DNA of 64,000 nt from Nitrospirota bacterium (GTDB taxonomy: Bacteria > JACPQY01), in NCBI GenBank assembly GCA_016190245.1, contig JACPQY010000011.1, positions 62,001 through 126,000 on the forward strand, in the 5' to 3' direction. Shown here piece after piece: positions 1 to 64,000 of this stretch. Within the stretch, counting starts at the first letter, position 1. Every line of letters begins with the position of its first letter. A program made the position numbers and the translations under genes. The notes under the pieces were generated by a model. The model did not search any database, had not been told where the DNA came from, and saw only the letters and a list, made by a program, of their open reading frames with translations.

Positions 1-400
1 CAATCCCCGGCCGCACCGGCGCACCCAGCGGCGAGAGGCTTCCGTATCGGTGGAGCAACGCGTTGACGAGCGTGCCGCATGCCACGCCTGCGCCCGGATG
101 AACCACCATGCCGGCGGGCTTGTTGACGACCACGAGATCGTTATCCTCGTGGAGGATGTCCAGGGCGATCGCCTCCCTTCCCAGTTCGACCGCGGCCGGC
201 GGAGCCAGATCCGCGGTCACCTCGTCTCCCGGGCGAAGCCGGTAGGAGGCTTTCACCGTGTGACCTCCTACGCGGATTTCGCCTGCCTCGATCCCCTCTT
301 GGAGCCGCGACCGCGACAATTCCGGCAGGACTTGGCGCAGCCACAGGTCTAGCCGCACGGGCGGATCGGTTGGCCCCTCGAAACGGCGAACCGTCTTCAT
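1..400 (-). CDS. RluA/RluD-family pseudouridine synthase, 3' part outside window
   Basis: This partial gene is missing from the ORF track because it runs off the left edge. From ATG at 400 it reads an N-terminal S4-like RNA-binding segment (RLDLWLRQVLPELSRSRLQ, then VGG and a 'RLRPGDEV' stretch), followed by the start of the synthase domain with VVNKPAGMVVHPG and GTLVNALLHR. That linker plus VNKPAGxxVHPG is characteristic of RluA/RluD/RluC enzymes, which convert uridine to pseudouridine in 23S rRNA. The catalytic Asp of the HRLD motif would lie just beyond the edge. A GTG two codons upstream is an alternative start. It is downstream of, and co-directional with, the patatin gene (52 bp gap). 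Family call is firm; the exact paralogue cannot be decided. Confidence 0.85.
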   Translation of the reverse strand, partial: MKTVRRFEGPTDPPVRLDLWLRQVLPELSRSRLQEGIEAGEIRVGGHTVKASYRLRPGDEVTADLAPPAAVELGREAIALDILHEDNDLVVVNKPAGMVVHPGAGVACGTLVNALLHRYGSLSPLGAPVRPGI

Positions 401-452
401 CTTCACGGGGTCAATTCTGAATATTGACTTCTCGACGGATCGCTTCGCCCCC

Positions 453-1361
453 TCAGTCGATCCAAGGCGTCAGATACCGCAGGATTCGCTTCGGGGTCGA
501 ACGCCGGATCGCGGCCTTGAGTTCCTCGAGGCCCGCCCGGGCCGTTTCTTCTCCGCGGACGAGCGCGCGTTCGAGCTGTGAGAAATCGGCCCAGTGCACC
601 TCGGGCATCGTGGGACGCCACAGGAGATCGGCTTCCTCGCACAGGAGCCTCATGAGCCGTTTGCGCGCGACGAAGTTGGCGCGGTTGATGATCTCCAAGC
701 TGTGGCCCAGCTCCGTCACGCGGTCCAGTTCCTCTCCGACGTCCACGGCCAGCACGAATTCAGCGCCCAGTCGATAGGCCGGACGGATCGGCACTTGGTC
801 TATCCACCCGCCGTCCACTAGTGTGCGACCGTCCAGCCGGATCGGGGGCAGGAGCCCCGGGATCGCGGCGCTGGCCGCCACCGCCTGCCGCAACGGCCCC
901 TTCGTGAGCACCACTTCTTCGCCCTTGACGAGGTCCGTGGCCACCACCGCGAAGGGAACGCTCAAATCCTCGATCTTCACGTCCGGCAGGACGCTCGCTA
1001 TGATATCCATGTAGAGATCCTCGCGCACGTAGGACGCGCGGCGCATGGAGACAGTGTAGACGTAGCCCTTCTTCAGTGCCGCGGCTATCCCCGAGAACCG
1101 ACCGCCCTGTTCCTCCTGGAGCTGCTGCCGGAAGAATCCGATGCGGCTCTTGTAGAAAAGCGGCCCCGTGAGGAACCGCTTCACGCGTTCGGTGATCTCC
1201 GCGATGTCGTTGTGGACGATGTAAAGGGCCCCGATGATCGCGCCCATGCTCGTCCCTGTCAGGGCTTGAACCCGGATTCCGTTTTCCTTGAGCACCTTCA
1301 GGATGCCGATGTGGGCGAGGCCGCGCGCCGCGCCGCCGCCCAAGGCCAGGCCGATCTTCAT
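453..1361 (-). CDS. patatin-like phospholipase (RssA/YchK-type)
   Basis: A 302-residue patatin-domain protein expected to hydrolyse acyl esters with a Ser-Asp dyad. The oxyanion-hole glycines GGGAARG are at residues 8-14, the nucleophile elbow GTSMG at 36-40 (Ser38) and the catalytic Asp motif DGG at 183-185, so the active site looks complete. No signal peptide is visible, so it is probably cytoplasmic or membrane-associated. An AAGGTG Shine-Dalgarno lies upstream of ATG 1361. The start codon overlaps the stop of a 39-codon ORF (1358-1477) that begins with a copy of this gene's own first codons. Substrate unknown. Confidence 0.9.
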   Translation of the reverse strand: MKIGLALGGGAARGLAHIGILKVLKENGIRVQALTGTSMGAIIGALYIVHNDIAEITERVKRFLTGPLFYKSRIGFFRQQLQEEQGGRFSGIAAALKKGYVYTVSMRRASYVREDLYMDIIASVLPDVKIEDLSVPFAVVATDLVKGEEVVLTKGPLRQAVAASAAIPGLLPPIRLDGRTLVDGGWIDQVPIRPAYRLGAEFVLAVDVGEELDRVTELGHSLEIINRANFVARKRLMRLLCEEADLLWRPTMPEVHWADFSQLERALVRGEETARAGLEELKAAIRRSTPKRILRYLTPWID

Positions 1362-1479
1362 GGCGACACCTTGGTGGCGGCAGTCCGCTCAGCGCGGACT
1401 CGGCGTCCTGCCTCGCGCGGCACCGCGACTGTCCTGTCGCAGGCCGCGGCGCCGCCCAAGGCCAGGCCGATCTTCATGG
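1335..1479. repeat. 29-bp direct repeat flanking the patatin start
   Basis: The string beginning GCCGCCCAAGGCCAGG and ending CTTCATGG is present at 1335-1363 and again, identical over 29 bp, at 1451-1479. The first copy is the 5' end of the patatin coding sequence; the second is in its upstream region. The copies are 116 bp apart in the same orientation, as expected for a local tandem duplication whose intervening part has diverged. Confidence 0.8.
1358..1477 (-). CDS. 39-codon mini-ORF coupled to the patatin gene (duplicated start region)
   Basis: Starting at ATG 1477, this frame encodes MKIGLALGG, identical to the start of the downstream patatin protein, then diverges and stops with TGA overlapping the real ATG (ATGA at 1361-1358). 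The identity comes from a 29-bp exact duplication (1335-1363 and 1451-1479). No clear ribosome binding site precedes it. It may be a by-product of a local duplication, or it may feed ribosomes to the patatin start by translational coupling. Too short for the ORF track; expression unproven. Confidence 0.35.
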   Translation of the reverse strand: MKIGLALGGAAACDRTVAVPREAGRRVRAERTAATKVSP

Positions 1480-1561
1480 GAACCGCTATCGGCTTTCAGC
1501 CATCAGCATTCAGCACGAACCTCGGAGCTGCAGGGCCACGAAAGGCGTTCGCAAGTCTCTT

Positions 1562-1616
1562 GTCATGCCCGCGGAAGCGGGCATCCAGGCTGGATTCCCG
1601 TTTTCACGGGAATGAC
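1562..1616. repeat. REP-like dispersed palindromic element (two hairpins)
   Basis: The element reads GTCATGCCCGCGGAAGCGGG, a short linker, then CCCGTTTTCACGGGAATGAC. Each half folds as its own hairpin (ATGCCCGC/GCGGGCAT and ATTCCCGT/ACGGGAAT), and the two halves are also inverted relative to each other. Repeats of this 'GTCATTCCCG...CGGGAATCCAG' type are known as dispersed intergenic elements in many bacterial genomes. It lies between the HNH and patatin genes; the rest of 1478-1694 shows no gene. Confidence 0.75.
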
Positions 1617-1694
1617 GGATGAGAGGCAAACGGGAGCGAGCCCTTCGCAAGTCGTTGCCGTCACGCTAACTCGCCGTCGGCCCACCGCTGACCA

Positions 1695-2294
1695 CTAGTC
1701 TTCCTGCAATTTCGTGTTCCAATACGCGGCGTCCACGAAGCTCAGGAAGGGAAGCCACTCCTTCTTCACAAGATGGGAAGCGTTGAACTTGGACGTGGGC
1801 CACCACGCCGGCTTTACCGGCGCCCTCACGAGCCTCATACCCGCTTCCTGCGGCGTCCGGCCTCCTTTTCGCAAGTTGCACGGGATGCAGGAGCAAACGA
1901 TGTTCTCCCACGTGGTTCTTCCCCCGCGCGACCGTGGCTTGACGTGATCGAGGGTGAGTTCGTTCTTGGGGAAGTGGGCGCCGCAATACTGACACGTGTT
2001 GCGGTCGCGCAGATAGATGTTGAAGCGGTTGAATCGCACTTCGCGGCGCGGGATGCGGCTGTAGGTCTGCAGAAGGATCACTTTCGGGATCCGGATGAAA
2101 CCCTGAATGGTCCCCAGCGCGCCGTCCCCGCGCGCCGCCGCCAGCTCCCGCCACGAGTCGAAATCGAAGATCCGAAGTTCCTCGTCCACCGCCGCGGCCG
2201 CACCCTTGTAGAGAAGCACCAGAGCCTTGCGGGCCGTCGTGACATCGATCGCCATGTACGACCGATTGAGAACGAGGACGGCGCTGCCGAGCAT
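1695..2294 (-). CDS. HNH endonuclease family protein
   Basis: A 199-residue protein with a C-terminal HNH nuclease fold. CxxC (C101, C104) and CxxC (C136, C139) form the likely structural zinc site, and TLDHVKPRSRGG (115-125) with N131 supplies the catalytic His and metal ligands. The ~95-residue N-terminal part (VLVLNRSYMAIDVTTARKAL) is typical of the stand-alone HNH family found in many bacterial chromosomes, whose role is poorly defined. It sits 18 bp after the small ORF 2313-2660 and is probably co-transcribed with it. No mobile-element context is seen. Confidence 0.85.
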   Translation of the reverse strand: MLGSAVLVLNRSYMAIDVTTARKALVLLYKGAAAAVDEELRIFDFDSWRELAAARGDGALGTIQGFIRIPKVILLQTYSRIPRREVRFNRFNIYLRDRNTCQYCGAHFPKNELTLDHVKPRSRGGRTTWENIVCSCIPCNLRKGGRTPQEAGMRLVRAPVKPAWWPTSKFNASHLVKKEWLPFLSFVDAAYWNTKLQED

Positions 2295-2312
2295 GGCTCG
2301 TGGATCCGGAGG

Positions 2313-2660
2313 TTAGCGGCCCTTGTCCTTCTTTCGGTCGAATCGGACGGTGGCCGTCAGAGTCACTTCCATGCCATCCAGAACCTTCTTCGTTTCCTCC
2401 GCCACGTTGACGTGACGCAGGTAGTCGCCGATCTCCTTGGCCAGAAGGTTCAGGAACTCCTTCTGTGCTTTCTGAACCGATCCGACCGCCGCGCCGATGA
2501 TCTGTTGAGGCACCTTGCCCTCCCTCAGCACGCCCCGCACGGCTCCTTCCGTTGCCGAGAGTGTACCGAGCCCCACCGAGATGGCCCGCTTTAGCAGGCC
2601 ACCGGAGCGTGGAGCGGACGCGTCTCCATCTGGATCTGGTTGGCCGGTCCTCCTGGGCAT
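2313..2660 (-). CDS. uncharacterised 115-aa protein (small, helical)
   Basis: Not recognised with certainty. The N-terminus is polar and proline-rich; residues from about 22 (GLLKRAISVGLGTLSATEGAV) are amphipathic-helical, and the tail has EIGDYLRHVNVAEETKKVL followed by a short alternating strand-like segment and a basic end. It has no signal peptide and no cysteine. Size and helix content are phasin-like, and other PHA genes occur at 44.7-45.7 kb, but the resemblance is too weak for a call. A strong promoter (TTGAAT-17-TACATT) ends 9 nt before ATG 2660. The gene precedes the HNH gene. Confidence 0.6.
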   Translation of the reverse strand: MPRRTGQPDPDGDASAPRSGGLLKRAISVGLGTLSATEGAVRGVLREGKVPQQIIGAAVGSVQKAQKEFLNLLAKEIGDYLRHVNVAEETKKVLDGMEVTLTATVRFDRKKDKGR

Positions 2661-2669
2661 GACTGTCGG

Positions 2670-2698
2670 AATGTAGCCCCGATTCCGCTCGAATTCAA
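2670..2698 (-). promoter_or_regulatory. sigma-70-type promoter of orf115-HNH, near-leaderless
   Basis: On the minus strand TTGAAT (2698-2693), a 17-bp spacer and TACATT (2675-2670) match the vegetative consensus well. Only 9 nt separate the -10 box from ATG 2660, so the transcript should begin within a few bases of the start codon, with no room for a Shine-Dalgarno. Confidence 0.6.
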
Positions 2699-2767
2699 GC
2701 TCGCGGCAGTCCCCCCCCCGGCGCGTTCGGCTTCCTTTTGGCAGTGCCTTCTGGTAGTCGTCGAGGC

Positions 2768-4144
2768 ATGGAGAGCATTCTCGGGAGGCGGGCCCGCTCC
2801 CACCTCGCCCTCTGCCTCGCCGTCCTCATCGGGTTCGCGCCGGCGCGTAGAGCTTGGGCCGCGGGCTACACCGTGCCGGACACGGGCGCGCGCGCCCTCG
2901 GTCGCGGCGGCGCGTTCGTGGCGCACCCCACGGATCTCACTGCCTTCTACTACAACCCGGCGGGCCTCAATGCCGTGGAAAACGGCGCGCTCGCCGGCTT
3001 GTGGCTGATCCACACAAGAGCCTCCTTCCAACGCGCCCCCGAGGGGGGGACCACGTTCGAGAAGGAAGACAACGGCTCCGCCTTCTTCTTCACGATCCCC
3101 GCGCTCGTCGTGGCCCACGATTTCGGCGTGCCCCGCTTCAAGGCCGCGGCCGGATTCGTCACCCCCCTCAGCGGGGGATACAAGTTCGATCGCCGCGGTC
3201 CGCAGCGGTACTCCGTCATCGATTCCGAGGTCGGCGAGGCCTTCTACGGCGCGGGGGGGGCGTACGAGATCGTGCCGGGACTTTCGCTGGGCGTCGAAGC
3301 CCTCTTTACCTGGATCTACGCCCAGTTCGATCAGGCCTACACCGTGAGCCTCAATCGAGAAGACCACCCGGAGTCGGACGGTTTCTTCCACATGAACGCT
3401 GAGGCCGTGAACGTGCCCACATTCATGGTCGGTGTTCGTTACGCGCGCGGACGGCTGCACGCCGGCGCTTCCTACCAACCGCCCATCTCTCCGAAACTGA
3501 AGGGCGACGTGTCCGTCCAGCAGGACGCCGACTTCCAAACCATCCCGATCCGGATCGACGCCTCGAAGGGCATCACCGTGCCGCTCGATCTCCCCGCCCA
3601 GTTTCGGCTCGGGCTCGGCTACGAGGTGACCGCCCGCGTCTACGTCGAGGGCAACTTCACTTACACCCAGTGGGAGGATCTCCAGGAACTGGTAGCCGAC
3701 CTCGAGAGCAGCACGTTCACTCTTGCCGAGCCGATTCTCGGAATCATCGACAAGATCGACATCAACGACGTGGTCATGCCGCTCAAGTTCGAGAACTCCT
3801 ACGATGTTCGGTTGGGGGCCGACTGGCACGTTCTGCCCGCGTGGACCCTCCGGGCGGGCGGCCTCTACGAGACCTCGGCTATTCCGCCGCAGACGCAAAC
3901 CCCTTCCCTCCAAGACGCGCCTAAGCTCCTCCTGGCCACTGGCGCAACATGGTCCGTTGCTCGCTGGTCGTTCGATCTAGGCCTGGGATACCTCTTCTAC
4001 GAGGACCGCACTGTTGAAGACAGCGAGGTCGAGTGGGTCAACGCGCTGGAGGATATGAATCTGGGACCCGCCAAGTCCGTCGGCAATGGCACGTACGAGC
4101 ACGCCATCTCCAACCTCTCTCTGGCTGCAACCTATCGGTGGTAG
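2768..4144 (+). CDS. FadL/OMPP1-family outer-membrane transport protein
   Basis: A 458-residue outer-membrane beta-barrel of the long-chain fatty acid/hydrocarbon transporter family. ATG 2768 is preferred over the track's upstream TTG because it gives a signal peptide (hydrophobic ALCLAVLIGFAP, cleavage after AWA). The mature N-terminus shows the family hallmark: GARALGRGGAFVAHPTDLTAFYYNPAGL. Alternating amphipathic strands fill the rest, and the protein ends in AATYRW, the aromatic C-terminus expected for BAM-dependent insertion. It is probably a porin for hydrophobic substrates. It is transcribed rightward, ahead of the molybdopterin oxidoreductase but with an 83-bp gap. Confidence 0.88.
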   Translation: MESILGRRARSHLALCLAVLIGFAPARRAWAAGYTVPDTGARALGRGGAFVAHPTDLTAFYYNPAGLNAVENGALAGLWLIHTRASFQRAPEGGTTFEKEDNGSAFFFTIPALVVAHDFGVPRFKAAAGFVTPLSGGYKFDRRGPQRYSVIDSEVGEAFYGAGGAYEIVPGLSLGVEALFTWIYAQFDQAYTVSLNREDHPESDGFFHMNAEAVNVPTFMVGVRYARGRLHAGASYQPPISPKLKGDVSVQQDADFQTIPIRIDASKGITVPLDLPAQFRLGLGYEVTARVYVEGNFTYTQWEDLQELVADLESSTFTLAEPILGIIDKIDINDVVMPLKFENSYDVRLGADWHVLPAWTLRAGGLYETSAIPPQTQTPSLQDAPKLLLATGATWSVARWSFDLGLGYLFYEDRTVEDSEVEWVNALEDMNLGPAKSVGNGTYEHAISNLSLAATYRW

Positions 4145-4227
4145 GTGGTGACACGCGTCTTGTGTCATTGCGAGGGAGCGCATCGACCGAAGAAACCTCG
4201 GACGTGCTCTATGACACAGATTGCAAA

Positions 4228-6324
4228 ATGAAGCCTGACCCCACGGTGACGTTCTGCAGGGTTTGTGAGCCGGGCTGCGGCCTGACCGTCACGCGCGATG
4301 AAGAAGGCCGCCCCACGGGCTTGAGGCCGGACCGGTCGCATCCCGGCACGCTCGGATTCGCCTGCGCTCTGGGGACGCAATTCCTCGCCACGGCCACCCA
4401 CCCCTCGCGGATACTCGCTCCGCTTCTCAGGGATGAGTCCGGCGAACTCGTCGCCGCGCGCTGGGAGGCCGCTCTCGACCAAGTCGGCCGAACCCTCGAG
4501 CGAATCCGAAAAGAGCACGGCCCCCACAGCATCGGCGTCTACATGGGTGAACCGGCAGGTTACGGCCTGATGACGCTGCTGGCCACCCCGGCGTTTGTGA
4601 AGGCCATCGGTACGCGCAACGCCTTCAGCTCCGCCCCGCAGGATTGCAACAACAAGTTCTGGGCCGCGCGCGAGATCTACGGCCACGAGGCAATCCACCC
4701 GATCCCGGACTTCGATCGCTGCGACCTCGCCGTGATCGCGGGGATGAACCCGATGGTCAGCAAGGGAAGCTATCTGTTCCTCCCCCACGGCATGGAGAAG
4801 ATCCGGGCCGTCGAGAAACGTGGGGGGCGCGTCTGGTGGATTGATCCACGGCGGACCGAGAGCGTACGATCAGTGGGACGGCACCTGCCGATTCGCCCCG
4901 GCACGGACGCGTTGCTCCTCACGTGGCTCGTCCAGCAGGTGGCACAGACACCAGGGTGGGCCGAGGCGGTGAAGATCACCCCTACGTTGAACCCTCTCCT
5001 GGCCGATCTGCCCGCCGTGTCGTTGGACGATCTGGCGCGCATGACGGATCTCGACCCCAAAGCCATTCTCTCCCTTCGGGATGACCTCCTCCAAGCACGC
5101 TCGCCCATCATCCACATGAGCGTGGGGGTCAACTTCGGGCCCTTCGGGTCGCTCTGCTACGTCCTCCTCCACGCTCTCATGCTGGGGTTGGGCAACGTGG
5201 ATCGCGACGGCGGGTGGCTGTATCACCCGTTCGGCCTTTGGCTGGGCCGGCACAGCAAACTCCTGGGGATCGGCACTCAACGCGCAAAGAGCCGGATCGG
5301 CGGCTTCGAACCCGTCCTCGATTCCCAGCCGGGCGCGATCCTCGCCGGCGAAATCCTCACACCGGGTCCGGATCGCATCCGCGCTCTGATCGTGATTGCC
5401 GGCAACCCGCTCTGGTCCATCCCCGGAGAAACGAAACTCAGAGAAGCCCTCAAGGCCCTCGACCTGCTGATCGTTATTGACCTCTTCCGCGGCCAAACGG
5501 CGGAACTGGCGCACGCGATCTTGCCCGGGCGCACTTGGCTGGAGCGGGCGGATTTTTCCACGCTCGGCACGGTGATCCAGAACCGCACGTGGCTCTCCTA
5601 CTCGGCGCCGGTGCTCGAGCCGTTGGGCGAATCGAAATCCGAATGGGAGATCCTGTTTCGCATCCTATCGGCAATGCATGTCGGCGGGCCCTTCCGAAGG
5701 CTTCTCCACGGGGCGCTCGCGCGGTGGGACCACGACCGATGGCTTGTCAGAGCCCAAGCGCTCCTTCGCCGACTTTTCGATCGCCATGGACAAGGGAAGG
5801 GCCGGGCGATCCCGGTCGCCGGTCCATCGGCACAGGGAAACGCGAGCCGGGCTTCCCTCCATCCCGATCACACACTCCACCTCTGCACCCCGAACATCCT
5901 TGCCGAGACCAAGCGGTTTGTAGCGTGGTTCAGTCAGATCCGCTCAGAAACCCCAAGCCTCCATGGAGAAGACGGCTGGATCCCCGTGAGCCTGATCGGC
6001 CGGCGCCGGTCGCTCATGTACAATAGCTGGCATGGATCGGACGGTCCCGGCGGGGGCGACGGCACCGCACTTGTCCATCCAGCCACCGCGGCCCGGATCG
6101 GCCTTGCAACGGGTCAGCTCTTGGAGCTTCGATCCAACGGCGGCGAGACGCTGAAGATGTCATGGGAAGCATCGGATGGCCTACCCGAGAGTGTCGTTTC
6201 CGTTCCCCACGGACTCACCACCATCAATGTCAATCGCCTGCTCCCCTCCGGTGCGGAGTGGGTCGAACCCCTGAGCGGCCAGCACATCATGACCGGAATT
6301 CCGGCCTCTGCTCGTCGCGCCTGA
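4228..6324 (+). CDS. molybdopterin-dependent oxidoreductase (BisC/formate dehydrogenase-like superfamily)
   Basis: A 698-residue single-chain Mo/W-bis-MGD enzyme. The start at 4228 (MKPDPTV) puts the [4Fe-4S] ligands C10-x2-C13-x3-C17 ... C46 at the N-terminus, as in the family; the track's upstream extension overlaps nothing conserved. Further hallmarks are VIAGMNPMVSKGS and IVIAGNPLWSIPGE, typical MGD-binding loops, and a C-terminal dinucleotide-binding domain (MYNSWHG, HPATAARIGLATG, SVPHGL). Residues near the expected Mo ligand read SAPQDCNNK, and I cannot assign Cys, Sec or another ligand from this. No Tat signal and no electron-transfer or membrane-anchor subunit adjoin it, so partner and substrate are unknown. 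Confidence 0.88.
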   Translation: MKPDPTVTFCRVCEPGCGLTVTRDEEGRPTGLRPDRSHPGTLGFACALGTQFLATATHPSRILAPLLRDESGELVAARWEAALDQVGRTLERIRKEHGPHSIGVYMGEPAGYGLMTLLATPAFVKAIGTRNAFSSAPQDCNNKFWAAREIYGHEAIHPIPDFDRCDLAVIAGMNPMVSKGSYLFLPHGMEKIRAVEKRGGRVWWIDPRRTESVRSVGRHLPIRPGTDALLLTWLVQQVAQTPGWAEAVKITPTLNPLLADLPAVSLDDLARMTDLDPKAILSLRDDLLQARSPIIHMSVGVNFGPFGSLCYVLLHALMLGLGNVDRDGGWLYHPFGLWLGRHSKLLGIGTQRAKSRIGGFEPVLDSQPGAILAGEILTPGPDRIRALIVIAGNPLWSIPGETKLREALKALDLLIVIDLFRGQTAELAHAILPGRTWLERADFSTLGTVIQNRTWLSYSAPVLEPLGESKSEWEILFRILSAMHVGGPFRRLLHGALARWDHDRWLVRAQALLRRLFDRHGQGKGRAIPVAGPSAQGNASRASLHPDHTLHLCTPNILAETKRFVAWFSQIRSETPSLHGEDGWIPVSLIGRRRSLMYNSWHGSDGPGGGDGTALVHPATAARIGLATGQLLELRSNGGETLKMSWEASDGLPESVVSVPHGLTTINVNRLLPSGAEWVEPLSGQHIMTGIPASARRA

Positions 6325-6380
6325 GGCGGACTCTCCTTCGCTCCACAACCATCTCCCCGTGCCCAAACAGCCGGAGAAGC

Positions 6381-7433
6381 CTACTGCCGGGGGGGGGAGG
6401 CGTAGCGGAAGACGGGGAGAGGTTCGACGGTCGCTTCGCGGAGGCGATCGGCGGACGGACCGACGAGGACACGGGACAGATCCTCGTGTCGAGTGGTGAC
6501 GTAGGCGAGTGCGATCCACTCCGCCTCGCCCGGCAGCGGGGCCACTGAGCGCACCTCGCCGCAGGGTTTGGGATCGGTCGGTTGCAAGAAGACCGAATCG
6601 CCGTTCCGGACTTGGCCCGCCCCGGCGATCTTCAGTCGGCGCAAATGTCGTGCGGCTTGGCCGCGCTGAAGGATCCTCGTCACGAACTCCTGCCCCACGT
6701 AGCAGCCCTTATCGAAGCTGACGGCATAGTCCTCCAGACCGGTTTCGACCAGGAGGTTGGTCGCATCCATGTCCACGCCGTACCGCGGCCAGCCGGCCTC
6801 GATCCGGAGCCCCTCAAACTCTGCTTCTCCCACAGGCGAGATTCCGGGAACAAGACGGCTCAACGCGTCCAAGGCTTCCTCGGCGCGGTCACGTGACACG
6901 ACCACTTCCACGCCCGGCACGCCAAAGCGGTGGAAGCGGATGGCCTCGACTTCGATTGACCCAAGTCGCAGCCGAGTCGTCCAGACGGAGCCGCCTCCCT
7001 CCACCCCCCCACCCCTACTCTCCCCCTCCGGGGGGGAGGGGGGAAGAACGGCTTCGATGCCCACCCCCTGGAGTGAGAACACAGCCTTCGAGCCGCTCAA
7101 GTCTTCGAGTGCGACATCTTCCGAGACGATGAGCCGACCGAGCCCCTCCAGCAGGGGCGCAACGGGCGCGTAGAAACTGATGAGATCGAACCCGTCCCCC
7201 TCGCAAAGCACGAGGAAATCGGCCAGCACTTTCCCCTTGTTGGTCAGGAACGCCGAGTAGCAACCCTCCCCCGAGGCAAGATTGCTCACGTCGTTCGTCA
7301 CCATGTTCTGGAGGAACTCCCGCGCGTCCGCGCCGGTGACGCGCACGATCCCCGCCGAGGGCCAGACGTACAGTCCCCCCCCCGATGGGAGCCACACGCT
7401 CGTCGCGGGCGCTCCCTGCGACTGGCTGCTCAC
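6381..7433 (-). CDS. ygfZ: folate-binding Fe-S assembly protein YgfZ
   Basis: A 350-residue YgfZ/CAF17-type protein related to the glycine-cleavage T-protein. YgfZ supports maturation or repair of certain [4Fe-4S] enzymes with tetrahydrofolate. The signature KGCYVGQE is intact at 242-249, and the N-terminus has GADAREFLQNMVTNDV and FLTNKGKVLADF, both characteristic. A glycine/proline-rich insertion (PPSPPEGESRGGG, about 132-143) coincides with C-runs and may be lineage-specific. ATG 7433 overlaps the alaS stop by 4 bp (ATGA), so the two are translationally coupled. Confidence 0.92.
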   Translation of the reverse strand: MSSQSQGAPATSVWLPSGGGLYVWPSAGIVRVTGADAREFLQNMVTNDVSNLASGEGCYSAFLTNKGKVLADFLVLCEGDGFDLISFYAPVAPLLEGLGRLIVSEDVALEDLSGSKAVFSLQGVGIEAVLPPSPPEGESRGGGVEGGGSVWTTRLRLGSIEVEAIRFHRFGVPGVEVVVSRDRAEEALDALSRLVPGISPVGEAEFEGLRIEAGWPRYGVDMDATNLLVETGLEDYAVSFDKGCYVGQEFVTRILQRGQAARHLRRLKIAGAGQVRNGDSVFLQPTDPKPCGEVRSVAPLPGEAEWIALAYVTTRHEDLSRVLVGPSADRLREATVEPLPVFRYASPPRQ

Positions 7434-10087
7434 GCCTTCTCGACGATGGAAGAGAAGGCCTCGAGACCTCTGGTCAGATGCTCCGGCTTCCCGACCCCTT
7501 GCGCGAAGTCGTCCCTCCCCCCGCCCTTCCCTTCCACAACTTTGCAGACTTCTGCCAGCAAGCGCCGTGCAGAGAACATCCCCTGAAGATCGGGCGTCAG
7601 GGCCACTACGAGGTGCCCGCGGTCGGCCTGTCGCGTGGCGAGCAGGACGAGACCGGAACCGAGCCGCGTGCGGATCTTGTCCGAGAGGGCCCGGAGCTGG
7701 TCTGGCGTCTTCCCCTCCGCCGCAAACGCGACCACCTTCACGCTGCCGACCTCCTTTGCCGAGCCGATCGCCCGTTCCACGTCCGCATCGAGCGCGTGAG
7801 CGCGCAGGGATTCCAACTCCGACCGCAGGCGGCGGTTTTCTTCCACCAACTCGTCAATGCGCCGCGGGACCAGCGTCGTATCCTGAACATTCAAGGCCCC
7901 GGCGCTCTTCTCCAGAGCCTCCGTCAGGCGTTCCAACTCGCGCAGCACACCCTCTCCCGTCACCGCCTGAACCCTGCGGACGCCGGCCCCCACGCCTCCG
8001 GACTGCACGAACTTGAAAAGACCAATCTCGGATGTAGCTCGGACGTGCGTGCCGCCGCACAACTCGATGCTGAAATCCCCCATCTTCGTCACCCTCACGA
8101 CGTCGCCGTACTTATCACCAAAGAACATGAGGGCGCCCATCTTCTTTGCCTCGTCCATGGAAGCGCTCATGCACTCCACTGCCAGGTTCGCCCGGATCAC
8201 CGCCTGGACGCGGTCCTCGATGTGCTTCAACTCGGCCGGGGTGAGGGCCGCAAAGTGGGTGAAGTCGAATCGCAGGCGGGCGGGCTCCACAAGAGAGCCG
8301 TACTGGCGCACGTGCCGGCCCAGGGTTTCCCTCAATGCGGCGTGCATGAGGTGCGTGGCACTGTGGTTGAGCATCGTCGCGTGGCGCCGGACGGAATCCA
8401 CCACGAGATCAACCTCCGCACCCGGACGGATCTCACCCCGGGTGATCTTCACACGATGGACAATGAATCGCTCCTCGCCGGCCCCCACCGGATGCGTATC
8501 CACCACGTCGCCCTCGGCGTCGGCGGATTTCAGACGGCCGCGATCCCCGACCTGACCGCCGCCCATCGGATAGAATGGGGTGCTGTCGGTCACCACCTCC
8601 ACCGTGTCGCCCGCCTTGGCCTGCCGCGCGTCGCGACCCTTGCTCAGGAGGGCGGTGATTCGGGCCGGGTGTTCGAGACGGTCGTAGCCGACGAAGTTGG
8701 TTCGCAGTTCTCCCGCGCGGAGCAGCAGCTCGGGGGCCACACCGCCGGCGTCTCGCGCTTTCCAGGCGCTCTTCCCCATTTCCCGCTGCCGCTCCATCGA
8801 GGACTGGAAGCTCTCTTCATCCAGATGGAGGTTTTCCTCGTCCAGGATCGTCTTCGTCATGTCGAGCGGGAAACCAAAGGTATCGTAGAGGCGGAAGGCC
8901 ACGTCGCCGGGCAGCGTTGTCTTTCCCTCGGCCTTGAGGGCTTCAATCTCGACGGCCACGAGTTGGAGTCCCTGGTCCAGCGTCTCCATGAAACGCTCTT
9001 CCTCGCTCTTGATGACACTCGCGATGAGCGCCGCCTGCGGTGCCACCTCGGGGAACGCCCCTTTCATCAGGTCCACGACGCGGCCGGAAAGTTCGAACAG
9101 GTACGGCTCGTGGATGCCGAGTTTCTTGGCGTGGCGGATCGCGCGGCGCATGAGGCGGCGGAGCACGTACCCCCGCCCCTCATTGGTGGGCACCACGCCG
9201 TCTGCAACGAGAAAAGTCATCGCGCGGATGTGGTCCGCCAGGACGCGGAACGACACATCCATTTTCCCGTCGGCCCCGTAGTCGAGACCCGTGCGGCGGG
9301 CGACATCGGACAGGAGGGGGGTGAAGAGATCCGTGTCGTAGTTCGAACGCTTCTCCTGAAGGATGGCGACGAGGCGCTCGAGGCCCATGCCCGTGTCCAC
9401 GTGCTTGGCCGGGAGTTCGGTCAGCTTCCCGTCCGCCGCCCGATTGAACTGAATGAAGACCAGATTCCAAAGCTCGATGAACCGGCCGCACCCGCAGTTG
9501 GGCCCGCACGAGGGTTTGCCGCACCCCGTCTCCGCGCCCCTGTCGTAGTGGATCTCCGAGCACGGGCCGCACGGACCGGTCTCCCCCATCTCCCAGAAAT
9601 TGTCCTTCTCGCCGAAAGGCAGGACACGGCTCACGGGGACGCCCGTGACTTTCGGCCACAGCCCCGCGGCCTCCGCATCGTCCCTATACACCGAGGCCCA
9701 GAGACGATCTTTTTCGAGCCCGTACACGCGCGTGAGGAGATCCCAGCCCCACGCGATCGCCTCTTTCTTGTAGTAATCGCCGAACGACCAGTTGCCGAGC
9801 ATCTCGAAAAAGGTGTGGTGGTACGTATCCTTCCCGACGTCCTCGAGGTCGTTGTGCTTCCCGCTCACGCGCAGGCAGCGCTGGGAGTTGGCCGCGCGCC
9901 GGTAGGGCCGAGTCTCGACCCCTTGGAAGACGCCCTTGAATTGCACCATCCCCGAGTTGGTGAACAGGAGCGTGGGGTCGCCCGCGGGGATGAGAGGGAT
10001 GCTGTGCGCGTACGCGTGCCCCTGCGTCTGCGTGAAGTAGTCGATGAACGATCCACGGATTTCGGCGGAAGAGCGCGAAGTGGTCAT
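7430..10087 (-). CDS. alaS: alanine--tRNA ligase
   Basis: An 885-residue full-length AlaRS. The class II core begins EIRGSFIDYFTQTQGHAY and includes TLLFTNSGMVQFKGVF, RVSGKHNDLEDVG and HHTFFEMLGNWSFGDYYKKEA. The editing domain carries the paired zinc motifs HSATH and CGGTH, and a C-terminal C-Ala domain follows. It also has a Cys/Gly-rich segment (GCGKPSCGPNCGCGRF) seen in many bacterial AlaRS. AGGAAG ahead of the ATG is a plausible Shine-Dalgarno. The large opposite-strand ORF 7385-10360 is its shadow. It forms a leftward series with recA, pilT and ygfZ. Confidence 0.98.
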   Translation of the reverse strand: MTTSRSSAEIRGSFIDYFTQTQGHAYAHSIPLIPAGDPTLLFTNSGMVQFKGVFQGVETRPYRRAANSQRCLRVSGKHNDLEDVGKDTYHHTFFEMLGNWSFGDYYKKEAIAWGWDLLTRVYGLEKDRLWASVYRDDAEAAGLWPKVTGVPVSRVLPFGEKDNFWEMGETGPCGPCSEIHYDRGAETGCGKPSCGPNCGCGRFIELWNLVFIQFNRAADGKLTELPAKHVDTGMGLERLVAILQEKRSNYDTDLFTPLLSDVARRTGLDYGADGKMDVSFRVLADHIRAMTFLVADGVVPTNEGRGYVLRRLMRRAIRHAKKLGIHEPYLFELSGRVVDLMKGAFPEVAPQAALIASVIKSEEERFMETLDQGLQLVAVEIEALKAEGKTTLPGDVAFRLYDTFGFPLDMTKTILDEENLHLDEESFQSSMERQREMGKSAWKARDAGGVAPELLLRAGELRTNFVGYDRLEHPARITALLSKGRDARQAKAGDTVEVVTDSTPFYPMGGGQVGDRGRLKSADAEGDVVDTHPVGAGEERFIVHRVKITRGEIRPGAEVDLVVDSVRRHATMLNHSATHLMHAALRETLGRHVRQYGSLVEPARLRFDFTHFAALTPAELKHIEDRVQAVIRANLAVECMSASMDEAKKMGALMFFGDKYGDVVRVTKMGDFSIELCGGTHVRATSEIGLFKFVQSGGVGAGVRRVQAVTGEGVLRELERLTEALEKSAGALNVQDTTLVPRRIDELVEENRRLRSELESLRAHALDADVERAIGSAKEVGSVKVVAFAAEGKTPDQLRALSDKIRTRLGSGLVLLATRQADRGHLVVALTPDLQGMFSARRLLAEVCKVVEGKGGGRDDFAQGVGKPEHLTRGLEAFSSIVEKA

Positions 10088-10155
10088 TTCGGGCTTCCTG
10101 TGGAGAGTACTCGGTTCGGCGCGATCATCGGGGGGTGGACCTTCTCGGGCAAGCG

Positions 10156-11301
10156 CTACAGATCGATCGAGACTTCCGGGTCACCCTTCCCCGACTGTTC
10201 GAAATCCTTCCACACCTGCTCTTCGCCCACGCCGCCCACGCCCTTGACGCGCAACGCGAAGTCATCGGGGTTCGTGCAGTTCCGGAGCGCCTCCTCATAC
10301 GAGATGACCTGCTTGGAGTACATCTCCATGATCGCCTGGTCGAAGGTCTGCATGCCGTAGGAGGAGTGGCCCTTTGCCACGAACTGGGGGATCTCCTTCG
10401 TACGATCCTGATTCATGACGCATTCGCGGATCGCCGAGTTGACGACCAGCACCTCGACGGCGGCGACCCGACCCTTCCCATCCGCGCGCGGGAGTAGCCG
10501 CTGCGAGATCACACCCCTGAGCACGGCGGAAAGCTGGAATCGAACCTGCTGGTGCTGGTGGAGGGGAAAGAAAGAGATGATGCGGTTCACCGTCTCGGCG
10601 GCATCGAGCGTGTGGACGGTGGAAAGGACGAGGTGACCCGTCTCCGCCGCCTGGAGTCCCACCTCCACGGTCTCCGTGTCCCGCATCTCACCCACCATGA
10701 TGACGTCCGGATCCTGCCTCAGGGCACTGCGGAGCCCGGCGGCAAACGAGGAGGTGTCCTGTCCCACCTCGCGCTGCGTTACGATGCTCTTCTTGTCCTT
10801 AAGCAGGAACTCGATGGGATCCTCGATGGTGATGACGTGGCTCGTCCGGCGGGAGTTGATGCGCTCCAGCATGGCGGCGAGGGTGGTGGACTTGCCGCTC
10901 CCGGTGGTGCCCGTGACGAGGATGAGGCCACGTTGGGCATCGGCGAGTTTCTCGACGACCTTGGGCAAACCGAGAGCGTCGATGCTGCCCACGCCGTATG
11001 GCACTACGCGCAGCGCCATTTCGATGGTGCCGCGCTGGTGGAAGATGTTGCCCCGGAATCGGCCGAGACCGGCTACGCTGATGGCAAGGTCCACCTCGTG
11101 GAGCCGTTCGAGCTTGATCTTCTGCTCGTCGGTCATCAGCTCGTACGCGCAACGCGTGAGCTCTTCCTGACTCATCACCTTGCCGTTCTTGATCGGGACG
11201 AGGCGGCCGTTGATGCGCAGGATCGGGATGCCTCCGACCTTGAAGTGGACGTCGGACGCGCCGACCTGGAGGGCGAAACGGAGATACGGCTCGAGGGTCA
11301 T
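10156..11301 (-). CDS. pilT: type IV pilus retraction ATPase PilT
   Basis: A 381-residue secretion ATPase of the PilT type that depolymerises type IV pili for twitching motility. Walker A GTTGSGKST is at 131-139, the Asp box TIEDPIEF at 158-165, Walker B DPDVIMVGEMRD at 197-208, and the His box GHLVLSTVHT at 222-231. The arm LPRADGKGRVAAVEVLV and the short N-terminal domain distinguish PilT from PilB. Length is normal (about 345-380). The C-terminus carries a short acidic/Gly extension. It lies 42 bp downstream of recA; no other pil genes are in the window. Confidence 0.96.
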   Translation of the reverse strand: MTLEPYLRFALQVGASDVHFKVGGIPILRINGRLVPIKNGKVMSQEELTRCAYELMTDEQKIKLERLHEVDLAISVAGLGRFRGNIFHQRGTIEMALRVVPYGVGSIDALGLPKVVEKLADAQRGLILVTGTTGSGKSTTLAAMLERINSRRTSHVITIEDPIEFLLKDKKSIVTQREVGQDTSSFAAGLRSALRQDPDVIMVGEMRDTETVEVGLQAAETGHLVLSTVHTLDAAETVNRIISFFPLHQHQQVRFQLSAVLRGVISQRLLPRADGKGRVAAVEVLVVNSAIRECVMNQDRTKEIPQFVAKGHSSYGMQTFDQAIMEMYSKQVISYEEALRNCTNPDDFALRVKGVGGVGEEQVWKDFEQSGKGDPEVSIDL

Positions 11302-11343
11302 GGAGCTGGGTCGGCCGGCACCCGCCGTGACGGGCGCAGCCGC

Positions 11344-12489
11344 CTATCGGGGCTTCGCGTGGGCGGCCTCCTTGTCTGTTCGCACGGTGGGCGGCACCGG
11401 TGCCTTCACCGCATGTCCATCTTTCCCGCCGTCCTTTGAAGCAGCCAGCGCGGCGGCCTCGGCAACGGAGGGCGCCTCGGCAGGCGCAGGCCGCTTGATC
11501 CCGGCCGCGGCCAGGACCTTCTTCTCGATCTCGCGCGTAATTTCCGGATGCTCCATGAGGAACATCCTGGCGTTCTCCCGGCCCTGTCCGAGCCGCTCCT
11601 TGCCGAACGTGTACCACGTCCCCGTCTTCTCGAGGACCTTATGTGTCACGCCCAAATCCAGCAGGTCGGCCTCGCGCGAGATGCCCTGGCCATAGAGCAG
11701 GTCGAACTCGGCCTCGCGGAAGGGCGGCGCCACCTTGTTCTTCACCACGCGCACCCGCACGCGGTTACCCACCACCTGCTCGCCCTCCTTGAGCGACTGC
11801 ACGCGGCGGATGTCCATCCGGATCGAGGCGTAGAACTTGAGCGCGTTGCCGCCCGTTGTGGTCTCTGGGTTGCCGAAGAGGACGCCGATCTTCATCCGGA
11901 TCTGGTTGATGAAAACGATGATCGAGTTGGAGCGGGAGATGGTGGCCGTGAGCTTGCGTAGCGCCTGGGACATGAGCCGCGCCTGCACGCCCATCTGGGG
12001 GTCCCCCATGTCGCCCTCGAGCTCGCTCTTGGGCACGAGCGCCGCCACGGAATCAATTACGACCACGTCCACCGCCCCGCTGCGGATCAGCGTGTCCGCG
12101 ATCTCGAGCGCCTGCTCGCCGTTGTCGGGCTGGGAGAGGAGGAGATCGTCCGTCTGCACGCCCAACTTCTTCGCGTAGCCGACATCCAGCGCATGCTCGG
12201 CATCAATGAAGGCCGCGGTCCCTCCTTCGCGCTGCGCCTCGGCAATCGCGTGGAGGGCGAGGGTCGTCTTGCCGCCGGACTCGGGACCGTACACTTCGAT
12301 CACGCGGCCGCGGGGGTAGCCCCCCACGCCCAACGCGATGTCCAGTCCGATCGCCCCGGAAGGGATGACCTGGATGTCGCGGGCCAGCGCATCCGTGCCG
12401 AGTTTCATCACGGCGCCTTTTCCGAAATTCTTCTCGATCTGGGACAACGCGAGGTCGAGTGCCCGCTTTCGTTCCTGCTTGTCGATCAT
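11344..12489 (-). CDS. recA: recombinase RecA
   Basis: A 381-residue RecA. The track's 571-aa version extends too far upstream; ATG 12489 ([11 protein letters not shown]) is the family start and has a strong Shine-Dalgarno (AAGGGGGAG). Walker [10 protein letters not shown] is at 68-76, IDSVAALVP and the loop L2 segment [21 protein letters not shown] are canonical, and the protein ends in an Ala/Lys-rich disordered tail about 30 residues longer than in E. coli. It performs strand exchange and activates LexA-type repressors. It is followed by pilT. Confidence 0.98.
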
Positions 12490-12523
12490 GACTCCCCCTT
12501 TCGCCCGCCACGATGCACCGCAA

Positions 12524-12552
12524 AGCCTAGCACGTTCCCGCGGGGCTGACCA
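12524..12552 (-). promoter_or_regulatory. candidate recA promoter (extended -10)
   Basis: Minus strand TGGTCA (12552-12547), 17-bp spacer, and TGC-TAGGCT with the -10 at 12529-12524, giving a leader of about 30 nt that contains the strong recA Shine-Dalgarno. The boxes are weak matches, helped by the TGn extension. I see no convincing LexA operator. Confidence 0.35.
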
Positions 12553-12615
12553 CTTGCACCGGGAGGGGAATCCAGTGGGGGCCATTTGATCGCAACTCGC
12601 CTTCGATCTACCATC

Positions 12616-13065
12616 ATGCCCGTGTCCCAGCCCGATACCGATGCCCCAGCCGAAATCCTCCGCGGCGCCAAGACGATTGCCGTGGTCGGCCTCTCGGCGG
12701 ATCCCGAGAAGGACAGCCAGGTGATCGCACGATACCTGCGCGACCAGGGCTACCGTGTGATCGGCGTCAGCCCCAACCCCAAGCTCAGGGCCGTCTGGCC
12801 CGACTCCGTCGCGCGCCTTTCCGAGATTCGCGAGCCCGTGGACATCGTCAATCTGTTCCTCCGGTCGGAGGCGGTGGCGCCGGTCGTGGATGAAGCGATC
12901 GCGGCGGGGGCGAAGGCGATCTGGATGCAGATCGGGGTCACCAACGAGGCAGCGGGGGCCAAGGCGGAGAAAGCCGGCCTCAAGGTGGTGATGAACACCT
13001 GCATCCGGACGGCCCATTCGCTGCACGTCCGATCGCGCGCGGGCCAGCCATCTTCCCACGTATGA
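12616..13065 (+). CDS. CoA-binding domain protein (YccU-like)
   Basis: A 149-residue single-domain protein with the Rossmann-type CoA-binding fold: [22 protein letters not shown], then [11 protein letters not shown] and a C-terminal NTCIRTAH. This matches the widespread YccU family (about 140 residues), which is structurally related to the succinyl-CoA ligase alpha N-domain but has no settled function. ATG 12616 is chosen over the upstream TTG because it gives the usual family start. Its stop overlaps the next gene by 4 bp (ATGA), so the two are a coupled pair. Confidence 0.88.
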
Positions 13066-13769
13066 GCACCCTGCCCTCCCACTCCGAGGACCTCGCCCCT
13101 TTCCTCACCCCGGGCGAGTTCGTGGACTGCGGCCACCCCGACGTGATCGCGTTCGCACGGGACGCGGCGGCCTCTGCACCCTCCGACCGGGAGAAAGCCA
13201 TCCGTCTCTTCAACGCGGTACGCGACGGCATCCGCTACGACCCCTACTCCTTCGAGGCGAATACGGAGATCTTCAAGGCGAGTACCACCCTTCGCCGCGG
13301 CGTGGGATATTGCATTCCCAAGGCGGTGCTGCTCGCTGCATCGGCGAGGGTCCTCGGCATCCCGGCACGCCTCGCGTTTGCCGACGTCCGCAACCACCTG
13401 ACCACCCCTCGACTGCGCGAGCGGATGGGCACGGATATCTTCTACTATCACGGCTTCAGCGAGCTGTACCTCGGCGAGCGGTGGATCCGTGCCACACCCA
13501 CGTTCAATCTCTCCCTCTGCGAGAAGTTCGGTGTGAAGCCGCTCGATTTCGACGGCGAGCACGACGCCCTCTTTCATCCGTTCGACAAGGAGGGCCGTCG
13601 CCACATGGAGTACCTTCGCTATCACGGCAGTTTTGCCGACCTGCCCCTGCCCATGCTCGTGGAGGGCTTTCTGCGCAACTATCCCAACTTTGCGGAACGC
13701 CTTCAGGAGACCGGGAAACAGGAGGGCGACTTCGAGAAGGAAGCCGCGACGACCTCCGACCTCGCCTGA
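13062..13769 (+). CDS. transglutaminase-like superfamily protein
   Basis: A 235-residue cytoplasmic protein with a transglutaminase core. Cys84 lies in [16 protein letters not shown] and His130 in [14 protein letters not shown]. In the canonical Cys-His-Asp triad the Asp sits about 15 residues after the His in a 'W...DPT' motif; here that site reads WIRATPTFN. The third residue is therefore absent or replaced, which is usual for one non-canonical subfamily. It may be a peptidase-like or amide-hydrolysing enzyme. Start coupled to the CoA-binding gene. Confidence 0.85.
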
Positions 13770-13839
13770 GCCGAGTGGCTCGCGTCAACCGCCCCACCGC
13801 CCAGCACCGACCGACGATCAGTCAGCGTTCATCCCGGGA

Positions 13840-15813
13840 TCAATCCCGCGCTCGACGCAGCGTGGGGGGTGGAAGGAAGATCTCACCGCAGGGTGGAGTC
13901 TCCCCTCCGTACAGGGTCCACACTTGATCGTCCTGGGTCGCCCCCAGGTCGGGGCCCATCTGGAGGAAGAGCAGCCATGGGCATTCGAGGTAGTAGACCT
14001 CGAGTCCACCGCTTGCGTCGTCAACGATTCTGCCGGCCACATGGCCGACGATCTCCCATTCCGGCGGCGCAGGGAAAAGCGCGGGCGACATCGCAAACAG
14101 TGTCGGGGTCAGGGAAACCCCCTCGTGGGTGCCGAATCCAATCCCATCGTAGAGCAGATGGACATCATCTTGGGTGTCAAAAACCGTCCCTCGATTCCTG
14201 AAAAGTTCCAGTGGCGATCCGTGGAGGAGGGCATCTTCGTTCGAGAGAAAGATAGGGTCCCGGGTGTTCATCAGTTCCTTGTCCAGAACCAGGCGATCGT
14301 CCGATTTGTCTGCCGGATCCTTGCCGTAGTCCAGAAGATAGGTTCCCAAGTTGGAGTTGATCCAGATCCGATTCTGAGGATCGGCCGCGATGCCGAAGAG
14401 CTGATCCGTCCAAAGGCCTTCATCCTGGGTGAAGTTCGCAACCCAACGCACCTCGTTCGACGCCGGATCGAGTTGGAAAACACTCACGCCATCCACCCCG
14501 CGGTCCAGGTTGGGCTCCAGGTCGTACGTGGACGCCCACAAATAGCCCTTGCCGTCCACGGCAAGACCGGAGACGTTCTCATCAATGAGACCTTCCACAG
14601 GGACAGGATCTGTAGAGAGGTCCAGATCGAATGCGAGGAGTCCCGCCCCGACGCCGGAGACCACGACTTTCTTGCCTTTCCATTCGACGATCGGGAACCC
14701 GTAGAACGCCTCTCCGACCCGGCTCAGGCTTTCCGACTTGATCCGCTGCGTGTAGTCGAACTTCCGGAGGACCGTGCCTTCAGCGTCGATGACGGTCAGG
14801 AGTGGGCCCGCATAGTCCAATGAAACGTAGTTCTGGCCGAACCAGATCCGCCCCCTGCTGTCTCGAAACGGCTTGCCGGTTTGGTTCATGAGAACCTCAG
14901 AATCGTCGGGTTTCTCCCGAAGGACGAGAATCCGCTTCGCCGCGTCGTCGTCCGTCGTTCTGAGGTCCGCGCCCAGGTCGAGTCTGAGGAGCCCCTGAGT
15001 GTCGGTTCCGATCCAGAGGACGGATTCGGATTCGCGCTCGATCCACCGGGCATCGAGGTAGGGGGAGAAATAGAGGCGGAGCGGATCCAGCGGTCCTTTC
15101 TTGTCTCGCGCCGACATTTCCACCATGTGCATCTCGACAGAGAGCTTGCTCGTCTCGATCTCGAGCCTCACCGGAAGGACGGACTGGAATTCATCGTCGT
15201 CTCGGGAGGCGTTCTCCGGGGCCACCTGGGGCGGACCGAACACGAGATTGTACGGCCCGGTCGCAATAGTCGAGGTGTACGCAGAATCGAGGAACGAGGT
15301 TCGATCCACGGTGTAGGTGGTCCCGTCCAGGGTGAACGTGAGATCGAGAATCGCATCGGAACCCACCTTGTATTGGTTCTCGAACTTCACCGTGTCCAGG
15401 AGCGGCAGTGGAAGATAGCCGGCGTGCACAAGGTCCACTTCCTTCCAGGGATCCCGCAGATCCTCCCTCCAAGGGGTCCTCAGGTTGTAGGCCAGGTATC
15501 GGTCCAGGATCCATTCATTTCCGGCGATCGCGCAGACCACATCGTCGGCAAGCGAAGACGTGTCGGGGCAGATGGATCGCGGGACGAGGGGCGCGGCCGC
15601 CGGGAGGTCCAGGAGCGCGTCGGCCGAGTGGATCTCTACCGTCGCGGCCTCGATTTCGAGATCGGGTGCGGGTCCGTCACCGCAACCGGAGACGGCCAAG
15701 GAAGCCGCGAGGGCCAGGGCGCGGGTCAATCCGGCCACGGACGGCCTCGGCCGCACTCCCCGGGCCGCGTCATACTCGCCGCCCCTCTCGTAGACCGACC
15801 GTGTTTTGTCCAT
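13840..15813 (-). CDS. beta-propeller-like lipoprotein of unknown function
   Basis: A 657-residue predicted lipoprotein. After a basic N-terminus and hydrophobic stretch, the lipobox VSGC places the lipidated cysteine at residue 44. The rest has blade-like repeats with a W-[IFA] signature: WIGTDTQGLLRLDLG, RIWFGQNYVSLDYAG, YLWASTYDLE and RIWINSNLGTYLLDYG. These resemble the 'two-component regulator propeller' repeats used as sensor or scaffold domains. A five-bladed or larger propeller is plausible. It is second in a probable leftward operon, 34 bp after another lipoprotein. Function and ligand unknown. Confidence 0.7.
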   Translation of the reverse strand: MDKTRSVYERGGEYDAARGVRPRPSVAGLTRALALAASLAVSGCGDGPAPDLEIEAATVEIHSADALLDLPAAAPLVPRSICPDTSSLADDVVCAIAGNEWILDRYLAYNLRTPWREDLRDPWKEVDLVHAGYLPLPLLDTVKFENQYKVGSDAILDLTFTLDGTTYTVDRTSFLDSAYTSTIATGPYNLVFGPPQVAPENASRDDDEFQSVLPVRLEIETSKLSVEMHMVEMSARDKKGPLDPLRLYFSPYLDARWIERESESVLWIGTDTQGLLRLDLGADLRTTDDDAAKRILVLREKPDDSEVLMNQTGKPFRDSRGRIWFGQNYVSLDYAGPLLTVIDAEGTVLRKFDYTQRIKSESLSRVGEAFYGFPIVEWKGKKVVVSGVGAGLLAFDLDLSTDPVPVEGLIDENVSGLAVDGKGYLWASTYDLEPNLDRGVDGVSVFQLDPASNEVRWVANFTQDEGLWTDQLFGIAADPQNRIWINSNLGTYLLDYGKDPADKSDDRLVLDKELMNTRDPIFLSNEDALLHGSPLELFRNRGTVFDTQDDVHLLYDGIGFGTHEGVSLTPTLFAMSPALFPAPPEWEIVGHVAGRIVDDASGGLEVYYLECPWLLFLQMGPDLGATQDDQVWTLYGGETPPCGEIFLPPPTLRRARD

Positions 15814-15847
15814 CGCCCTTTCCCCTCTGGCGGCTGCGCTCGGGACC

Positions 15848-17560
15848 CTACGGCCTGGGCAGCGAGGGAACCAGCGTCCCGACCAGCTCGTTCAGGTCCA
15901 CCGGATTTCCGCTCCCCTGAACGGCGATGAGCTTCTGCCGGATCCCGTCCAGCCCCGTACTCGGCGCGACCACCGAGCAGTACAGTTCCAGCGCGGCGGA
16001 GAGGTCTTCGCGCTCGGAGTCATAGAGGCTCTCGACGAAGCCGAGGAAACGATCCTCCTTCGCGCCGCTCAGCGTCCCGGCCATGCCGACCATGTAACCG
16101 GTCGGCACGAAGCACTCGTCGTGCCCCGACCATCTCTCGAATACGAGACCGAAGTGCAGGAGGGAAGGCTGAGTGTCCGGCTCCGCCGGTTTGCCCGCGC
16201 CCATGAAGCCGATCACGAACCGGTCGCGACCACTGTCGCAGGAACCGTCGCCCGAGGCGGCGCACCGGGCCTGCCGAGCGGTGGGCGCCACGAATCCGAT
16301 GTACGCCCCCACCATGGCGCTGCCGTAAACTTCCGGGTCCACCACCCAGTAGCCTCCCGTAAGCCCCGGTGAGAGGTCCGTCTCTTCGAGGTTGGCCCAC
16401 ACCCCACCCCACAGGCCCACATCGTGACTGTCGCCACTGGCCACGGGTGCCGTCAATGCATAGGCGATCCCCGTGTCGAGGCCGTCCTCTCTGAGATGGA
16501 AGCCGATCAGCGAGTATTGATCCACATCCTGACCCGCCAGGGTGGCGCCGTGGAGATACGGCTTCGTCCCGAGCAGGCTGTGGCCCACGTTCGCAAGCTC
16601 GATCCTCTCGACCGCCGTGCCGGCGAAGCGCATTTCGACGCCGATGCCCAAGAGAGTCGCTTTGCATCCGAGGACGACCGCGAAACCGTCGCGCTTGGCG
16701 AGAACCGACGTCGTCCAGGAGATCTTCGCGCCGTCGCCCGACAGGCGCAGATCGTCCGGGGTGCCGCCCGAGTCACGCTCGGCCGGGAGAGGGATGAACT
16801 GCTCGGCCCGGAAGGCGCAGGTTCGCTTGGGATCGCCCGTGATCGCCAACTCACCTGAATACTCCCGCGCCGTCTCCGGGAGCTCCGCCTCTTTCTGAGG
16901 CGGACCCCAATTCGCGAGGAAAAGATACGACGTGGTCAGCGATGGAAACTTCACACCGGCGACCGGGGGAATGGGCAACCTCACCTCTTTCGCGAACGTC
17001 AGCACGGACTCGCGTTCGGCATCCAACACCGAATGGACCGCCGCCGTCGCTTCCTGGAGGGTCGGATTCTCGGCCAACAGGGCGGCCAGGACGTCGGCCG
17101 GAGTGAGGGGCGTTGAGTCCTGAGATCCACTCGCCTCTTCGGTTGTTTCCGAGGTCTCGGATCCCGTCGTGATCTCATCAAGGCCCGGCTTCAGATCGGC
17201 TGGTACGTCGGGGCTCTCCACCACGGAGACGGAATCGGCCTGCACGTCCGCCGCTTCCGGTTCCCCGGTTGCGGGGTTCGATGAGTCCGCCTCTGCCTGA
17301 GCCGCGGGGTCGTCCACGGACGGTGCAGGCGCGACCTCGGCGCTGACCGTCTGAATTTGTACCGCCACGCCACCGGCCTCAGATCCTCGACCACCGATCA
17401 GACCGAGATTGAAAATTTCGTCCGCCGGTTCAGCCACGGCGGCCACCTGACCGGGCACGACCTCGGAAGTCGGGACCGATCCATCATCCTTCGAGCCTTG
17501 TGTGCCGCAAGCTGCGGCCAGCCAGATACCGAACATCGAGAAAGCCACTCTGGTTCTCAT
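15848..17560 (-). CDS. large lipoprotein of unknown function
   Basis: A 570-residue lipoprotein. The track start at 17578 is wrong: its first six codons are the Shine-Dalgarno AAAGGGGGAA, and ATG 17560 follows at normal spacing. The signal peptide MRTRVAFSMFGIWLAAAC has the lipobox with Cys18. Residues of about 20-155 are a low-complexity Glu/Ser/Pro/Ala linker. The C-terminal ~350 residues are folded-looking (LGIGVEMRFAG, GYMVGMAGTLSG), with cysteines in a CAASGDGSCDSGRD segment. No domain recognised. It sits upstream of the propeller lipoprotein, so the two may act together at the cell surface. Confidence 0.7.
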   Translation of the reverse strand: MRTRVAFSMFGIWLAAACGTQGSKDDGSVPTSEVVPGQVAAVAEPADEIFNLGLIGGRGSEAGGVAVQIQTVSAEVAPAPSVDDPAAQAEADSSNPATGEPEAADVQADSVSVVESPDVPADLKPGLDEITTGSETSETTEEASGSQDSTPLTPADVLAALLAENPTLQEATAAVHSVLDAERESVLTFAKEVRLPIPPVAGVKFPSLTTSYLFLANWGPPQKEAELPETAREYSGELAITGDPKRTCAFRAEQFIPLPAERDSGGTPDDLRLSGDGAKISWTTSVLAKRDGFAVVLGCKATLLGIGVEMRFAGTAVERIELANVGHSLLGTKPYLHGATLAGQDVDQYSLIGFHLREDGLDTGIAYALTAPVASGDSHDVGLWGGVWANLEETDLSPGLTGGYWVVDPEVYGSAMVGAYIGFVAPTARQARCAASGDGSCDSGRDRFVIGFMGAGKPAEPDTQPSLLHFGLVFERWSGHDECFVPTGYMVGMAGTLSGAKEDRFLGFVESLYDSEREDLSAALELYCSVVAPSTGLDGIRQKLIAVQGSGNPVDLNELVGTLVPSLPRP

Positions 17561-17706
17561 TGCAGTTCCCCCTTTCATCCACGCTCTCTAAGCGCAGGAA
17601 GCGTGCCAAGACGGCGCGTTCCGGCAGGACCACACAACGGCTTGGAACACATGAATGTCTCAGACGGGGCTCCCGTCAAGCGGCGAGCGGGATTCCTTCG
17701 CCGCCC

Positions 17707-17752
17707 CTCCCGGCTGGATTCAGCCAGCCGATCGGCCGAATTCAGCCAGGAG
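17707..17752. repeat. imperfect 46-bp inverted repeat
   Basis: The left arm CTCCCGGCTGGATTCAGCC and the reverse complement of the right arm (CTCCTGGCTGAATTC) match almost throughout, around a CCGATCGG centre. It lies in the gene-free gap between a lipoprotein gene and the truncated hsdM, so it may be a small palindromic mobile element or mark a rearrangement point. The rest of 17561-17790 holds no gene. Confidence 0.65.
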
Positions 17753-17775
17753 TGGAGGTGGCTCGGCCGGCCGGC

Positions 17776-17789
17776 GCGTCCGAAGACGC
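17776..17789 (-). terminator. hairpin with UUCG tetraloop downstream of truncated hsdM
   Basis: On the minus strand GCGTC-TTCG-GACGC folds into a very stable hairpin, starting 2 nt after the hsdM stop codon. There is no U-run, so it is either a weak intrinsic terminator or an mRNA 3'-end protector. Confidence 0.4.
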
Positions 17790-17790
17790 C

Positions 17791-18615
17791 TCACGATATC
17801 GTGACGCTGCTCTTCTTTCCGAAAGGTGGATTGGTCAGGACCATCTCGTAGTGGCGACCGCCTTGGTCCGCGAGGGCATCCCGGACATCAATGGGCACCT
17901 TGTCCGCACCATTGCCTCCGATGCCGTGGAGGAGGAGATTCATGCAGCATAGACGGGCCACTCCGTCCACAAGCTCGATTCCGTAGAGCGTTCCGCTCTT
18001 GAGGCGCTTTTTCTGCTCGCGGTCGAGCGTGTGGTGTTGGGCGATGTAGTCGTGAGCCGCGAGAAGAAACCCGCCGGTTCCGCATGCGGGGTCGCAGAGG
18101 GTCATTCCGGGCTCGGGCCGCATCACGTCCACGAGGGCGGCGATGAGCGGACGCGGCGTGAAGTACTGGCCGGCGCCGCCCTTCACGTCCTCCGCGTTTT
18201 TCTGGAGAAGCCCCTCGTAAGCGTCACCTTTTACGTCGGCGGACAGGGACGACCAATTCTCCTTGTCGATCAGGTCCACGATGAGTCGCCTGAGTTTTGC
18301 GGGGTCCTGAATCTTGTTCTGGGCTTTCCGGAACACGAGTCCAAGCATGCCCTTCTCTTTTCCGAGCGATTCCAAGACGCGCCGGTAATGCGTTTCGAGT
18401 TCTTCGCCATCGCGGGCCGACAAACTCGGCCAGTCGGAGCCTTTCGGGATGGGAGAGGGCTTGTTGATCGGCGGCCGCGTCTGCTCATCCGCCATCTTGA
18501 GGAAGAGAAGGAACGTCAGTTGCTCGACGTAGTCGCCGTACGACAGCCCGTCATCCCGCAAGATGTTGCAGTAGTTCCAGAGCTTCTGGACGAGTTGTTG
18601 GGAATGGTCAGCCAT
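17791..18615 (-). pseudogene. hsdM: type I restriction-modification methylase HsdM, 3'-truncated
   Basis: The frame encodes only 274 residues of a family normally near 480-520. The N-terminal HsdM helical domain (QKLWNYCNILRDDGLSYGDY) and the start of the N6-adenine methylase domain are present: SAM motif I DPACGTGGF at 175-183 and catalytic motif IV TNPPFGKKSS at 261-270. Translation then stops within four codons (VTIS-stop), where intact relatives continue for over 200 residues. The stop lies inside a perfect 14-bp palindrome (TCACGATATCGTGA, 17791-17804). The C-terminal MTase fold and HsdS contact region are absent from the window, so methylation is probably lost. It is the last gene of the hsd operon. 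Confidence 0.85.
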
Positions 18616-18662
18616 GCTCCGCGATAAGTCCAGAATAAGTCAAGTATGAGTCAAGCACCCGA

Positions 18663-18881
18663 TCATTCGGCCCGAAGTTCCTTGAGATGCCGCGAAGACT
18701 CCCGGGCCTGCTCGCCGGTGTAGTACCGCGTCCGGCAATGGGAGCAGTACATGAACCGATCCTTGTGGAGCCGCCAGGTTTTCCCTTCGACGACCACCTT
18801 GCGGCAACCTATGGATTCCTTCGCCTCCCCTTTCCCGCAAACGCTGCACTTTTCGACCTTCACGACTTTCGGTCCTCTCAT
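18663..18881 (-). CDS. 72-aa zinc-ribbon protein (MqsA/YgiT N-domain-like)
   Basis: A small basic protein with two CxxC knuckles: CSVCGKG near residue 12 and CSHCRTRYY near residue 46, followed by a helix (GEQARESSRHLKEL). The layout resembles the zinc-binding N-terminal domain of MqsA/YgiT-type antitoxins, but no helix-turn-helix follows and no MqsR-like toxin is adjacent. A CGGAAGA ribosome site precedes the ATG. It lies between the HEPN-like gene and the truncated hsdM in the same direction. Treat as a small zinc-binding protein of unknown role. Confidence 0.6.
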   Translation of the reverse strand: MRGPKVVKVEKCSVCGKGEAKESIGCRKVVVEGKTWRLHKDRFMYCSHCRTRYYTGEQARESSRHLKELRAE

Positions 18882-18949
18882 TCTTCCGATTCTGTCGCTG
18901 ACTTTCGCATTCCGTGGAGTGGTGCCGGCGCGGCCTCCCCGCGGACCGG

Positions 18950-19342
18950 CTATTCCAAGCTGGCTGCAATCAGATGTCGAAAGATGTTGTCGCAGTACGT
19001 GTTCGCTGCCGCTGCCGCCAATCCAAGTTGGCCGTGCTTGAAGACCTCGTCGTAGTCCGCGGAACGGCGGTATTCCAACAGCTTTCGGAGGTCGCCTCCC
19101 AATTTCTGCCGATAGATCTGTCTGGATCTCGCGAATTGATCCCGGACAAAGGCGTGGACCTCTCTGTCGGGCAGAGCTACCCCACCCATGACCAAGAGGG
19201 ATCGCGAAAGGTGATAAGCTGCATAGTACGCCCTACTGATTGCGGATCTCCAGAGCGCCTCAACTTCACCGGGATCCTTCCCCACCCGCTGATTGACCAA
19301 CCAGCCTGACAATTTCCGGTACTCATCCCAGGCAAAACTCAT
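18950..19342 (-). CDS. HEPN/UPF0332-like protein
   Basis: A 130-residue all-helical protein. Start ATG 19342 is preferred over the track start because it overlaps the preceding stop (ATGA) and begins the conserved domain. It carries the UPF0332/HEPN signatures SRAYYAAYHLSRSLL (36-50) and LLEYRRSADYDE (88-99). HEPN proteins are often RNases or RNA-binding partners in toxin-antitoxin and defence loci. A canonical catalytic RxxxxH is not evident; R37-x6-H44 sits in the AYYA helix. No MNT nucleotidyltransferase is next to it, so its partner may be one of the two unknown genes upstream. Family confident, activity unknown. Confidence 0.7.
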   Translation of the reverse strand: MSFAWDEYRKLSGWLVNQRVGKDPGEVEALWRSAISRAYYAAYHLSRSLLVMGGVALPDREVHAFVRDQFARSRQIYRQKLGGDLRKLLEYRRSADYDEVFKHGQLGLAAAAANTYCDNIFRHLIAASLE

Positions 19343-19896
19343 GTGAACGCCGGCAGAATGACGATCAGCCCGGAGGATGCCATCGGTTGTTTGAGCCACC
19401 ATTTGAAGTCGAACCGGTCCAGCCCTTCGATTGCGTCTTCGGGCGCCATTCCAGTTTCGACCTGTACGACCAGGTACTCCAATCCTTCTTCCTCATCCTT
19501 CGCCAGGCTCAATTGGAACCCGGTTACTTCCGGAACAAAACTACGGACCTGCTCGGGAACCTGCGCGAGCACGTCTTTCAGATCACCGTGTTCACGCAGG
19601 AAGGTCATCACGAGTCCATGGTCCAGAATGCGGTACCACTTCAGCAGGCTGGGAGAATCAACACTGGCCGCCAGGGAGGGCTGGCTGACTGCAATCGTCC
19701 ATTTGCTCCAATCGATGGAGTCCGACGTGAGTCTCAGGGTGTTGCAGACGGGCCGGGCCTGCGACTCCACAATCACTTTGGGGATACCCATTGAACCGGG
19801 ACCCAGCGAAGTGGACCCCCGCTGAGGTGGAGACCAAGGTGCCATGACGGAGGAATACTTGATGGCTGGCTCGCGGCCAGGGAGTCCGAGGTTCAT
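19339..19896 (-). CDS. uncharacterised 185-aa protein coupled to HEPN and TIGR04255 genes
   Basis: No recognised family. It is soluble and mixed alpha/beta: SIDWSKWTIAVSQPSL, then a helical stretch RSFVPEVTGFQLSLAKDEEEGLEYLVVQVE, and a C-terminal DFKWWLKQ. Its ATG directly abuts the TAG of the TIGR04255 gene and its TGA overlaps the HEPN ATG, so the three are an obligately co-translated set. The acidic alternating segment EYLVVQVETG looks like a small ligand- or protein-binding domain. The tight coupling implies a complex or a toxin-antitoxin-like balance with its neighbours. Confidence 0.6.
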   Translation of the reverse strand: MNLGLPGREPAIKYSSVMAPWSPPQRGSTSLGPGSMGIPKVIVESQARPVCNTLRLTSDSIDWSKWTIAVSQPSLAASVDSPSLLKWYRILDHGLVMTFLREHGDLKDVLAQVPEQVRSFVPEVTGFQLSLAKDEEEGLEYLVVQVETGMAPEDAIEGLDRFDFKWWLKQPMASSGLIVILPAFT

Positions 19897-20640
19897 CTAC
19901 GCCGCCTTCTGCCGGCCAAATACGTCTCGGAGCCGGTCGGTTACGCATGATTCGAATGTGTCCTCGACCTGCCGATGCGCGTTCTCCACCCACGACAGCA
20001 TGGCTGACGATTCGAAGGCGGGCCTCTCGAACGAAAAGAAGTCGAGGTCGAATATCATTCCCATGTGTCCTGCTTTTGCCGCCTTCTGGCTGAGCAACTG
20101 TAAACGGAGCCGATTCCTTCCCTCATCGCATAAAAGCTCAAATCCGGCCATGAACGCAGCCACCGGGGGATGTCCCCCATAGTCAAAGTAAGGGAAGAAC
20201 CGGAGATAGTCGCCAATCCGCGCATTCTCAGGGATCTCGAAATGATTGATATAGCGAAGGGTCTGCCCTTGGATTCCCTTCGGCTGGGCGATGGTCATGT
20301 ACTCGCGCAGTGCATGCTGAATCATCGGTAAGTAGTTGACCCAACGCTCGTAGGGGTTGAGGCGGCTGACGGCCAATACGTGCGGCCCCAGAAGGATGAT
20401 GCTCTTCGCGTTAGAAGTGGAGAACCGAATGACGGGAGTTGTTCTGACCTCTTGCTCGAGGATTTCGGATTCAGACTTTATCTGCGAATCGATCCGGGTT
20501 AGATCCTGCCTTTGAGAGAACTCGGACTGGATGGCTTGATAGTACATGCCCGGAACCGTGCTGTCCCACGGGCCTGATGGGTCAAACCGAAACTCGCAGA
20601 CGGCCTCATGAAGAGGAGGGGTTACGTATTTTCCCGGCAT
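19897..20640 (-). CDS. TIGR04255-like family protein
   Basis: A 247-residue protein with the hallmarks of the sporadically distributed TIGR04255 family: PPLHEAVCEFRFDPSGPWDSTVPG at the N-terminus, NPYERWVNYLPMIQHALREY in the middle and LRYINHFEIPE, then a C-terminal DLDFFSFERP and WVENAHRQVEDTFESCVT. Function of the family is unknown; members turn up in accessory and defence-rich regions, often beside other small unknown genes. The stop is immediately followed by the ATG of the next gene. Family assignment rests on motif memory, not a search. Confidence 0.65.
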   Translation of the reverse strand: MPGKYVTPPLHEAVCEFRFDPSGPWDSTVPGMYYQAIQSEFSQRQDLTRIDSQIKSESEILEQEVRTTPVIRFSTSNAKSIILLGPHVLAVSRLNPYERWVNYLPMIQHALREYMTIAQPKGIQGQTLRYINHFEIPENARIGDYLRFFPYFDYGGHPPVAAFMAGFELLCDEGRNRLRLQLLSQKAAKAGHMGMIFDLDFFSFERPAFESSAMLSWVENAHRQVEDTFESCVTDRLRDVFGRQKAA

Positions 20641-20708
20641 GCTCGCCCAATTCTACACCCTGAAGACGTAGAAGTACCAGTTCGAAACGAGAGCGGATTT
20701 CAAGATTC

Positions 20709-21371
20709 TCACTCGTATGCCACGAAACGCGGTGCGAGCATCTTCGCAAGCGCGGGCGTGCCGGCCTCCGGGATGAGTGGCGCAAATCCTTGAACACACG
20801 TGGGATTCCACGTGAAGAAAATCCCCGCCAATCGGTCGATCGGCTCGGATCTCAGAACGTTGATGGCCGCCTGGATTTCGGCGTCTTCAACGTTGTGGGC
20901 GCTTTCAGACCACAGGTATACGAAGAACATGCCCCTCGTACCATCGTTCTTCGATGCCTTCTTGCGAATGGCTTCAATCAACTGCGCCTGCACTTCCTTC
21001 GGATTGCCGTACTCGGGGAGCACCCCGGTTCCCCGAGCTTCGCGGAACCGCCTTTCATCATTGGCGTCTTCGTCGCGCCACCGAAATTTCTTCACCTCGA
21101 TCGCCATCTCTTCCGTTGAGAGGCGGACCATCAGATCGGGGTGTTCGCCGAATTCCAAGCGTGAAACACTTGGTAGGGAGATGAACTGAGCAGCCGCACG
21201 AATCTCCGTCGCGATATCGGCCGCGGTGTCAGGCGATTTCGCGTTTTCACGGATTTGCTCCAGCTTGCGGCCGAGGGAATCCTGATCAACGGCGCTGCTT
21301 TCGCGGAGTGCTTGCAGGCATGCCCTGAATTGTTCATCTGCGGGCAGCTCACCCGTCGTCGGCGCATTCAT
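20709..21371 (-). CDS. PD-(D/E)xK nuclease-like protein coupled to hsdS
   Basis: A 220-residue protein. ATG 21371 overlaps the hsdS stop (ATGA), so the track's 76-codon upstream extension is rejected. Residues 71-96 read RLEFGEHPDLMVRL...AIEVKKF, matching the PD-(D/E)xK pattern with D79, E92 and K94 and an upstream Glu73; hydrophobic strands flank it as expected. An N-terminal helical region (about 1-60) precedes, and a second alpha/beta part (GMFFVYLWSES, LAGIFFTWNP) follows. It could be an extra nuclease of the hsd complex or part of the downstream accessory set. No family name assigned. Confidence 0.6.
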   Translation of the reverse strand: MNAPTTGELPADEQFRACLQALRESSAVDQDSLGRKLEQIRENAKSPDTAADIATEIRAAAQFISLPSVSRLEFGEHPDLMVRLSTEEMAIEVKKFRWRDEDANDERRFREARGTGVLPEYGNPKEVQAQLIEAIRKKASKNDGTRGMFFVYLWSESAHNVEDAEIQAAINVLRSEPIDRLAGIFFTWNPTCVQGFAPLIPEAGTPALAKMLAPRFVAYE

Positions 21372-22726
21372 AGCCCGCCCGAGAACGCCGCGTGCAAGAT
21401 GGATTGGCGAAGGCGGGAGGCGCGGGAGAGGTTGGTGGCGACGACTTTTTCCAATTCCTTGACCGCGCTCAACCGGCGCTCGACTTCGGCGAAGATGCGG
21501 AGTTGCGCGGCAAGCGGCGGGATGGGTATGGGAAGGCTCTTCAGGGTCTCGATATTGATTCCGGTATACGCGATGCCCTTGGTACGTGCCAGCAACCATG
21601 CCTGGGAACGAGGAGAAGCGATGAAAATGCTCGTGGCCCGCGCAATTCCTGAGTCTACTAAGGCAAGCATTGCCACTTCACGAGAAATGTTGAAACCCGA
21701 ACACTCGCGAGGAATCACGACCACCCCGCCTAGCGTTCCGCGGACGGTTACAAGAACCTCATCGCCTTGTAAGAAAGTGCGTTTGAATCTGGCGGCGATG
21801 CGAGGAGACACGCGCTTCACATTCCCCAGGCCAAGTTGTAGGCTGCGGACGTCGCTTGATCTCAATACGGGAATGCCATTCTCGACCGAATCTCCAAGAT
21901 TGATTACACCGTACGTTATCGAACGAACTGGATCGGTCAGTTGTTCGGCTGTTGCCCACGCCCAGCCATCAGGGAGTCGGGGGAGGTTGGAGGTGTCCGG
22001 GGGCTTGGGGTCGACGTATTTCTTATTGCGACCATTTTTCTTCTGATCTTTTTCCCAGGCTTCGCGGCGGGCGGAGAGGATGCGTGCAAGGAGTTGGGCG
22101 CCGGTTTCAAAGGGGCGACCTTCCTTGCGGGCGAGTTCGGCTTCGGTGGGAACGAGTTTCCCTTCGCACGCGGCTTTGAGAACGGCGGCGCGGTAGCGTT
22201 CCAGATTGGCCTGCACGCGCTTGAGCGCGGCCACCCCCGCCTCCAGCCGGGTGAACTGTTTCTCGATCTCGGCAACGATCCGCTGCTGTTCCCTTTCCGG
22301 CGGAACCAGCACGGGAATCTGCTTCATCGGTCCCTGCGGTAGCTTCAAGCGTGTGGTTCCACTGACATAGGGGCGATAGTCGAGATTGTTCAGTTGGTAG
22401 AGGAGAAAGGAATTCAGCAGTCCCGGCTTGGCCCGGAGCACATGCGCGTGATTACTTACCCACGACTTGCCGCGAATCAGATAGGCTTTCGGTTTCGTTG
22501 GATCGAGGAACGGAGCGCCATCCTCGCCAAGAAGGACAAGTTCTTCATCGAATATAGGTGTGTCGATCCAGCCCACTTGGCCCGTCGCCCCGTAGTACGG
22601 AATCTGCCCCTGGCGTTTTTCCCGTTCCGTACTGTTGACGGGAATTCGATGTGAGTCGAGAATGTCCACTGCCTCTCTCAGTGGAACGGTGGCATGCCCA
22701 GCCTCAGTCGTGATGCCAGTGCTCAC
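21368..22726 (-). CDS. hsdS: type I restriction-modification specificity subunit HsdS
   Basis: A 452-residue HsdS with two target-recognition domains separated by a conserved coiled-coil spacer. The first TRD ends QIPVLVPPEREQQRIVAEIEKQFTRLEAGVAALKRV; the second TRD starts LPDGWAWATAEQLTD and ends SLPIPIPPLAAQLRIFAEVERRLSAVKELEKV. This duplicated architecture gives a bipartite DNA target. The reading frame is intact. Its ATG overlaps the hsdR stop by 4 bp and its stop overlaps the PD-ExK-like gene's ATG, so translation is coupled along the operon. In an active enzyme it would bind two HsdM, but the local hsdM is truncated. Confidence 0.92.
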   Translation of the reverse strand: MSTGITTEAGHATVPLREAVDILDSHRIPVNSTEREKRQGQIPYYGATGQVGWIDTPIFDEELVLLGEDGAPFLDPTKPKAYLIRGKSWVSNHAHVLRAKPGLLNSFLLYQLNNLDYRPYVSGTTRLKLPQGPMKQIPVLVPPEREQQRIVAEIEKQFTRLEAGVAALKRVQANLERYRAAVLKAACEGKLVPTEAELARKEGRPFETGAQLLARILSARREAWEKDQKKNGRNKKYVDPKPPDTSNLPRLPDGWAWATAEQLTDPVRSITYGVINLGDSVENGIPVLRSSDVRSLQLGLGNVKRVSPRIAARFKRTFLQGDEVLVTVRGTLGGVVVIPRECSGFNISREVAMLALVDSGIARATSIFIASPRSQAWLLARTKGIAYTGINIETLKSLPIPIPPLAAQLRIFAEVERRLSAVKELEKVVATNLSRASRLRQSILHAAFSGGL

Positions 22727-25503
22727 GCCGCCAAGGCCTCGTTGAGTTCATCCAGCAGCTTCGGAAAAGATTCGCCGAAAAGCCGGTGCGCCTTGCCGAG
22801 TCCGCCGCGCTGACTGAAGGGGGAATAATCGAAATCCTGCGGCTCAATGCTCAGACTCGTGGCGATGTGGTCGCGGATGAGTTCGAGCCACGCCAGTTGC
22901 TCGTCGCTGAAAGAAGTCCCGTTGGAGATCTTGGCCAAAACCCATGTCTTGAACCGAGCGTGGACGCTCTCGGCGAACGGTTCAAGAACCGGCTGGTGGG
23001 CCAGAGAGAAGTGAACCAGCGATACGAGGTCTGCAAATCGGCCCGCTTGGGATCGTCCGCGCACTTTCGTCGGCTCGACGGCGGCGAAGGCATCCCAAAG
23101 ACGGTCCTCGGTCCACGCCGCATGGTTTTCCCGAAGCTTCCGTTCCAGATCCTTCAACATGGCCTCCGTCAGCCGGTGGCGATAGGGACGAGAATAAAGA
23201 ATCTGAAGCGCTTCGATCTCGGACTTGTGCTTCTCGATGTAATCGCGAAATGACACTGTGGTCTTCCGAGCGTTAAGATCAGACTGGGTCGTGCCTCCGG
23301 CAAAGAGAACGCGGTCCCTTGAAATCACGTCGATGACTTGGTCCGCCGTCCGATGCACTTTGATCAAGAACTGCCGTAGATCCGGATTCCCCGCGAGTGG
23401 CGCGGCAGCCGCCTGCGCAAGGCCATCGGCAGCGGCTTTCAAGGACGTGGCGGTCGGTTCCTTGTAGCCCGGCGGACCACCACCTGCCGCCGCCAGGATC
23501 TTGTCCGGATTGGCGGCGTCAAGCAGGCTACCCGCAATTTCCGAAAGCGTCCTGCCTTTCGCCGTCGCCTGCACTTCCGAAACGAGGTGATCGTCGAGTC
23601 GCTTTTCCAATCGGATCAACCGGTTGGCCAGACTTTCCAACGAATCGGCATCCCGTGCCCCCAGCGCCACGGCGTCGAGAAGTTTCTCGAATGGAACATT
23701 GGGCTTCTTCTCAAGCGGACGGGAATCGGTCTTGTCCCGTTCGCAGACCCCGACGGCATCCACGATCACGAACCGCGATTTTCTCTTAATCCCGGGATTG
23801 ACCTGCTCCATCTCCGTTTCCGAGATCACGCGCACGCCCCGACCCTTCATCTGTTCGAAGAAACTGCGCGACTTGACTGAGCGCATGAAGAAGACGATTT
23901 CCAACGGCTTGATGTCCGTCCCCGTCGCGATCATATCGACGGTGACGGCAATGCGCGGGTCGTAGCTGTTCCGGAACGTCTTGATGAGAGTTTTCGGGTC
24001 CACGCCGGTGGTGAGATACGTGATCTTCTGGCAGAAGTCGTTCCCCTTGTCGAAGACTTCGCGACAGATGCGGACGATATCCTCCGCGTGGGAATCGTCC
24101 TTCGCGTAGATCAACGTCTTGGGAACGTTCTCGCGTCCCGGAAAGATCTCAGTAAACAACTTATCCCGAAAGGTCTCGATCACGGTGCGAATCTGGTCCT
24201 CGGCAACGACTTCCCGGTCGAGCTGATTGGCCTCGTAGGTCAAGTCCTCATCGAGCTGTTCCCACCGTTTCTTGCGCGTGAGGCGGTCGCGTTTGTCGAC
24301 GTAGAATCCGGCATCCACCTTCGAGCCGCTCTCGGTAATCTGCGTCCGGATTTTGTATACATCGTAGGGCACGTTGACGCCGTCCGTTACCGCCTGCTCA
24401 TGGCCGTATTCCATCACGAGATTTTGCTTGAAGAAACCGAAGGTCTGTTTCGAGGGCGTGGCCGTGAGGCCGACGAGGGTGGCGTCGAAATATTCCAGGA
24501 CCTGGCGCCAAAGGTGGTAGATCGAGCGATGGCACTCGTCCGTGACGATGAAATCGAACGTCTCGATGGGGAATTTCGGATTGTACTCCACGGGGACGGG
24601 TTCCTTGAAGCCCGATTCCGCCGCTTCGATGCCGAGGTCGTCCAAATCGGGCGGCGGCTGCGTTTCGCCCTTCAACATGGAGTAGACGCGCTGAATGGTT
24701 CCGATCACGACGCGGGCGGAGGTGTCGAGCGTGTTCGAGGTCAGATGCTGAATGATATGTTCGTTCGGAAACTTGAGGTTGTTGACCGGGGATTCGAACT
24801 GTTGGAATTCTTTCAGGGTTTGATCGCCGAGGTTTCCCCGGTCCACCAGGAAGAGGATTCGGCGGGCGCCGGCGTATTTGACGAGACGGTAAACGAAATT
24901 GACCGCCGTGAACGTTTTCCCCGCGCCGGTGGCCATCTGGATGAGCGCCCGGGGGCGGTTCGCGGCGAAGGATCTTTCCAGATTTTCGATGGCCGTGATC
25001 TGCGCGGGCCACAGGGCCTTTTCGACCAGTGGGGGCATTTCGCGGAGCCGTTGGTGGAGTTGCTTCTCGGCTTTCACCCAGTCGAGGAGCGTTTCGGGAC
25101 GGTGAAACGCGAACACGAGGCGGCTGCGGGGCTCTGGATCGAGTCCGTTGGTGAAAAACGTTTCCATGCCGGTGCTCTCATAGGCGAATGGAAGTGGATC
25201 CCGCCACGCCTGCATGCCGGAAGGTACTCCCCTGATGTACTTCCCGGACTGTTCTTCGACGCCGCTGAGGGTGTGACCCTCCTTCTTGGCTTCAACCGTT
25301 CCGATGGCCTTGCCGTCCACGAACAAAGTGTAGTCCGGCTCGCCGGTTATCATGGAAAGATTGCAGAGGGCCACGCCACTTGAAGCGGCGAGATTCGCGC
25401 TCGACTTTTCCTGGACGGCCCACCCGCAACGCTCCAAGATCTCATCGATGTTCCCCCGAGCTTTGTCTTCGGGTGTTCTTATGCGTGGGCCTGGGGGGAT
25501 CAT
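22723..25503 (-). CDS. hsdR: type I restriction enzyme HsdR (translocase/endonuclease)
   Basis: A 926-residue motor subunit starting at ATG 25503 (MIPPGPRIRTPEDKARGNID). The track start at 25620 adds an unlikely leader. The N-terminal endonuclease has PDYTLFVDGKAIGTVEAKK (D58, E71-K73). The SF2 helicase has Walker A ATGAGKT (191-197), DECH box (322-325), motif III LTATP and motif VI-like QMKGRGVR. A C-terminal helical HsdS-binding part follows. The frame is intact, but cleavage needs the M2S core, which is broken here. It is the first gene of the leftward operon, starting about 130 bp from the tRNA. Confidence 0.93.
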   Translation of the reverse strand: MIPPGPRIRTPEDKARGNIDEILERCGWAVQEKSSANLAASSGVALCNLSMITGEPDYTLFVDGKAIGTVEAKKEGHTLSGVEEQSGKYIRGVPSGMQAWRDPLPFAYESTGMETFFTNGLDPEPRSRLVFAFHRPETLLDWVKAEKQLHQRLREMPPLVEKALWPAQITAIENLERSFAANRPRALIQMATGAGKTFTAVNFVYRLVKYAGARRILFLVDRGNLGDQTLKEFQQFESPVNNLKFPNEHIIQHLTSNTLDTSARVVIGTIQRVYSMLKGETQPPPDLDDLGIEAAESGFKEPVPVEYNPKFPIETFDFIVTDECHRSIYHLWRQVLEYFDATLVGLTATPSKQTFGFFKQNLVMEYGHEQAVTDGVNVPYDVYKIRTQITESGSKVDAGFYVDKRDRLTRKKRWEQLDEDLTYEANQLDREVVAEDQIRTVIETFRDKLFTEIFPGRENVPKTLIYAKDDSHAEDIVRICREVFDKGNDFCQKITYLTTGVDPKTLIKTFRNSYDPRIAVTVDMIATGTDIKPLEIVFFMRSVKSRSFFEQMKGRGVRVISETEMEQVNPGIKRKSRFVIVDAVGVCERDKTDSRPLEKKPNVPFEKLLDAVALGARDADSLESLANRLIRLEKRLDDHLVSEVQATAKGRTLSEIAGSLLDAANPDKILAAAGGGPPGYKEPTATSLKAAADGLAQAAAAPLAGNPDLRQFLIKVHRTADQVIDVISRDRVLFAGGTTQSDLNARKTTVSFRDYIEKHKSEIEALQILYSRPYRHRLTEAMLKDLERKLRENHAAWTEDRLWDAFAAVEPTKVRGRSQAGRFADLVSLVHFSLAHQPVLEPFAESVHARFKTWVLAKISNGTSFSDEQLAWLELIRDHIATSLSIEPQDFDYSPFSQRGGLGKAHRLFGESFPKLLDELNEALAA

Positions 25504-25631
25504 AGGAGAATCACCCTGGGGGGACAAGCTTACGGGCGTGCAGGTTGGGACCCCCCACGCGCCCCTGCACAGCGACAAAGAGGGATGGAAAACAGGGGTG
25601 AGGTCGGCTAACCTTGCCAAGACACCACAGA

Positions 25632-25703
25632 GCCGGCGTAGCTCAATGGTAGAGCGAGGGTCTCATAAGCCCTAGGTCGGCCGTTCGATCCGGCCCGCCG
25701 GCA
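25632..25703 (+). tRNA. tRNA with anticodon CAT (Met, or Ile2 if lysidine-modified)
   Basis: Seventy-two bases fold as a cloverleaf: acceptor GCCGGCG/CGCCGGC with discriminator A, D-arm GCTC...GAGC, anticodon stem AGGGT/GCCCT with loop CTCATAA (anticodon CAT), and T-arm GGCCG-TTCGATC-CGGCC. The 3' CCA is not encoded. The paired G1-C72 excludes the initiator type. Elongator Met and the TilS-dependent Ile2 share CTCATAA and cannot be separated by eye. The antisense frame (25643-26104) is an artefact ORF common over such tRNAs. Confidence 0.95.
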
Positions 25704-25785
25704 TTCGCAACGGAATGTCGGCTATCCTGCCGACGATCAAGGTAGCGAATACCACCCGCCTCCTGTGGGTTCGCGGAGCCCGCCG

Positions 25786-25810
25786 GCACTTTCTCCACCG
25801 TTGAAAGTGC
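25786..25810. other. hairpin downstream of the tRNA
   Basis: GCACTTTC and GAAAGTGC pair perfectly around a 9-base loop; flanking GCC and GGC extend the stem with a gap. There is no T-run. It may help end the tRNA transcript or fold in the spacer ahead of the GGDEF-EAL promoter. Confidence 0.4.
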
Positions 25811-25847
25811 GGTCGGCATCACGTTCGAATTCGCGCGAGCATGCGTC

Positions 25848-25876
25848 TTGACAAGTTTCCCGCGCGCGCGTATCCT
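25848..25876 (+). promoter_or_regulatory. sigma-70-type promoter of the GGDEF-EAL gene
   Basis: TTGACA (25848-25853), a 17-bp CG-rich spacer and TATCCT (25871-25876). A start near 25883 would give a leader of about 90 nt before the GTG at 25973. No clear Shine-Dalgarno precedes that GTG. Confidence 0.65.
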
Positions 25877-25972
25877 TCCTCGTTGACGCATCGTGTCACA
25901 AGGACGTGCCTCCGCTCCTCTCGGAAGATCCGGTAACCCGAATCCTCTCCTCACCGCCCCGCAGCCCGGCTC

Positions 25973-28102
25973 GTGAATCGCGTCCTGTTCCAAGTCCATC
26001 ACCTGCACGAACGAACGGCGCCGGCGCCCTACCAGGACTTGGTCCAACGGCTCGAGGCGATGCTCGATGCCGTTGAAGACGGCGTGCTGGCGACGGACGA
26101 CCACGGCACGGTCGAGCTCGCAAACCGCGCGGCCCAGCAGCTATGGGGATACGGAGCCGAGGAGATGGCGGGGAAATCCCTGGACGAACTCCTGGAGAAC
26201 GGCCCCGCTCACCGCCTGCCGCTTGTGGGCGGCACCGATGGTCCGGAGTTTGCCGGGCATGCCTTCGGCACTCGCCTGGAGCTTTCCGCCAGGCGGAAGT
26301 CAGGCGACGCTTTTTCCGCAGAGGTGCGCATCGTTCCATCGCCCGGCGCCTGCCCATCCTCCTACCACGTAACCGTCCGAGACCTGACGCAAGCTCGGCG
26401 CTCAACCGGCGAGCGACTTGAGGCCGAGGAGCGATACGCCCTGGCCCTTCGAGGGGCTGATGACGGGCTATGGGACTGGAACCTCATGAGCGACACGCTC
26501 TACCTTTGTCCCCGATGGAAGGCCATGCTCGGCTACGATGAAAACGAAATGGGATCCACACCCGACGAGTGGTTCAGCCGGATCCACCCTGAGGACGTCT
26601 ACTGGGTTCGGGCCGGCCTTGATGCCGCGCTCAAGGGCGGGCAACGGAATTTCGAAAGCGAATACCGGATGGTTCACAGAGACGGGTCCTTTCGATGGGT
26701 GCTCTGCCGGGGCATTGCCGTGCGCGATTCGGAGGGCCGCCCCGTGCGTGTGGTCGGTTCTCAAACCGACGTCACGTCGCGCCGCGTCCACGACCCCCTC
26801 ACCGGACTTCCCAACCGGACCCTCTTCGCCGATCGCCTCGCGCGGCTCCTCGCCCGAGGTCGTCAAGGCGAGGGGTATCCTTGTGCCGTCCTCTTCCTCG
26901 ACCTCGACCGCTTCAAGGTCGTGAACGACAGTCTGGGTCACGCCGCGGGCGACCAGCTCCTGGTCGAGATCGCCCGCCGCCTCGAAACCTGCCTGCGCCC
27001 ACACGACACCGTCGCGCGCCTCGGCGGCGACGAGTTCACCATCCTCCTCGACGACATCCGGCACGCCGGCGACGCCCTGCGCGTGGCCGAGCGGATCCAC
27101 CAAGCCTTGGCCTCGCCCTTCCGTATCGGCCCCCACGAGTTGTTCGCCTCCGCCAGCATCGGCATCGCCCTCAGCCGCGGCCGGGACGACCGGGCGGACG
27201 ACCTGATTCGCGATGCCGACACCGCCATGTACCGCGCGAAGGCCCGGGGGGGCGCCCGCCACGAAGTCTTCGACAGTCTCATGCGCGCCCGTGCGGTGGA
27301 GCGCCTCCAGACCGAAACCCAGATCCGCCGCGCCCTCGAACATCAACAGTTCGTCCTGAGATACTCCCCCGTGACCACGCTCGATACCCGGGAGTGCGCC
27401 GGCTTGCAGGCCCAACTCCACTGGCGCAATCCCGAGCGCGGGCTCCAGGCTCCAGCCGCGTTCGTGCCCATCGCGGAGGAAATTGGGTTGGCCCGCGCGA
27501 TCGGCCTGTGGAGTGTCCGCACCGCCTGCCGCCAAGCCCGGGACTGGCGATTGAATGAGGCCCCCGGCCCGGTCTTCATCAGTCTGCGCTTCTCGGGCCG
27601 GCGCTTGGCCCAGATTGATCTGGCGGAGGATCTGGACAAGATCCTTGCGGAGACCGGGATGGAGGCCAAGCTGCTGCGGTTCGAGATCTCCGAGAACATG
27701 ATCATGGAGAACCCCGATCAGGCGGCCACGATTCTCGAACGCCTCACCGAACGCGGCCTCCGGGTGATGATCGATTCCTTCGGCACCGGCTACTCCTCCC
27801 TCAGCTACCTGCACCGATTCCCCATCCAAGGATTGAAGATCGACCCCGCCCTAGTGGGACGGGTGGACATTGACGAGGAGAGCGCCGAGATGGTGAGGAC
27901 GATCGCCATGCTCGCCCGCGCCCTTTCCCTCGAGGTGGTGGCCGACGGCGTCGAGACCCAGGCGCACGCGACAAAGCTCCTCGATCTCGGCTGCCGATAC
28001 GCTCAGGGGCGGTTTTTCTCGGAGCCCTTGGATGCCCCGGCGGCCGGGGAACTGATCACCGCCTCCAGCGCATCGGTCCCTCTCGCAGGTCAGGCCGGAT
28101 AG
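25973..28102 (+). CDS. PAS-PAS-GGDEF-EAL protein, probable diguanylate cyclase with degenerate EAL
   Basis: A 709-residue c-di-GMP signalling protein from a GTG start. Order: PAS about 25-140 (MLDAVEDGVLATDDHG), PAS/PAC 150-272 (GLWDWNLMSDTLYL, MVHRDGSFRWVLCRG), GGDEF about 275-440 (DPLTGLPNRTLF, RLGGDEFTILLDDI), EAL-like about 450-700. The GGDEF motif and metal Asp (FLDLDRFK) are intact, so cyclase activity is expected. In the EAL part, the EALLRW signature reads QAQLHW, the usual DDFG reads DSFGTGYSS, and the Asn-bearing strand reads ISLRFS. Key metal ligands are therefore lost and phosphodiesterase activity is unlikely. No transmembrane segments; likely a cytosolic sensor. Confidence 0.92.
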   Translation: MNRVLFQVHHLHERTAPAPYQDLVQRLEAMLDAVEDGVLATDDHGTVELANRAAQQLWGYGAEEMAGKSLDELLENGPAHRLPLVGGTDGPEFAGHAFGTRLELSARRKSGDAFSAEVRIVPSPGACPSSYHVTVRDLTQARRSTGERLEAEERYALALRGADDGLWDWNLMSDTLYLCPRWKAMLGYDENEMGSTPDEWFSRIHPEDVYWVRAGLDAALKGGQRNFESEYRMVHRDGSFRWVLCRGIAVRDSEGRPVRVVGSQTDVTSRRVHDPLTGLPNRTLFADRLARLLARGRQGEGYPCAVLFLDLDRFKVVNDSLGHAAGDQLLVEIARRLETCLRPHDTVARLGGDEFTILLDDIRHAGDALRVAERIHQALASPFRIGPHELFASASIGIALSRGRDDRADDLIRDADTAMYRAKARGGARHEVFDSLMRARAVERLQTETQIRRALEHQQFVLRYSPVTTLDTRECAGLQAQLHWRNPERGLQAPAAFVPIAEEIGLARAIGLWSVRTACRQARDWRLNEAPGPVFISLRFSGRRLAQIDLAEDLDKILAETGMEAKLLRFEISENMIMENPDQAATILERLTERGLRVMIDSFGTGYSSLSYLHRFPIQGLKIDPALVGRVDIDEESAEMVRTIAMLARALSLEVVADGVETQAHATKLLDLGCRYAQGRFFSEPLDAPAAGELITASSASVPLAGQAG

Positions 28103-28122
28103 AAGCGTCCAGCGTAGGGACA

Positions 28123-28209
28123 CGGGCTGCCTGCCCGCCGACCCGTCCTCCGTCCGCCTCAGGCGGACTGCTACGGAAGCGGCGCAGGCGGGAAGCCCGC
28201 GGCTACCAG
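28123..28209 (+). repeat. palindromic repeat family A, copy 1 (diverged)
   Basis: Core GGGCTGCCTGCCCGCCG, internal palindrome GTCCGCCTCAGGCGGAC and terminal GGCGGGAAGCCCGCGGCTACC. The same layout recurs at 37685-37754 and, inverted, at 43421-43490. This copy has extra bases around the central hairpin. It lies between convergent genes. Confidence 0.75.
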
Positions 28210-28235
28210 AAACGGGGAGTCAAGGTAGGCGCACG

Positions 28236-28287
28236 CCATGTTGCATGCCGCGCCATCTCCGCCGCGGCGGACGCGGCGACACATGGG
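28236..28287 (-). repeat. palindromic repeat family B, copy 3 (partial, inverted)
   Basis: Read on the minus strand, GTGTCGCCGCG, a longer centre, and ATGGCGCGGCATG match the family B copy at 42294-42369. With copy A1 it fills most of the 300-bp gap between the convergent GGDEF-EAL and response-regulator genes; no gene is seen there. Confidence 0.55.
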
Positions 28288-28402
28288 CAGGGAGCCCGTG
28301 GACCTTGCGGCTTCGAGAGCAAGGTCCACGTGCCACGAGCAGAAGGCAGCCCAGGACCTTGTTATGCGCGGGCCATCGTGGCCAGCACATACCACAGGGC
28401 TC

Positions 28403-29086
28403 TCACGCCGGCGGCTCGAAGCGGTAGCCCACGCCGCGGACGGTCTCGATCCACATGCCGCAAGGCCCCAGCCTGCGGCGCAGGTTGGCAACATGCGTAT
28501 CCACCGTCCGCGTCATCACCTCCGCGTCGATCCCCCAGACCTTATCCAGCAGGTCTTCGCGGGAATGGACGTGCCCCGGATGCGCGAGAAAGAAGGCCAG
28601 GAGTTTGAGCTCCATCGCGGTCATCTCGACCTCGTTCCCCTCGACGAGGACGCGACGATCGGGCACATCCACGCTGAGTGTACCGATCTTGAAGCGGCGC
28701 TCCTCGATCTCCGGCGCGAGTCGCCTGAGAATAGCCTGCGCGCGCAGCACCACCTCGCGCGTGTTGAAAGGCTTGGTGATGTAGTCGTCCGCCCCCTTCT
28801 CGAACGCCGCGACTTTGTCCGCCTCGGAACCGAGGGCGGTGATCATGATGATAGGGATGCGGCGCGTCTCCTCTTCGGCCCGCAAGCGGCGGCAGACCTC
28901 CGTGCCGACGAGATCGGGCAGTCCGATGTCGAGGAGGATGAGGTCCGGGCGCGTCCGCTGGGCCGACTCCATTGCCTCTCTGCCATTGCTCGCCTCGCGG
29001 ACGGAATACCCATGCTGCTCGAGGGTGCGTTTGAGCACGTCCACCACCTGAGGCTCGTCGTCCACCACGAGGATCTTGTGCGTCAC
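28403..29086 (-). CDS. OmpR/PhoB-family response regulator
   Basis: A 227-residue regulator. The receiver domain has acidic pair VVDDE, phosphoacceptor DLILLDIGLPD (about D52), and the switch region ITALGSE and DDYITKPFN. The C-terminal winged helix reads LEVLEGNEVEMTAMELKLLAFFLAHPGHVHSREDLLDKVWG-like, ending ETVRGVGYRFEPP, typical of PhoB/OmpR DNA-binding domains. No histidine kinase adjoins, so it is an orphan in this window. The GTG start at 29086 is only 6 nt from a TATGAT -10 box, predicting a leaderless mRNA. Confidence 0.93.
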   Translation of the reverse strand: MTHKILVVDDEPQVVDVLKRTLEQHGYSVREASNGREAMESAQRTRPDLILLDIGLPDLVGTEVCRRLRAEEETRRIPIIMITALGSEADKVAAFEKGADDYITKPFNTREVVLRAQAILRRLAPEIEERRFKIGTLSVDVPDRRVLVEGNEVEMTAMELKLLAFFLAHPGHVHSREDLLDKVWGIDAEVMTRTVDTHVANLRRRLGPCGMWIETVRGVGYRFEPPA

Positions 29087-29092
29087 GCGCGT

Positions 29093-29122
29093 ATCATATC
29101 ATCCGGGGATCGAGGGGTTCAA
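29093..29122 (-). promoter_or_regulatory. promoter of the PhoB-type regulator, leaderless
   Basis: Minus strand TTGAAC (29122-29117), 18-bp spacer, TATGAT (29098-29093), then 6 nt to the GTG start at 29086. No Shine-Dalgarno can fit between the expected +1 and the start. Confidence 0.65.
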
Positions 29123-29153
29123 AACCAGACCGGTGCGGCTTCGCAACCCTTCT

Positions 29154-31475
29154 TCAGCGGCCCTCGTCCTCCGCCACCCCCACGCGGACCGGAGTGTACC
29201 GATCGGTCGTCGTGCCATCGCCCAGTTGACCGAAGGCGTTGAGTCCCCAGCAAACCGGCGACGCCTCCGAGGGCCCCGCGCAGGTGTGGAAGACACCCGT
29301 GGTGATCGTCCGGGTCGGTGGAGCGCCGGTGACCGGAGTGGGCGTGCTCGTCTGCTGCGGTTCGGCCACGCCGAGTTGGCCGGAGGCATTGTCGCCCCAG
29401 CAGAGAACGGACGAACGAGACCGGATCGCGCAGGTGTGGTTCTGTCCGGTCGCCACACGGATCCACTCCCCTTCCGCTTCAATCCGCGTGGGGGTGAGAA
29501 TCGGCGCCCCGCCGCCCCCGATGATCTGACCGAAATCGTCGGCCCCCCAGCACCACAGCGAGCGGTCCGTTTTCAGAGCGCAGGAGTGGTTCCAGCCGGT
29601 GGCCACGACAGCCCAGTCCCGTTCCGTTCCCACCCGCGCCGGCTCGAGCGCGTCCACGCGGCTGCCGGTCCCGAGCTGTCCGAAGGCGTTGTAGCCCCAG
29701 CACCAGACCTCGCCTTCGCGGCTGAGGGCACACGTGTGGTTCGCGCCCGTCGCCACGCCCCGCCAAACGCTCGCGGCGCCCGCGCGTGCCGGCATCAGCT
29801 CGCCACCGCGGCTGCCGGTGCCGAGCTGGCCGTACGCGTTGCCGCCCCAGCACCAGAGAGAACCGCCGCTGCGAATGCCGCAGGTGTGCCGGTCTCCGGC
29901 CTCGATCTTCTCCCAGTCCGTCGCTTCACCAATGCGGACGGGGGCGAGGCGGGTCTCTGTGCTCCCATCGCCGAGTTGGCCGAACAGGTTGTAGCCCCAG
30001 CACCAGAGCGACCCGTTTCGCCGGATCCCGCACGAGTGGAAGTAGCCGCCGGAGACCGCAGCCCAGTCGGATTCCTCACCGATCCGACCCGGAGTGCCCC
30101 GATTCGCGCGCGTGCCGTCGCCGAGTTGGCCATAGCGGTTGTCCCCCCAGGCGTAGAGGGCGCCCCCGTGCACGGCGAGGGTGTGGTACTTGCCTGCGGC
30201 CAGGCGCTCGGCCCTCGGCGCGGGAGGGGTGTGCACCACGATCTCGGGTGACTCGGGCGATCGCCCGTTCGTGTTCACGGCATAGACGCGGTACCGGTAG
30301 GTGGCCGCATCCTCGACACCCTGATCCGTGAACATCGCTTCGCCGTGGCCGACGCTGGCGACGGGCGCGAACGCCGCTTCAGATTCCGCGCGCTCGATCA
30401 CAAACCCATCCTCCTCCCCCTCCCCGGGCAGCCAGGCGAGGCGAACTTCCCAGCCATCCGTAACCGCCACCAGGGAAGTGGGCGTGACGGGCAGCGGGCA
30501 AGCGGCCAGATCATCCGCAACTCCATTGCAATCGTTGTCGATCCCATCGCCGCAGACCTCGGGAACGGCCGCGCCGACAGCGGCTGTGCATTCCACACCC
30601 ATTCCATCCGTCCGGCAGATCAACACACCTGCACGCTCGCACACCCCGAGGCCGGATCGGCAGGCGTTGCCTTTCGAAATGAATGTTTCGTCGATGGCCC
30701 CATCAAGGTCGTCATCGCGACCGTTGCAGGTCTCTTCGCGCGCGACAACCGGGGGCGGCGCCGGCGGCTCCGCAGGCGGGGAAGTCGGCGCCACAGGACC
30801 GGCGACCGGCGGCACAACCGGCACGCTCTCCGCGGTTGCCGCGGCAGGGGTCGGGTTCACGGTGATCTCCATCGTCACGGGCGCGGGAGTCTCCACGGCT
30901 GTAGGCGCCGCAATACCCCCCGGAGGGGTCGCGGAGGCGGAGACGCCTGTGGCGGCAGGCAATCCCGTCCCTCTTTTCGCCACGGGGGGAGCGGGCTCGA
31001 GGTTCATCTCGATCGTGTTCGACCCCCAGGCGATCTCGATCACATCGGTGAGGACCCAGTAGTTTTCCCGCCCGACCACCAGCGTGTAGGAACCCGGGGC
31101 GACCGACTCGAAGCGGAACGCGCCGGCATCATCGGTAACGGTCTCGGCCGCGATTTCGCCGTCGCTCTCCCGCGCGAGCCGGACCACCGCGCCTGAAACG
31201 GGGCGGCCGCTTGCGGAGTCGAGAATCTGGCCATCCACCGCCATGTCGTAGTCCCGCTCGGCGGCTGCCGGCCGAGCCAACCCTTCGAGGCGTCCCCCCT
31301 TCCCTTCGCAGCCTTCCAGCGCGGCGATCAAGATCGCGAGGATGGCTGCGAATGCCATCGGCGCGAAGCCGATCCCCCCCCCGATGGGCAGGGCCCTCAA
31401 TTGGGGCGCGAGTGTCGCCAGGTGTTCCATCCCTCGCCTCTCATCCATTCGGAGTGCATCACGATTCATGCGCAC
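29154..31475 (-). CDS. RCC1-repeat surface lipoprotein with carboxypeptidase-regulatory-like and metal-binding-motif regions
   Basis: A 773-residue exported protein. A hydrophobic segment ends in the lipobox-like LEGC near residue 55. Next come a carboxypeptidase-regulatory-like beta-sandwich (VDGQILDSASGRPVSGAVVRL), a Pro/Ala/Val-rich linker, and paired CNGRDDDLDGAIDE / CGDGIDNDCNGVADD motifs (the 'putative metal-binding' type common in myxobacterial surface proteins). A fibronectin III-like domain precedes about seven RCC1 repeats (SLWCWGYNLFGQLGDGST, VWCWGYNAFGQLGTGS and others), forming a propeller. The start could be one of several Mets. Probably displayed on the outer membrane for binding; ligand unknown. 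Confidence 0.82.
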   Translation of the reverse strand: MRMNRDALRMDERRGMEHLATLAPQLRALPIGGGIGFAPMAFAAILAILIAALEGCEGKGGRLEGLARPAAAERDYDMAVDGQILDSASGRPVSGAVVRLARESDGEIAAETVTDDAGAFRFESVAPGSYTLVVGRENYWVLTDVIEIAWGSNTIEMNLEPAPPVAKRGTGLPAATGVSASATPPGGIAAPTAVETPAPVTMEITVNPTPAAATAESVPVVPPVAGPVAPTSPPAEPPAPPPVVAREETCNGRDDDLDGAIDETFISKGNACRSGLGVCERAGVLICRTDGMGVECTAAVGAAVPEVCGDGIDNDCNGVADDLAACPLPVTPTSLVAVTDGWEVRLAWLPGEGEEDGFVIERAESEAAFAPVASVGHGEAMFTDQGVEDAATYRYRVYAVNTNGRSPESPEIVVHTPPAPRAERLAAGKYHTLAVHGGALYAWGDNRYGQLGDGTRANRGTPGRIGEESDWAAVSGGYFHSCGIRRNGSLWCWGYNLFGQLGDGSTETRLAPVRIGEATDWEKIEAGDRHTCGIRSGGSLWCWGGNAYGQLGTGSRGGELMPARAGAASVWRGVATGANHTCALSREGEVWCWGYNAFGQLGTGSRVDALEPARVGTERDWAVVATGWNHSCALKTDRSLWCWGADDFGQIIGGGGAPILTPTRIEAEGEWIRVATGQNHTCAIRSRSSVLCWGDNASGQLGVAEPQQTSTPTPVTGAPPTRTITTGVFHTCAGPSEASPVCWGLNAFGQLGDGTTTDRYTPVRVGVAEDEGR

Positions 31476-31782
31476 ATGATGACGGAGGACGGACGCGTGA
31501 ATATGAGGCTTCTGTCACAACGCCGGAAAAAGTTATCTTTGCAACACGTGGGAATTAGCCTTGAGGAATAATGCGATGACTACTGGAGCGTTCGATGTTG
31601 ACGATGATGTAACAATTGCCGGGGCCCTATCCGGCTGTGACCTGGGAATCCCGCAACACCCTTGCCCTCCCACTATGGCCCACAACGAGTTGAGGGAATG
31701 GGTGCGAACGGGATCTCAATTCTGTCAACCTCACAACTGGTTATGGTGAATCATTAGTAGTGCCAGGACTATGGTCCTCCAT
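31476..31782. other. gene-poor, lower-GC spacer
   Basis: About 300 bp between divergently transcribed genes, visibly less GC-rich than its surroundings. A 62-codon frame (31561-31749, inner ATG 31576) has no ribosome site, no recognisable domain and an unusual composition, so I do not call it a gene. The right edge runs into the histidine kinase promoter. Confidence 0.5.
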
Positions 31783-31811
31783 TTGACACAGACCGGTTTG
31801 GGGCGTACTGT
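31783..31811 (+). promoter_or_regulatory. promoter of the NarL-type kinase operon, leaderless
   Basis: TTGACA (31783-31788), exact consensus, 17-bp spacer, TACTGT (31806-31811), then 6 nt (TTCCGC) to the GTG at 31818. Transcription should start at or within a base or two of the GTG. Confidence 0.7.
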
Positions 31812-31817
31812 TTCCGC

Positions 31818-32879
31818 GTGGGCAGCAAGGCGCGGGCGCTGGAGTCCCCGTTTGCGCCTCCGGGGATAGCTTTTCTCTTCTTCTTGGGGTTTTCAGCGGG
31901 TTTCCATTACCTGCATGTGTCGGGCGCGTTGGCCCTGGCCGCTGCGCCGGCCGGGGCGGCGGGGTTCTTTCTCGGGATTGGCGGGGGACTCCTGGTGGCA
32001 GCCGTCTGCGCTGCGGCTGACTTTGGCTTCAGCGCGGTTTTCGATACGCCCGGTGAGATCGGCGCCAACATGGCGGCCTTTGGCGCCGCGAGCGCGGTTG
32101 CCGCCATAGCGGGTTTCCACCGACGGGTGCTCAGCCGCATCGAGGCCCGGTCGCGCGCCGAATTCGCGCGTGCCGAAAGCCGGGCCCGGGAGGCGGAGGA
32201 AATGAAGGCCCTTGCCGCCCATCTCGACAAGATGAGAGAGGAAGAGCGCGCGAAGCTGGCGCGCGACATCCACGACGATCTTGGCCAGATCCTCACGGTG
32301 CTCAAGATGGACCTCGTTCGCCTCAAGAGAAACCTCCCGCAGGAGCAGGGGCAGGAAGTGGAGGATGCGGTGCTTGCCGTGGACCGCTCGATCGAGGCCG
32401 TTCGCGCCATTGCCGGCGAACTCCGGCCGGCCATGCTGAACGACCTGGGCCTGGCCGCCGCCGTGGAGTGGCTCGTCAAGGAGTTCGGCCGGCGCACGGG
32501 GATCGAGTGCCGGGCCGAGATTGAGTCCGACGGATCGGAGGTGGGACACGACCTCGCCCTGGCCGCCTACCGGATCCTTCAGGAATCCCTGACCAACGGG
32601 GTGCGCCACGCGCACGCCTCCGAGATCACCGTCCGGCTGGGCGTGGCGCCGGCCGAGGTTCGCCTCAGCGTGTGCGACAACGGAATCGGCCCCCCCCCCA
32701 AGAACCAACACATGCCCAGTTGCCTCGGCCTGGTAAGCATGCGCGAGCGCGTTGCGGCTTTCGGCGGTTCCTTCTCGATCGGGCCGGGCCCGGACGGCGG
32801 CACGATGTTGGAGGCGCGCTTTCCGCAGCCGGCTCCGGCCGCCATCGCCGTGGAAGCCATGGCGGAGGCATCGGCGTGA
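31818..32879 (+). CDS. NarL-type sensor histidine kinase (HisKA_3)
   Basis: A 353-residue membrane kinase. Several hydrophobic segments lie within residues 15-100, with no sizeable periplasmic loop, then a coiled-coil linker (RIEARSRAEFARAESRAREAEEMK). The dimerisation/phosphoacceptor helix EERAKLARDIHDDLGQILT carries His152, and the HATPase domain has DNGIGPPP and GLVSMRERVAAFGG. No PAS or HAMP domain is present, so the membrane region itself may sense the signal. The GTG start is leaderless. The stop overlaps the regulator's GTG start. Confidence 0.93.
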   Translation: MGSKARALESPFAPPGIAFLFFLGFSAGFHYLHVSGALALAAAPAGAAGFFLGIGGGLLVAAVCAAADFGFSAVFDTPGEIGANMAAFGAASAVAAIAGFHRRVLSRIEARSRAEFARAESRAREAEEMKALAAHLDKMREEERAKLARDIHDDLGQILTVLKMDLVRLKRNLPQEQGQEVEDAVLAVDRSIEAVRAIAGELRPAMLNDLGLAAAVEWLVKEFGRRTGIECRAEIESDGSEVGHDLALAAYRILQESLTNGVRHAHASEITVRLGVAPAEVRLSVCDNGIGPPPKNQHMPSCLGLVSMRERVAAFGGSFSIGPGPDGGTMLEARFPQPAPAAIAVEAMAEASA

Positions 32880-33508
32880 CCCGCGTGTTTCTGGTGGACG
32901 ACCACGCCCTCGTGCGCGAGGGGATACGGAGGATCCTGTCGGATGCCGAGGACATCACGCTGGTCGGTGAAGCGGCCACGGCCACGGAGGCCCTCGAGCG
33001 GGCCGGCGGGCTCAACGTAGACGTCGTCGTGCTGGACCTTTCCCTACCCGACCGGCACGGCCTGGAGGTCCTCAAGGATCTGCGAGCGGCCGCGCGGACT
33101 CCCTCCGTCCTCGTGCTCAGCATGCACGCAGAGCACCAGTACGCCGTGCGCGCCTTCAAAGCGGGCGCCTCGGGCTATCTGACCAAGCAGGCGGCCCCCG
33201 AGGAACTGATCGACGCGATCCGCACCATCGCTTCGGGCCGAAAGTACGTCACGCAGGCGGCCGCCCAGCGCCTCGCGGCGGCCGTGGCTGGCGACCGGCA
33301 CGCCCTGCCCCATCAGGCCCTGTCGGATCGCGAGATGGAAGTGATGATGATGCTCGTGCGCGGAAATGGGATCAGCGACATCGCCGCGCAGTTGCAACTC
33401 AGCCCCAAAACCATCACCACCCACCGGGCACGGATCCTCAGCAAGATGGGCATGAGCAACAACGCCGACCTGGTCAGGTATTCCCTGGAGCACAAACTGA
33501 TGGAGTAG
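32876..33508 (+). CDS. NarL/FixJ-family LuxR-type response regulator
   Basis: A 210-residue regulator starting at GTG 32876 (VTRVFLVDDH), in a GTGA overlap with the kinase stop; the track start 68 codons upstream lies inside the kinase gene. The receiver has DD9 and phosphoacceptor Asp54 (VVVLDLSLPDRHG) with K-motif YLTKQ. The C-terminal LuxR helix-turn-helix reads LSDREMEVMMMLVRGNGISDIAAQLQLSPKTITTHRARILSKMG. It is the cognate partner of the preceding kinase. Targets unknown. Confidence 0.95.
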   Translation: MTRVFLVDDHALVREGIRRILSDAEDITLVGEAATATEALERAGGLNVDVVVLDLSLPDRHGLEVLKDLRAAARTPSVLVLSMHAEHQYAVRAFKAGASGYLTKQAAPEELIDAIRTIASGRKYVTQAAAQRLAAAVAGDRHALPHQALSDREMEVMMMLVRGNGISDIAAQLQLSPKTITTHRARILSKMGMSNNADLVRYSLEHKLME

Positions 33509-33649
33509 CGCGGCAGCAACCGTTCAGCCGCCGGCGGTAAGCTATCTGCCTCCAGACAAGGGACCGAGTAATCCGTGATGTGCAGTGTCTCTGTATCTGG
33601 GGCTGCTTGCTGATGGCTGACAGCCGAATGCTTCCGCGCCGCGGGCGGT

Positions 33650-33678
33650 TTGACAGGTGTGCGGCTGACAAGTAGCGT
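33650..33678 (+). promoter_or_regulatory. promoter of lemA-M48-pld, starting a leaderless mini-ORF
   Basis: TTGACA (33650-33655), 17-bp spacer, TAGCGT (33673-33678), then 6 nt to a GTG at 33685 that opens a 25-codon frame ending exactly at the lemA start. Confidence 0.6.
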
Positions 33679-33684
33679 ACGGCC

Positions 33685-33762
33685 GTGATTGCGCAGATAG
33701 GGGCGGCACCATCGCCGGTCGTCCACGGCCCCCTTGCGCTTGGCGGCAGGGGAGCCAGGTGA
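33685..33762 (+). CDS. 25-aa leaderless leader ORF coupled to lemA
   Basis: From GTG 33685 the frame encodes 25 residues (MIAQIGAAPSPVV...GGRGAR) and stops with TGA at 33760-33762, overlapping the lemA GTG (GTGA at 33759-33762). The start is 6 nt after the -10 box, the same spacing as at the other leaderless genes here. It would let ribosomes loading at the mRNA 5' end reinitiate at lemA, which also has its own GGCAGGGGAG site. Too short for the ORF track. Confidence 0.45.
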   Translation: MIAQIGAAPSPVVHGPLALGGRGAR

Positions 33763-34343
33763 TCTACGCCTCCATTGCCGTCCTCGCCCTCGCGGTGGGG
33801 ATCGTCATCGTTCTCTTCAACCGGCTCGTCATGCTGCGCAACCGGTTCAAGAACGCCTTTTCGCAGATCGAGGTGCAACTGAAGCGGCGGCACGACCTCG
33901 TGCCCAATCTCGTGGAGGCGGCCCGCGCCTACATTTCGCACGAGCGCCAGACCCTCGAGGCGGTCATCGCCGCACGCAACCGGGCTGCCGGGGCGGCCCA
34001 GGGCGCCGCAGCGGACCCCACGAACGCCCGCGCCCTCAAGGAACTCGGGGAAGCCGAGTCGGGGTTGACCGCCGCCCTCGGCCGTCTCTTCGCCCTTCAG
34101 GAAAGCTACCCCGATCTGAAAGCGAACCAGGTCATCGCGCAGCTCGTGGAGGAGCTGACGTCCACGGAGAACCGGATCGCGTTCGCGCGGCAGGCCTTCA
34201 ATGACGGCGTGATGGGGTACAACACGGCCCGCGAGGTGTTCCCGGGCAACCTGATCGCCGCGGGGTTCGGATTCGGCCCGGCCCCCCTGTTCGAGATCGA
34301 CGACCGAAAGGAGACTGAACCCGTCCGCGTCAATCTGCGGTGA
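33759..34343 (+). CDS. lemA: LemA family protein
   Basis: A 194-residue LemA protein with an N-terminal membrane helix (YASIAVLALAVGIVIVLF, residues 3-20) and a helical cytoplasmic body: VMLRNRFKNAFSQIEVQLKRRHDLVPNLVEAARAY, ESGLTAALGRLFALQESYPDLKAN and ENRIAFARQAFNDGVMGYN are all family signatures. LemA commonly neighbours membrane metalloproteases, as here. GTG start with Shine-Dalgarno GGCAGGGGAG; the stop runs into the start region of the M48 gene. Likely role: membrane-stress or envelope quality control with its neighbour. Confidence 0.92.
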   Translation: MIYASIAVLALAVGIVIVLFNRLVMLRNRFKNAFSQIEVQLKRRHDLVPNLVEAARAYISHERQTLEAVIAARNRAAGAAQGAAADPTNARALKELGEAESGLTAALGRLFALQESYPDLKANQVIAQLVEELTSTENRIAFARQAFNDGVMGYNTAREVFPGNLIAAGFGFGPAPLFEIDDRKETEPVRVNLR

Positions 34344-34345
34344 CG

Positions 34346-36334
34346 ATGGACTTCTTCGCGCGCCAGGATGAAGCCCGGCGCCGGATGCGCATCCTGCTCC
34401 TGCTCTTCGGCGGGGCCGTCGTCGCAATCGCTCTGGCGGCAGGGTTTGTGTTCCTGGTTGCCGTTCACGCCTTCGAACTCCTGCACGGGATCGAGGATCC
34501 CTCTGCCGGATACCCCCACGGACCCGCTTTCATGCGGACCGCCCCCCTTCTTGCCGCGATCGGGTTCACCACCGGCACGATCCTGCTCGGGACCGCCGTC
34601 GGCCTCCACCGGCTACGCGCCGGGGGCCGAACGGTCGCGGCCCTCCTCGGTGGCCGCCGCATCGAGCCGGCGACGGGGAACGCCGCGGAGCGACGGTTCG
34701 TCAACATCGCCGAGGAAATGGCCCTCGCCGCGGGGGTGCCCGTCCCGGATCTCTACGTGTTGGACGGCGAGGCCGCGCTGAACGCGCTGGCGGCGGGACG
34801 CGCGCCTGACGAGGCCGTGATCGCCGTCACCGCGCCTTGCCTCACCGAACTTCCCCGCGGCGAGTTGCAGGCCCTTCTGGCCCACGAGTTCGGGCACGTT
34901 GTCGGCGGCGACGTGAGCCTCAACCTCAAGCTCATGGGCATCCTGAACGGGCTCGTCTTTGTCGGTGTTCTGGGGAAAGGCCTTCTGCGGGCTACCCCCA
35001 CGAGCCGTTCCTTCCGGGCCTGGCCTGTCCTCTTCCCCGTCGTACTCCTCGGGACGGCGCTCACCGCGATCGGGCAAGCCGGCCTGCTCGCGGCCCGCCT
35101 CATCAAGGCCGCCATTCTCAGGAACACGGAGCACCGGGCAGACGCGTTTGCGGTGCAGTTCACGCGCGAACCATCGGGACTGCGCGACGTGCTGGCGCGG
35201 ATCCTCGTTCGGCCCCGGGGTTCCCTCATCGGCCATGCCGGCGCGGAGTACGCGAGCCACATGTTCTTCGCGGAGGCGGTGCGGGCGGAGGGAGGGCCGC
35301 TCACGTCAACCCACCCGCCGCTTGAAGAGCGGATCACCCGGATCGATCCGGCGTTCGACATCGCCAAGTTTCTGCGACCTCGGCAGTCCGCGTACCTCAA
35401 AGCTCTGATCCGCGGTCGAGTCCGAAAATCCCCCGGCGGCCGACCTCAGCCTTCGGCGCCGCGCTCCCCCGCCCCCCCCACCCTCGCGCAGCGAGTCGTG
35501 AGCGAGGTCGGGGAGCCGACGGCCGAACATCTCGCCTACGCCCGCCTCGCGTACGCGCGGCTGCCGGACACCGCCCGCCGATGGCTCCAGGTCCCCGGCG
35601 GTGCCAAGGCGGCCGTGTACGCCGCTCTCCTCGACCCCGAACCGGGCGTTCGCCGCGTGCAGTACCGTCTGCTCAAGGAAGCGGGCGAGGCGGACCTGCT
35701 GGCGGAGGTCTTCGAATTCGAGCGGCCGGTGTGGGATCTCCAATCGGAACTCAAGCTGCCGCTCCTGGACCTCGCCCTTCCCGCCCTGCGAGTCTTGTCG
35801 CCGAGAGAGCGCCGAGACTTCCTCGAAAACGTGCGCCGGCTCTCGCGGGCGGACGCGCGCACGACGCTGTTCGAATTCGTGCTCGATATCATCCTTCGTC
35901 ACAGACTCTCGCCGACACCTCCCGTGCGGCCGCCCTACCTCAGACAAAGCCTCCACCACGTCCTTCCCGAGGCCCTCATCGTGATCGCACGGCTGGCACG
36001 CGAAGGCCACCGCGAAGAGGACAAGGCGAACTCCGCGTTCGAGGCGGCGGCCGAGGCCATGGGCGTATCGCGCCACACACCTCCACTACCCGAGGCCTGC
36101 GGAAACGAGGCGATCAGCAATGCCCTCGGGAAGCTGCGCACGCTGTCTCCCACCGGGAGGAAGGAGTTTCTGCTCGCGTGCGCGACCTGTGTCCTGCACG
36201 ACCGAGTCGTTCAAGTCTCCGAGATGGAGCTGCTCAGAGCCGTCGCCGAGGCCCTAGGCTGTCCGACGCCGCCCCTGGGTGCGGGCTTGCAGCCGACTCT
36301 GCCGCGGCCGGATGAAATCCCGCAGCATGCCTGA
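34346..36334 (+). CDS. M48 family membrane metalloprotease with C-terminal helical extension
   Basis: A 662-residue HtpX-like zinc protease. ATG 34346 is chosen; a GTG at 34340 overlapping the lemA stop is the alternative. Membrane helices lie near residues 16-40, 68-88 and about 220-255. HEFGH is at 180-184 and the third zinc-ligand region is EHRADAFAV. After the ~360-residue peptidase comes a Pro-rich linker and a ~250-residue helical C-terminus (LLDLALPALRVLSPRERRDFL..., VSEMELLRAVAEALG) that looks TerB-like and is not part of standard HtpX (about 290 residues). Encoded with LemA and a phospholipase D-type enzyme. Confidence 0.88.
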   Translation: MDFFARQDEARRRMRILLLLFGGAVVAIALAAGFVFLVAVHAFELLHGIEDPSAGYPHGPAFMRTAPLLAAIGFTTGTILLGTAVGLHRLRAGGRTVAALLGGRRIEPATGNAAERRFVNIAEEMALAAGVPVPDLYVLDGEAALNALAAGRAPDEAVIAVTAPCLTELPRGELQALLAHEFGHVVGGDVSLNLKLMGILNGLVFVGVLGKGLLRATPTSRSFRAWPVLFPVVLLGTALTAIGQAGLLAARLIKAAILRNTEHRADAFAVQFTREPSGLRDVLARILVRPRGSLIGHAGAEYASHMFFAEAVRAEGGPLTSTHPPLEERITRIDPAFDIAKFLRPRQSAYLKALIRGRVRKSPGGRPQPSAPRSPAPPTLAQRVVSEVGEPTAEHLAYARLAYARLPDTARRWLQVPGGAKAAVYAALLDPEPGVRRVQYRLLKEAGEADLLAEVFEFERPVWDLQSELKLPLLDLALPALRVLSPRERRDFLENVRRLSRADARTTLFEFVLDIILRHRLSPTPPVRPPYLRQSLHHVLPEALIVIARLAREGHREEDKANSAFEAAAEAMGVSRHTPPLPEACGNEAISNALGKLRTLSPTGRKEFLLACATCVLHDRVVQVSEMELLRAVAEALGCPTPPLGAGLQPTLPRPDEIPQHA

Positions 36335-37508
36335 AGTGACCCCTCCATCAGCAGAACCGCCGGACGACGACGAAGGACTCCGCCTCTGCCTCCGCCGCGA
36401 CAGGCTACACGAGGGGAACACGGTTCAGTTGCTGAGGAACGGATCCGAGGCGTTTCCGGCCATGCTCCGCGCCATCGAGGACGCCCGAAGAACGATCGCC
36501 CTCGAAGCCTACATGTTCAGGTCCGATCGGACGGGCACGCGGTTCGCCGACGCTCTCGCCACCAAGGCCGGGCAGGGTTTGGTGGTGGTGCTGATCTACG
36601 ACGCCGTGGGGTCCCGCGGGGCAGATCCAGCCCTTTTCGATCGGCTCCGCCACTCCGGCGTGCGCATTCTGGAGTATCACCCGATCGCGCCGTGGCGTAG
36701 AGGTTGGGGCTGGTGGCGGCGCGACCATCGCAAGCTCCTCGTGGTGGACGGCCGAGTGGGCTTCACGGGCGGCATCAACATCTGCGACGACCATCTGGAC
36801 GCCGCGGAGGGTGGAGGCGGCTGGCGCGACACGCACCTCCGCGTGGAGGGACCCGCCGTGCACGACCTCCAGAAGCTTTTTCTCTCGACATGGCGGGATG
36901 AACGGGGTCCGCAGCTCGACGAGCGATCCTTCCTCCCCGCGCTCGACCCCTCCGCCGGCCGCGCGCGGGCCGGGGCGCTCGGCTCGCGCCGCTATCGCAG
37001 CCGCCGGGCCATCCGCTGGGCCTACGTCCACGCGATCAAGCACGCGCGGGGCTCGATCGCCATCTCAAACGCGTACTTCGTGCCGGACCGAGGCATCCTG
37101 CGCGCGTTGATCAATGCCGCGTGGCGCGGCGTGGCGGTCCGGATCCTGCTGACGGGAGCCTCAGACGTCCCCACCGTGCGGTACGCGGGCCGAGCCCGGT
37201 ATTCCCGGCTGCTCTCCACGGGCATCCGCCTCTTCGAGTGGCAAGGGTCCATCCTCCACGCGAAAACCGCTGTCATTGACGGCATGTGGAGCTCTGTCGG
37301 CTCCTACAACATGGATCACCGGAGCGTCTTTCACAACCTCGAGCTCAATGTGACCGTTCTGGACCGCGATTTCGGGGCGGACGTGGAACGCATGTTCGAG
37401 GCCGATCTGGAAAATAGCCGCGAGATCACTGCCAAGGAGTGGAAGAAACGGCCGCCGCACATCAAGGCCCTCGAAAGCGTCCTGTACGCGTTCCGGCATT
37501 GGTTGTAG
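36312..37508 (+). CDS. cardiolipin synthase / phospholipase D family protein
   Basis: A 398-residue PLD-superfamily enzyme with two HKD motifs: HRKLLVVDGRVGFTGGIN (first) and LHAKTAVIDGMWSSVGSYN (second), the usual spacing for ClsA/ClsB-type cardiolipin synthases. It lacks the N-terminal transmembrane helices of ClsA, so it is nearer ClsB. The start is uncertain: ATG 36312 or 36327; both overlap the M48 stop at 36334, so it is in the same operon. Likely membrane-lipid synthesis or remodelling. Confidence 0.87.
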   Translation: MKSRSMPEVTPPSAEPPDDDEGLRLCLRRDRLHEGNTVQLLRNGSEAFPAMLRAIEDARRTIALEAYMFRSDRTGTRFADALATKAGQGLVVVLIYDAVGSRGADPALFDRLRHSGVRILEYHPIAPWRRGWGWWRRDHRKLLVVDGRVGFTGGINICDDHLDAAEGGGGWRDTHLRVEGPAVHDLQKLFLSTWRDERGPQLDERSFLPALDPSAGRARAGALGSRRYRSRRAIRWAYVHAIKHARGSIAISNAYFVPDRGILRALINAAWRGVAVRILLTGASDVPTVRYAGRARYSRLLSTGIRLFEWQGSILHAKTAVIDGMWSSVGSYNMDHRSVFHNLELNVTVLDRDFGADVERMFEADLENSREITAKEWKKRPPHIKALESVLYAFRHWL

Positions 37509-37596
37509 AAACCTGGCGGAGGACTCAGTCGGCGCGAAGCAAGCATCTCTCCCGCGAGAGTTGGACCACCCTCAAAAGCTATTCTGGGTAGCCGCA

Positions 37597-37665
37597 GCCC
37601 CTTGCCTACGAGGGCATGGGGCCATGATAGGTTGTGGCCCAGGATGGGCCACATAGAACATGGCC
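37597..37665 (+). repeat. palindromic repeat family B, copy 1
   Basis: CCCCTTGCC, then GAGGGCATGGGGCCATG, then a hairpin GTGGCCC-AGGAT-GGGCCAC and ACATGGCC. The same framework occurs at 42294-42369 with a different but still complementary hairpin. Lies between convergent genes. Confidence 0.75.
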
Positions 37666-37684
37666 TTCAGGCTGCGCTCCGGAC

Positions 37685-37754
37685 GCGGGCTGCCTGCCCG
37701 CCGAAGTCCGTCCGCCGTGGCGGACTGGACAGGCGGGAAGCCCGCGCCTACCAA
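37685..37754 (+). repeat. palindromic repeat family A, copy 2
   Basis: GCGGGCTGCCTGCCCGCC at one end and GGCGGGAAGCCCGCGCC at the other, with the palindrome GTCCGCCGTGGCGGAC in the middle. It is nearly identical, in inverted orientation, to copy 3 at 43421-43490. Together with copy B1 it fills the gap between the phospholipase D and glycosidase genes. Confidence 0.85.
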
Positions 37755-37802
37755 CTACCGCCACACTGCATCCCACCTCAGCGACAGCGTCCTGCCGCCA
37801 AT

Positions 37803-39209
37803 CTACCTCACCAACAAGAATACCGGCCGCGGTCCAACCTCGATGACAGGCGGCTCGTCGCCGCCCGGGAGGCGAACCCCATCCGCACCCCTCGCCTTGA
37901 GGATCGCCTCGCGCCCCTTGATCCAGGCCGCGGGAACACGGAACGGTTGCACGGTGGCATTCGGCCGGTAGATCGCGACGATCCTGTCTCCTCGGCGCGA
38001 GAACTCGAAGGCCGACACGTCCGGCACACCCGTCTCCACTGTTCGATCGGCTACGTAGACGGTCCCATCGAGCACACCCACAAGCTCCTTCCACGCTTCG
38101 GAAGCGGGCTTCGGCGTCGCCGGTGGGCTCCGCACGGGATCCGTCCCGCCGAACATGCCGAAGTACCGCTCGCACTCGAACGTCTCCAGCGAGGCGAACG
38201 TCTCGAAATCCACGCCGTGTTCGAGCAGGACCCAAGGCACGAGCACGTCCACACCTTCCGCCGCGAGCAGCAGAGTCGCGCGAGAGAGGTAGTCCGCCTG
38301 CGTTTCCTGATCCAGTCCCGAGAACGAGCAGAATCCATACTCCGTGGCGTAGAGCGGCAGGTCCGACGCGCCATGCCGGTCCAGAACCTCGCGGATCTCG
38401 CGGACGCGCCCCCGGTAGTCCACCTTCCGATCCTCGGGAGGCGCGACGGGCGGGTAGTCGCCATAGAGGTGGATCCCAATGCCGTCCAGCATGGAAACAA
38501 GTTCGGGTTCCGCCTCGAAGACACGATCGAGGAAATCCGTTGCCGAGATGGACAGCCCCGGCACGTTCGGGGCCGGCGCGGGCGCGCCACTGACGACGAG
38601 GGCCCCGGGGTCGGACGCGCGGATCGCCCGGACGGCCTCGGATAGAACACGCGCGTAGAGTTGCGGATCCGGGCCGGAAGACCAGAAGTAGATGACGTTG
38701 GGCTCGTTCCAGATCTCCCACACGGCCACCCTTCCCCGGTAGCGCGCCGCGACGCGCGCCACAAACGCCCCGAACTCCGCGACGTCGTCCGGCGGATAGA
38801 AGCCGTGTCCGGAAATGTCCAATGTGCGGGCGGACCGATTCCACGGCACGCTCCCGATCAGCACCCCGAGCGGCACGACACCCTTCGCCGCGAGCAAGTC
38901 TAGCGAACGATCATACCAGTCGAAATCGTACTCCCCCGGCGAGACCTCCATCCGGCTCCATGGGAAAGACATCCGAACCAACCCCCCCGTCTCCCCCAGA
39001 ACGTCCGCCTCGAACGAGCGCAACGTCCACCTTCCCTCGTCGAGCCTCCCGGCCCACCACTCGATCGAACTGTTCACGCCGAATTGCAGGCGCTTCTCCG
39101 CATCCGACCCGGCGTCACACGCGACGACTGCGAGCGCCGCGACGGCCGCAAGCCCGCGCACGACCACTCGCCCACTCTTCGACCACCTCGCTTCGCAGTG
39201 TGCGCCCAC
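37803..39209 (-). CDS. glycoside hydrolase-like lipoprotein (GH-A clan TIM barrel)
   Basis: A 468-residue lipoprotein. The N-terminus gives a signal peptide with lipobox-like VVAC (Cys31). The TIM-barrel shows clan GH-A features: WEIWNEPN with acid/base E169, and LPLYATEYGF with nucleophile E290 at a beta-strand end, plus IGIHLYGDYPP. This fits GH39/GH5-like beta-glycosidases acting on extracellular oligosaccharides. A small beta domain ends the protein. The GTG start at 39209 follows a -10 box by 7 nt (leaderless). Exact GH family not assigned. Confidence 0.82.
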   Translation of the reverse strand: MGAHCEARWSKSGRVVVRGLAAVAALAVVACDAGSDAEKRLQFGVNSSIEWWAGRLDEGRWTLRSFEADVLGETGGLVRMSFPWSRMEVSPGEYDFDWYDRSLDLLAAKGVVPLGVLIGSVPWNRSARTLDISGHGFYPPDDVAEFGAFVARVAARYRGRVAVWEIWNEPNVIYFWSSGPDPQLYARVLSEAVRAIRASDPGALVVSGAPAPAPNVPGLSISATDFLDRVFEAEPELVSMLDGIGIHLYGDYPPVAPPEDRKVDYRGRVREIREVLDRHGASDLPLYATEYGFCSFSGLDQETQADYLSRATLLLAAEGVDVLVPWVLLEHGVDFETFASLETFECERYFGMFGGTDPVRSPPATPKPASEAWKELVGVLDGTVYVADRTVETGVPDVSAFEFSRRGDRIVAIYRPNATVQPFRVPAAWIKGREAILKARGADGVRLPGGDEPPVIEVGPRPVFLLVR

Positions 39210-39216
39210 GTCTCGG

Positions 39217-39246
39217 ATTCTCTCAGGAAGCCCGGCCCCTTCTCAA
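39217..39246 (-). promoter_or_regulatory. candidate promoter of the glycosidase gene, leaderless
   Basis: Minus strand TTGAGA (39246-39241), 18-bp spacer, GAGAAT (39222-39217), 7 nt to the GTG at 39209. Both boxes are moderate matches. Confidence 0.45.
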
Positions 39247-39393
39247 GTCATGCCTCCGAGAATCACCGACGCCCCCCGCCCCCGGGCGCTGCCATTACTG
39301 TACATTGGACGGCCGTCCACTGTACAGTAGTGCCCGCCGGTCCGGGAGCCCCGCCGCGCTCGATCCCTGATCCGGACCACGTGCGCCCGACCC

Positions 39394-39422
39394 TTGACAT
39401 TCTGGTCAAGATAAGTCATCAT
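39394..39422 (+). promoter_or_regulatory. vapBC promoter with overlapping inverted-repeat operator, leaderless
   Basis: TTGACA (39394-39399), 17-bp spacer, CATCAT (39417-39422), 6 nt to ATG 39429. The inverted repeat TTGAC-N6-GTCAA (39394-39409) covers the -35 box, as expected for autoregulation by an antitoxin. Confidence 0.55.
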
Positions 39423-39428
39423 CAGGTC

Positions 39429-39698
39429 ATGAGCGCGTTGCGGGGCAACACGGTCCGGATTGCGGAGCTCAAGGCGAAACTGAGTGCTTACCTCAGAAAC
39501 GTCCGTGGCGGGCACTCGCTCACCGTCCTGGATCGCGAGACCCCCATCGCCCGAGTGGTCCCCTATGCCGAGGATCGTAGCCGGCTTGTCGTCCGAAAGT
39601 CCACGCTGAGCGCGAAAGAGATTCGTCTTCCCAGAGCTCCCACCCGCCGAACCAACAGCCTGAAGGTTCTCCTGGCCGACCGCGAGAACGGGAGGTGA
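39429..39698 (+). CDS. type II antitoxin, Phd/YefM-like
   Basis: An 89-residue antitoxin; ATG 39429 replaces the long upstream track start. NTVRIAELKAKLSAYLRNVRGGHSLTVLDRETPIARVVPY is the Phd/YefM DNA-binding fold; the C-terminal half (KSTLSAKEIRLPRAPTRRTNSLKVLLADRENGR) is basic and disordered, the usual toxin-neutralising region. Its stop overlaps the toxin's GTG start (GTGA). The gene is predicted leaderless. With the PIN toxin it forms a VapBC-type module. Confidence 0.88.
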   Translation: MSALRGNTVRIAELKAKLSAYLRNVRGGHSLTVLDRETPIARVVPYAEDRSRLVVRKSTLSAKEIRLPRAPTRRTNSLKVLLADRENGR

Positions 39699-40111
39699 AT
39701 GCCTATCTGGACTCCTCAGCCATTCTGAGGATCATTTTGCGGGAGCGGGGGCCGGTTTCCGATTGGGCGCGATTCGATGTGCGGGTGTGCAGCGACTTGG
39801 TCGAGGTCGAGTGCATGCGCGCGCTCGATCGGCTGCGGTTGCTGAGGGAACTGACTGAACCTGAATTGGTCGCAGCTAGAAGTGGGCTGTTGGCCTTCCT
39901 GTCTGGAACGGAAAGGGTAGGCATGACTCCTGCGGTTCTTCGGCGCGCGTCCGAGTCCTTTCCCGTCGTGATCGGGACATTGGACGCGATCCACCTCTCC
40001 ACTGCGCTGGCTTGGCAGGACGCCGGCTCCGAGGAGTTGGTGATGGTGACGCACGACAAGGCACTCGCGCAGGCTGCACGCGCCCAGGGGCTTCCAGTCG
40101 CAGGCGCCTGA
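39695..40111 (+). CDS. type II toxin, PIN-domain ribonuclease (VapC-like)
   Basis: A 138-residue PIN-domain protein starting at GTG 39695 in an overlap with the antitoxin. The acidic catalytic residues are in place: D6 (YLDSSAILRI), E37/E39 (DLVEVECMRAL), and the C-terminal TLDAIHLSTAL and VTHDKALAQAA aspartates. VapC toxins cleave tRNA or rRNA when freed from antitoxin. Reading frame complete. Confidence 0.9.
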   Translation: MNAYLDSSAILRIILRERGPVSDWARFDVRVCSDLVEVECMRALDRLRLLRELTEPELVAARSGLLAFLSGTERVGMTPAVLRRASESFPVVIGTLDAIHLSTALAWQDAGSEELVMVTHDKALAQAARAQGLPVAGA

Positions 40112-40261
40112 GCCCCAACCCCCAGAGTCAGCACCTTGCTCCAGAGGCGCTGCGCTGCCGCGCCATCGGAGCTCCATCCGGCTCCGCCCCGCCGTGCAAC
40201 GTACTACGTGGCGCCACACCGGCCCATGGATTGGCTGAAAGTCTCAAGTCCCAAGCCTGAC

Positions 40262-40293
40262 CCCTATGACCCTACCTATGACCCTATGACCCC
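40262..40293. repeat. short tandem repeat (CTATGACC-type, 3 copies)
   Basis: CTATGACCCTAC, CTATGACC and CTATGACCC follow one another between the toxin gene and the convergent FAD oxidoreductase. The rest of 40112-40346 shows no gene. Confidence 0.5.
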
Positions 40294-40346
40294 TGTCCTT
40301 CTCGTGCTCCGCGAGCTTGCCGAGAACTCGCCGTGAAATCCGCCGC

Positions 40347-42224
40347 CTACACGTACACCGAGGTCAATGACTGAAGGAACGGGATCCACCGGGTGGGCGT
40401 GCCGGAGGGGAGGATTTCGATCCGGCCCTGCGACTGCCCGATCTTCTCCAACAGCAGGTTCACAGCCCACTTGGCCGTGACGTTGGTCTTCTCCATGAAC
40501 ACGGCCGGATGGGGCACGAAGACCATGTCGCCGATGAAGAGCAGGTTTTCGATGGGCGACTGAATGGGCGGGCGTTTCCTCTCGTCCCCCACGTGATAGG
40601 CCGTGTAGTGTCCCCACCGATTCACGTAGTACGAACGGTAGGGCGGGATGCCGGGCATCACACCCTTCAGCTCCTCGTAGCACTGCCGCGCGATTTCTTC
40701 GTTCGTGAGATGCGAGACCGACTCGGCGTTGGCGATCTGGGTCTCGATGACCGATACGTCGCGGCCCTCGAATTCCTTCATCAGCCAACGGTGAGTCCCA
40801 TCCGCCATCTTCAGGGGAAAAGTCCAGTTGAGGGTGATCCCGAGGCGGTCGAAACCCGTGGCGAAGAAGTCCGGGACCGGCTCACCCTCTCCGTTCACGA
40901 TCTTGTCCATCCAGAACTTCGTGCCCTCGAACCACATGTTCACAACGTACACGTGCGTGGCGTGCAGGCCCAGGATATTCTGGAAATAGGGCTGATCGCC
41001 CAGCTTCGCCAGGTTGGACCTCACCCACGATTGGGCTGCGGGCACGTCCAGCGCAACCACGACATAGTCGCCCTCGAAGCTCCGCTCCGACTTCTCCTCC
41101 GCGCTCAGTTCCTGGAGCCGGTCCGCGCGGGCGCCACAGAAGGGGCACTCGCCGTATTCGTAGTCGCCGAAGATCAACTCGCCGCAGATCGCGCAGCGCC
41201 GCACGCGCCCACCGGGGAGCGCGCCCGCCGTCACGCGCCGCACCCTTCCGCCTTCGATCTCGATGTCCGTCACCTGCGTGTTGAAATGGACCTGTCCGCC
41301 CTTGCTGCGAATCAGATCCACCATGGGTTGCAGAAACGTCTCGCCAGGCGGATTCAGGAAAAGGTTGATCTTGAGATCCTCGCTCGAGCCGCGGACGAGC
41401 TGGATCAGGTTGGCCACCGTCAGGGCCGACGTCCGATCCACGTTGTCGAAGTACGCCATCTCCACCATGCTGTCGAAGAGCTTCCAGACGATCTCCCTGG
41501 ACAGGCCCAGCTTCTGTCCGTATTCCTCAAGCGTCATCCCATCGAGGTACTCGCGCTGCTTGGGATCGGCGTACTCGAAGCTCGCCATTTTCAGGAACGC
41601 CTTGGGCAGGCGGCGCCGATCTTCCCGCCCCCCGTAGTTGATTCGCGAGGCGTAGATCCCCTGTTCCAGCCAATCGTAGGGCGCGGGCCACTTCGAGTTG
41701 GGGATGGACGAGCGGCGGCCGTCTTTGTCTAGAAACGTGTAGATGGAGAGGCTGTCCGGTAGTTCCTGGAGCTTCCAACCGTACCTCCCCATGAACTCGC
41801 GCAGGTTGTTGTAGAACCCCCAGACGGCGTGGACCCCGTGCTCGCGCACGTAGCCCTTGAAACCCGGCTCGCGTTTGTAGGGATCATCCGGAGGACCGAA
41901 CTGCTTGTCGCGCCAGCTCTTCAGCTTCCCCCCGGGCGTTCCCGATTTCTCCAGGACGACGACTTTGAATCCCCTCATGGAGAGCTCGACCCCCGCCTGC
42001 AGGCCCGAGAGTCCGCCGCCGACGATCAGCACCGTTTTGCCGTTCGGCTTGAGATCGACGCGGTTGGCCGGGGCGGACGGATACATCGCATCGAGGCGCC
42101 GGTTGCGCGAGAGCGGGACCGCCGCGATGCCGCCTGCCGCCACGACTCCGGCCGCCACTCCCGCGCGCTTCAGGAAGCGCCGGCGGGTGACCGGTTTGTC
42201 CTTGGGTTCCGGTTCGTCAGGCAT
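40347..42224 (-). CDS. Tat-exported FAD-dependent amine oxidase/desaturase-like protein with rubredoxin-like insertion
   Basis: A 625-residue flavoprotein. ATG 42224 is chosen since it places a twin-arginine signal (TRRRFLKRAG then AAGVVAAGGIAAVPL) at residues 13-37; the longer track start reads through a repeat. The FAD-binding GGGLSGLQAG follows at 69-78, with EKSGTPGGKLKSW, and the C-terminus (IENLLFIGDMVFVPHPAVFMEK) resembles the phytoene desaturase/HpnE group. Around residues 355-385 there is an inserted rubredoxin-like knuckle, CAICGELIFGDYEYGECPFCG, rare in this family. It is probably the last gene of the redox operon. Substrate unknown, perhaps a hydrophobic isoprenoid. Confidence 0.82.
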   Translation of the reverse strand: MPDEPEPKDKPVTRRRFLKRAGVAAGVVAAGGIAAVPLSRNRRLDAMYPSAPANRVDLKPNGKTVLIVGGGLSGLQAGVELSMRGFKVVVLEKSGTPGGKLKSWRDKQFGPPDDPYKREPGFKGYVREHGVHAVWGFYNNLREFMGRYGWKLQELPDSLSIYTFLDKDGRRSSIPNSKWPAPYDWLEQGIYASRINYGGREDRRRLPKAFLKMASFEYADPKQREYLDGMTLEEYGQKLGLSREIVWKLFDSMVEMAYFDNVDRTSALTVANLIQLVRGSSEDLKINLFLNPPGETFLQPMVDLIRSKGGQVHFNTQVTDIEIEGGRVRRVTAGALPGGRVRRCAICGELIFGDYEYGECPFCGARADRLQELSAEEKSERSFEGDYVVVALDVPAAQSWVRSNLAKLGDQPYFQNILGLHATHVYVVNMWFEGTKFWMDKIVNGEGEPVPDFFATGFDRLGITLNWTFPLKMADGTHRWLMKEFEGRDVSVIETQIANAESVSHLTNEEIARQCYEELKGVMPGIPPYRSYYVNRWGHYTAYHVGDERKRPPIQSPIENLLFIGDMVFVPHPAVFMEKTNVTAKWAVNLLLEKIGQSQGRIEILPSGTPTRWIPFLQSLTSVYV

Positions 42225-42293
42225 GGCAGTAGGAATCGATTCCCATCGATCCGGGATCGGACGCATGAGAATGCCACGTGACATGCCCCGCAT

Positions 42294-42369
42294 CCCCTTG
42301 CCGAGGAGGGCATGGGGCCATGCAGTGTCGCCGCGCCCAGGATGGCGCGGCATGGACCATGGCCTGCGG
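42294..42369 (+). repeat. palindromic repeat family B, copy 2
   Basis: Shares CCCCTTGCC, GAGGGCATGGGGCCATG and ATGGCCT with copy 1, but the hairpin is GCCGCGCC-CAGGAT-GGCGCGGC. It lies in the 287-bp gap between two co-directional genes of the redox operon; further short GGCACC palindromes follow up to about 42480. Confidence 0.75.
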
Positions 42370-42511
42370 GGCTTCATCTCGTGGCACCAGGCCCTGCGTG
42401 GCAAGGTGCCATGCGGATCGCAGCCCTTCTCCGCCGCGGCGGACTGCTTTCCACTCATGGCACCAGGGCTTCCTGCCCAGGTGCGTCCCTACACAGGTTT
42501 CCCAATGCACA

Positions 42512-43303
42512 CTAATACAACGGCTTCCGATCCGAGACCGTCCCCTCGGTCGAAAGCACCTCGCGTATCCGTTCGATCTCATCCGGACCGAAAAACTTCT
42601 TGTGATGTTCCGGGTAGACGATGCCTTCGCGCGTCTCGTAGTGCTTGAGCGGGCACCACGAGGACTCGATCTGTTCGAGGGCGAGTGAGAACCGGAGCAT
42701 CGTGTTTTTTCCGAGCCGAAGGAGGGCGCCCTGGACGGTCCCGAGGCCGGCCCCGTAGCCGTGACCGGCCAGCATCCGCCGGGCTTCACCGAATCCGACG
42801 CGGTGCATCCCGAGGGGCAGCGAGACCATGAGGTCATAGATGATTCGCTGGGAGAACTCCGCCACGACCCACAAGGCGAGCATGATCACGCCCGTGGGGG
42901 CCAGGAGCAGTTTTTTCCAGAGCGGGAGGCAACCGGAAAAGCCGGCCAGCGTATCGAGTTCCTTGTTCATCATCACGCACAGGCCGTTCGCATACCCACA
43001 GAACTGGCAATTGAAGCGATCCAGCAACGGGAGCATGTCGTACCGGAACCGGTCCAGGACTACGTAGTCCGCCCAGCGCAGCCGCTGAATCCCGAGCAGG
43101 GGCCGAAACAGCCACTGGTACAGGGCCACGGTGAAGGTGGAGTGGAAAAGGATAAGGGCGGGGATGCAGGTGTACATCGGGAGGCCGCCCAAGGCTGTCC
43201 GGATGAATCCGATGCGCTTGATGTGGCTGCCCGCGATGGGCCAGATCAGGCTGGCATCGAGCCTTGGCCGGGCCACGGATTGGGTCTTGGCCTGGGACGT
43301 CAT
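42512..43303 (-). CDS. uncharacterised membrane-associated protein with conserved-looking cysteines
   Basis: A 263-residue protein without a recognised family. Hydrophobic segments lie around residues 43-65 (MYTCIPALILFHSTFTVALYQWLF) and 134-150 (LLLAPTGVIMLALWVVAEF). Between them is DRFNCQFCGYANGLCVMMNKELD, a CxxC plus Cys cluster that could bind a metal or Fe-S centre; a late CPLKHYETREG adds another Cys/His pair. It sits between the ferredoxin and the FAD oxidoreductase on the same strand, so it could be the membrane anchor or electron conduit. No ribosome site is obvious. Confidence 0.65.
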   Translation of the reverse strand: MTSQAKTQSVARPRLDASLIWPIAGSHIKRIGFIRTALGGLPMYTCIPALILFHSTFTVALYQWLFRPLLGIQRLRWADYVVLDRFRYDMLPLLDRFNCQFCGYANGLCVMMNKELDTLAGFSGCLPLWKKLLLAPTGVIMLALWVVAEFSQRIIYDLMVSLPLGMHRVGFGEARRMLAGHGYGAGLGTVQGALLRLGKNTMLRFSLALEQIESSWCPLKHYETREGIVYPEHHKKFFGPDEIERIREVLSTEGTVSDRKPLY

Positions 43304-43420
43304 GGTTCAGGCCGGGGGCGCAGATCGTTTTGTGGAACGAGCATCCTGCGCGAGAGTCCCGCAGGCTCAAAGCCTGCTGTGCCCCGTTCCACGGGTGCCC
43401 CTACCTCGGACTCACGTTCC

Positions 43421-43490
43421 TGGTAGCCGCGGGTTTCCCGCCTGTCCAGTCCGCCACGGCGGACGGATTTCGGCGGGCAGGCAGCCCGCG
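43421..43490 (-). repeat. palindromic repeat family A, copy 3
   Basis: The inverted counterpart of copy 2, with TGGTAGCCGCGGG at one end and GGCAGGCAGCCCGCG at the other; the centre GTCCGCCACGGCGGAC matches GTCCGCCGTGGCGGAC in reverse. It occupies the gap between the ferredoxin and membrane-protein genes. Confidence 0.85.
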
Positions 43491-43508
43491 CCCTCACACC
43501 AGACCCTC

Positions 43509-43832
43509 TCAGAACCGGCGCGGCCATTGAGGCTCCCCCCGATCGAGATATCGGAAAAAACGCTTGAACTGGATGAACCGGGTCACCTTGATTGAGCCGT
43601 CCAGACAGACCGCGACGCAATCACCGCAGGACATGCAGAACGGCCAATCCTTCACCACCTCGGCCTTCTTCCCCACCATCTCGATGGCCTTGGCGGCGCA
43701 GGCCGCCACGCAGAGCTTGCACCCCGAGCATGTCTCCGGATCGATCGTGATCGCCCCGAGCGTCAGATCCTCCCCGAGCTTGCGGAAGCTTTCCACTCGC
43801 CGCCTGTCTTTTCGCGTCAGATGTTCAGGCAT
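43509..43832 (-). CDS. 2[4Fe-4S] ferredoxin-like protein
   Basis: A 107-residue protein starting at ATG 43832 with Shine-Dalgarno GAGGT (the track's longer start overlaps the nitroreductase end). Two clusters are predicted: CSGCKLCVAACAAKAIE and CMSCGDCVAVCLDGSI, giving Cx2Cx2Cx3C and Cx2Cx2Cx3C. A basic N-terminal helix and a basic/aromatic C-terminus (FKRFFRYLDRGEPQWPRRF) flank them. It follows the nitroreductase by 11 bp, so it is probably its electron partner. Confidence 0.88.
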   Translation of the reverse strand: MPEHLTRKDRRRVESFRKLGEDLTLGAITIDPETCSGCKLCVAACAAKAIEMVGKKAEVVKDWPFCMSCGDCVAVCLDGSIKVTRFIQFKRFFRYLDRGEPQWPRRF

Positions 43833-43843
43833 GAAGCGTGACC

Positions 43844-44602
43844 TCAAAAGACCGTCCTGAACGAACCGTCCTCGCCGTACCAATCAATGGCACGGGTCTC
43901 CCGGTCCACCTCGCCGTCAGGGATGCCGCGCGGGTACCCGACGGCGATCGAGGTGACCAGCTTGTAGGGGTACCGGATCCCGAGGCGCTTCCTCCATTTG
44001 CGGTAGTATGCGAGCGGCTTGACGAAGCTGACCCAGCAGGTCCCGAGCCCGTAGCTGTGCGCCGCCAGCACCATGTTCTGGCCGGTGATGCCGATATCGA
44101 GAACCGGGAAGCCCGGCGACCTCATGTCCGCCAGCAGCACTATCACGGTGGGCGCCTTGTGCCAGACCCCCAGCTTCCCCTCGGCGATGAGTTTCATCGC
44201 GGTAAACGGGATCGGGTGGAAATTGTTCGGCGAGAGCCTCATGAGGAGCTTGGCCCTCCACTCCTTGTGTTCCGAGCCAGGCACCATGTAGTACGCGAAG
44301 CGGGTAAGCAACCGGCAGACCCTCACAACGTCCGCCTCCATCTCCGCCATCATCGCCCGGTCCTGGAGAACGATGTATTTCCACGGCTGGGCGTTGCCCG
44401 CGGAGGGCGCGAACCGCCCCGCTTCCAGGACCCTCCTCACCAGATATTCCGGGACCTGTTTCTGGAGATAGAAACGGACGCTGCGTCGGCGGCAGATGAC
44501 GCTCTCGACGAGGTTGAATTCCGCGCCCGGCTCCGGGGGATGCAGGCGGGGCTTGCCGGTCTCTTCGGCCTCTTCCGTCTCGATCGCCTCAGCCGTATCC
44601 AC
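43844..44602 (-). CDS. nitroreductase family protein
   Basis: A 252-residue FMN-dependent nitroreductase-fold enzyme. ICRRRSVRFYLQKQVPEYLVRRVLEAGRFAPSAGNAQPWKYIV is the classical N-terminal FMN-binding segment, and DIGITGQNMVLAAHSYGLGTCWV the second. The GTG start is at 44602. Such enzymes reduce nitro groups, quinones or unsaturated bonds, or act in cofactor synthesis. It is first in the leftward set with ferredoxin, membrane protein and exported FAD oxidoreductase, and may be fed by that ferredoxin. Substrate unknown. Confidence 0.88.
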   Translation of the reverse strand: MDTAEAIETEEAEETGKPRLHPPEPGAEFNLVESVICRRRSVRFYLQKQVPEYLVRRVLEAGRFAPSAGNAQPWKYIVLQDRAMMAEMEADVVRVCRLLTRFAYYMVPGSEHKEWRAKLLMRLSPNNFHPIPFTAMKLIAEGKLGVWHKAPTVIVLLADMRSPGFPVLDIGITGQNMVLAAHSYGLGTCWVSFVKPLAYYRKWRKRLGIRYPYKLVTSIAVGYPRGIPDGEVDRETRAIDWYGEDGSFRTVF

Positions 44603-44645
44603 GCTCTACTCTTCTTCTACTCCCCCGATCGCCCGCGGGCAACAG

Positions 44646-44681
44646 AAAGGGGGTCCGCTCCGCCTGAGCGCGACCCCCTTT
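44646..44681. terminator. bidirectional intrinsic terminator
   Basis: AAAGGGGGTC and GACCCCCTTT form a 10-bp stem, continued by GCTC/GAGC around a small loop, with T-rich bases on both sides. It ends the leftward phasin-like transcript (stop at 44696) just upstream of the nitroreductase gene. Confidence 0.8.
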
Positions 44682-44695
44682 TGCGTGAGGACACC

Positions 44696-45019
44696 TTATT
44701 TCAGGAAATCGTTCGCGATTCCGCTCACCGTCTCCACCCACTTCTGGGTCTGTTCCTTGGCGGTAGCCAGGCTGCGGTTACGCACCTTCGAGATGGATTC
44801 GTAGATGCGCCGCGCGGGGTCCACCTTCGCGCCGGTCACCTCTTCCACGCGGCAGAGGATCTTGTCCGCCGCCTCATCCACCTTCTTGCTGACGGTCTCG
44901 GCCACGTCAAACGCGCCGTCCGCCAGACTCCGCACCAATCCCCCCTTGGACTCCTCGGCCTCGGGGGACGCCGCCGACTTCGGCGCGTGCACCGTTCTCG
45001 GTCTCTTTCTCGTTGCCAT
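44696..45019 (-). CDS. phasin-like protein
   Basis: A 107-residue basic/helical protein: residues 30-107 (LADGAFDVAETVSKKVDEAADKIL, YESISKVRNRSLATAKEQTQKWVETVSGIANDFL) form long amphipathic helices without cysteine, as in phasins that coat polyhydroxyalkanoate granules. The N-terminus is Lys/Arg-rich and may bind DNA. A GGAAA ribosome site precedes the ATG. Divergent from PhaR and sharing a regulatory region that contains repeated operator-like sites, which supports the PHA link. No PHA synthase is in the window. Confidence 0.7.
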   Translation of the reverse strand: MATRKRPRTVHAPKSAASPEAEESKGGLVRSLADGAFDVAETVSKKVDEAADKILCRVEEVTGAKVDPARRIYESISKVRNRSLATAKEQTQKWVETVSGIANDFLK

Positions 45020-45100
45020 GTTTCTTTTTCCTTTCTTGTTCGTTTTTCACCGCCCCTCTTTCGCCTCCCCCGGCCCGGGCGGCCTCCCGTTCATCCGTGA

Positions 45101-45115
45101 TGTTGCATTGCGACA
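45101..45115. promoter_or_regulatory. PhaR-type operator 1 (phasin-proximal)
   Basis: TGTTGCATTGCGACA, directly downstream of the phasin -10 box and covering the expected transcription start. It matches operator 2 at 13 of 15 positions. The TTGC/GCAA-type core resembles reported TGC-rich PhaR sites. Confidence 0.6.
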
Positions 45116-45144
45116 AATCTAGCATACCCCCGAAATCCTGTCAA
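45116..45144 (-). promoter_or_regulatory. strong promoter of the phasin-like gene
   Basis: Minus strand TTGACA (45144-45139), 17-bp spacer, TAGATT (45121-45116). The leader to ATG 45019 is about 90 nt. It is flanked on both sides by near-identical 15-bp operators. Confidence 0.75.
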
Positions 45145-45152
45145 GGGGTTCG

Positions 45153-45167
45153 TGTTGCGGTGCGACA
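45153..45167. promoter_or_regulatory. PhaR-type operator 2 (upstream of phasin -35)
   Basis: TGTTGCGGTGCGACA, in the same orientation as operator 1 and centred 52 bp from it, about five helical turns. This is the geometry expected for co-operative or looped repression. Confidence 0.6.
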
Positions 45168-45194
45168 TGGACGGCGGGACCCCTCGGCGGGCGC

Positions 45195-45223
45195 TTGAAA
45201 GACGCGCCGGATTGCGGTAGTGC
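45195..45223 (+). promoter_or_regulatory. phaR promoter with TTGC-N6-GCAA site, leaderless
   Basis: TTGAAA (45195-45200), 17-bp spacer, TAGTGC (45218-45223), 7 nt to ATG 45231. A symmetrical TTGCGGTAGTGCAA (45213-45226) covers the -10 box and is a candidate autoregulatory PhaR site. Confidence 0.55.
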
Positions 45224-45230
45224 AACCCTC

Positions 45231-45722
45231 ATGGACCCCGTCGTCTTCAAGAAGTACAAGAACAACCGGCGGTTGTACGACACGGCCCGCCGCCGCTACG
45301 TCAACCTGGACCAGATCGAGACCCTCGTCCGCCACCGGAAGAACGTGCACGTGGTGGACGCCAAGACCGGTCGCGACCTCACGAACTCGGTCCTGTTGCA
45401 GATCATTCTCAATCGGGCCCGCGCGGGTCCGGCGGCCTTCCTTCCCACGGATTTTCTCGTCCATCTCATCCAGCACCCGGGCAAGAACGTGCTGGACTTC
45501 TACCGGCAGTTCGTGAAGGTGGGAAGCGAGTACCTCACGCGCTTTCAGAAGGGGATGGGAGGGACGGCGCGTCTGATCGAGACGGCCTTCGGGGGGGGGG
45601 CGCCCCACCGGGGTCGGAAGGGCGGGGCCGGCCTCGAGGGCCTGGCCCTGCGCGAACTCCACGCCCTGAGAGAGCGCCTGACGGGGCTGGAGACGAAACT
45701 CAGGAAGCGTCGGAAAGGCTGA
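45231..45722 (+). CDS. phaR: polyhydroxyalkanoate synthesis regulator PhaR-like
   Basis: A 163-residue regulator; ATG 45231 (MDPVVFKKYKNNRRLYDT) is used instead of the track's TTG 12 codons upstream, which is part of the -35 box. FKKYKNNRRLYDTARRRYVNLDQIETLVRHRKNVHVVDAKTGRDLT is the PhaR DNA-binding domain, followed by the PHB-accumulation regulatory segment (LLQIILNRARAGPAAFLPTDFLVHLI...DFYRQFVKVG). The C-terminus is Gly-rich with a G10 run. PhaR represses phasin genes and is released by binding PHA granules. Its 3' end overlaps the convergent radical SAM gene by 23 bp. Confidence 0.92.
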   Translation: MDPVVFKKYKNNRRLYDTARRRYVNLDQIETLVRHRKNVHVVDAKTGRDLTNSVLLQIILNRARAGPAAFLPTDFLVHLIQHPGKNVLDFYRQFVKVGSEYLTRFQKGMGGTARLIETAFGGGAPHRGRKGGAGLEGLALRELHALRERLTGLETKLRKRRKG

Positions 45723-47637
45723 CCCGCGGATCCGGAGACCGAGGGGCGCCTCCGACGCGGGGGACTGCGGGGCGTCCGACACCCGAGGCGGGACGCTCCT
45801 CCAGATCGAGAATCCTGAAGAGTTCGCCCCTGTCCGCCAGCGCCCGCGCCTCCAGAAACGTCTCGAGCGACATGGCGCTGAAATTGAGCGGCCTCCCCTC
45901 GCGGCTGTGGAGCACTTTCGTCGCGTCGTCGAGCTCGAGCACGTAGTGGTGCAGCGCCTCGTCGGCGACCGGCTCGCCCGAGACCGGGTCGAACCGCAAG
46001 CCGAACTCCCTCGCCAACACCTCCTGAACGTAGGGGTCGCGGAACATATCCGTGCCGGGGTAGGCCGTGGCGGTGAACATGGACCGGTTGACGCCCCCCT
46101 GCGCGCCCTCGAGCTCCGGGCTCCCCGGTGGGAGGCCGGAGGTGTGCAGTTCGAGCTGCCACCGGATGAACGCGACGGAGGTCTTGAGGTCCTCGAGAGT
46201 TTCGCCGGGGTACCCCATGATCCAGGTGCAGTTCCCGTGGATGCCGGCATCCCGGGTGCGGCGCACGCCCTCCACCATCGCTGTGGGGAAATCATGGCCG
46301 TGGATCCGCACCGCGCCGTTGGACAGGATGAAACCGCCCTTCCCCATCGCCTCGAGGACGCGCGGACTGGCGCTCTCGGCCCCGAAGCCGATGTAGACGC
46401 AGCCGGCGCGGGACATGTTTTCGACGCGGGAGGCGGGAGTCCGCCCCAAGGCGGAGAGGCGGGAGGCGTGGGGGCGGAGGTCGGCGGCCTCGTCGAGTCG
46501 GCCGTGCGTGCCCCAGTGCACGCCGAGATCGCGCACGATCGGTTCCATGACGGGCACCAGATCCCGGATGCGCCGGGGATCCACCATGAAGTTGTCGTCC
46601 GTGATCCCGACGAAATCGATCCCGTACTTTCGGGCCAAGGTCTCGATTTCGCCGGCGAGGTTTCGGGCCGAGCGCACGCCGTAGCGGCGTTCGCCCTGCG
46701 CGCCGCGGAAGCAGAACTTGCACGCGAACGGGCAGCCTCGGCTGCTCACCGTGTTCAGGCTCCGGCGTGCCGAGAACGGCGTCGCCGAACTGTTCCTCGC
46801 TCCCGCTCCCCATACGGGGTTGCTGATGTAAGTCTCCAGCACGCGCACGCCGTCCACGTCCTCTCCCAGGAGGTCCCATGCCGGGAGCGGCAACGCGTCG
46901 AGGTCTTCGGGGCGGCCCCCGTCGTAGACAAAACGCGGCCGGCCGTTCGGCGACGTGCCCACGAGATACGGACGCAGCTTGCCCGAGGCCTCCGCCGATC
47001 GGAATCCTTCCCGCCGGATCAATTTCGCGTCATAGGCCATCTTCAGGATCGCGTCGTCTCCCTCGGAGTGGCACACCGCGTCCAGCTCCGGGATCCATTC
47101 GAAGAGGGCTTCGCGGAACTCCGTGGCAAGACCGTTGCCCGTGGCGAGGATCGTGTCGGGCAGGATGCGCCGGATCACGCGCGCGATGTTCTCTTGCCAT
47201 CGAAGCGTCGTGATGAGCCCCGAGAATCCGACCAGGTCGGGCTCGCCATGCCGGCGAATGGTTCGTTGGATCAGTTGCTCGGCCTCGGCGAGGGTGAGAT
47301 AGCGCCAGCGCCTTGTGTCGGTGCGGTATGCGAGCGGCAGGCCGAGGGAATCAAGCTCCTCGTGAGTCGTGAATTGTGAATCGCGAATCGAAGGATCTCC
47401 GTGCACCACGGGGAGGCGGTAGGCGTTGAGATCAACGATGACGGGGTCGGCGCCGTACTGGCGAAGACGTGCAGCCAGCAGGGTGGGTCCCAACGGCGCA
47501 ACATTCGGGGGCGCGGCCTCCCGAAGAGGCATGTTGATCAGCATCACGCGACTACCTTCAAGGGCACCGGGCGGTAGGTCGCGCACGACATTCGCCGGGT
47601 GCACGTAGGGGCGCAGGACCGAGGGCGTGCCGGCCAT
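45700..47637 (-). CDS. B12-binding-domain radical SAM protein
   Basis: A 645-residue enzyme from ATG 47637 (Shine-Dalgarno GGAAAGGG). The N-terminal cobalamin-binding-type domain begins SRVMLINMPLREAAPPNVAPLGPTLLAARLRQYG, followed by EPDLVGFSG and the GDDAI segment. The radical SAM core has SSRGCPFACKFCFRG (Cx3Cx2C), then DDNFMVDP, FGAESASPRVLEAMGKGG and GNCTWIMGYPGET. Methylation, ring rearrangement or complex lipid/antibiotic-type chemistry is usual for this class; the substrate is unknown. It has a strong promoter and a ~130-nt structured leader. The 3' end overlaps phaR by 23 bp. Confidence 0.88.
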   Translation of the reverse strand: MAGTPSVLRPYVHPANVVRDLPPGALEGSRVMLINMPLREAAPPNVAPLGPTLLAARLRQYGADPVIVDLNAYRLPVVHGDPSIRDSQFTTHEELDSLGLPLAYRTDTRRWRYLTLAEAEQLIQRTIRRHGEPDLVGFSGLITTLRWQENIARVIRRILPDTILATGNGLATEFREALFEWIPELDAVCHSEGDDAILKMAYDAKLIRREGFRSAEASGKLRPYLVGTSPNGRPRFVYDGGRPEDLDALPLPAWDLLGEDVDGVRVLETYISNPVWGAGARNSSATPFSARRSLNTVSSRGCPFACKFCFRGAQGERRYGVRSARNLAGEIETLARKYGIDFVGITDDNFMVDPRRIRDLVPVMEPIVRDLGVHWGTHGRLDEAADLRPHASRLSALGRTPASRVENMSRAGCVYIGFGAESASPRVLEAMGKGGFILSNGAVRIHGHDFPTAMVEGVRRTRDAGIHGNCTWIMGYPGETLEDLKTSVAFIRWQLELHTSGLPPGSPELEGAQGGVNRSMFTATAYPGTDMFRDPYVQEVLAREFGLRFDPVSGEPVADEALHHYVLELDDATKVLHSREGRPLNFSAMSLETFLEARALADRGELFRILDLEERPASGVGRPAVPRVGGAPRSPDPRVSLSDAS

Positions 47638-47682
47638 CACCCTTTCCAGAAAGTTTCGGCGGGGGGGGGGGCTATCAGCAAG

Positions 47683-47762
47683 AGGATGGTCTCATCGGCG
47701 CAGGTGGGAACGGCATCCTTGCGTTCCCACCTGCCGTTGTCTTTACCGACAAGACCATCCTT
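47683..47762 (-). promoter_or_regulatory. long two-tier hairpin in the radical SAM mRNA leader
   Basis: In the leader RNA, GCAGGTGGGAACG and CGTTCCCACCTGC pair perfectly over 13 bp around a 9-base loop. An outer stem joins GGATGGTCT to AGACCATCC, with a 3-bp CGG/CCG helix between. It lies between the promoter (47776-47804) and the start at 47637, followed by a C10 run. I recognise no known riboswitch. It may be an attenuator, an mRNA stabiliser, or a palindromic element that inserted here. Confidence 0.65.
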
Positions 47763-47775
47763 TGTCCGAGGGCGA

Positions 47776-47804
47776 TAATTACAACAGGTTGTATGGGCTG
47801 TCAA
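47776..47804 (-). promoter_or_regulatory. strong promoter of the radical SAM gene
   Basis: Minus strand TTGACA (47804-47799), 17-bp spacer, TAATTA (47781-47776), giving a leader of about 130 nt that contains the long hairpin. The surrounding DNA is clearly lower in GC than its flanks. Confidence 0.75.
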
Positions 47805-47900
47805 GGCCCCCCCAACATATGGTGTGGATATCTCACGTGAGCTTTTCATTTCCTCGGGGTATCTCCGCGTAGGTGCGGAACATGGTCAACTCCATACCTC

Positions 47901-49379
47901 TCAATTCCGATGAGCCTCATCCGCCCGGAAGTGCGAACCGCACGTGCGATCACGCGCAAGGGCTGCGTGCATGATCGAAAGAGCAGCGCGCCCGCAGAGT
48001 TCCAGCTCGCGTCGCGTTGCTCGCGATACCCGCGCTGCGCTGGACCCGGCCGAGAGCGCCTCAAGCCACGCGCGCACACGATGCACGCCCACATCCAGAC
48101 CGCTCCTCGTCCGGACGAGTCCCGCTGCCGAGCCGACGACTTGTTGGAGCTCCGCGACAGCGCCGCGGGTGCTGCCCTCATGGGGGTGATGTTCGTGCCA
48201 GTCGTTCAATCGGGGGGGGAGCGGGGCTCGCGTTCCCGCTCTCCTCGCGTGGCGCGCCGCGCTCTCTCCCGCTCGCTTCCCGAACACGAGACAGGCCGGG
48301 ATCATCGTGCCGCCGAGCCGATCCACGGCCTGAATGCCCCCGGCCGCCTCTCCCGCGGCGTAGAGGCCATCGATCCCGGTCCGTCCCCATTCGTCCGTCT
48401 CGATGCCGCCGTTGAAGGCGTGAACGGCATGAAAGATCTCGACCGACTCGTTCCGTCCGTGATTGAGATGAACCGTCGCCACGGGCAAGCTTGCCACCGC
48501 CACGTCGAGGTAGCCGGAGGCGTCCCGCATGCTGAACGGGAAATGGCGCGCGCGATCGGAGAAGAGGCGGTCCAAGTCGTGGCCCGGTGGAATCCACCGA
48601 TCGAGCGCAGCCTGCAGCGCCGGATCGAGAGTCGCCTCACCACGCGCGATCAGATCCACGGGGAAAAAGACCGGCCGTCGCCTGCCTCGCGTCGCGAGGA
48701 TCCATTGGGCAAACTCCAAATGCTTCAACCTCGCGCCGGCTTCTTCCGCCATCGCGTGCCCGACGCCCCTGCAGCGGGGATCCGCAAGCGTCCTCGCGTA
48801 GAGGCCGGCCGCTCCGCCCGTGGCGAGGACCACCGAGCCCGCCTGAACCGCCTCCATCTCGCCGCGGGCGCTGGATCCCACCACCCCGACGCACTGCCCA
48901 TCGTGCATCCACAAGCCCAGAGCGGTCCAGCGGTTGTGCACAGGCAACGCACGCGCGAGGGCGCGAAACACCGGGCGGAACTCCTCCACGCAAACCGCCT
49001 GCGACAACCTGCCGAAGCAGCCCCGCAGGCGCACGGGCTCTCCGGCGTGCGTGCGCAATCGGGCGCCCCACCCGATCAGTTCTTCGAGCCGAGGCCACGC
49101 CTCTGCCACAAGCACGTCCGCTCGGGCGGCGTCCGTCTCGGGCCCACCCACTCCGAGAATCTCCTCCAGCAAAGCCTCAGCGCATCGAGGGGGATCAGCC
49201 GGGAGCACGGCCTGATAGCCCCAAGCCCGATTGAGGAAGTAGAAGCTCGATCCCGTGTAGCCCGCATGACCGCTGTCCACGACCAGCACCTCCGCCCCCT
49301 CATCGCGCGCGGCCACGGCGGCTCTCAACCCGGCGGCCCCGCCACCCACAACGACCACGTCCGTTCGAACCCGTTCCAT
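47901..49379 (-). CDS. FAD-binding flavoprotein of the succinate dehydrogenase/L-aspartate oxidase family
   Basis: A 492-residue soluble flavoprotein. TDVVVVGGGAAGLRAAVAARDEG is the FAD-binding loop, and NGGIETDEWGRTGIDGLYAAGEAAGGIQAVDRLGGTMIPACLVFG the second FAD motif. Order and length fit the NadB/FrdA group, but the capping-domain substrate motif typical of SdhA (HPT..) is altered (EFAQWILATRGRR). The C-terminal helical domain is Arg/Ala-rich. Shine-Dalgarno AGAAGGA. It is a single gene without an iron-sulfur subunit. L-aspartate oxidase is possible but not certain. Confidence 0.78.
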   Translation of the reverse strand: MERVRTDVVVVGGGAAGLRAAVAARDEGAEVLVVDSGHAGYTGSSFYFLNRAWGYQAVLPADPPRCAEALLEEILGVGGPETDAARADVLVAEAWPRLEELIGWGARLRTHAGEPVRLRGCFGRLSQAVCVEEFRPVFRALARALPVHNRWTALGLWMHDGQCVGVVGSSARGEMEAVQAGSVVLATGGAAGLYARTLADPRCRGVGHAMAEEAGARLKHLEFAQWILATRGRRRPVFFPVDLIARGEATLDPALQAALDRWIPPGHDLDRLFSDRARHFPFSMRDASGYLDVAVASLPVATVHLNHGRNESVEIFHAVHAFNGGIETDEWGRTGIDGLYAAGEAAGGIQAVDRLGGTMIPACLVFGKRAGESAARHARRAGTRAPLPPRLNDWHEHHPHEGSTRGAVAELQQVVGSAAGLVRTRSGLDVGVHRVRAWLEALSAGSSAARVSRATRRELELCGRAALSIMHAALARDRTCGSHFRADEAHRN

Positions 49380-49613
49380 CGCGTGCAGTCCTTCTCACAT
49401 GATCATTCGGCAGCCGAACGATTCCCCTAAAGCCAGGGTGGCTGGAGGCATCTAGAGGCGAACGAAACCTGCCGAATAGCTCAGGGGGTTTCATCTTTGA
49501 CACACTCCATAGGTTGTGGAACTCTAGTGGTTGGTACAAGAGCTTGTAGGGCGTTGATGCGCTTCCTGTCGTTGCGCGAGTCTCATCCACCGGGATAGGC
49601 CCCCAGCCGTACA

Positions 49614-50690
49614 ATGGAATCGCCGATCGGCCGAGTCACGATCAAGATCGCCAACCGACTCATAGGCGACGGCGAACCCTGTTTCGTCATGGCCGAGGCC
49701 GGCAGCAACCACAACGGGAACTTCGAGCAGGCTCTCAGGTTAATCGATGCCGCCGTGGAGGCCGGGGCCGATGCGGTGAAGTTCCAGAATTTCAAGGCGG
49801 CGAGGCTCTACCCCAGAAACGCGGGCCGCTCCGACTATCTGAAACTCGAAAAAAGCATTTACGACATCATTCATGAGATGGAGATGCCGGAGAGCTGGGT
49901 TCCTCGCTTGGCCGAGTACTGCCGGGCGAGAGGGATTCTGTTTCTGTCTTCCGCTTTCGACGAAGCCTCGGTGGATCTCATCGAACCGTTCGTGCCGGCG
50001 TTCAAGATCGCGTCCTATGAAATGACCCACTACCCACTGATCGAGCACATCGTGCGCAAGGGAAAGCCGATGATCCTCTCCACCGGTTGCGCGGATCTGG
50101 TGGAAGTCGGCGATGTCGTTGACTTCATCCGTGGGCTAGGGCGAACGGATCTCATCTTGCTCCAATGCACGGCCAAGTACCCCGCGCCTGTCGAGACGCT
50201 CAATGTGCGCGCCTTGCCGGCCATCCGCGACGCAACGGGTTGCCTGGTGGGACTCTCCGACCACTCGCGCGACCCGGTGACGGGGCCGGCCGCGGCGGTG
50301 GCGCTGGGGGCGTGTGTCGTTGAAAAGCACTTCACGCTCAGCAATCGCCTGCCGGGACCGGACCACGGGTTCGCCCTCACTCCCGAGGACCTGAAACGGA
50401 TGGTTCGCGCGATCCGCGACACCGAGGCCGCCCTCGGGACGGGCGAAAAAATCCATAGCGCGGTCGAGGACGAGCTTCGACTTTTCGCCCGGCGCAGCGT
50501 CTTTGCCGTGCGGCCCGTCGCGCGCGGCGAGGCCTTTACGCGCGAGAACATCGCGGTGCTGCGAAACGGCAAGAACCGGGCCGGTCTACCGCCCTCGGAA
50601 TATCCGCGCCTGCTGGGCCGAGTGGCCGCCTGCCCCCTGGCCGAGGGGGAACCGGTATCGCGGCGGGCCGTCGTCAAGGGGAGACAATAG
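49614..50690 (+). CDS. NeuB-family nonulosonic acid synthase with C-terminal SAF domain
   Basis: A 358-residue sialic acid synthase-family enzyme that condenses phosphoenolpyruvate with an N-acetylated hexose to form a nonulosonate. The barrel has CFVMAEAGSNHNGNFEQALRLIDAAVEAGADAVKFQNF, SAFDEASVDLIEP, STGCADLVEV, LLQCTAKYPAPVE, LSDHS and EKHFTLSNRLPGPDHGFALTP, all typical. Residues of about 290-358 form the SAF (antifreeze-like) domain (RRSVFAVRPVARGEAFTRENI). It faces the convergent DUF115 gene; a second NeuB lies in the operon opposite. Sugar specificity (sialic, legionaminic, pseudaminic or other) cannot be set. Confidence 0.9.
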   Translation: MESPIGRVTIKIANRLIGDGEPCFVMAEAGSNHNGNFEQALRLIDAAVEAGADAVKFQNFKAARLYPRNAGRSDYLKLEKSIYDIIHEMEMPESWVPRLAEYCRARGILFLSSAFDEASVDLIEPFVPAFKIASYEMTHYPLIEHIVRKGKPMILSTGCADLVEVGDVVDFIRGLGRTDLILLQCTAKYPAPVETLNVRALPAIRDATGCLVGLSDHSRDPVTGPAAAVALGACVVEKHFTLSNRLPGPDHGFALTPEDLKRMVRAIRDTEAALGTGEKIHSAVEDELRLFARRSVFAVRPVARGEAFTRENIAVLRNGKNRAGLPPSEYPRLLGRVAACPLAEGEPVSRRAVVKGRQ

Positions 50691-50696
50691 GGGCCA

Positions 50697-50725
50697 ACGG
50701 ACGGCCACACGCGCGTGGCCGCCGT
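50697..50725. terminator. terminator-like hairpin between convergent genes
   Basis: ACGG...CCGT and the inner GGCCAC/GTGGCC stems pair around a CGCG-rich loop between neuB (ends 50690) and the leftward DUF115 gene (ends 50733). No T-run, so termination strength is uncertain. Confidence 0.45.
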
Positions 50726-50732
50726 GTAGCCT

Positions 50733-52631
50733 TCACCGGCCTACTCTGCCTCTCGCTTCCTCAGCTAGCGTTCGCCCCGCCCCGCGGAGCTCGGCCGGGA
50801 GCCAGACACAGGTTTGCACGAGGATGTCCATGAAACCCCGCAGCTTCTCGGACTGGATTTCCGAGGAGACCTGTGACGCCGAGCAGAATCTCGATGTTTC
50901 CCGGACGTGCTTCAGATGAGCCCGGCCCGCCACTGCCCGGTCTATGACAGGGTTGGATCGGAAGAAGCGTCCCAGATCGTGGAGCGTCCGACCTACCCGC
51001 AGATCCGAGGCATTGCGGCCGCCAATCCGCAAGCCTGCGCTCAGGCCCGCGCGCATCAACTCGATCTTGCCCCGCCCTGCTTCGACAGAGGACGCCGCTT
51101 CTTCAAGCCAGCATGAAAGCCCCAAGGCGGTAGGGGGTCCCACCTGGGGCGACCTCGGACCCCGCCGCCAGTGCTTCGCCGGCCTCCCCTGTAGGAAACG
51201 GAGGCTCTCCCTAAGCTCGATGGTCTCGAAGCCTCGGATGAGCGCCCCACCCCCTGATCCGTTGAAGAGACGCAGGGACCGACTATTCGCCCGCCCGAAC
51301 CTTTCGAGCCAACGCAGGCTCATGCAGAGTTGGGGGGTGCTGACCACTTCACCGCCCCTGAGCCCCCGCGCCCGCCCCAGAGGGGGATTTCGGCCCTCGA
51401 AGATCGAAGGATCCACCGGCCAGCTTACGCGGCAGCCTCTCGCGTGCGAATGTGTCCGGCTGGGGGCGTGGTCCTGACCGACCAGGACAAAGGTTTTGCA
51501 GCCCATGAGCTGTGCCAGGGATACCGCCGCGCAGGTCACCGACGCCCCGTTCTGCAACGCCCCTGCCGACTGCCCGTGACTCTCCAACACCGCGGCGAGG
51601 GGACTGCGAACGGAGAGGTAGACGAGCTTCTCACCGTGCCGCACGCCGAAGACCCGAGGACTGACATGGAGAGCCGATACGACCGATGTGCGCCTCGGAA
51701 TGGGCAAGCCTTCGTAGAAGAAAGAGACATCAATCTGGCCCTCGTCACTCAGGACAAGATCCGGCCGCACTCCTTGTTCCAGAAGGGGCTTCAGAGCCGC
51801 GTCCGCCGCGATGACGAGGGCGCGCCTCGCCGCGGTGCGGAGGGCCGAATACGAGAGGTCGAGAGAGGGGCCGGCACCGACAATGAGGCACCCCCCCCCC
51901 GTATGGCAACCCCGCAGGAGCGAGGCGGGGCCGAGTCGGGCGAGCTGCGTTGCATTCGAAAGCTCTTGGGAGACCAGCCTCCGCACGACATGAAAGGACG
52001 CCCAGAATTGGCCGAGGTCATAGACCTCCTGCATGAAAGCCTGCAGTTCCCAGCGACGGACGGTCGCATGGTAGGCCATGGGTAGAATCGGAATCCGCAC
52101 TCCGCCGCGGCTGCGGGACACGTGTGCGGCCATGAAGCCGGTGATCTCCGAGAGGTCCGAGGTCAGGACCAGCCTTCCGCCGAGCAGCGCATTCGAAAGA
52201 TCAAGGCGACCCAACAGGATGCGCAGGAGTCTCAGCTCCGGCTCATAGACGAACACGGGGCGACGGCTTTCACCAAGAATCTCCCGGAGTCCCTCTCCCA
52301 GAGCCGTCCCGTACAGAACCACACCTTCATAGGGCGCGCATTTCAATCGACCAAGATCCGCTTCCACCTCCGCGGTCGGCCCCCGTGGGCTGTGCAGCGG
52401 GACGCCATCGAGTTCCCCCGTCCAAGCGCCATCCGGTCGCAGAAAAACGCGGACCCCCTTTGTGGACGCGGTGGCCACCGAGGCCGCCAAGCGGGGGTGC
52501 GAGACTCTCAGCGCGGAGAGGTTCTTCCGGAGCCGCTCGTCGGAGTCGAGCAGTGCCGGGAATCGCCGTACGCCTGCATCCGCCGTTCCCCTCCCGCTGA
52601 AGGGGCTGGACGCGCGCCCCCCCCGGCTCAT
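50733..52631 (-). CDS. DUF115/MptE-like protein (motility-accessory-factor-type glycan enzyme)
   Basis: A 632-residue protein; ATG 52631 is used, since the track's longer start overlaps the aminotransferase. Central signatures of DUF115 are present: GGCLIVGAGPSLDLSY, LVIAADAALKPLLEQGVRPDLVLSDE and CKTFVLVGQDHA. DUF115 occurs in flagellin-glycosylating Maf proteins and is distantly related to 6-hydroxymethylpterin kinase and nonulosonate transferases. The N-terminal ~150 residues match the Maf-N type loosely (YEGVVLYGTALGEGLREIL). A G10 tract encodes the glycine run before the nucleotide loop. It is the last gene of the glycan operon and may attach the sugar to a surface or flagellar protein. 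Confidence 0.78.
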   Translation of the reverse strand: MSRGGRASSPFSGRGTADAGVRRFPALLDSDERLRKNLSALRVSHPRLAASVATASTKGVRVFLRPDGAWTGELDGVPLHSPRGPTAEVEADLGRLKCAPYEGVVLYGTALGEGLREILGESRRPVFVYEPELRLLRILLGRLDLSNALLGGRLVLTSDLSEITGFMAAHVSRSRGGVRIPILPMAYHATVRRWELQAFMQEVYDLGQFWASFHVVRRLVSQELSNATQLARLGPASLLRGCHTGGGCLIVGAGPSLDLSYSALRTAARRALVIAADAALKPLLEQGVRPDLVLSDEGQIDVSFFYEGLPIPRRTSVVSALHVSPRVFGVRHGEKLVYLSVRSPLAAVLESHGQSAGALQNGASVTCAAVSLAQLMGCKTFVLVGQDHAPSRTHSHARGCRVSWPVDPSIFEGRNPPLGRARGLRGGEVVSTPQLCMSLRWLERFGRANSRSLRLFNGSGGGALIRGFETIELRESLRFLQGRPAKHWRRGPRSPQVGPPTALGLSCWLEEAASSVEAGRGKIELMRAGLSAGLRIGGRNASDLRVGRTLHDLGRFFRSNPVIDRAVAGRAHLKHVRETSRFCSASQVSSEIQSEKLRGFMDILVQTCVWLPAELRGAGRTLAEEARGRVGR

Positions 52632-52671
52632 CCAGGTCGTGCGGCGGCCTCGCCGCAGGCAGGGAAAGGCT

Positions 52672-54045
52672 TCATCTTTCCCCGTCGATCTCGGAGATGG
52701 CCTCCTCGTACACCTGCAAGCCTTCGAGCAGGGCATCATCCGGCATGTTCAGCGGCGGGCCCAACTTCAGAGTCCCCCGACCCGTCCGGATGCTGAACAC
52801 CCCTTTCTCAAGAGCCCTCTCGACAACGCGATCCACAAAGGGCACATCCAGTTCCTTTCCCGATTTCTGGGTGAAGTAGACCGCCCACAGCATGCCTTTT
52901 CCCATGAAGCGGCCGATGCGCTTCGGGAAGCGCTCCTTCCAACGGGCAAGCACCTCCTCGATGATCTTTCCCTTCCGGGCCGACTCCGCGACCAAGTTCT
53001 CACGTTCGAAAACCTCCAGGTTGGCCAGACCCGCCGCACACGCGATCGGGTGCCCGCCGTGGGTGCTCGTGTAGGCGGGGTCCAGGTCGATCAGGTCCCC
53101 TCGGCCCAGGACGAAAGAAAGCGGCACACTGGACGAAGTTCCTTTGCCGCAGATCACGAGGTCGGGCTCAACCCCATAGTGCTCAAAGCAGAACAACCTG
53201 CCTGTGCGACCGAATCCCGCCTGCACCTCGTCAAAAATCAGGAGGGCACCGTGGTCCCGACTGAAGCGGCGCATTTCCTGGATGTAGGCCTCCGGATAGA
53301 ATACCGCTCCCCACCCTTGGAAAGACTCCACCACGAACGCAGCGGCGCGCCTCGCATCATGTCCCTTCTTCAGGAGGCGGGCGACATCACGCCTGAAGAG
53401 CTCTGCTCCACTCGTCTGAGCAGCCCCCCTCAGCCACGGATAGGGGAATGGCATGTGAACCATGTGGGGATCGTGATGACCGATCCATGCCTTCGCGTCG
53501 TGCTGACCGCCGATCATCTGGGCACCCATGGTCTTGCCGTGGAAGTTCCCCACGGATCCGATGAGGAGCTTGCGAACCGGCTTCCGCGTGCGGCCATAGA
53601 GACGCGCGAGCTTGACGGCCCGCTCCGTCGCCTCGGTGCCGGTGGAAAAGAGCGAAGCCTTGTCCAAGTAGGGCGGTGTGAACTCGACGAGTTTCTTGAG
53701 ATAGCGCGCGCGAATCTCGGTAGGGTAGGAATAGCTGTGTAGAAGCTGTTCCGACTGCTCCTGGATGGCCTTGACGATGTGGGGATGGCCGTGCCCCGCG
53801 TTGGTCACGAAGATGGTGGAGGAAAAATCGATCCAAGCGTTGCCCCACGCGTCAAAGACCTGGTACCCCTTCGCGCGATCCCAGACAACCGGCAACTGAT
53901 CCCGCACGTTCGAAGACTCGTAGCGCGCGATCTGCTCGATGATGGGAAGAGATTCCGGCACGGGGATGGCCGTCACGATCCGCCGGTGGCGTGTGTCAAC
54001 CCGCTCCACCCTCCTCGGCGCCAGGTTGAACGAATAGGCGGTCAT
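52672..54045 (-). CDS. class III PLP-dependent aminotransferase
   Basis: A 457-residue class III (omega-type) aminotransferase starting at ATG 54045, which overlaps the sulfotransferase stop (ATGA). Signatures: FDAWGNAWIDFSSTIFVTNAGHGHP, FSTGTEATERAVKLAR, LLIFDEVQAGFGRTGRLFCFEHYGVEPDLVICGKGTSSSVPLS with the PLP lysine in ICGKG, and YTSTHGGHPIACAAGLA. It resembles 4-aminobutyrate/ornithine-type enzymes rather than the DegT sugar aminotransferases. In this operon it may aminate a sugar precursor or make an amino-acid substituent. Confidence 0.88.
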   Translation of the reverse strand: MTAYSFNLAPRRVERVDTRHRRIVTAIPVPESLPIIEQIARYESSNVRDQLPVVWDRAKGYQVFDAWGNAWIDFSSTIFVTNAGHGHPHIVKAIQEQSEQLLHSYSYPTEIRARYLKKLVEFTPPYLDKASLFSTGTEATERAVKLARLYGRTRKPVRKLLIGSVGNFHGKTMGAQMIGGQHDAKAWIGHHDPHMVHMPFPYPWLRGAAQTSGAELFRRDVARLLKKGHDARRAAAFVVESFQGWGAVFYPEAYIQEMRRFSRDHGALLIFDEVQAGFGRTGRLFCFEHYGVEPDLVICGKGTSSSVPLSFVLGRGDLIDLDPAYTSTHGGHPIACAAGLANLEVFERENLVAESARKGKIIEEVLARWKERFPKRIGRFMGKGMLWAVYFTQKSGKELDVPFVDRVVERALEKGVFSIRTGRGTLKLGPPLNMPDDALLEGLQVYEEAISEIDGER

Positions 54046-54992
54046 GCCCTGCGGCCTCCTCCACCACCAGCATAGCCGAGGTCCTCGCAAAACTCATTGA
54101 ATCGGTCACGCACGGCCGGAGCCAAGTCGAAGACGTGGTCGTGGGTCACTTGGTGATACTCTTCCAGTCCGCGCATGTGCGAGCGGGATAATCCGCTGAG
54201 TTCGAGCCCGGCCCAATCTGCCAAGCGGCCCGCGACGCCTTCCACATCCCTGACGAGTTCCTCGTACTTCACTCGGCGAACACGAACGGGCTCGTTCTGA
54301 GCCCCTTCCAGCCCTGCTTGAACCATCCGGCACCAGTTGTAGGCCGCACGCGTTGCCGGGTTCCACCTCGACCAATCGGATCGGTACCGCTCCTCCACGA
54401 AGAAGGGGCAGGCATCCGGGGATTCGGAGCCCCTCCTGAACCAGGTGGTCACCCATTCCCGATAGTACGTGTCGGAATACCAAGCCCTTCGCAAACCGGA
54501 CGCGACAACGTCTCGGCCGTCGCGGATCAGGTGAATCACCTTCAGGCGAGGGAACCATTGGACCATTCGTTCCGGGATGAGATGAAGGTCGGGGTGCTTG
54601 AAAACGAAGGACCAAGAACGGCTCGATCGGAGCTGGTGGTACTCACGTCTTCGGTCGGGGAACCCCAACCTTTCGATCAGCTTGTCCCAAGACAGGTAGT
54701 TGAAACTGAAGCTGTAGCCCGGTCTGAGATTCACGCGGCGTCCAAGGAGCCGAGGATAGAACTCAACCTCGTGCAAGCAAACATCGAGGAGGAAGCGCGC
54801 GCCTGCATCCGTCATGTCGCCGGTGGCCAGCACACCGGCTGCGGCCGGCAGGCAGGGCGGCTCGTAGGCGAAGACCGTGTTCTCACAGCTACCAAGTATG
54901 CGCCCTAAGATGCCCGTCCCGGATCGAGCGGCTCCGGTGATGAGGAGCATCGGAAGATCCAGTTCCGGGTTGCCGGATGGGAGATTGTGCAT
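54042..54992 (-). CDS. sulfotransferase family protein
   Basis: A 316-residue PAPS-dependent sulfotransferase-like enzyme. The 5'-phosphosulfate loop reads LLITGAARSGTGILGRIL (16-33) and the 3'-phosphate loop LKVIHLIRDGRDVVASGLRRAW. A basic middle with many Trp/Tyr residues and a C-terminal VRRVKYEELVRD (family motif) follow. Sulfation of a surface sugar is the likely role; sulfotransferase genes in bacterial glycan loci often decorate capsules or Nod-like signals. It is 42 bp after the cytidylyltransferase and coupled to the aminotransferase. Confidence 0.85.
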   Translation of the reverse strand: MHNLPSGNPELDLPMLLITGAARSGTGILGRILGSCENTVFAYEPPCLPAAAGVLATGDMTDAGARFLLDVCLHEVEFYPRLLGRRVNLRPGYSFSFNYLSWDKLIERLGFPDRRREYHQLRSSRSWSFVFKHPDLHLIPERMVQWFPRLKVIHLIRDGRDVVASGLRRAWYSDTYYREWVTTWFRRGSESPDACPFFVEERYRSDWSRWNPATRAAYNWCRMVQAGLEGAQNEPVRVRRVKYEELVRDVEGVAGRLADWAGLELSGLSRSHMRGLEEYHQVTHDHVFDLAPAVRDRFNEFCEDLGYAGGGGGRRA

Positions 54993-55034
54993 GTCAAGAC
55001 GACAAGATACGCTTCGCCCGCTTCCTCCCCATCC

Positions 55035-55763
55035 TCATGAGGCTCCAGACACGTCGGATCTCGGTTCGGATGTGATCTCCTCGGCTACGCGCACAACTTC
55101 GGAGGCCTCCACCCCAACCACGTCCCCCACGCGGCGTCCGATCTCCTGGAGGAGGGCCAGATCTCGCGGATAGTCCAAGTCCAGTTTGACGCGGGTACGC
55201 AGAGGCTCCGCCACTTCGATCCGGGTCACCTTGAACTTCTGCATGTTCTTATAGAAGTATGGAAAGACGTGTTCACGATCGTGAGGTTCGGTGGCCTCCT
55301 CGTGGATCCGCTTGAGACATTCGAACCTGATGAACTCTCCGGCAAAGTCATTCTCGCGGTCCGGAAATGTCGGGTTCTTCCAGCCCACAAAGTCCATGCG
55401 TTCGCTCAGACCGTACTGGACCAGCCGGTCCATCTCCGTCCAGGCGAGAAAGACATTGTCCCCCGTCACCCGGACTACGTACGGGGACGGGTGCTCCAGC
55501 GAAGCTCGGTAGTAGCGGTCCACCAGATCGTTCTCCGACCCACGGAAGACGGCAAAACCGAGACGAGCGGCGTGTTCGGCCAGGATCGTATCCTGAGGGA
55601 GGGCGGAGGTGGCGAGGACGATCCTGTCGATCTCCCGTGCCCGAGCCAGGCGTCGCAGGACCACTTCAACGACGGGGACACCGCCGATGGGCTCGAAGCT
55701 CTTGCCCGGCCTCCGCCGAGAGCCCATCCGCGCCTGGACAATCGCCACGACACGCTCGCTCAT
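55035..55763 (-). CDS. cytidylyltransferase-family sugar activator (SpsF-like)
   Basis: A 242-residue nucleotidyltransferase starting at ATG 55763 (MSERVVAIVQARMGSRRRPGKSF). VAIVQARMGSxRxPGKSF is the CTP-binding loop of the SpsF/NeuA/KdsB group; IVLATSALPQDTILAEHA, FRGSENDLVDRYYRAS and VVRVTGDNVFL fit SpsF rather than KdsB. It likely makes CMP-sugar from the operon's acid sugar. Stands 36 bp after the GSA-like aminotransferase. Confidence 0.9.
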   Translation of the reverse strand: MSERVVAIVQARMGSRRRPGKSFEPIGGVPVVEVVLRRLARAREIDRIVLATSALPQDTILAEHAARLGFAVFRGSENDLVDRYYRASLEHPSPYVVRVTGDNVFLAWTEMDRLVQYGLSERMDFVGWKNPTFPDRENDFAGEFIRFECLKRIHEEATEPHDREHVFPYFYKNMQKFKVTRIEVAEPLRTRVKLDLDYPRDLALLQEIGRRVGDVVGVEASEVVRVAEEITSEPRSDVSGAS

Positions 55764-55799
55764 CGCTTGCCTCCCCAAGGTCCTTGCACCGGTCCCCCG

Positions 55800-57383
55800 T
55801 CAGTTCGCGGTTTGCTTTTGCGCCCTGAGATTGCGGAACACGGGTTGGGAGGGCACACCCTCCATGAAACGCTCGGGCTGACCGGATTCGATCGCCTTCT
55901 CGAGCACGTCCAGGGTTTCCTGGAAGGCGCGGACGGTGACCATGAGATCCTCATCGCTGTGGGAGTAGGAGAACCCGAGGCCGGCGTAGCAGAGGATGCC
56001 GCGCTTGAGCATCTCCTGCTGGAACAGTGCAGGCAAAATGTACGAGATCTCACCCGTCCGATCTCTGAAGATCATCTGCTGCCGTACGGGGAAACCGACG
56101 GTCTGCACGTGATCCGACAGGCCACGGTCTCGAACGAGACGGTTGAAATTGTCGAAGATGATCTTCCCCGCCTTCCAGAGTTGACGGATCACGCGGTGCT
56201 CGCGGTAGAAGTTCAGGGCTGCAGCCGCGGCCGCGAGGGTCAAGACTTCGCCCCCATAGGTGCTCGAGAAGAAGACTTTTTCGAAATGACGCATGTACTG
56301 CTCGCGACCGACCAGAACTCCGATCGGCATCCCGTTGGCGATCCCCTTGCCGAACGTGGCCAAGTCCGGTGTGACCCCGAACAGCTCCTGGGCTCCACCT
56401 TCCGCAAACCGGAAGCCGGTCAACATCTCGTCGAAGATGAGGAGCGCGCCTTCCTCCGCCGTCATCTCCCTGACGGCATCGAGGAAACCGCCAACCGGGA
56501 ACTCGTACATGGCGGGCTCCATGATCACGCAGGCGACTTCGCCCTTGTGCTTGGAGAAGATGTCCTCGAGGGATGCTGGATCGTTGTATCGGAATGGGAT
56601 CGTCATTTTCCTGACCGCCTCGGGGATGCCCCACGAGCGGTCCGTGGTGCCGATGAACCAGTCCTGCATGCCGTGGTAGCCGAGGCAGGCAACCTTATCC
56701 CGCCCTGTGATGTGCCGTGCCAGGCGGACGGCCATGGCCGTCACGTCCGAGCCGTTTTTCCCGAATCGCGCCATTTCCGCGCACGGGATTCTCTCCGTCA
56801 GCATGTCGGCCACCTTCACTTCGAGCGGGTGCATCATGGAGAACGTGATCCCGTCCGAGAGCTGGGCTTTGATCGCCTCGTCCACCGCGGGAACGGAGTA
56901 GCCCAGAGTGAGCGGAAAACAGGCGAGGCAGTAGTCGATATACTCGTTGCCGTCCACGTCCCAGACATGGGACCCCTTCCCGCGAGCCAGATACTTTGGG
57001 GAGACACCATCGACAAAGCACCCCGGCCCCTTGGAGAGGGTTTGAGTCCCGGCCGGTATGACACGGAGCGCCTTCCTCCATTGCTCTTCGGATCGCGTCA
57101 TAGGCCGACGTGTGCCGAGTCCCTGACCGGCTCCCGGCGAAAACGCGTAGGTGCCCAGCCGATAGGCCGTCGGATCGTAGAACTTGTTCTCGAAAACCCC
57201 GGACCGAACGGCACAGCATTCCCCGCAGCCGGACTTCCCGGACAAAGCCGTCCCCTCCATTGATGGACAATCCTGACACCCTTTGAGTTGCCTCGCGTTC
57301 CTGAAGTAAGCGGGCGTCCCGCTCACCTGACCCGGAGCGGGCCCACCCGCTTCGAGAGGCGATTCAGCAGACAAGGTATTCAT
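55800..57383 (-). CDS. glutamate-1-semialdehyde aminomutase-like aminotransferase with Cys-rich N-terminal extension
   Basis: A 527-residue class III PLP enzyme. The domain typical of the family begins near residue 95 (MTRSEEQWRKALRVIPAGTQTLSKGPGCFVDGVSP), with PLP lysine in ATFGKGIANGMPIG, LLIFDEMLTGFRFAEGG and SSTYGGEVLTLAAAAA. The first 94 residues are extra: CQDC (36-39) and CGECC (53-57) suggest a metal or Fe-S knuckle, followed by FENKFYDPTAYRLGTYAFSPG. ATG 57383 lies 20 bp inside the upstream gene, as expected for a coupled start; an internal ATG at codon 95 is an alternative. In sugar loci this class aminates keto-sugar precursors. Confidence 0.85.
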   Translation of the reverse strand: MNTLSAESPLEAGGPAPGQVSGTPAYFRNARQLKGCQDCPSMEGTALSGKSGCGECCAVRSGVFENKFYDPTAYRLGTYAFSPGAGQGLGTRRPMTRSEEQWRKALRVIPAGTQTLSKGPGCFVDGVSPKYLARGKGSHVWDVDGNEYIDYCLACFPLTLGYSVPAVDEAIKAQLSDGITFSMMHPLEVKVADMLTERIPCAEMARFGKNGSDVTAMAVRLARHITGRDKVACLGYHGMQDWFIGTTDRSWGIPEAVRKMTIPFRYNDPASLEDIFSKHKGEVACVIMEPAMYEFPVGGFLDAVREMTAEEGALLIFDEMLTGFRFAEGGAQELFGVTPDLATFGKGIANGMPIGVLVGREQYMRHFEKVFFSSTYGGEVLTLAAAAAALNFYREHRVIRQLWKAGKIIFDNFNRLVRDRGLSDHVQTVGFPVRQQMIFRDRTGEISYILPALFQQEMLKRGILCYAGLGFSYSHSDEDLMVTVRAFQETLDVLEKAIESGQPERFMEGVPSQPVFRNLRAQKQTAN

Positions 57384-58638
57384 GGTTCACCTCCAGCACA
57401 CGTTTCCCAGTGGTCTGAGCGCTTTCACGGGCCAGGACATTGAAAACGATCTCCCACAACGGGAGATCCGGACTCTCCTCTGTCTTGACGTAGTCTCTCA
57501 TGAATCGTGCGTAGGCTTCCTGATCCACGTTGAAAACGTCATCCCACTCGATGGACTGCGGATCCTCCATGTACCACAACCGCTTGCCCAGGGCCCTGGC
57601 AAACCCATCCAGGTAGCGCCGATGGTGAGTCCGGTGGAGGTAGCGGGTCGTGAAGAGGAGCACGGGCTTTCGCGCCATGACCGCACAGCCGATCGCGGTG
57701 CTGCGGTGGGCAAGCACGAGACGGGCTTGCCTCACCAAGCGGGGAGTGGCGTTGAACACGACCTCGCGTCCACCAAACCAATCCTCTCGTGCCCGATACT
57801 CTCCTTTCGGATCCGCCGCCACCACCACCCTCAACCCCAGCCTCGACTCGACCATGTCCAGGAAACTCCGAAGAGCCGCATAGTACTCCTGGGGGCGGAT
57901 GTCGAGCCTCAGCCCCAAGGCGGTCAGGTCGGGATGCGAGGGAAGAAACTCATCCAGAAAAACCGCCTCCGTCAGCGAACCGGCGGGGTCTTGGAGGCAT
58001 GACCGAAACGCCTCGTAGTCCTGTGAATGGGCCCAGATGGCTCTCGTCGTTGGCCCAACCGGGAACTCCTGTTCGATGCTCTTCCAGCCGGCGTAGACAA
58101 CGTAGTCCGCGGGGCGAAGGCCGTCCGGAATGTCTGGCGCGCTCACGGTCCGGTGTCCGCCGGATACGCCGGCCGCCGGTTCCACCGGCAGAGGACAGTT
58201 TCGAACGTCCAGATAGGGCGTCCCCGAGCGACTCAGGCCGACGAACAGGTCATGGCTGCGCGGGCCATAGCTGACGAGAGGGACAGCCAGCCATGCATTC
58301 TTCACAGCACGCTCATAGTCCTCCGCACGCCAAGCACCCTGAACTACCTCGAGCTCAATGTCGCGGTACTGGGTGTAGTGCCCCCTCTCATGTCGCAGCA
58401 TGGGGAACAGAACATCGGCGACATCGAGGACTTTCACCCGGCAGCCCCTTTTTGCCATGTACCCGAGCCCAAATCGCACATAGTCGCGAGCCATGACCGG
58501 CAGATGGATCAGGACCACGATGAGTTTCGAGTCTCCCCGTGTTTCGGGGGCAGGACGTCCGGCTGACGTGCCCGTCGGAACCGCCGGTCCCGTCTCGACA
58601 GCAGAGGGTGCTTCGCCGCTCTCCGTACTGACGCTCAC
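57364..58638 (-). CDS. surface-polysaccharide-locus protein, possible glycosyl/capsule synthesis enzyme
   Basis: A 424-residue protein starting at GTG 58638, which overlaps the KdsC-like stop (GTGA); the track's earlier start is rejected. An acidic/Pro-rich leader of ~35 residues precedes LIVVLIHLPVMARDYVRFGLGYMAKRG, and the C-terminal half (REVVFNATPRLVRQARLVLAHRSTAIGCAVMARKPVLLFTTRYL) looks like the nucleotide-sugar-binding half of a GT-B glycosyltransferase or a capsule-type protein. No catalytic motif is certain. Position between the KdsC-like and aminotransferase genes supports a role in the same glycan. Confidence 0.65.
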   Translation of the reverse strand: MSVSTESGEAPSAVETGPAVPTGTSAGRPAPETRGDSKLIVVLIHLPVMARDYVRFGLGYMAKRGCRVKVLDVADVLFPMLRHERGHYTQYRDIELEVVQGAWRAEDYERAVKNAWLAVPLVSYGPRSHDLFVGLSRSGTPYLDVRNCPLPVEPAAGVSGGHRTVSAPDIPDGLRPADYVVYAGWKSIEQEFPVGPTTRAIWAHSQDYEAFRSCLQDPAGSLTEAVFLDEFLPSHPDLTALGLRLDIRPQEYYAALRSFLDMVESRLGLRVVVAADPKGEYRAREDWFGGREVVFNATPRLVRQARLVLAHRSTAIGCAVMARKPVLLFTTRYLHRTHHRRYLDGFARALGKRLWYMEDPQSIEWDDVFNVDQEAYARFMRDYVKTEESPDLPLWEIVFNVLARESAQTTGKRVLEVNHEYLVC

Positions 58639-59171
58639 TTGAACGGAATCCCTATCTGCGGCGCGGCCTTCCGCCGCCCCGCCTCCGGGGCACACCGGGC
58701 CCGCGATCCAGCCGTTCGAAAAGCTCGTGGATGGCGCCCCCCCCCCCCGGGCGAATGCAGGACGACGGCCGCGGCGCGCTTCGCAGCCCGGGTCGCATTG
58801 GAGGGGGCCACACCAAGGCCAACGGCTGCGAGCGCGGAAGCGTCCCGATCACCGTCGCCCATGAAACAGACTCGGTCGAGCCCCACTCCCATCTCTGCTG
58901 CCAGGCTCCGGAGGGTGGGGAGCTTGTCCTTGGCGCCGACCACAAGTCGGTCGATCCCGAGGCGGCCACCAATCCACGACGCCCACGGTGTGGCCTCCCC
59001 CGTAACAAGAGCCAGGGAGATCCCGCGGCGCCGGGCAGCGGCTATGGCGTCCATGTCGACATACGAGATAAACTTCATCTCATCGCCGGCCGCGCTTACC
59101 AAGACGCGTCCATCCGTCACTACCCCATCGATATCCAGGACCACCAGTGAGACGACACCGCGGGCTCTCAA
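58635..59171 (-). CDS. KdsC-like HAD phosphatase, C-terminus shifted by a G12 tract
   Basis: A 178-residue HAD phosphatase of the KdsC/NeuA-phosphatase type: LVVLDIDGVVTDGRV (Asp nucleophile and +2 Asp), ISLALVTGE, VGAKDKLPTLRSLAAEMG, and VCFMGDGDRDASALAAVGLGVAPSNA. It would dephosphorylate a 9- or 8-carbon sugar acid phosphate. After VLHSP the coding strand has 12 consecutive G. In the current frame the tail is unlike the family. Removing one G gives GGGGAIHELFERLDRG, the expected KdsC C-terminal helix, ending at TAG 58652. Sequencing error or slipped-strand variation is likely. The ATG overlaps the NeuB stop. Confidence 0.82.
   Translation of the reverse strand: MRARGVVSLVVLDIDGVVTDGRVLVSAAGDEMKFISYVDMDAIAAARRRGISLALVTGEATPWASWIGGRLGIDRLVVGAKDKLPTLRSLAAEMGVGLDRVCFMGDGDRDASALAAVGLGVAPSNATRAAKRAAAVVLHSPGGGGRHPRAFRTAGSRARCAPEAGRRKAAPQIGIPFK
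58737..58748. repeat. C12/G12 homopolymer in the KdsC-like gene
   Basis: Twelve consecutive C on the plus strand (G on the coding strand) in the codons for a conserved Gly-rich loop. This is long enough for slipped-strand mispairing, or for a consensus-calling error. It separates the family-like frame from the annotated one by a single base. Confidence 0.85.
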
Positions 59172-60112
59172 CTCGCGGTGCCTCCCACCCTCCTCAGCTT
59201 CCGCAAGATGGGGATTTCCGCCGGGTAGAGGCGCTTCTTCCCGTCACCCAGGGCATTCTCGATCGAGCGCACGTACTTGACCAAGATGTCGAAACCCTGC
59301 GGCTCAACCGATGCAGCTTGGTCGCTTCCCCACATCGACCGACCGAGGGTGAAGTGCCTCTCGATCATGCACGCGCCCAGCACGGCGGCGCCAATCGAAG
59401 GCGCAAGCCCAACCTCATGTCCCGAGTAACCCACCGGCACGTCGAAGATCGTGCGTAGTGCTTGGATGACCCTGAGGTTGAGCCGCTCGATCGGGGATGG
59501 ATACTCGCTCGTGCAGTGCAGGATAATCAGCTCATTCCTGCCGAGCACGTCGACCGCATGCTCCACTTGCTCGAGCGTGCTCATCCCCGTGGACAGCACG
59601 ATGGGGCGCCCCTTCGACCGCAGATGCCGAAGCAGGTTGTCGTCCGTCAGGCAGGCAGATGCAACCTTGTAGCACGGTGGGTCGTACCGATCGATGAAGT
59701 CGACCGAGTTCTCGTCCCAACACGAGGCGAACCACATGATCCCCCTCTCCCGGCAGTACCGGTCGATCTCGTTGTACTCATCGGCTCCGAACTCAAGGCC
59801 CCGCTTGAGATCGCCGTTCGTCGTTCCAAAGGGGCTTTCCCGGGGCCGGGCGAGCTCTTCCTCGGTGTAGACCACCTCGATCGTCCGTTTCTGGAATTTC
59901 ACGGCATCACACCCCGTGCGAACCGCTTCGTCAATGAGACGTTTGGCCAGCACGACGCTGCCGTTGTGATTGATCCCTATTTCGGCGACGATGAAGCAGG
60001 GGTATCCCTCCCCTACCAGCCTCGGGCCGATCTGGACAACCTTGCCCCGGTCTGTCCCCTCAGATCGGAGGGTCTCAAGGATCGCTACCTCAGCCGTTTG
60101 CCCTTGTATCAT
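59168..60112 (-). CDS. NeuB-family nonulosonic acid synthase without SAF domain
   Basis: A 314-residue NeuB-family enzyme. CFIVAEIGINHNGSVVLAKRLIDEAVRTGCDAVKFQKR, FGADEYNEIDRYCRERGIMWFASCWDENSVDFI, LSTGMSTLEQVEHAVDVL, ILHCTSEYPSPIERLN, GYSGHEVG and IERHFTLGRSMWGSDQAASVEP are all characteristic of the barrel. It ends soon after the barrel (YPAEIPILRKLRRVGG), so it lacks the C-terminal SAF domain of the paralogue at 49614. Strong Shine-Dalgarno AAAGGAGG. Coupled to the KdsC-like gene. Confidence 0.9.
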   Translation of the reverse strand: MIQGQTAEVAILETLRSEGTDRGKVVQIGPRLVGEGYPCFIVAEIGINHNGSVVLAKRLIDEAVRTGCDAVKFQKRTIEVVYTEEELARPRESPFGTTNGDLKRGLEFGADEYNEIDRYCRERGIMWFASCWDENSVDFIDRYDPPCYKVASACLTDDNLLRHLRSKGRPIVLSTGMSTLEQVEHAVDVLGRNELIILHCTSEYPSPIERLNLRVIQALRTIFDVPVGYSGHEVGLAPSIGAAVLGACMIERHFTLGRSMWGSDQAASVEPQGFDILVKYVRSIENALGDGKKRLYPAEIPILRKLRRVGGTAS

Positions 60113-60149
60113 GAACTAGCCTCCTTTCTAGAATCATTCCTGTGGCGTC

Positions 60150-60965
60150 CTACCAGCAGGTGCGTCCACCGTCGACGACAAGGTTGGCCCCCGTCATGAA
60201 CGATGAAGCATCCGAACACAGAAAAAGCATGGCTCCTTTGTACTCATCCTTTCGCGCCATCCGCCCCATCGGGATCAAGCGTGAAAGACGGCTTACGAAA
60301 ACAGAGTCCTGGCCATCGTAGGCGCCCGCCGGTGAGAGGGCATTAACCCGGATGCGTTGGGGCGCCCAGTAGGTGGCGAGGTAGCGCGTGAAAGCCAGGA
60401 GCGCGGCCTTGCACATCGAGTAAGAGACAGGCGAGTTGAAGGACATCCCCTCGTAAATCCGGTGATCCGGGCTGATGACGCCCACATCCGAGGCGAGATT
60501 CACGATGACCCCCCGCCCGGCTGCACACATCACCTTGCCGACCGCCTGAGTCACCAGTAACGTGCCCGTGAGGTTAACATCGAGAGCCCGCTTCCACGCC
60601 CCCAGCGGATACTCCTCAAAGCGGGCAAACAGCCCCTCAACGGTCTCGTTCTTGCCCGTCAGCGCCGCGTTGTTCACCAGGACATCGATCCGGCCGAAGC
60701 GTGCCTGGGTCGCCCCGATCACTTCGTCCACCTGCTCGCGGCAGGTCAGGTCCACATCAAATCCCGCCGCCGCCACGCCATACTCCCGTTCTAACCTGCG
60801 CGCCGCCACCTCGGGCTGGGCGTGGGGCAGATCCAAGAGAACGGGGGTCCCGCCGGCCTCCGCGATCGCCTCAGCATGTTGAACCCCCAGGAACCCCGCA
60901 CCTCCCGTGACAAGGGCCACACGGCCGGAGAGATCGAATCGATTTTCCACGCTTGCCCTCCCCAT
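60150..60965 (-). CDS. short-chain dehydrogenase/reductase
   Basis: A 271-residue SDR. TGGAGFLG is the N-terminal nucleotide-binding Gly motif, VLVNNAA the structural Asn motif, and YSMCK the catalytic Tyr-Lys pair (in SPVSYSMCKAALLAFTR); ALDVNLTG and VNALSPAGAYDGQD complete the pattern. It is an NAD(P)-dependent reductase or epimerase of sugar intermediates. The ATG directly follows the TAG of the isomerase gene. Confidence 0.9.
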   Translation of the reverse strand: MGRASVENRFDLSGRVALVTGGAGFLGVQHAEAIAEAGGTPVLLDLPHAQPEVAARRLEREYGVAAAGFDVDLTCREQVDEVIGATQARFGRIDVLVNNAALTGKNETVEGLFARFEEYPLGAWKRALDVNLTGTLLVTQAVGKVMCAAGRGVIVNLASDVGVISPDHRIYEGMSFNSPVSYSMCKAALLAFTRYLATYWAPQRIRVNALSPAGAYDGQDSVFVSRLSRLIPMGRMARKDEYKGAMLFLCSDASSFMTGANLVVDGGRTCW

Positions 60966-61883
60966 CTAGAGCCTCTCCGAAGCGGTACCGTCTCGAACTC
61001 GCGAGTCCACCGCCACGCAGGGCTGCACCGGTCGGATGGGGGCGACGCTTCTTGCCAAACGGTGCCCCTGTACAAACTGGAGGTATTCGCGGGCCAGCTC
61101 GCATTCTCCCACACCGGGCACTCGCGCGCCCTGGATGATGTAGTCGCCGGTGTAGCCCAACGCCTCCAGGCGCGCAAAACAAAAGGCGAAATCGGCGGCG
61201 CCCGTCCCCAACCGAACCGTCGTGCCCCTCCACGTGGAGTCCTTCACGTGCACGCTGCCGACAAACTGCCCGTACGCGTCGATTTCCTCCCGCGCGCGAA
61301 ACCCGTTCTGGATACTGTTCCCGATGTCGTAGGTCACCCTGAGGCGGGGATCGGCCACCTCATCGAGAAAGTCCCTCAGGACCGAGGGGCCGAGGGCCGT
61401 CTCCACGTGAAGCTCCATGCCTCGCGCCTGGGCCATCGGGAGCCATACCTGAAGAACTTCACGCGCCTCCCGTCTGGCCTCCCACGATCGGATGGCGTTG
61501 GCCCCCAGAAAGGGCAGTACAACCCGCACGATCCCGGCCCGTCCGCAGGCGTCCATCACCATCTCCACCGCATCCAGCATCGCCCGTCTCGCCCGCTCCG
61601 GCGTGCAGAGCAGCGGACGTTCCACCAGTAGATCCAAGCACAAGGATCTGACTTCCACACTGTGAAGGCGGGCGAGACGCAGCATTTCGGCGATTCCGGA
61701 AGACGACGTGATCGGATTGCTCTCCAGCCCCGCGGCATCGAAAAGCCATTCGATGCAGTCGAGACCCACCCGGGCTGCCTTGGGGAATTCCTCGCGCCAA
61801 CCCTCGACGGGAAAGGACTGAATCTTCCCTCCTTGGGGTGGGGAAAGCCGGCCTTGAACAATGCCAATCCTGTTTTGAGCCAT
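60966..61883 (-). CDS. xylose isomerase-like TIM-barrel sugar isomerase/epimerase
   Basis: A 305-residue protein from ATG 61883 (MAQNRIGIVQGRLSPPQGGKIQSFP); the track's longer start would read through 119 extra codons of low-quality composition. GRLSPP, HVETALGPS, VTYDIGNSIQNG and GSVHVKDSTWRGTTVRLGTGAADF are typical of the AP-endonuclease-2-like sugar isomerase family, with metal ligands Glu, Asp and His in these strands. It probably isomerises or epimerises a sugar in the locus pathway. It abuts the SDR gene. Confidence 0.85.
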   Translation of the reverse strand: MAQNRIGIVQGRLSPPQGGKIQSFPVEGWREEFPKAARVGLDCIEWLFDAAGLESNPITSSSGIAEMLRLARLHSVEVRSLCLDLLVERPLLCTPERARRAMLDAVEMVMDACGRAGIVRVVLPFLGANAIRSWEARREAREVLQVWLPMAQARGMELHVETALGPSVLRDFLDEVADPRLRVTYDIGNSIQNGFRAREEIDAYGQFVGSVHVKDSTWRGTTVRLGTGAADFAFCFARLEALGYTGDYIIQGARVPGVGECELAREYLQFVQGHRLARSVAPIRPVQPCVAVDSRVRDGTASERL

Positions 61884-62014
61884 CACCGTTCCCGAGGTTC
61901 CGGCTGTGGGAGAAGGCGCGTCACGGCATCGCCCGGTGAGGTCTTCCAACCGTTCCCCGCCGTGCCCAGGCCCACGAGGTGGCCAACGGTTCCCGCGACT
62001 TCCCCCTCGGACCT

Positions 62015-63856
62015 TCAACGGCCCAGCCTCAGGGGAAGCATCATTTCCGAGCCCACGTGGCCCGACTCCAGGATCGTCCGAATCAGCTTTCGCAACGAGC
62101 GGGCCGGTCCCGTGAAAGGCGGCCTGAACAAACCGCGGAGACGCCAGATCAGGTGATCCAGAAGCAGATCGCAGGCTTGGGCGAGCGACCTCGACGAGAC
62201 CGCAGCCGTACCCATGAGCAGAAGCAGCGGGAAGGCCCACCGCGTGAGCGGGTTCAGAAGCAAGGGAACGAAGCGGGATGTTCGAATGTTAAAGTAGCCG
62301 TCTTCAGGGAGGGCAGCGTCGAGAGTCGCGGCACGCGTGGCCGCCCTCCCCACCAGGCCCAGCGAGGACGAGGGGAGACCTTCCAAACGCTTCCCCGCGA
62401 AAGCGTAGAGCAAGTCCCGAAGGAAGTACCAAGCCACCTGCAAGAAGGGGAGCCGCCGGACGCCCAACTTTTCCTCGACGTAGCGGGCATCCACCTCGGA
62501 GGTGATTCGGTGCCGCCACGAAAGCACCTTGAGAAGCGACAAACCGGTGTAGTTCACAAAATGGTCGGCTTGGTAGGCGTCCGTATCGCTGATCCGCAGA
62601 AGGTAGGCCTCTTCCTCCTCCACGGTCTTCCCAATGAAACCCTGCTCGCGGGCGTACTCGTAGAGAGGCGTGCCGGGGAGGGCTTGGGCATAATTCACGC
62701 TGATCAGCGCACTCGGCAGAGTGCTGATCTCCAGGTAGGGCGTCACCTGCTGTAGGAAACCAATGGTCTCAGAGATGGTGGAATCCGACTCACCGGGCAT
62801 CCCGATCACGATCTGGAGAACGGTGTGCAGACCTGCCTCATGCGTCCATCGAATGGCGTTCACATTCTCAGACACCGTGGTCTTCTTCTCCATCACATCG
62901 AGGATGGTTTGGCTGCCGGATTCCACACCGTAGATCACGGCCGTGCAGCCGTGATTCTTCCACTCGAAGAGCGTTTCCAGATCCACGGTCGCCGCGCGCA
63001 CGCCCGCGGCCCTCCAAGAAATCCCCATCTCGCCCAGGCGCCTCGCCAACTCCCCGGAGCGCCTCCGATCGGACCCGAAATTCTCGTCGCCGATGCTCAC
63101 GAGTCTCACGCCATAGCGTTCCATGAGGTGGCGCACATGGTCTATGACTCGATCCACAAGCAGGAACCGATAGCCTCTTTCCCAGCGATGACAGAAAGTG
63201 CATCGGGCGACACACCCCTTGGCTGCAATTACGGTGGTCCACTTCGCTCCCTCCCTGACCTGCCGCTCCCAATCCGGCCATCTGTTCTCCTGGGAAACGT
63301 AATGAGAAAGGGAACCGTCCGCCTGGAGAATCTCGAAATCGGGGGAGGGGATTTCATCCGGACGCAGCGCCAGACCGAAGCCCGTAAAGACAAACCGCCC
63401 TTCCGGCCCCACGAAACAAATCCCCCGGGTGCTGCCCAACTTCTCGTAGTCCAGAGGTCTTTTTGCAGTGATCTCCGCCAACTCGCAGATGATCCGCTCA
63501 CCGTCTCCCACCACACAGAAGTCAACGGGGCATCGCCGAAGCAGAACCTCCGCGCTCGCCGCGAGATTGCCTCCCACGACAATGGTGGTCCGAGGTGACA
63601 TTTCGCGAACCATCGTTGTCAGGAACCGGGTGTACGCGTAGGCCGTGGAAACCACCGCGCTCACCCCCAGCAGGTCGCAAGGATTCCGGGCAAAGTAGTC
63701 TCGGATCTGTGCGGGGGCCGGCCTGCGATAGTCCAGATTGAAGAATTCCACATCGTGGCCCGATGCCCTCAAAGCCTGAACGATCGCCATGCTTCCGAGC
63801 GGTGGAAACCGCGTGGGCTGCGGCCTGATCGGCGTCGTGCAGATGCAGATCCTCAT
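62015..63856 (-). CDS. B12-binding-domain radical SAM protein of the glycan operon
   Basis: A 613-residue radical SAM enzyme with an N-terminal cobalamin-type domain (PPLGSMAIVQALRASGHDVEFFNLDYRRP, VVSTAYAYTRFLTTMVREM, VVGGNLAAS). The core cluster is GCVARCTFCHRW (Cx3Cx2C), then GDENFGSDRRR, GVESGSQTILDVMEKKTT and VIGMPGESDSTI. The C-terminal ~200 residues include a hydrophobic segment (LTRWAFPLLLLMGTAAVSS) that could tie it to the membrane. Related enzymes C-methylate or remodel sugars and lipids. The gap to the isomerase is 131 bp. Confidence 0.87.
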   Translation of the reverse strand: MRICICTTPIRPQPTRFPPLGSMAIVQALRASGHDVEFFNLDYRRPAPAQIRDYFARNPCDLLGVSAVVSTAYAYTRFLTTMVREMSPRTTIVVGGNLAASAEVLLRRCPVDFCVVGDGERIICELAEITAKRPLDYEKLGSTRGICFVGPEGRFVFTGFGLALRPDEIPSPDFEILQADGSLSHYVSQENRWPDWERQVREGAKWTTVIAAKGCVARCTFCHRWERGYRFLLVDRVIDHVRHLMERYGVRLVSIGDENFGSDRRRSGELARRLGEMGISWRAAGVRAATVDLETLFEWKNHGCTAVIYGVESGSQTILDVMEKKTTVSENVNAIRWTHEAGLHTVLQIVIGMPGESDSTISETIGFLQQVTPYLEISTLPSALISVNYAQALPGTPLYEYAREQGFIGKTVEEEEAYLLRISDTDAYQADHFVNYTGLSLLKVLSWRHRITSEVDARYVEEKLGVRRLPFLQVAWYFLRDLLYAFAGKRLEGLPSSSLGLVGRAATRAATLDAALPEDGYFNIRTSRFVPLLLNPLTRWAFPLLLLMGTAAVSSRSLAQACDLLLDHLIWRLRGLFRPPFTGPARSLRKLIRTILESGHVGSEMMLPLRLGR

Positions 63857-63864
63857 CCCGGCGT

Positions 63865-64000
63865 TCAGCTCCTGGCGGCAGAATCCGGACCCGCGGGCAC
63901 CTCCGAGCCACCCTGCAGCCTTCCGTCCAGTTTGTAGTGGTCGAATACCGTATAGGCAGACCCCGACTCAGGCCCCCGAGCAGTCGCCGGCCCGGGAACC
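63865..64000 (-). CDS. 3' end of an unidentified gene (start beyond the window)
   Basis: A frame open from the right edge stops at TGA 63865-63867, 8 nt before the radical SAM ATG, and encodes a ~44-residue tail that includes AYTVFDHYKLDGRLQGGSE. Spacing fits an operon. Too short to assign a family. Confidence 0.5.
   Translation of the reverse strand, partial: VPGPATARGPESGSAYTVFDHYKLDGRLQGGSEVPAGPDSAARS

Follow-up and report, generated by a model that had tools for sequence, protein, structure and literature searches.

The described systems closest to the locus studied here all involve HEPN proteins: the MNT-HEPN pair (HepT-MntA, type VII; PADLOC PDC-M05), the type IX retron retron-Kva2, and PrrC-PrrI. 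In retron-Kva2, described in a preprint, the active site consists of H64 and R122 of both monomers together with Y40-42; phage defence is lost in the mutants H64A, R122A and Y40-42A, and tRNA is depleted once the system is activated (PMC13405049). A survey of HEPN proteins tied at least 16 HEPN clades to restriction-modification (R-M) operons and took PrrC-PrrI as its model case (PMC3710099). According to the same survey, HEPN-T proteins in which D replaces H retain a different conserved H, which may contribute to activity, some HEPN domains are thought to be non-catalytic, and some RNase LS HEPN proteins are fused to a TBP-like domain (PMC3710099).

We analyzed a type I restriction operon that carries a HEPN gene among several others, located at positions 17791-25503 of a window of 64,000 nucleotides from the draft genome (3.29 Mb, 85% complete) of a Nitrospirota bacterium. 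All eight genes were found where the original prediction had placed them, in the same order and with the same junctions. In the direction of transcription, they are:

22723..25503, minus strand: hsdR, type I restriction subunit of the host operon (EcoEI_R_C 2e-37, ResIII 1e-35)
21368..22726, minus strand: hsdS, type I specificity subunit of the host operon (Methylase_S 1e-19)
20709..21371, minus strand: PD-(D/E)xK-like gene, 220 aa, overlapping hsdS by 4 bp
19897..20640, minus strand: TIGR04255 protein, 247 aa (NCBIfam TIGR04255 5e-35, 121.5 bits)
19339..19896, minus strand: orf185, whose family lies upstream of HEPN elsewhere; studied with a structure model
18950..19342, minus strand: HEPN protein, 130 aa, assigned with a family profile against PDB HEPN chains
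18663..18881, minus strand: zinc-ribbon gene of MqsA type, 72 aa, without a helix-turn-helix (HTH) (TIGR03830 7e-5)
17791..18615, minus strand: truncated hsdM, 274 aa, N-terminal half only (the N6_Mtase match ends early)

The overlap of hsdR with hsdS covers 22723-22726, that of hsdS with the PD-(D/E)xK-like gene 21368-21371, and that of orf185 with the HEPN gene 19339-19342, i.e., 4 bp each, while TIGR04255 and orf185 abut at 19897/19896 with no gap. The scores of hsdR, hsdS and TIGR04255 exceed the family cut-offs by a wide margin. The island has a GC content of 55-60%, against 64% for the whole window. Directly downstream of the hsdM break (13840-17578) there are two large lipoprotein-like genes, the nearer of which resembles the remainder of the window in its GC content (65%).

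The broken hsdM had already been noticed from the sequence, and our searches agree. The match to N6_Mtase stops at position 138 of 311 of the profile, the fragment aligns with residues 1-273 of an HsdM of 438 aa at 60% identity before it reaches a stop codon, and the 3' half was found nowhere in the assembly of this 85% complete draft. The locus thus has full-length hsdR and hsdS and a truncated hsdM, not the intact R/S/M set of a functional type I R-M system. Without HsdM, the R and S subunits of type I enzymes should neither modify nor restrict. With the 3' half of hsdM missing, the type I operon has probably lost its function here, and the truncation may be an assembly join rather than a real break. 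The gene order had been contrasted with a usual M-S-R arrangement, which fails for this subfamily of HsdR: three plasmid operons whose HsdR is 44-46% identical have R first and M last (R-S-DUF262-M, R-S-GIY-YIG-M and R-x-x-S-x-x-M). Hence, it is nothing unusual for operons of the subfamily to which the hsdR of the window belongs to carry additional genes between hsdS and hsdM. In the R-S-x-M operons of loci L174, L175 and L176, the hsdS-hsdM gap is filled by GIY-YIG, DUF262 or hypothetical genes, and it is possible that this gap is a hotspot for accessory genes in such operons.

To study the conservation of the cassette, we used 80 loci obtained by a scan with HEPN only, taking one genome per species. 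They were drawn from Chloroflexota, Cyanobacteriota, Planctomycetota, Bacillota, Acidobacteriota, archaeal drafts and other groups. A gene of the orf185 family lies directly upstream of HEPN in 76 of these loci, and TIGR04255 lies directly upstream of the orf185-family gene in 28 of the 80. Of 90 junctions between orf185 and HEPN, 46 are the 4-bp overlap and 86 lie within 12 bp. The arrangement at the 76 loci is the one of type II-like toxin-antitoxin pairs, with two small, co-directional, overlapping genes and the partner upstream. At the 80 loci, the orf185 profile matched nothing else except tandem copies (L042, L044, L049, L066). Because the partner profiles were started from three to five sequences and then iterated on the HEPN loci themselves, we also ran the orf185 profile in reverse, over 386 genomes. 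The family was found in 19 of them, with 19 matches, of which 15 adjoin a HEPN gene and 12 have a TIGR04255 sequence. The TIGR04255 family is present in 49 of the 386 genomes; when its best 30 loci were taken as anchors, both partners followed it in 11, the window included, and the remaining ones had no orf185 and HEPN after TIGR04255. We are thus virtually certain that TIGR04255, orf185 and HEPN (20640-18950, minus strand, in the window) form a conserved module. The module is free-standing and independent of the hsd genes, which come within about 10 kb of it at no more than 3 of the 80 loci and never adjoin it.

The original prediction proposed an undescribed module of five genes acting together. 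What stands of it is a conserved, toxin-like set of three genes, recurring in the predicted order and with HEPN as the likely effector; the five-gene scope and a dependence on type I restriction find no support. None of the 80 HEPN loci yielded a relative of the PD-(D/E)xK-like gene or of the zinc-ribbon gene, and we rejected the five-gene unit on this ground. The PD-(D/E)xK-like gene (20709-21371) matched no family in family-profile searches. Its relatives stand alone in two other genomes; D79 and E92 are aligned in both of these distant relatives, and K94 is replaced by R in one (L122). This gene is probably an R-M accessory sitting in the hsdS-hsdM slot, outside the HEPN module. The zinc-ribbon gene resembles the N-terminal ribbon of MqsA (TIGR03830 E=7e-5, MqsA_antitoxin 0.008, both below cut-off) and is probably a bystander.

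Few sequenced plasmids or phages carry the family. A plasmid search with TIGR04255 found plasmid pTB1 of Thermus brockianus, where TIGR04255 is followed by an orf185-family ORF and a 130-aa HEPN ORF; argonaute and cas6 lie no more than about 6 kb from the triplet. The HEPN gene of this plasmid (L015:7303-7695) is missing from its gene table. In Gloeothece plasmids, an upstream orf185-family ORF overlaps the HEPN gene and TIGR04255 is absent. In the scan of viral contigs with HEPN only, a prophage locus carrying the whole triplet was found, which is identical to one in Herpetosiphon geysericola. Searches of plasmids and genome contigs with single orf185 sequences found nothing, and neither did the TIGR04255 pair alignment against viral contigs. 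When genes flanking the module were compared with controls using PADLOC (124 genes each), they matched 199 models against 37, the excess among the models listed consisting mostly of overlapping PD-T4-6 models on the same few proteins, so that the two totals are no guide to defence islands. A Calditrichaeota draft genome carries two three-gene units in tandem (L066:7075-8668 and L066:8780-10306). One sample (S146) gave near-identical units in two bins, one assigned to Bacteroidota and the other to Heimdallarchaeota (L047 and L061), which is more likely to reflect a binning error than a transfer.

The HEPN assignment is weak for the window sequence alone, which scores below the cut-off of the Pfam HEPN family (PF05168, E=0.037, 14.6 bits, cut-off 22), but firm for its family, as judged from profile comparisons. 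A relative in L017 passes the same cut-off (4e-6, 27.4 bits), and the family profile matches two HEPN chains in the PDB (3e-10 and 4e-9), the HEPN of retron-Kva2 (36ht, 2e-4) and AF0298 (0.004). PADLOC HEPN_IX is matched by 33 of 66 members. The canonical Rx4-6H motif occurs in none of 94 members. Nevertheless, R32, S36, R37, Y39, Y40, H63, R92, D96 and Y97 are all kept in 91 of them, the window copy included; R92 and Y97 are kept in all 94, and D96 and H63 in 99%. The family thus has the HEPN-T feature of PF05168, i.e., a D in place of the H together with another conserved H (D96 and H63). Residues H63, R92, Y39 and Y40 correspond to H64, R122 and Y40-42 of retron-Kva2 by sequence position and motif, rather than by superposed structures. 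From these residues, HEPN is the likely effector of the module and a predicted RNase toxin.

The model of orf185 has a disordered part (residues 1-80) followed by a confidently modelled small alpha/beta domain (residues 81-185). This domain matched no Pfam or PADLOC family, and the model gave no Foldseek match in the PDB below 0.001. Against a viral library, Foldseek of orf185 and TIGR04255 gave two matches, an unnamed protein (3e-7) and a Tupanvirus orfan (8e-4). In the homologue of L071, an N-terminal Xre HTH replaces the disordered part. Such HTH domains are typical of self-regulating antitoxins. Judging from its sequence and place, orf185 is predicted to be an antitoxin-like neutraliser.

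The first gene of the module is the least constant. The protein matches NCBIfam TIGR04255 with 121.5 bits (cut-off 30) over positions 2-251 of 252 of the profile, and its model is confident (mean pLDDT 90.7), with no PDB match below 0.001 in Foldseek. The order of strands and helices resembles that of TBP, which tops the Foldseek list; with E around 1e-3 and a TM score around 0.25, this resemblance is a lead only. The TBP-like fusion of RNase LS proteins mentioned above may be suggestive in this respect. Since only 11 of the best 30 TIGR04255 loci have orf185 and HEPN, the family is broader than the module, to which one subtype belongs (motif YxxPPIxEAxCEF). Most of the HEPN loci lack TIGR04255, and about 17 changes in its state occur along the HEPN tree, so that the gene may be dispensable. 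It is predicted to be an optional first gene with the role of a regulator or sensor; that it senses a trigger is a tentative proposal. At two loci (L009:1480-2714 and L016:3770-5076), TIGR04255 overlaps by 4 bp quite different partners of 161-182 aa, one of them weakly HEAT-like. As the partners differ there, TIGR04255 may be a regulator shared by several modules. In L178:1252-1821, a TIGR04255 N-terminus is in frame with an orf185-family C-terminus, without HEPN, which is either a deletion remnant or a real fusion.

We favor, with a probability of around 0.7, the reading of the module as a HEPN toxin with orf185 as its neutraliser, inserted as cargo in a dead type I operon. A three-gene module of the toxin-antitoxin or abortive-infection type would have entered the hsdS-hsdM gap. 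The toxin would be a HEPN dimer with an RNase site built from H63, R92 and Y39/Y40, its target probably being tRNA. Encoded before HEPN and translationally coupled to it, orf185 would bind and silence the toxin. The third subunit, TIGR04255, would be optional, serving either to reinforce the silencing or to detect a trigger and set HEPN free. The absence of TIGR04255 at most HEPN loci, the orf185 fold with no significant PDB match and the small number of plasmids and phages with the family speak against this reading. A defence against phage is suggested by the copy in a prophage, by the one near argonaute on a plasmid and by the analogy with the retron, and we put its chances at slightly below even; a role in abortive infection is plausible. 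The most specific version, a three-component antiphage system in which a TBP-like TIGR04255 sensor would release a HEPN tRNase from its orf185 neutraliser upon infection, is less likely than not.

The cassette lies on one strand between hsdS and hsdM, and the clades tied to R-M operons in the HEPN survey, with PrrC-PrrI as their model, offer a precedent for a cassette that backs up the type I system as a second line: the Hsd complex would restrain HEPN and free it when restriction is blocked. The original prediction leaned this way when it suggested that the cassette uses or replaces the damaged complex. Given how rarely hsd genes accompany the 80 HEPN loci, and never as neighbors, we rejected a module dependent on R-M; the module also has its own conserved partner gene, and the hsdM of the window is truncated. 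This makes restraint by the Hsd complex very unlikely. The same truncation could indicate a decaying island, once functional, where the window copy is now as inert as hsdM. This copy sits on a long branch (1.69) of the HEPN tree, which is too poorly resolved to place it. Yet, none of its three reading frames is interrupted, they overlap in the usual way, and the nine invariant HEPN residues are all kept, which makes decay quite unlikely. Another reading starts from the absence of Rx4-6H in all 94 members and from the HEPN domains thought to be non-catalytic (PMC3710099): the protein would act by binding, to RNA or to a nucleotide, within a regulatory complex made by the three genes instead of a toxin system. 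The near invariance of H63, R92, Y39, Y40, D96 and Y97 fits a catalytic site, and the type IX retron HEPN, which also lacks Rx4-6H, still needs H64 and R122 for defence (PMC13405049). We thus regard a non-catalytic role as unlikely.

If the toxin-neutraliser reading is true, TIGR04255 and the orf185 family gain a testable role, as partner subunits of an RNA-cutting toxin, and the non-canonical HEPN site of the type IX retron extends to a non-retron module found across many phyla. The module also gives annotation pipelines a rule by which genes now called hypothetical, or not called, become annotatable as its parts. We found no literature naming TIGR04255, its InterPro name or the whole set in a search that left subscription journals mostly uncovered, and a description elsewhere is possible. 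The set is not described in Pfam, in NCBIfam (beyond TIGR04255 itself) or in the PADLOC of 2023, from which TIGR04255 is absent.

How does the module compare with the known systems? Like PrrC-PrrI, it places a HEPN gene within an R-M operon of type I; in contrast, its HEPN has no ABC-ATPase fusion (no ATPase match was found in the 130-aa protein) and its association with hsd is not conserved. Within the TIGR04255 family, the window protein is a full-length match over the cut-off, whereas the module subtype has a fixed pair of partners and other members have other neighbors. As in MNT-HEPN, a small HEPN toxin gene lies directly downstream of its partner and overlaps it, and PDC-M05B models match a few HEPN members. 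Unlike in MNT-HEPN, the partner is not a nucleotidyltransferase (neither partner matches the MNT family, and orf185 has no match to such a fold), Rx4-6H occurs in 0 of 94 members, and a third gene is present in about one third of the loci. The source genome also carries an apparent classical MNT-HEPN pair (G000 contig C38; L154:4004-4755), in contrast to the HEPN unit of the window. The type IX retron (PMC13405049) shares with the module a HEPN with a non-canonical H/R/YY site lacking Rx4-6H and, as we infer for the module, an effector held by partner subunits. It differs in having a reverse transcriptase and a winged-helix gene, of which profiles found none among the genes of 17791-25503, and we rejected a retron for lack of a reverse transcriptase among the module genes; orf185 and TIGR04255 are the partners instead. 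HEPN toxins paired with an upstream partner have been described before; the module appears to add new partner families and a third gene.
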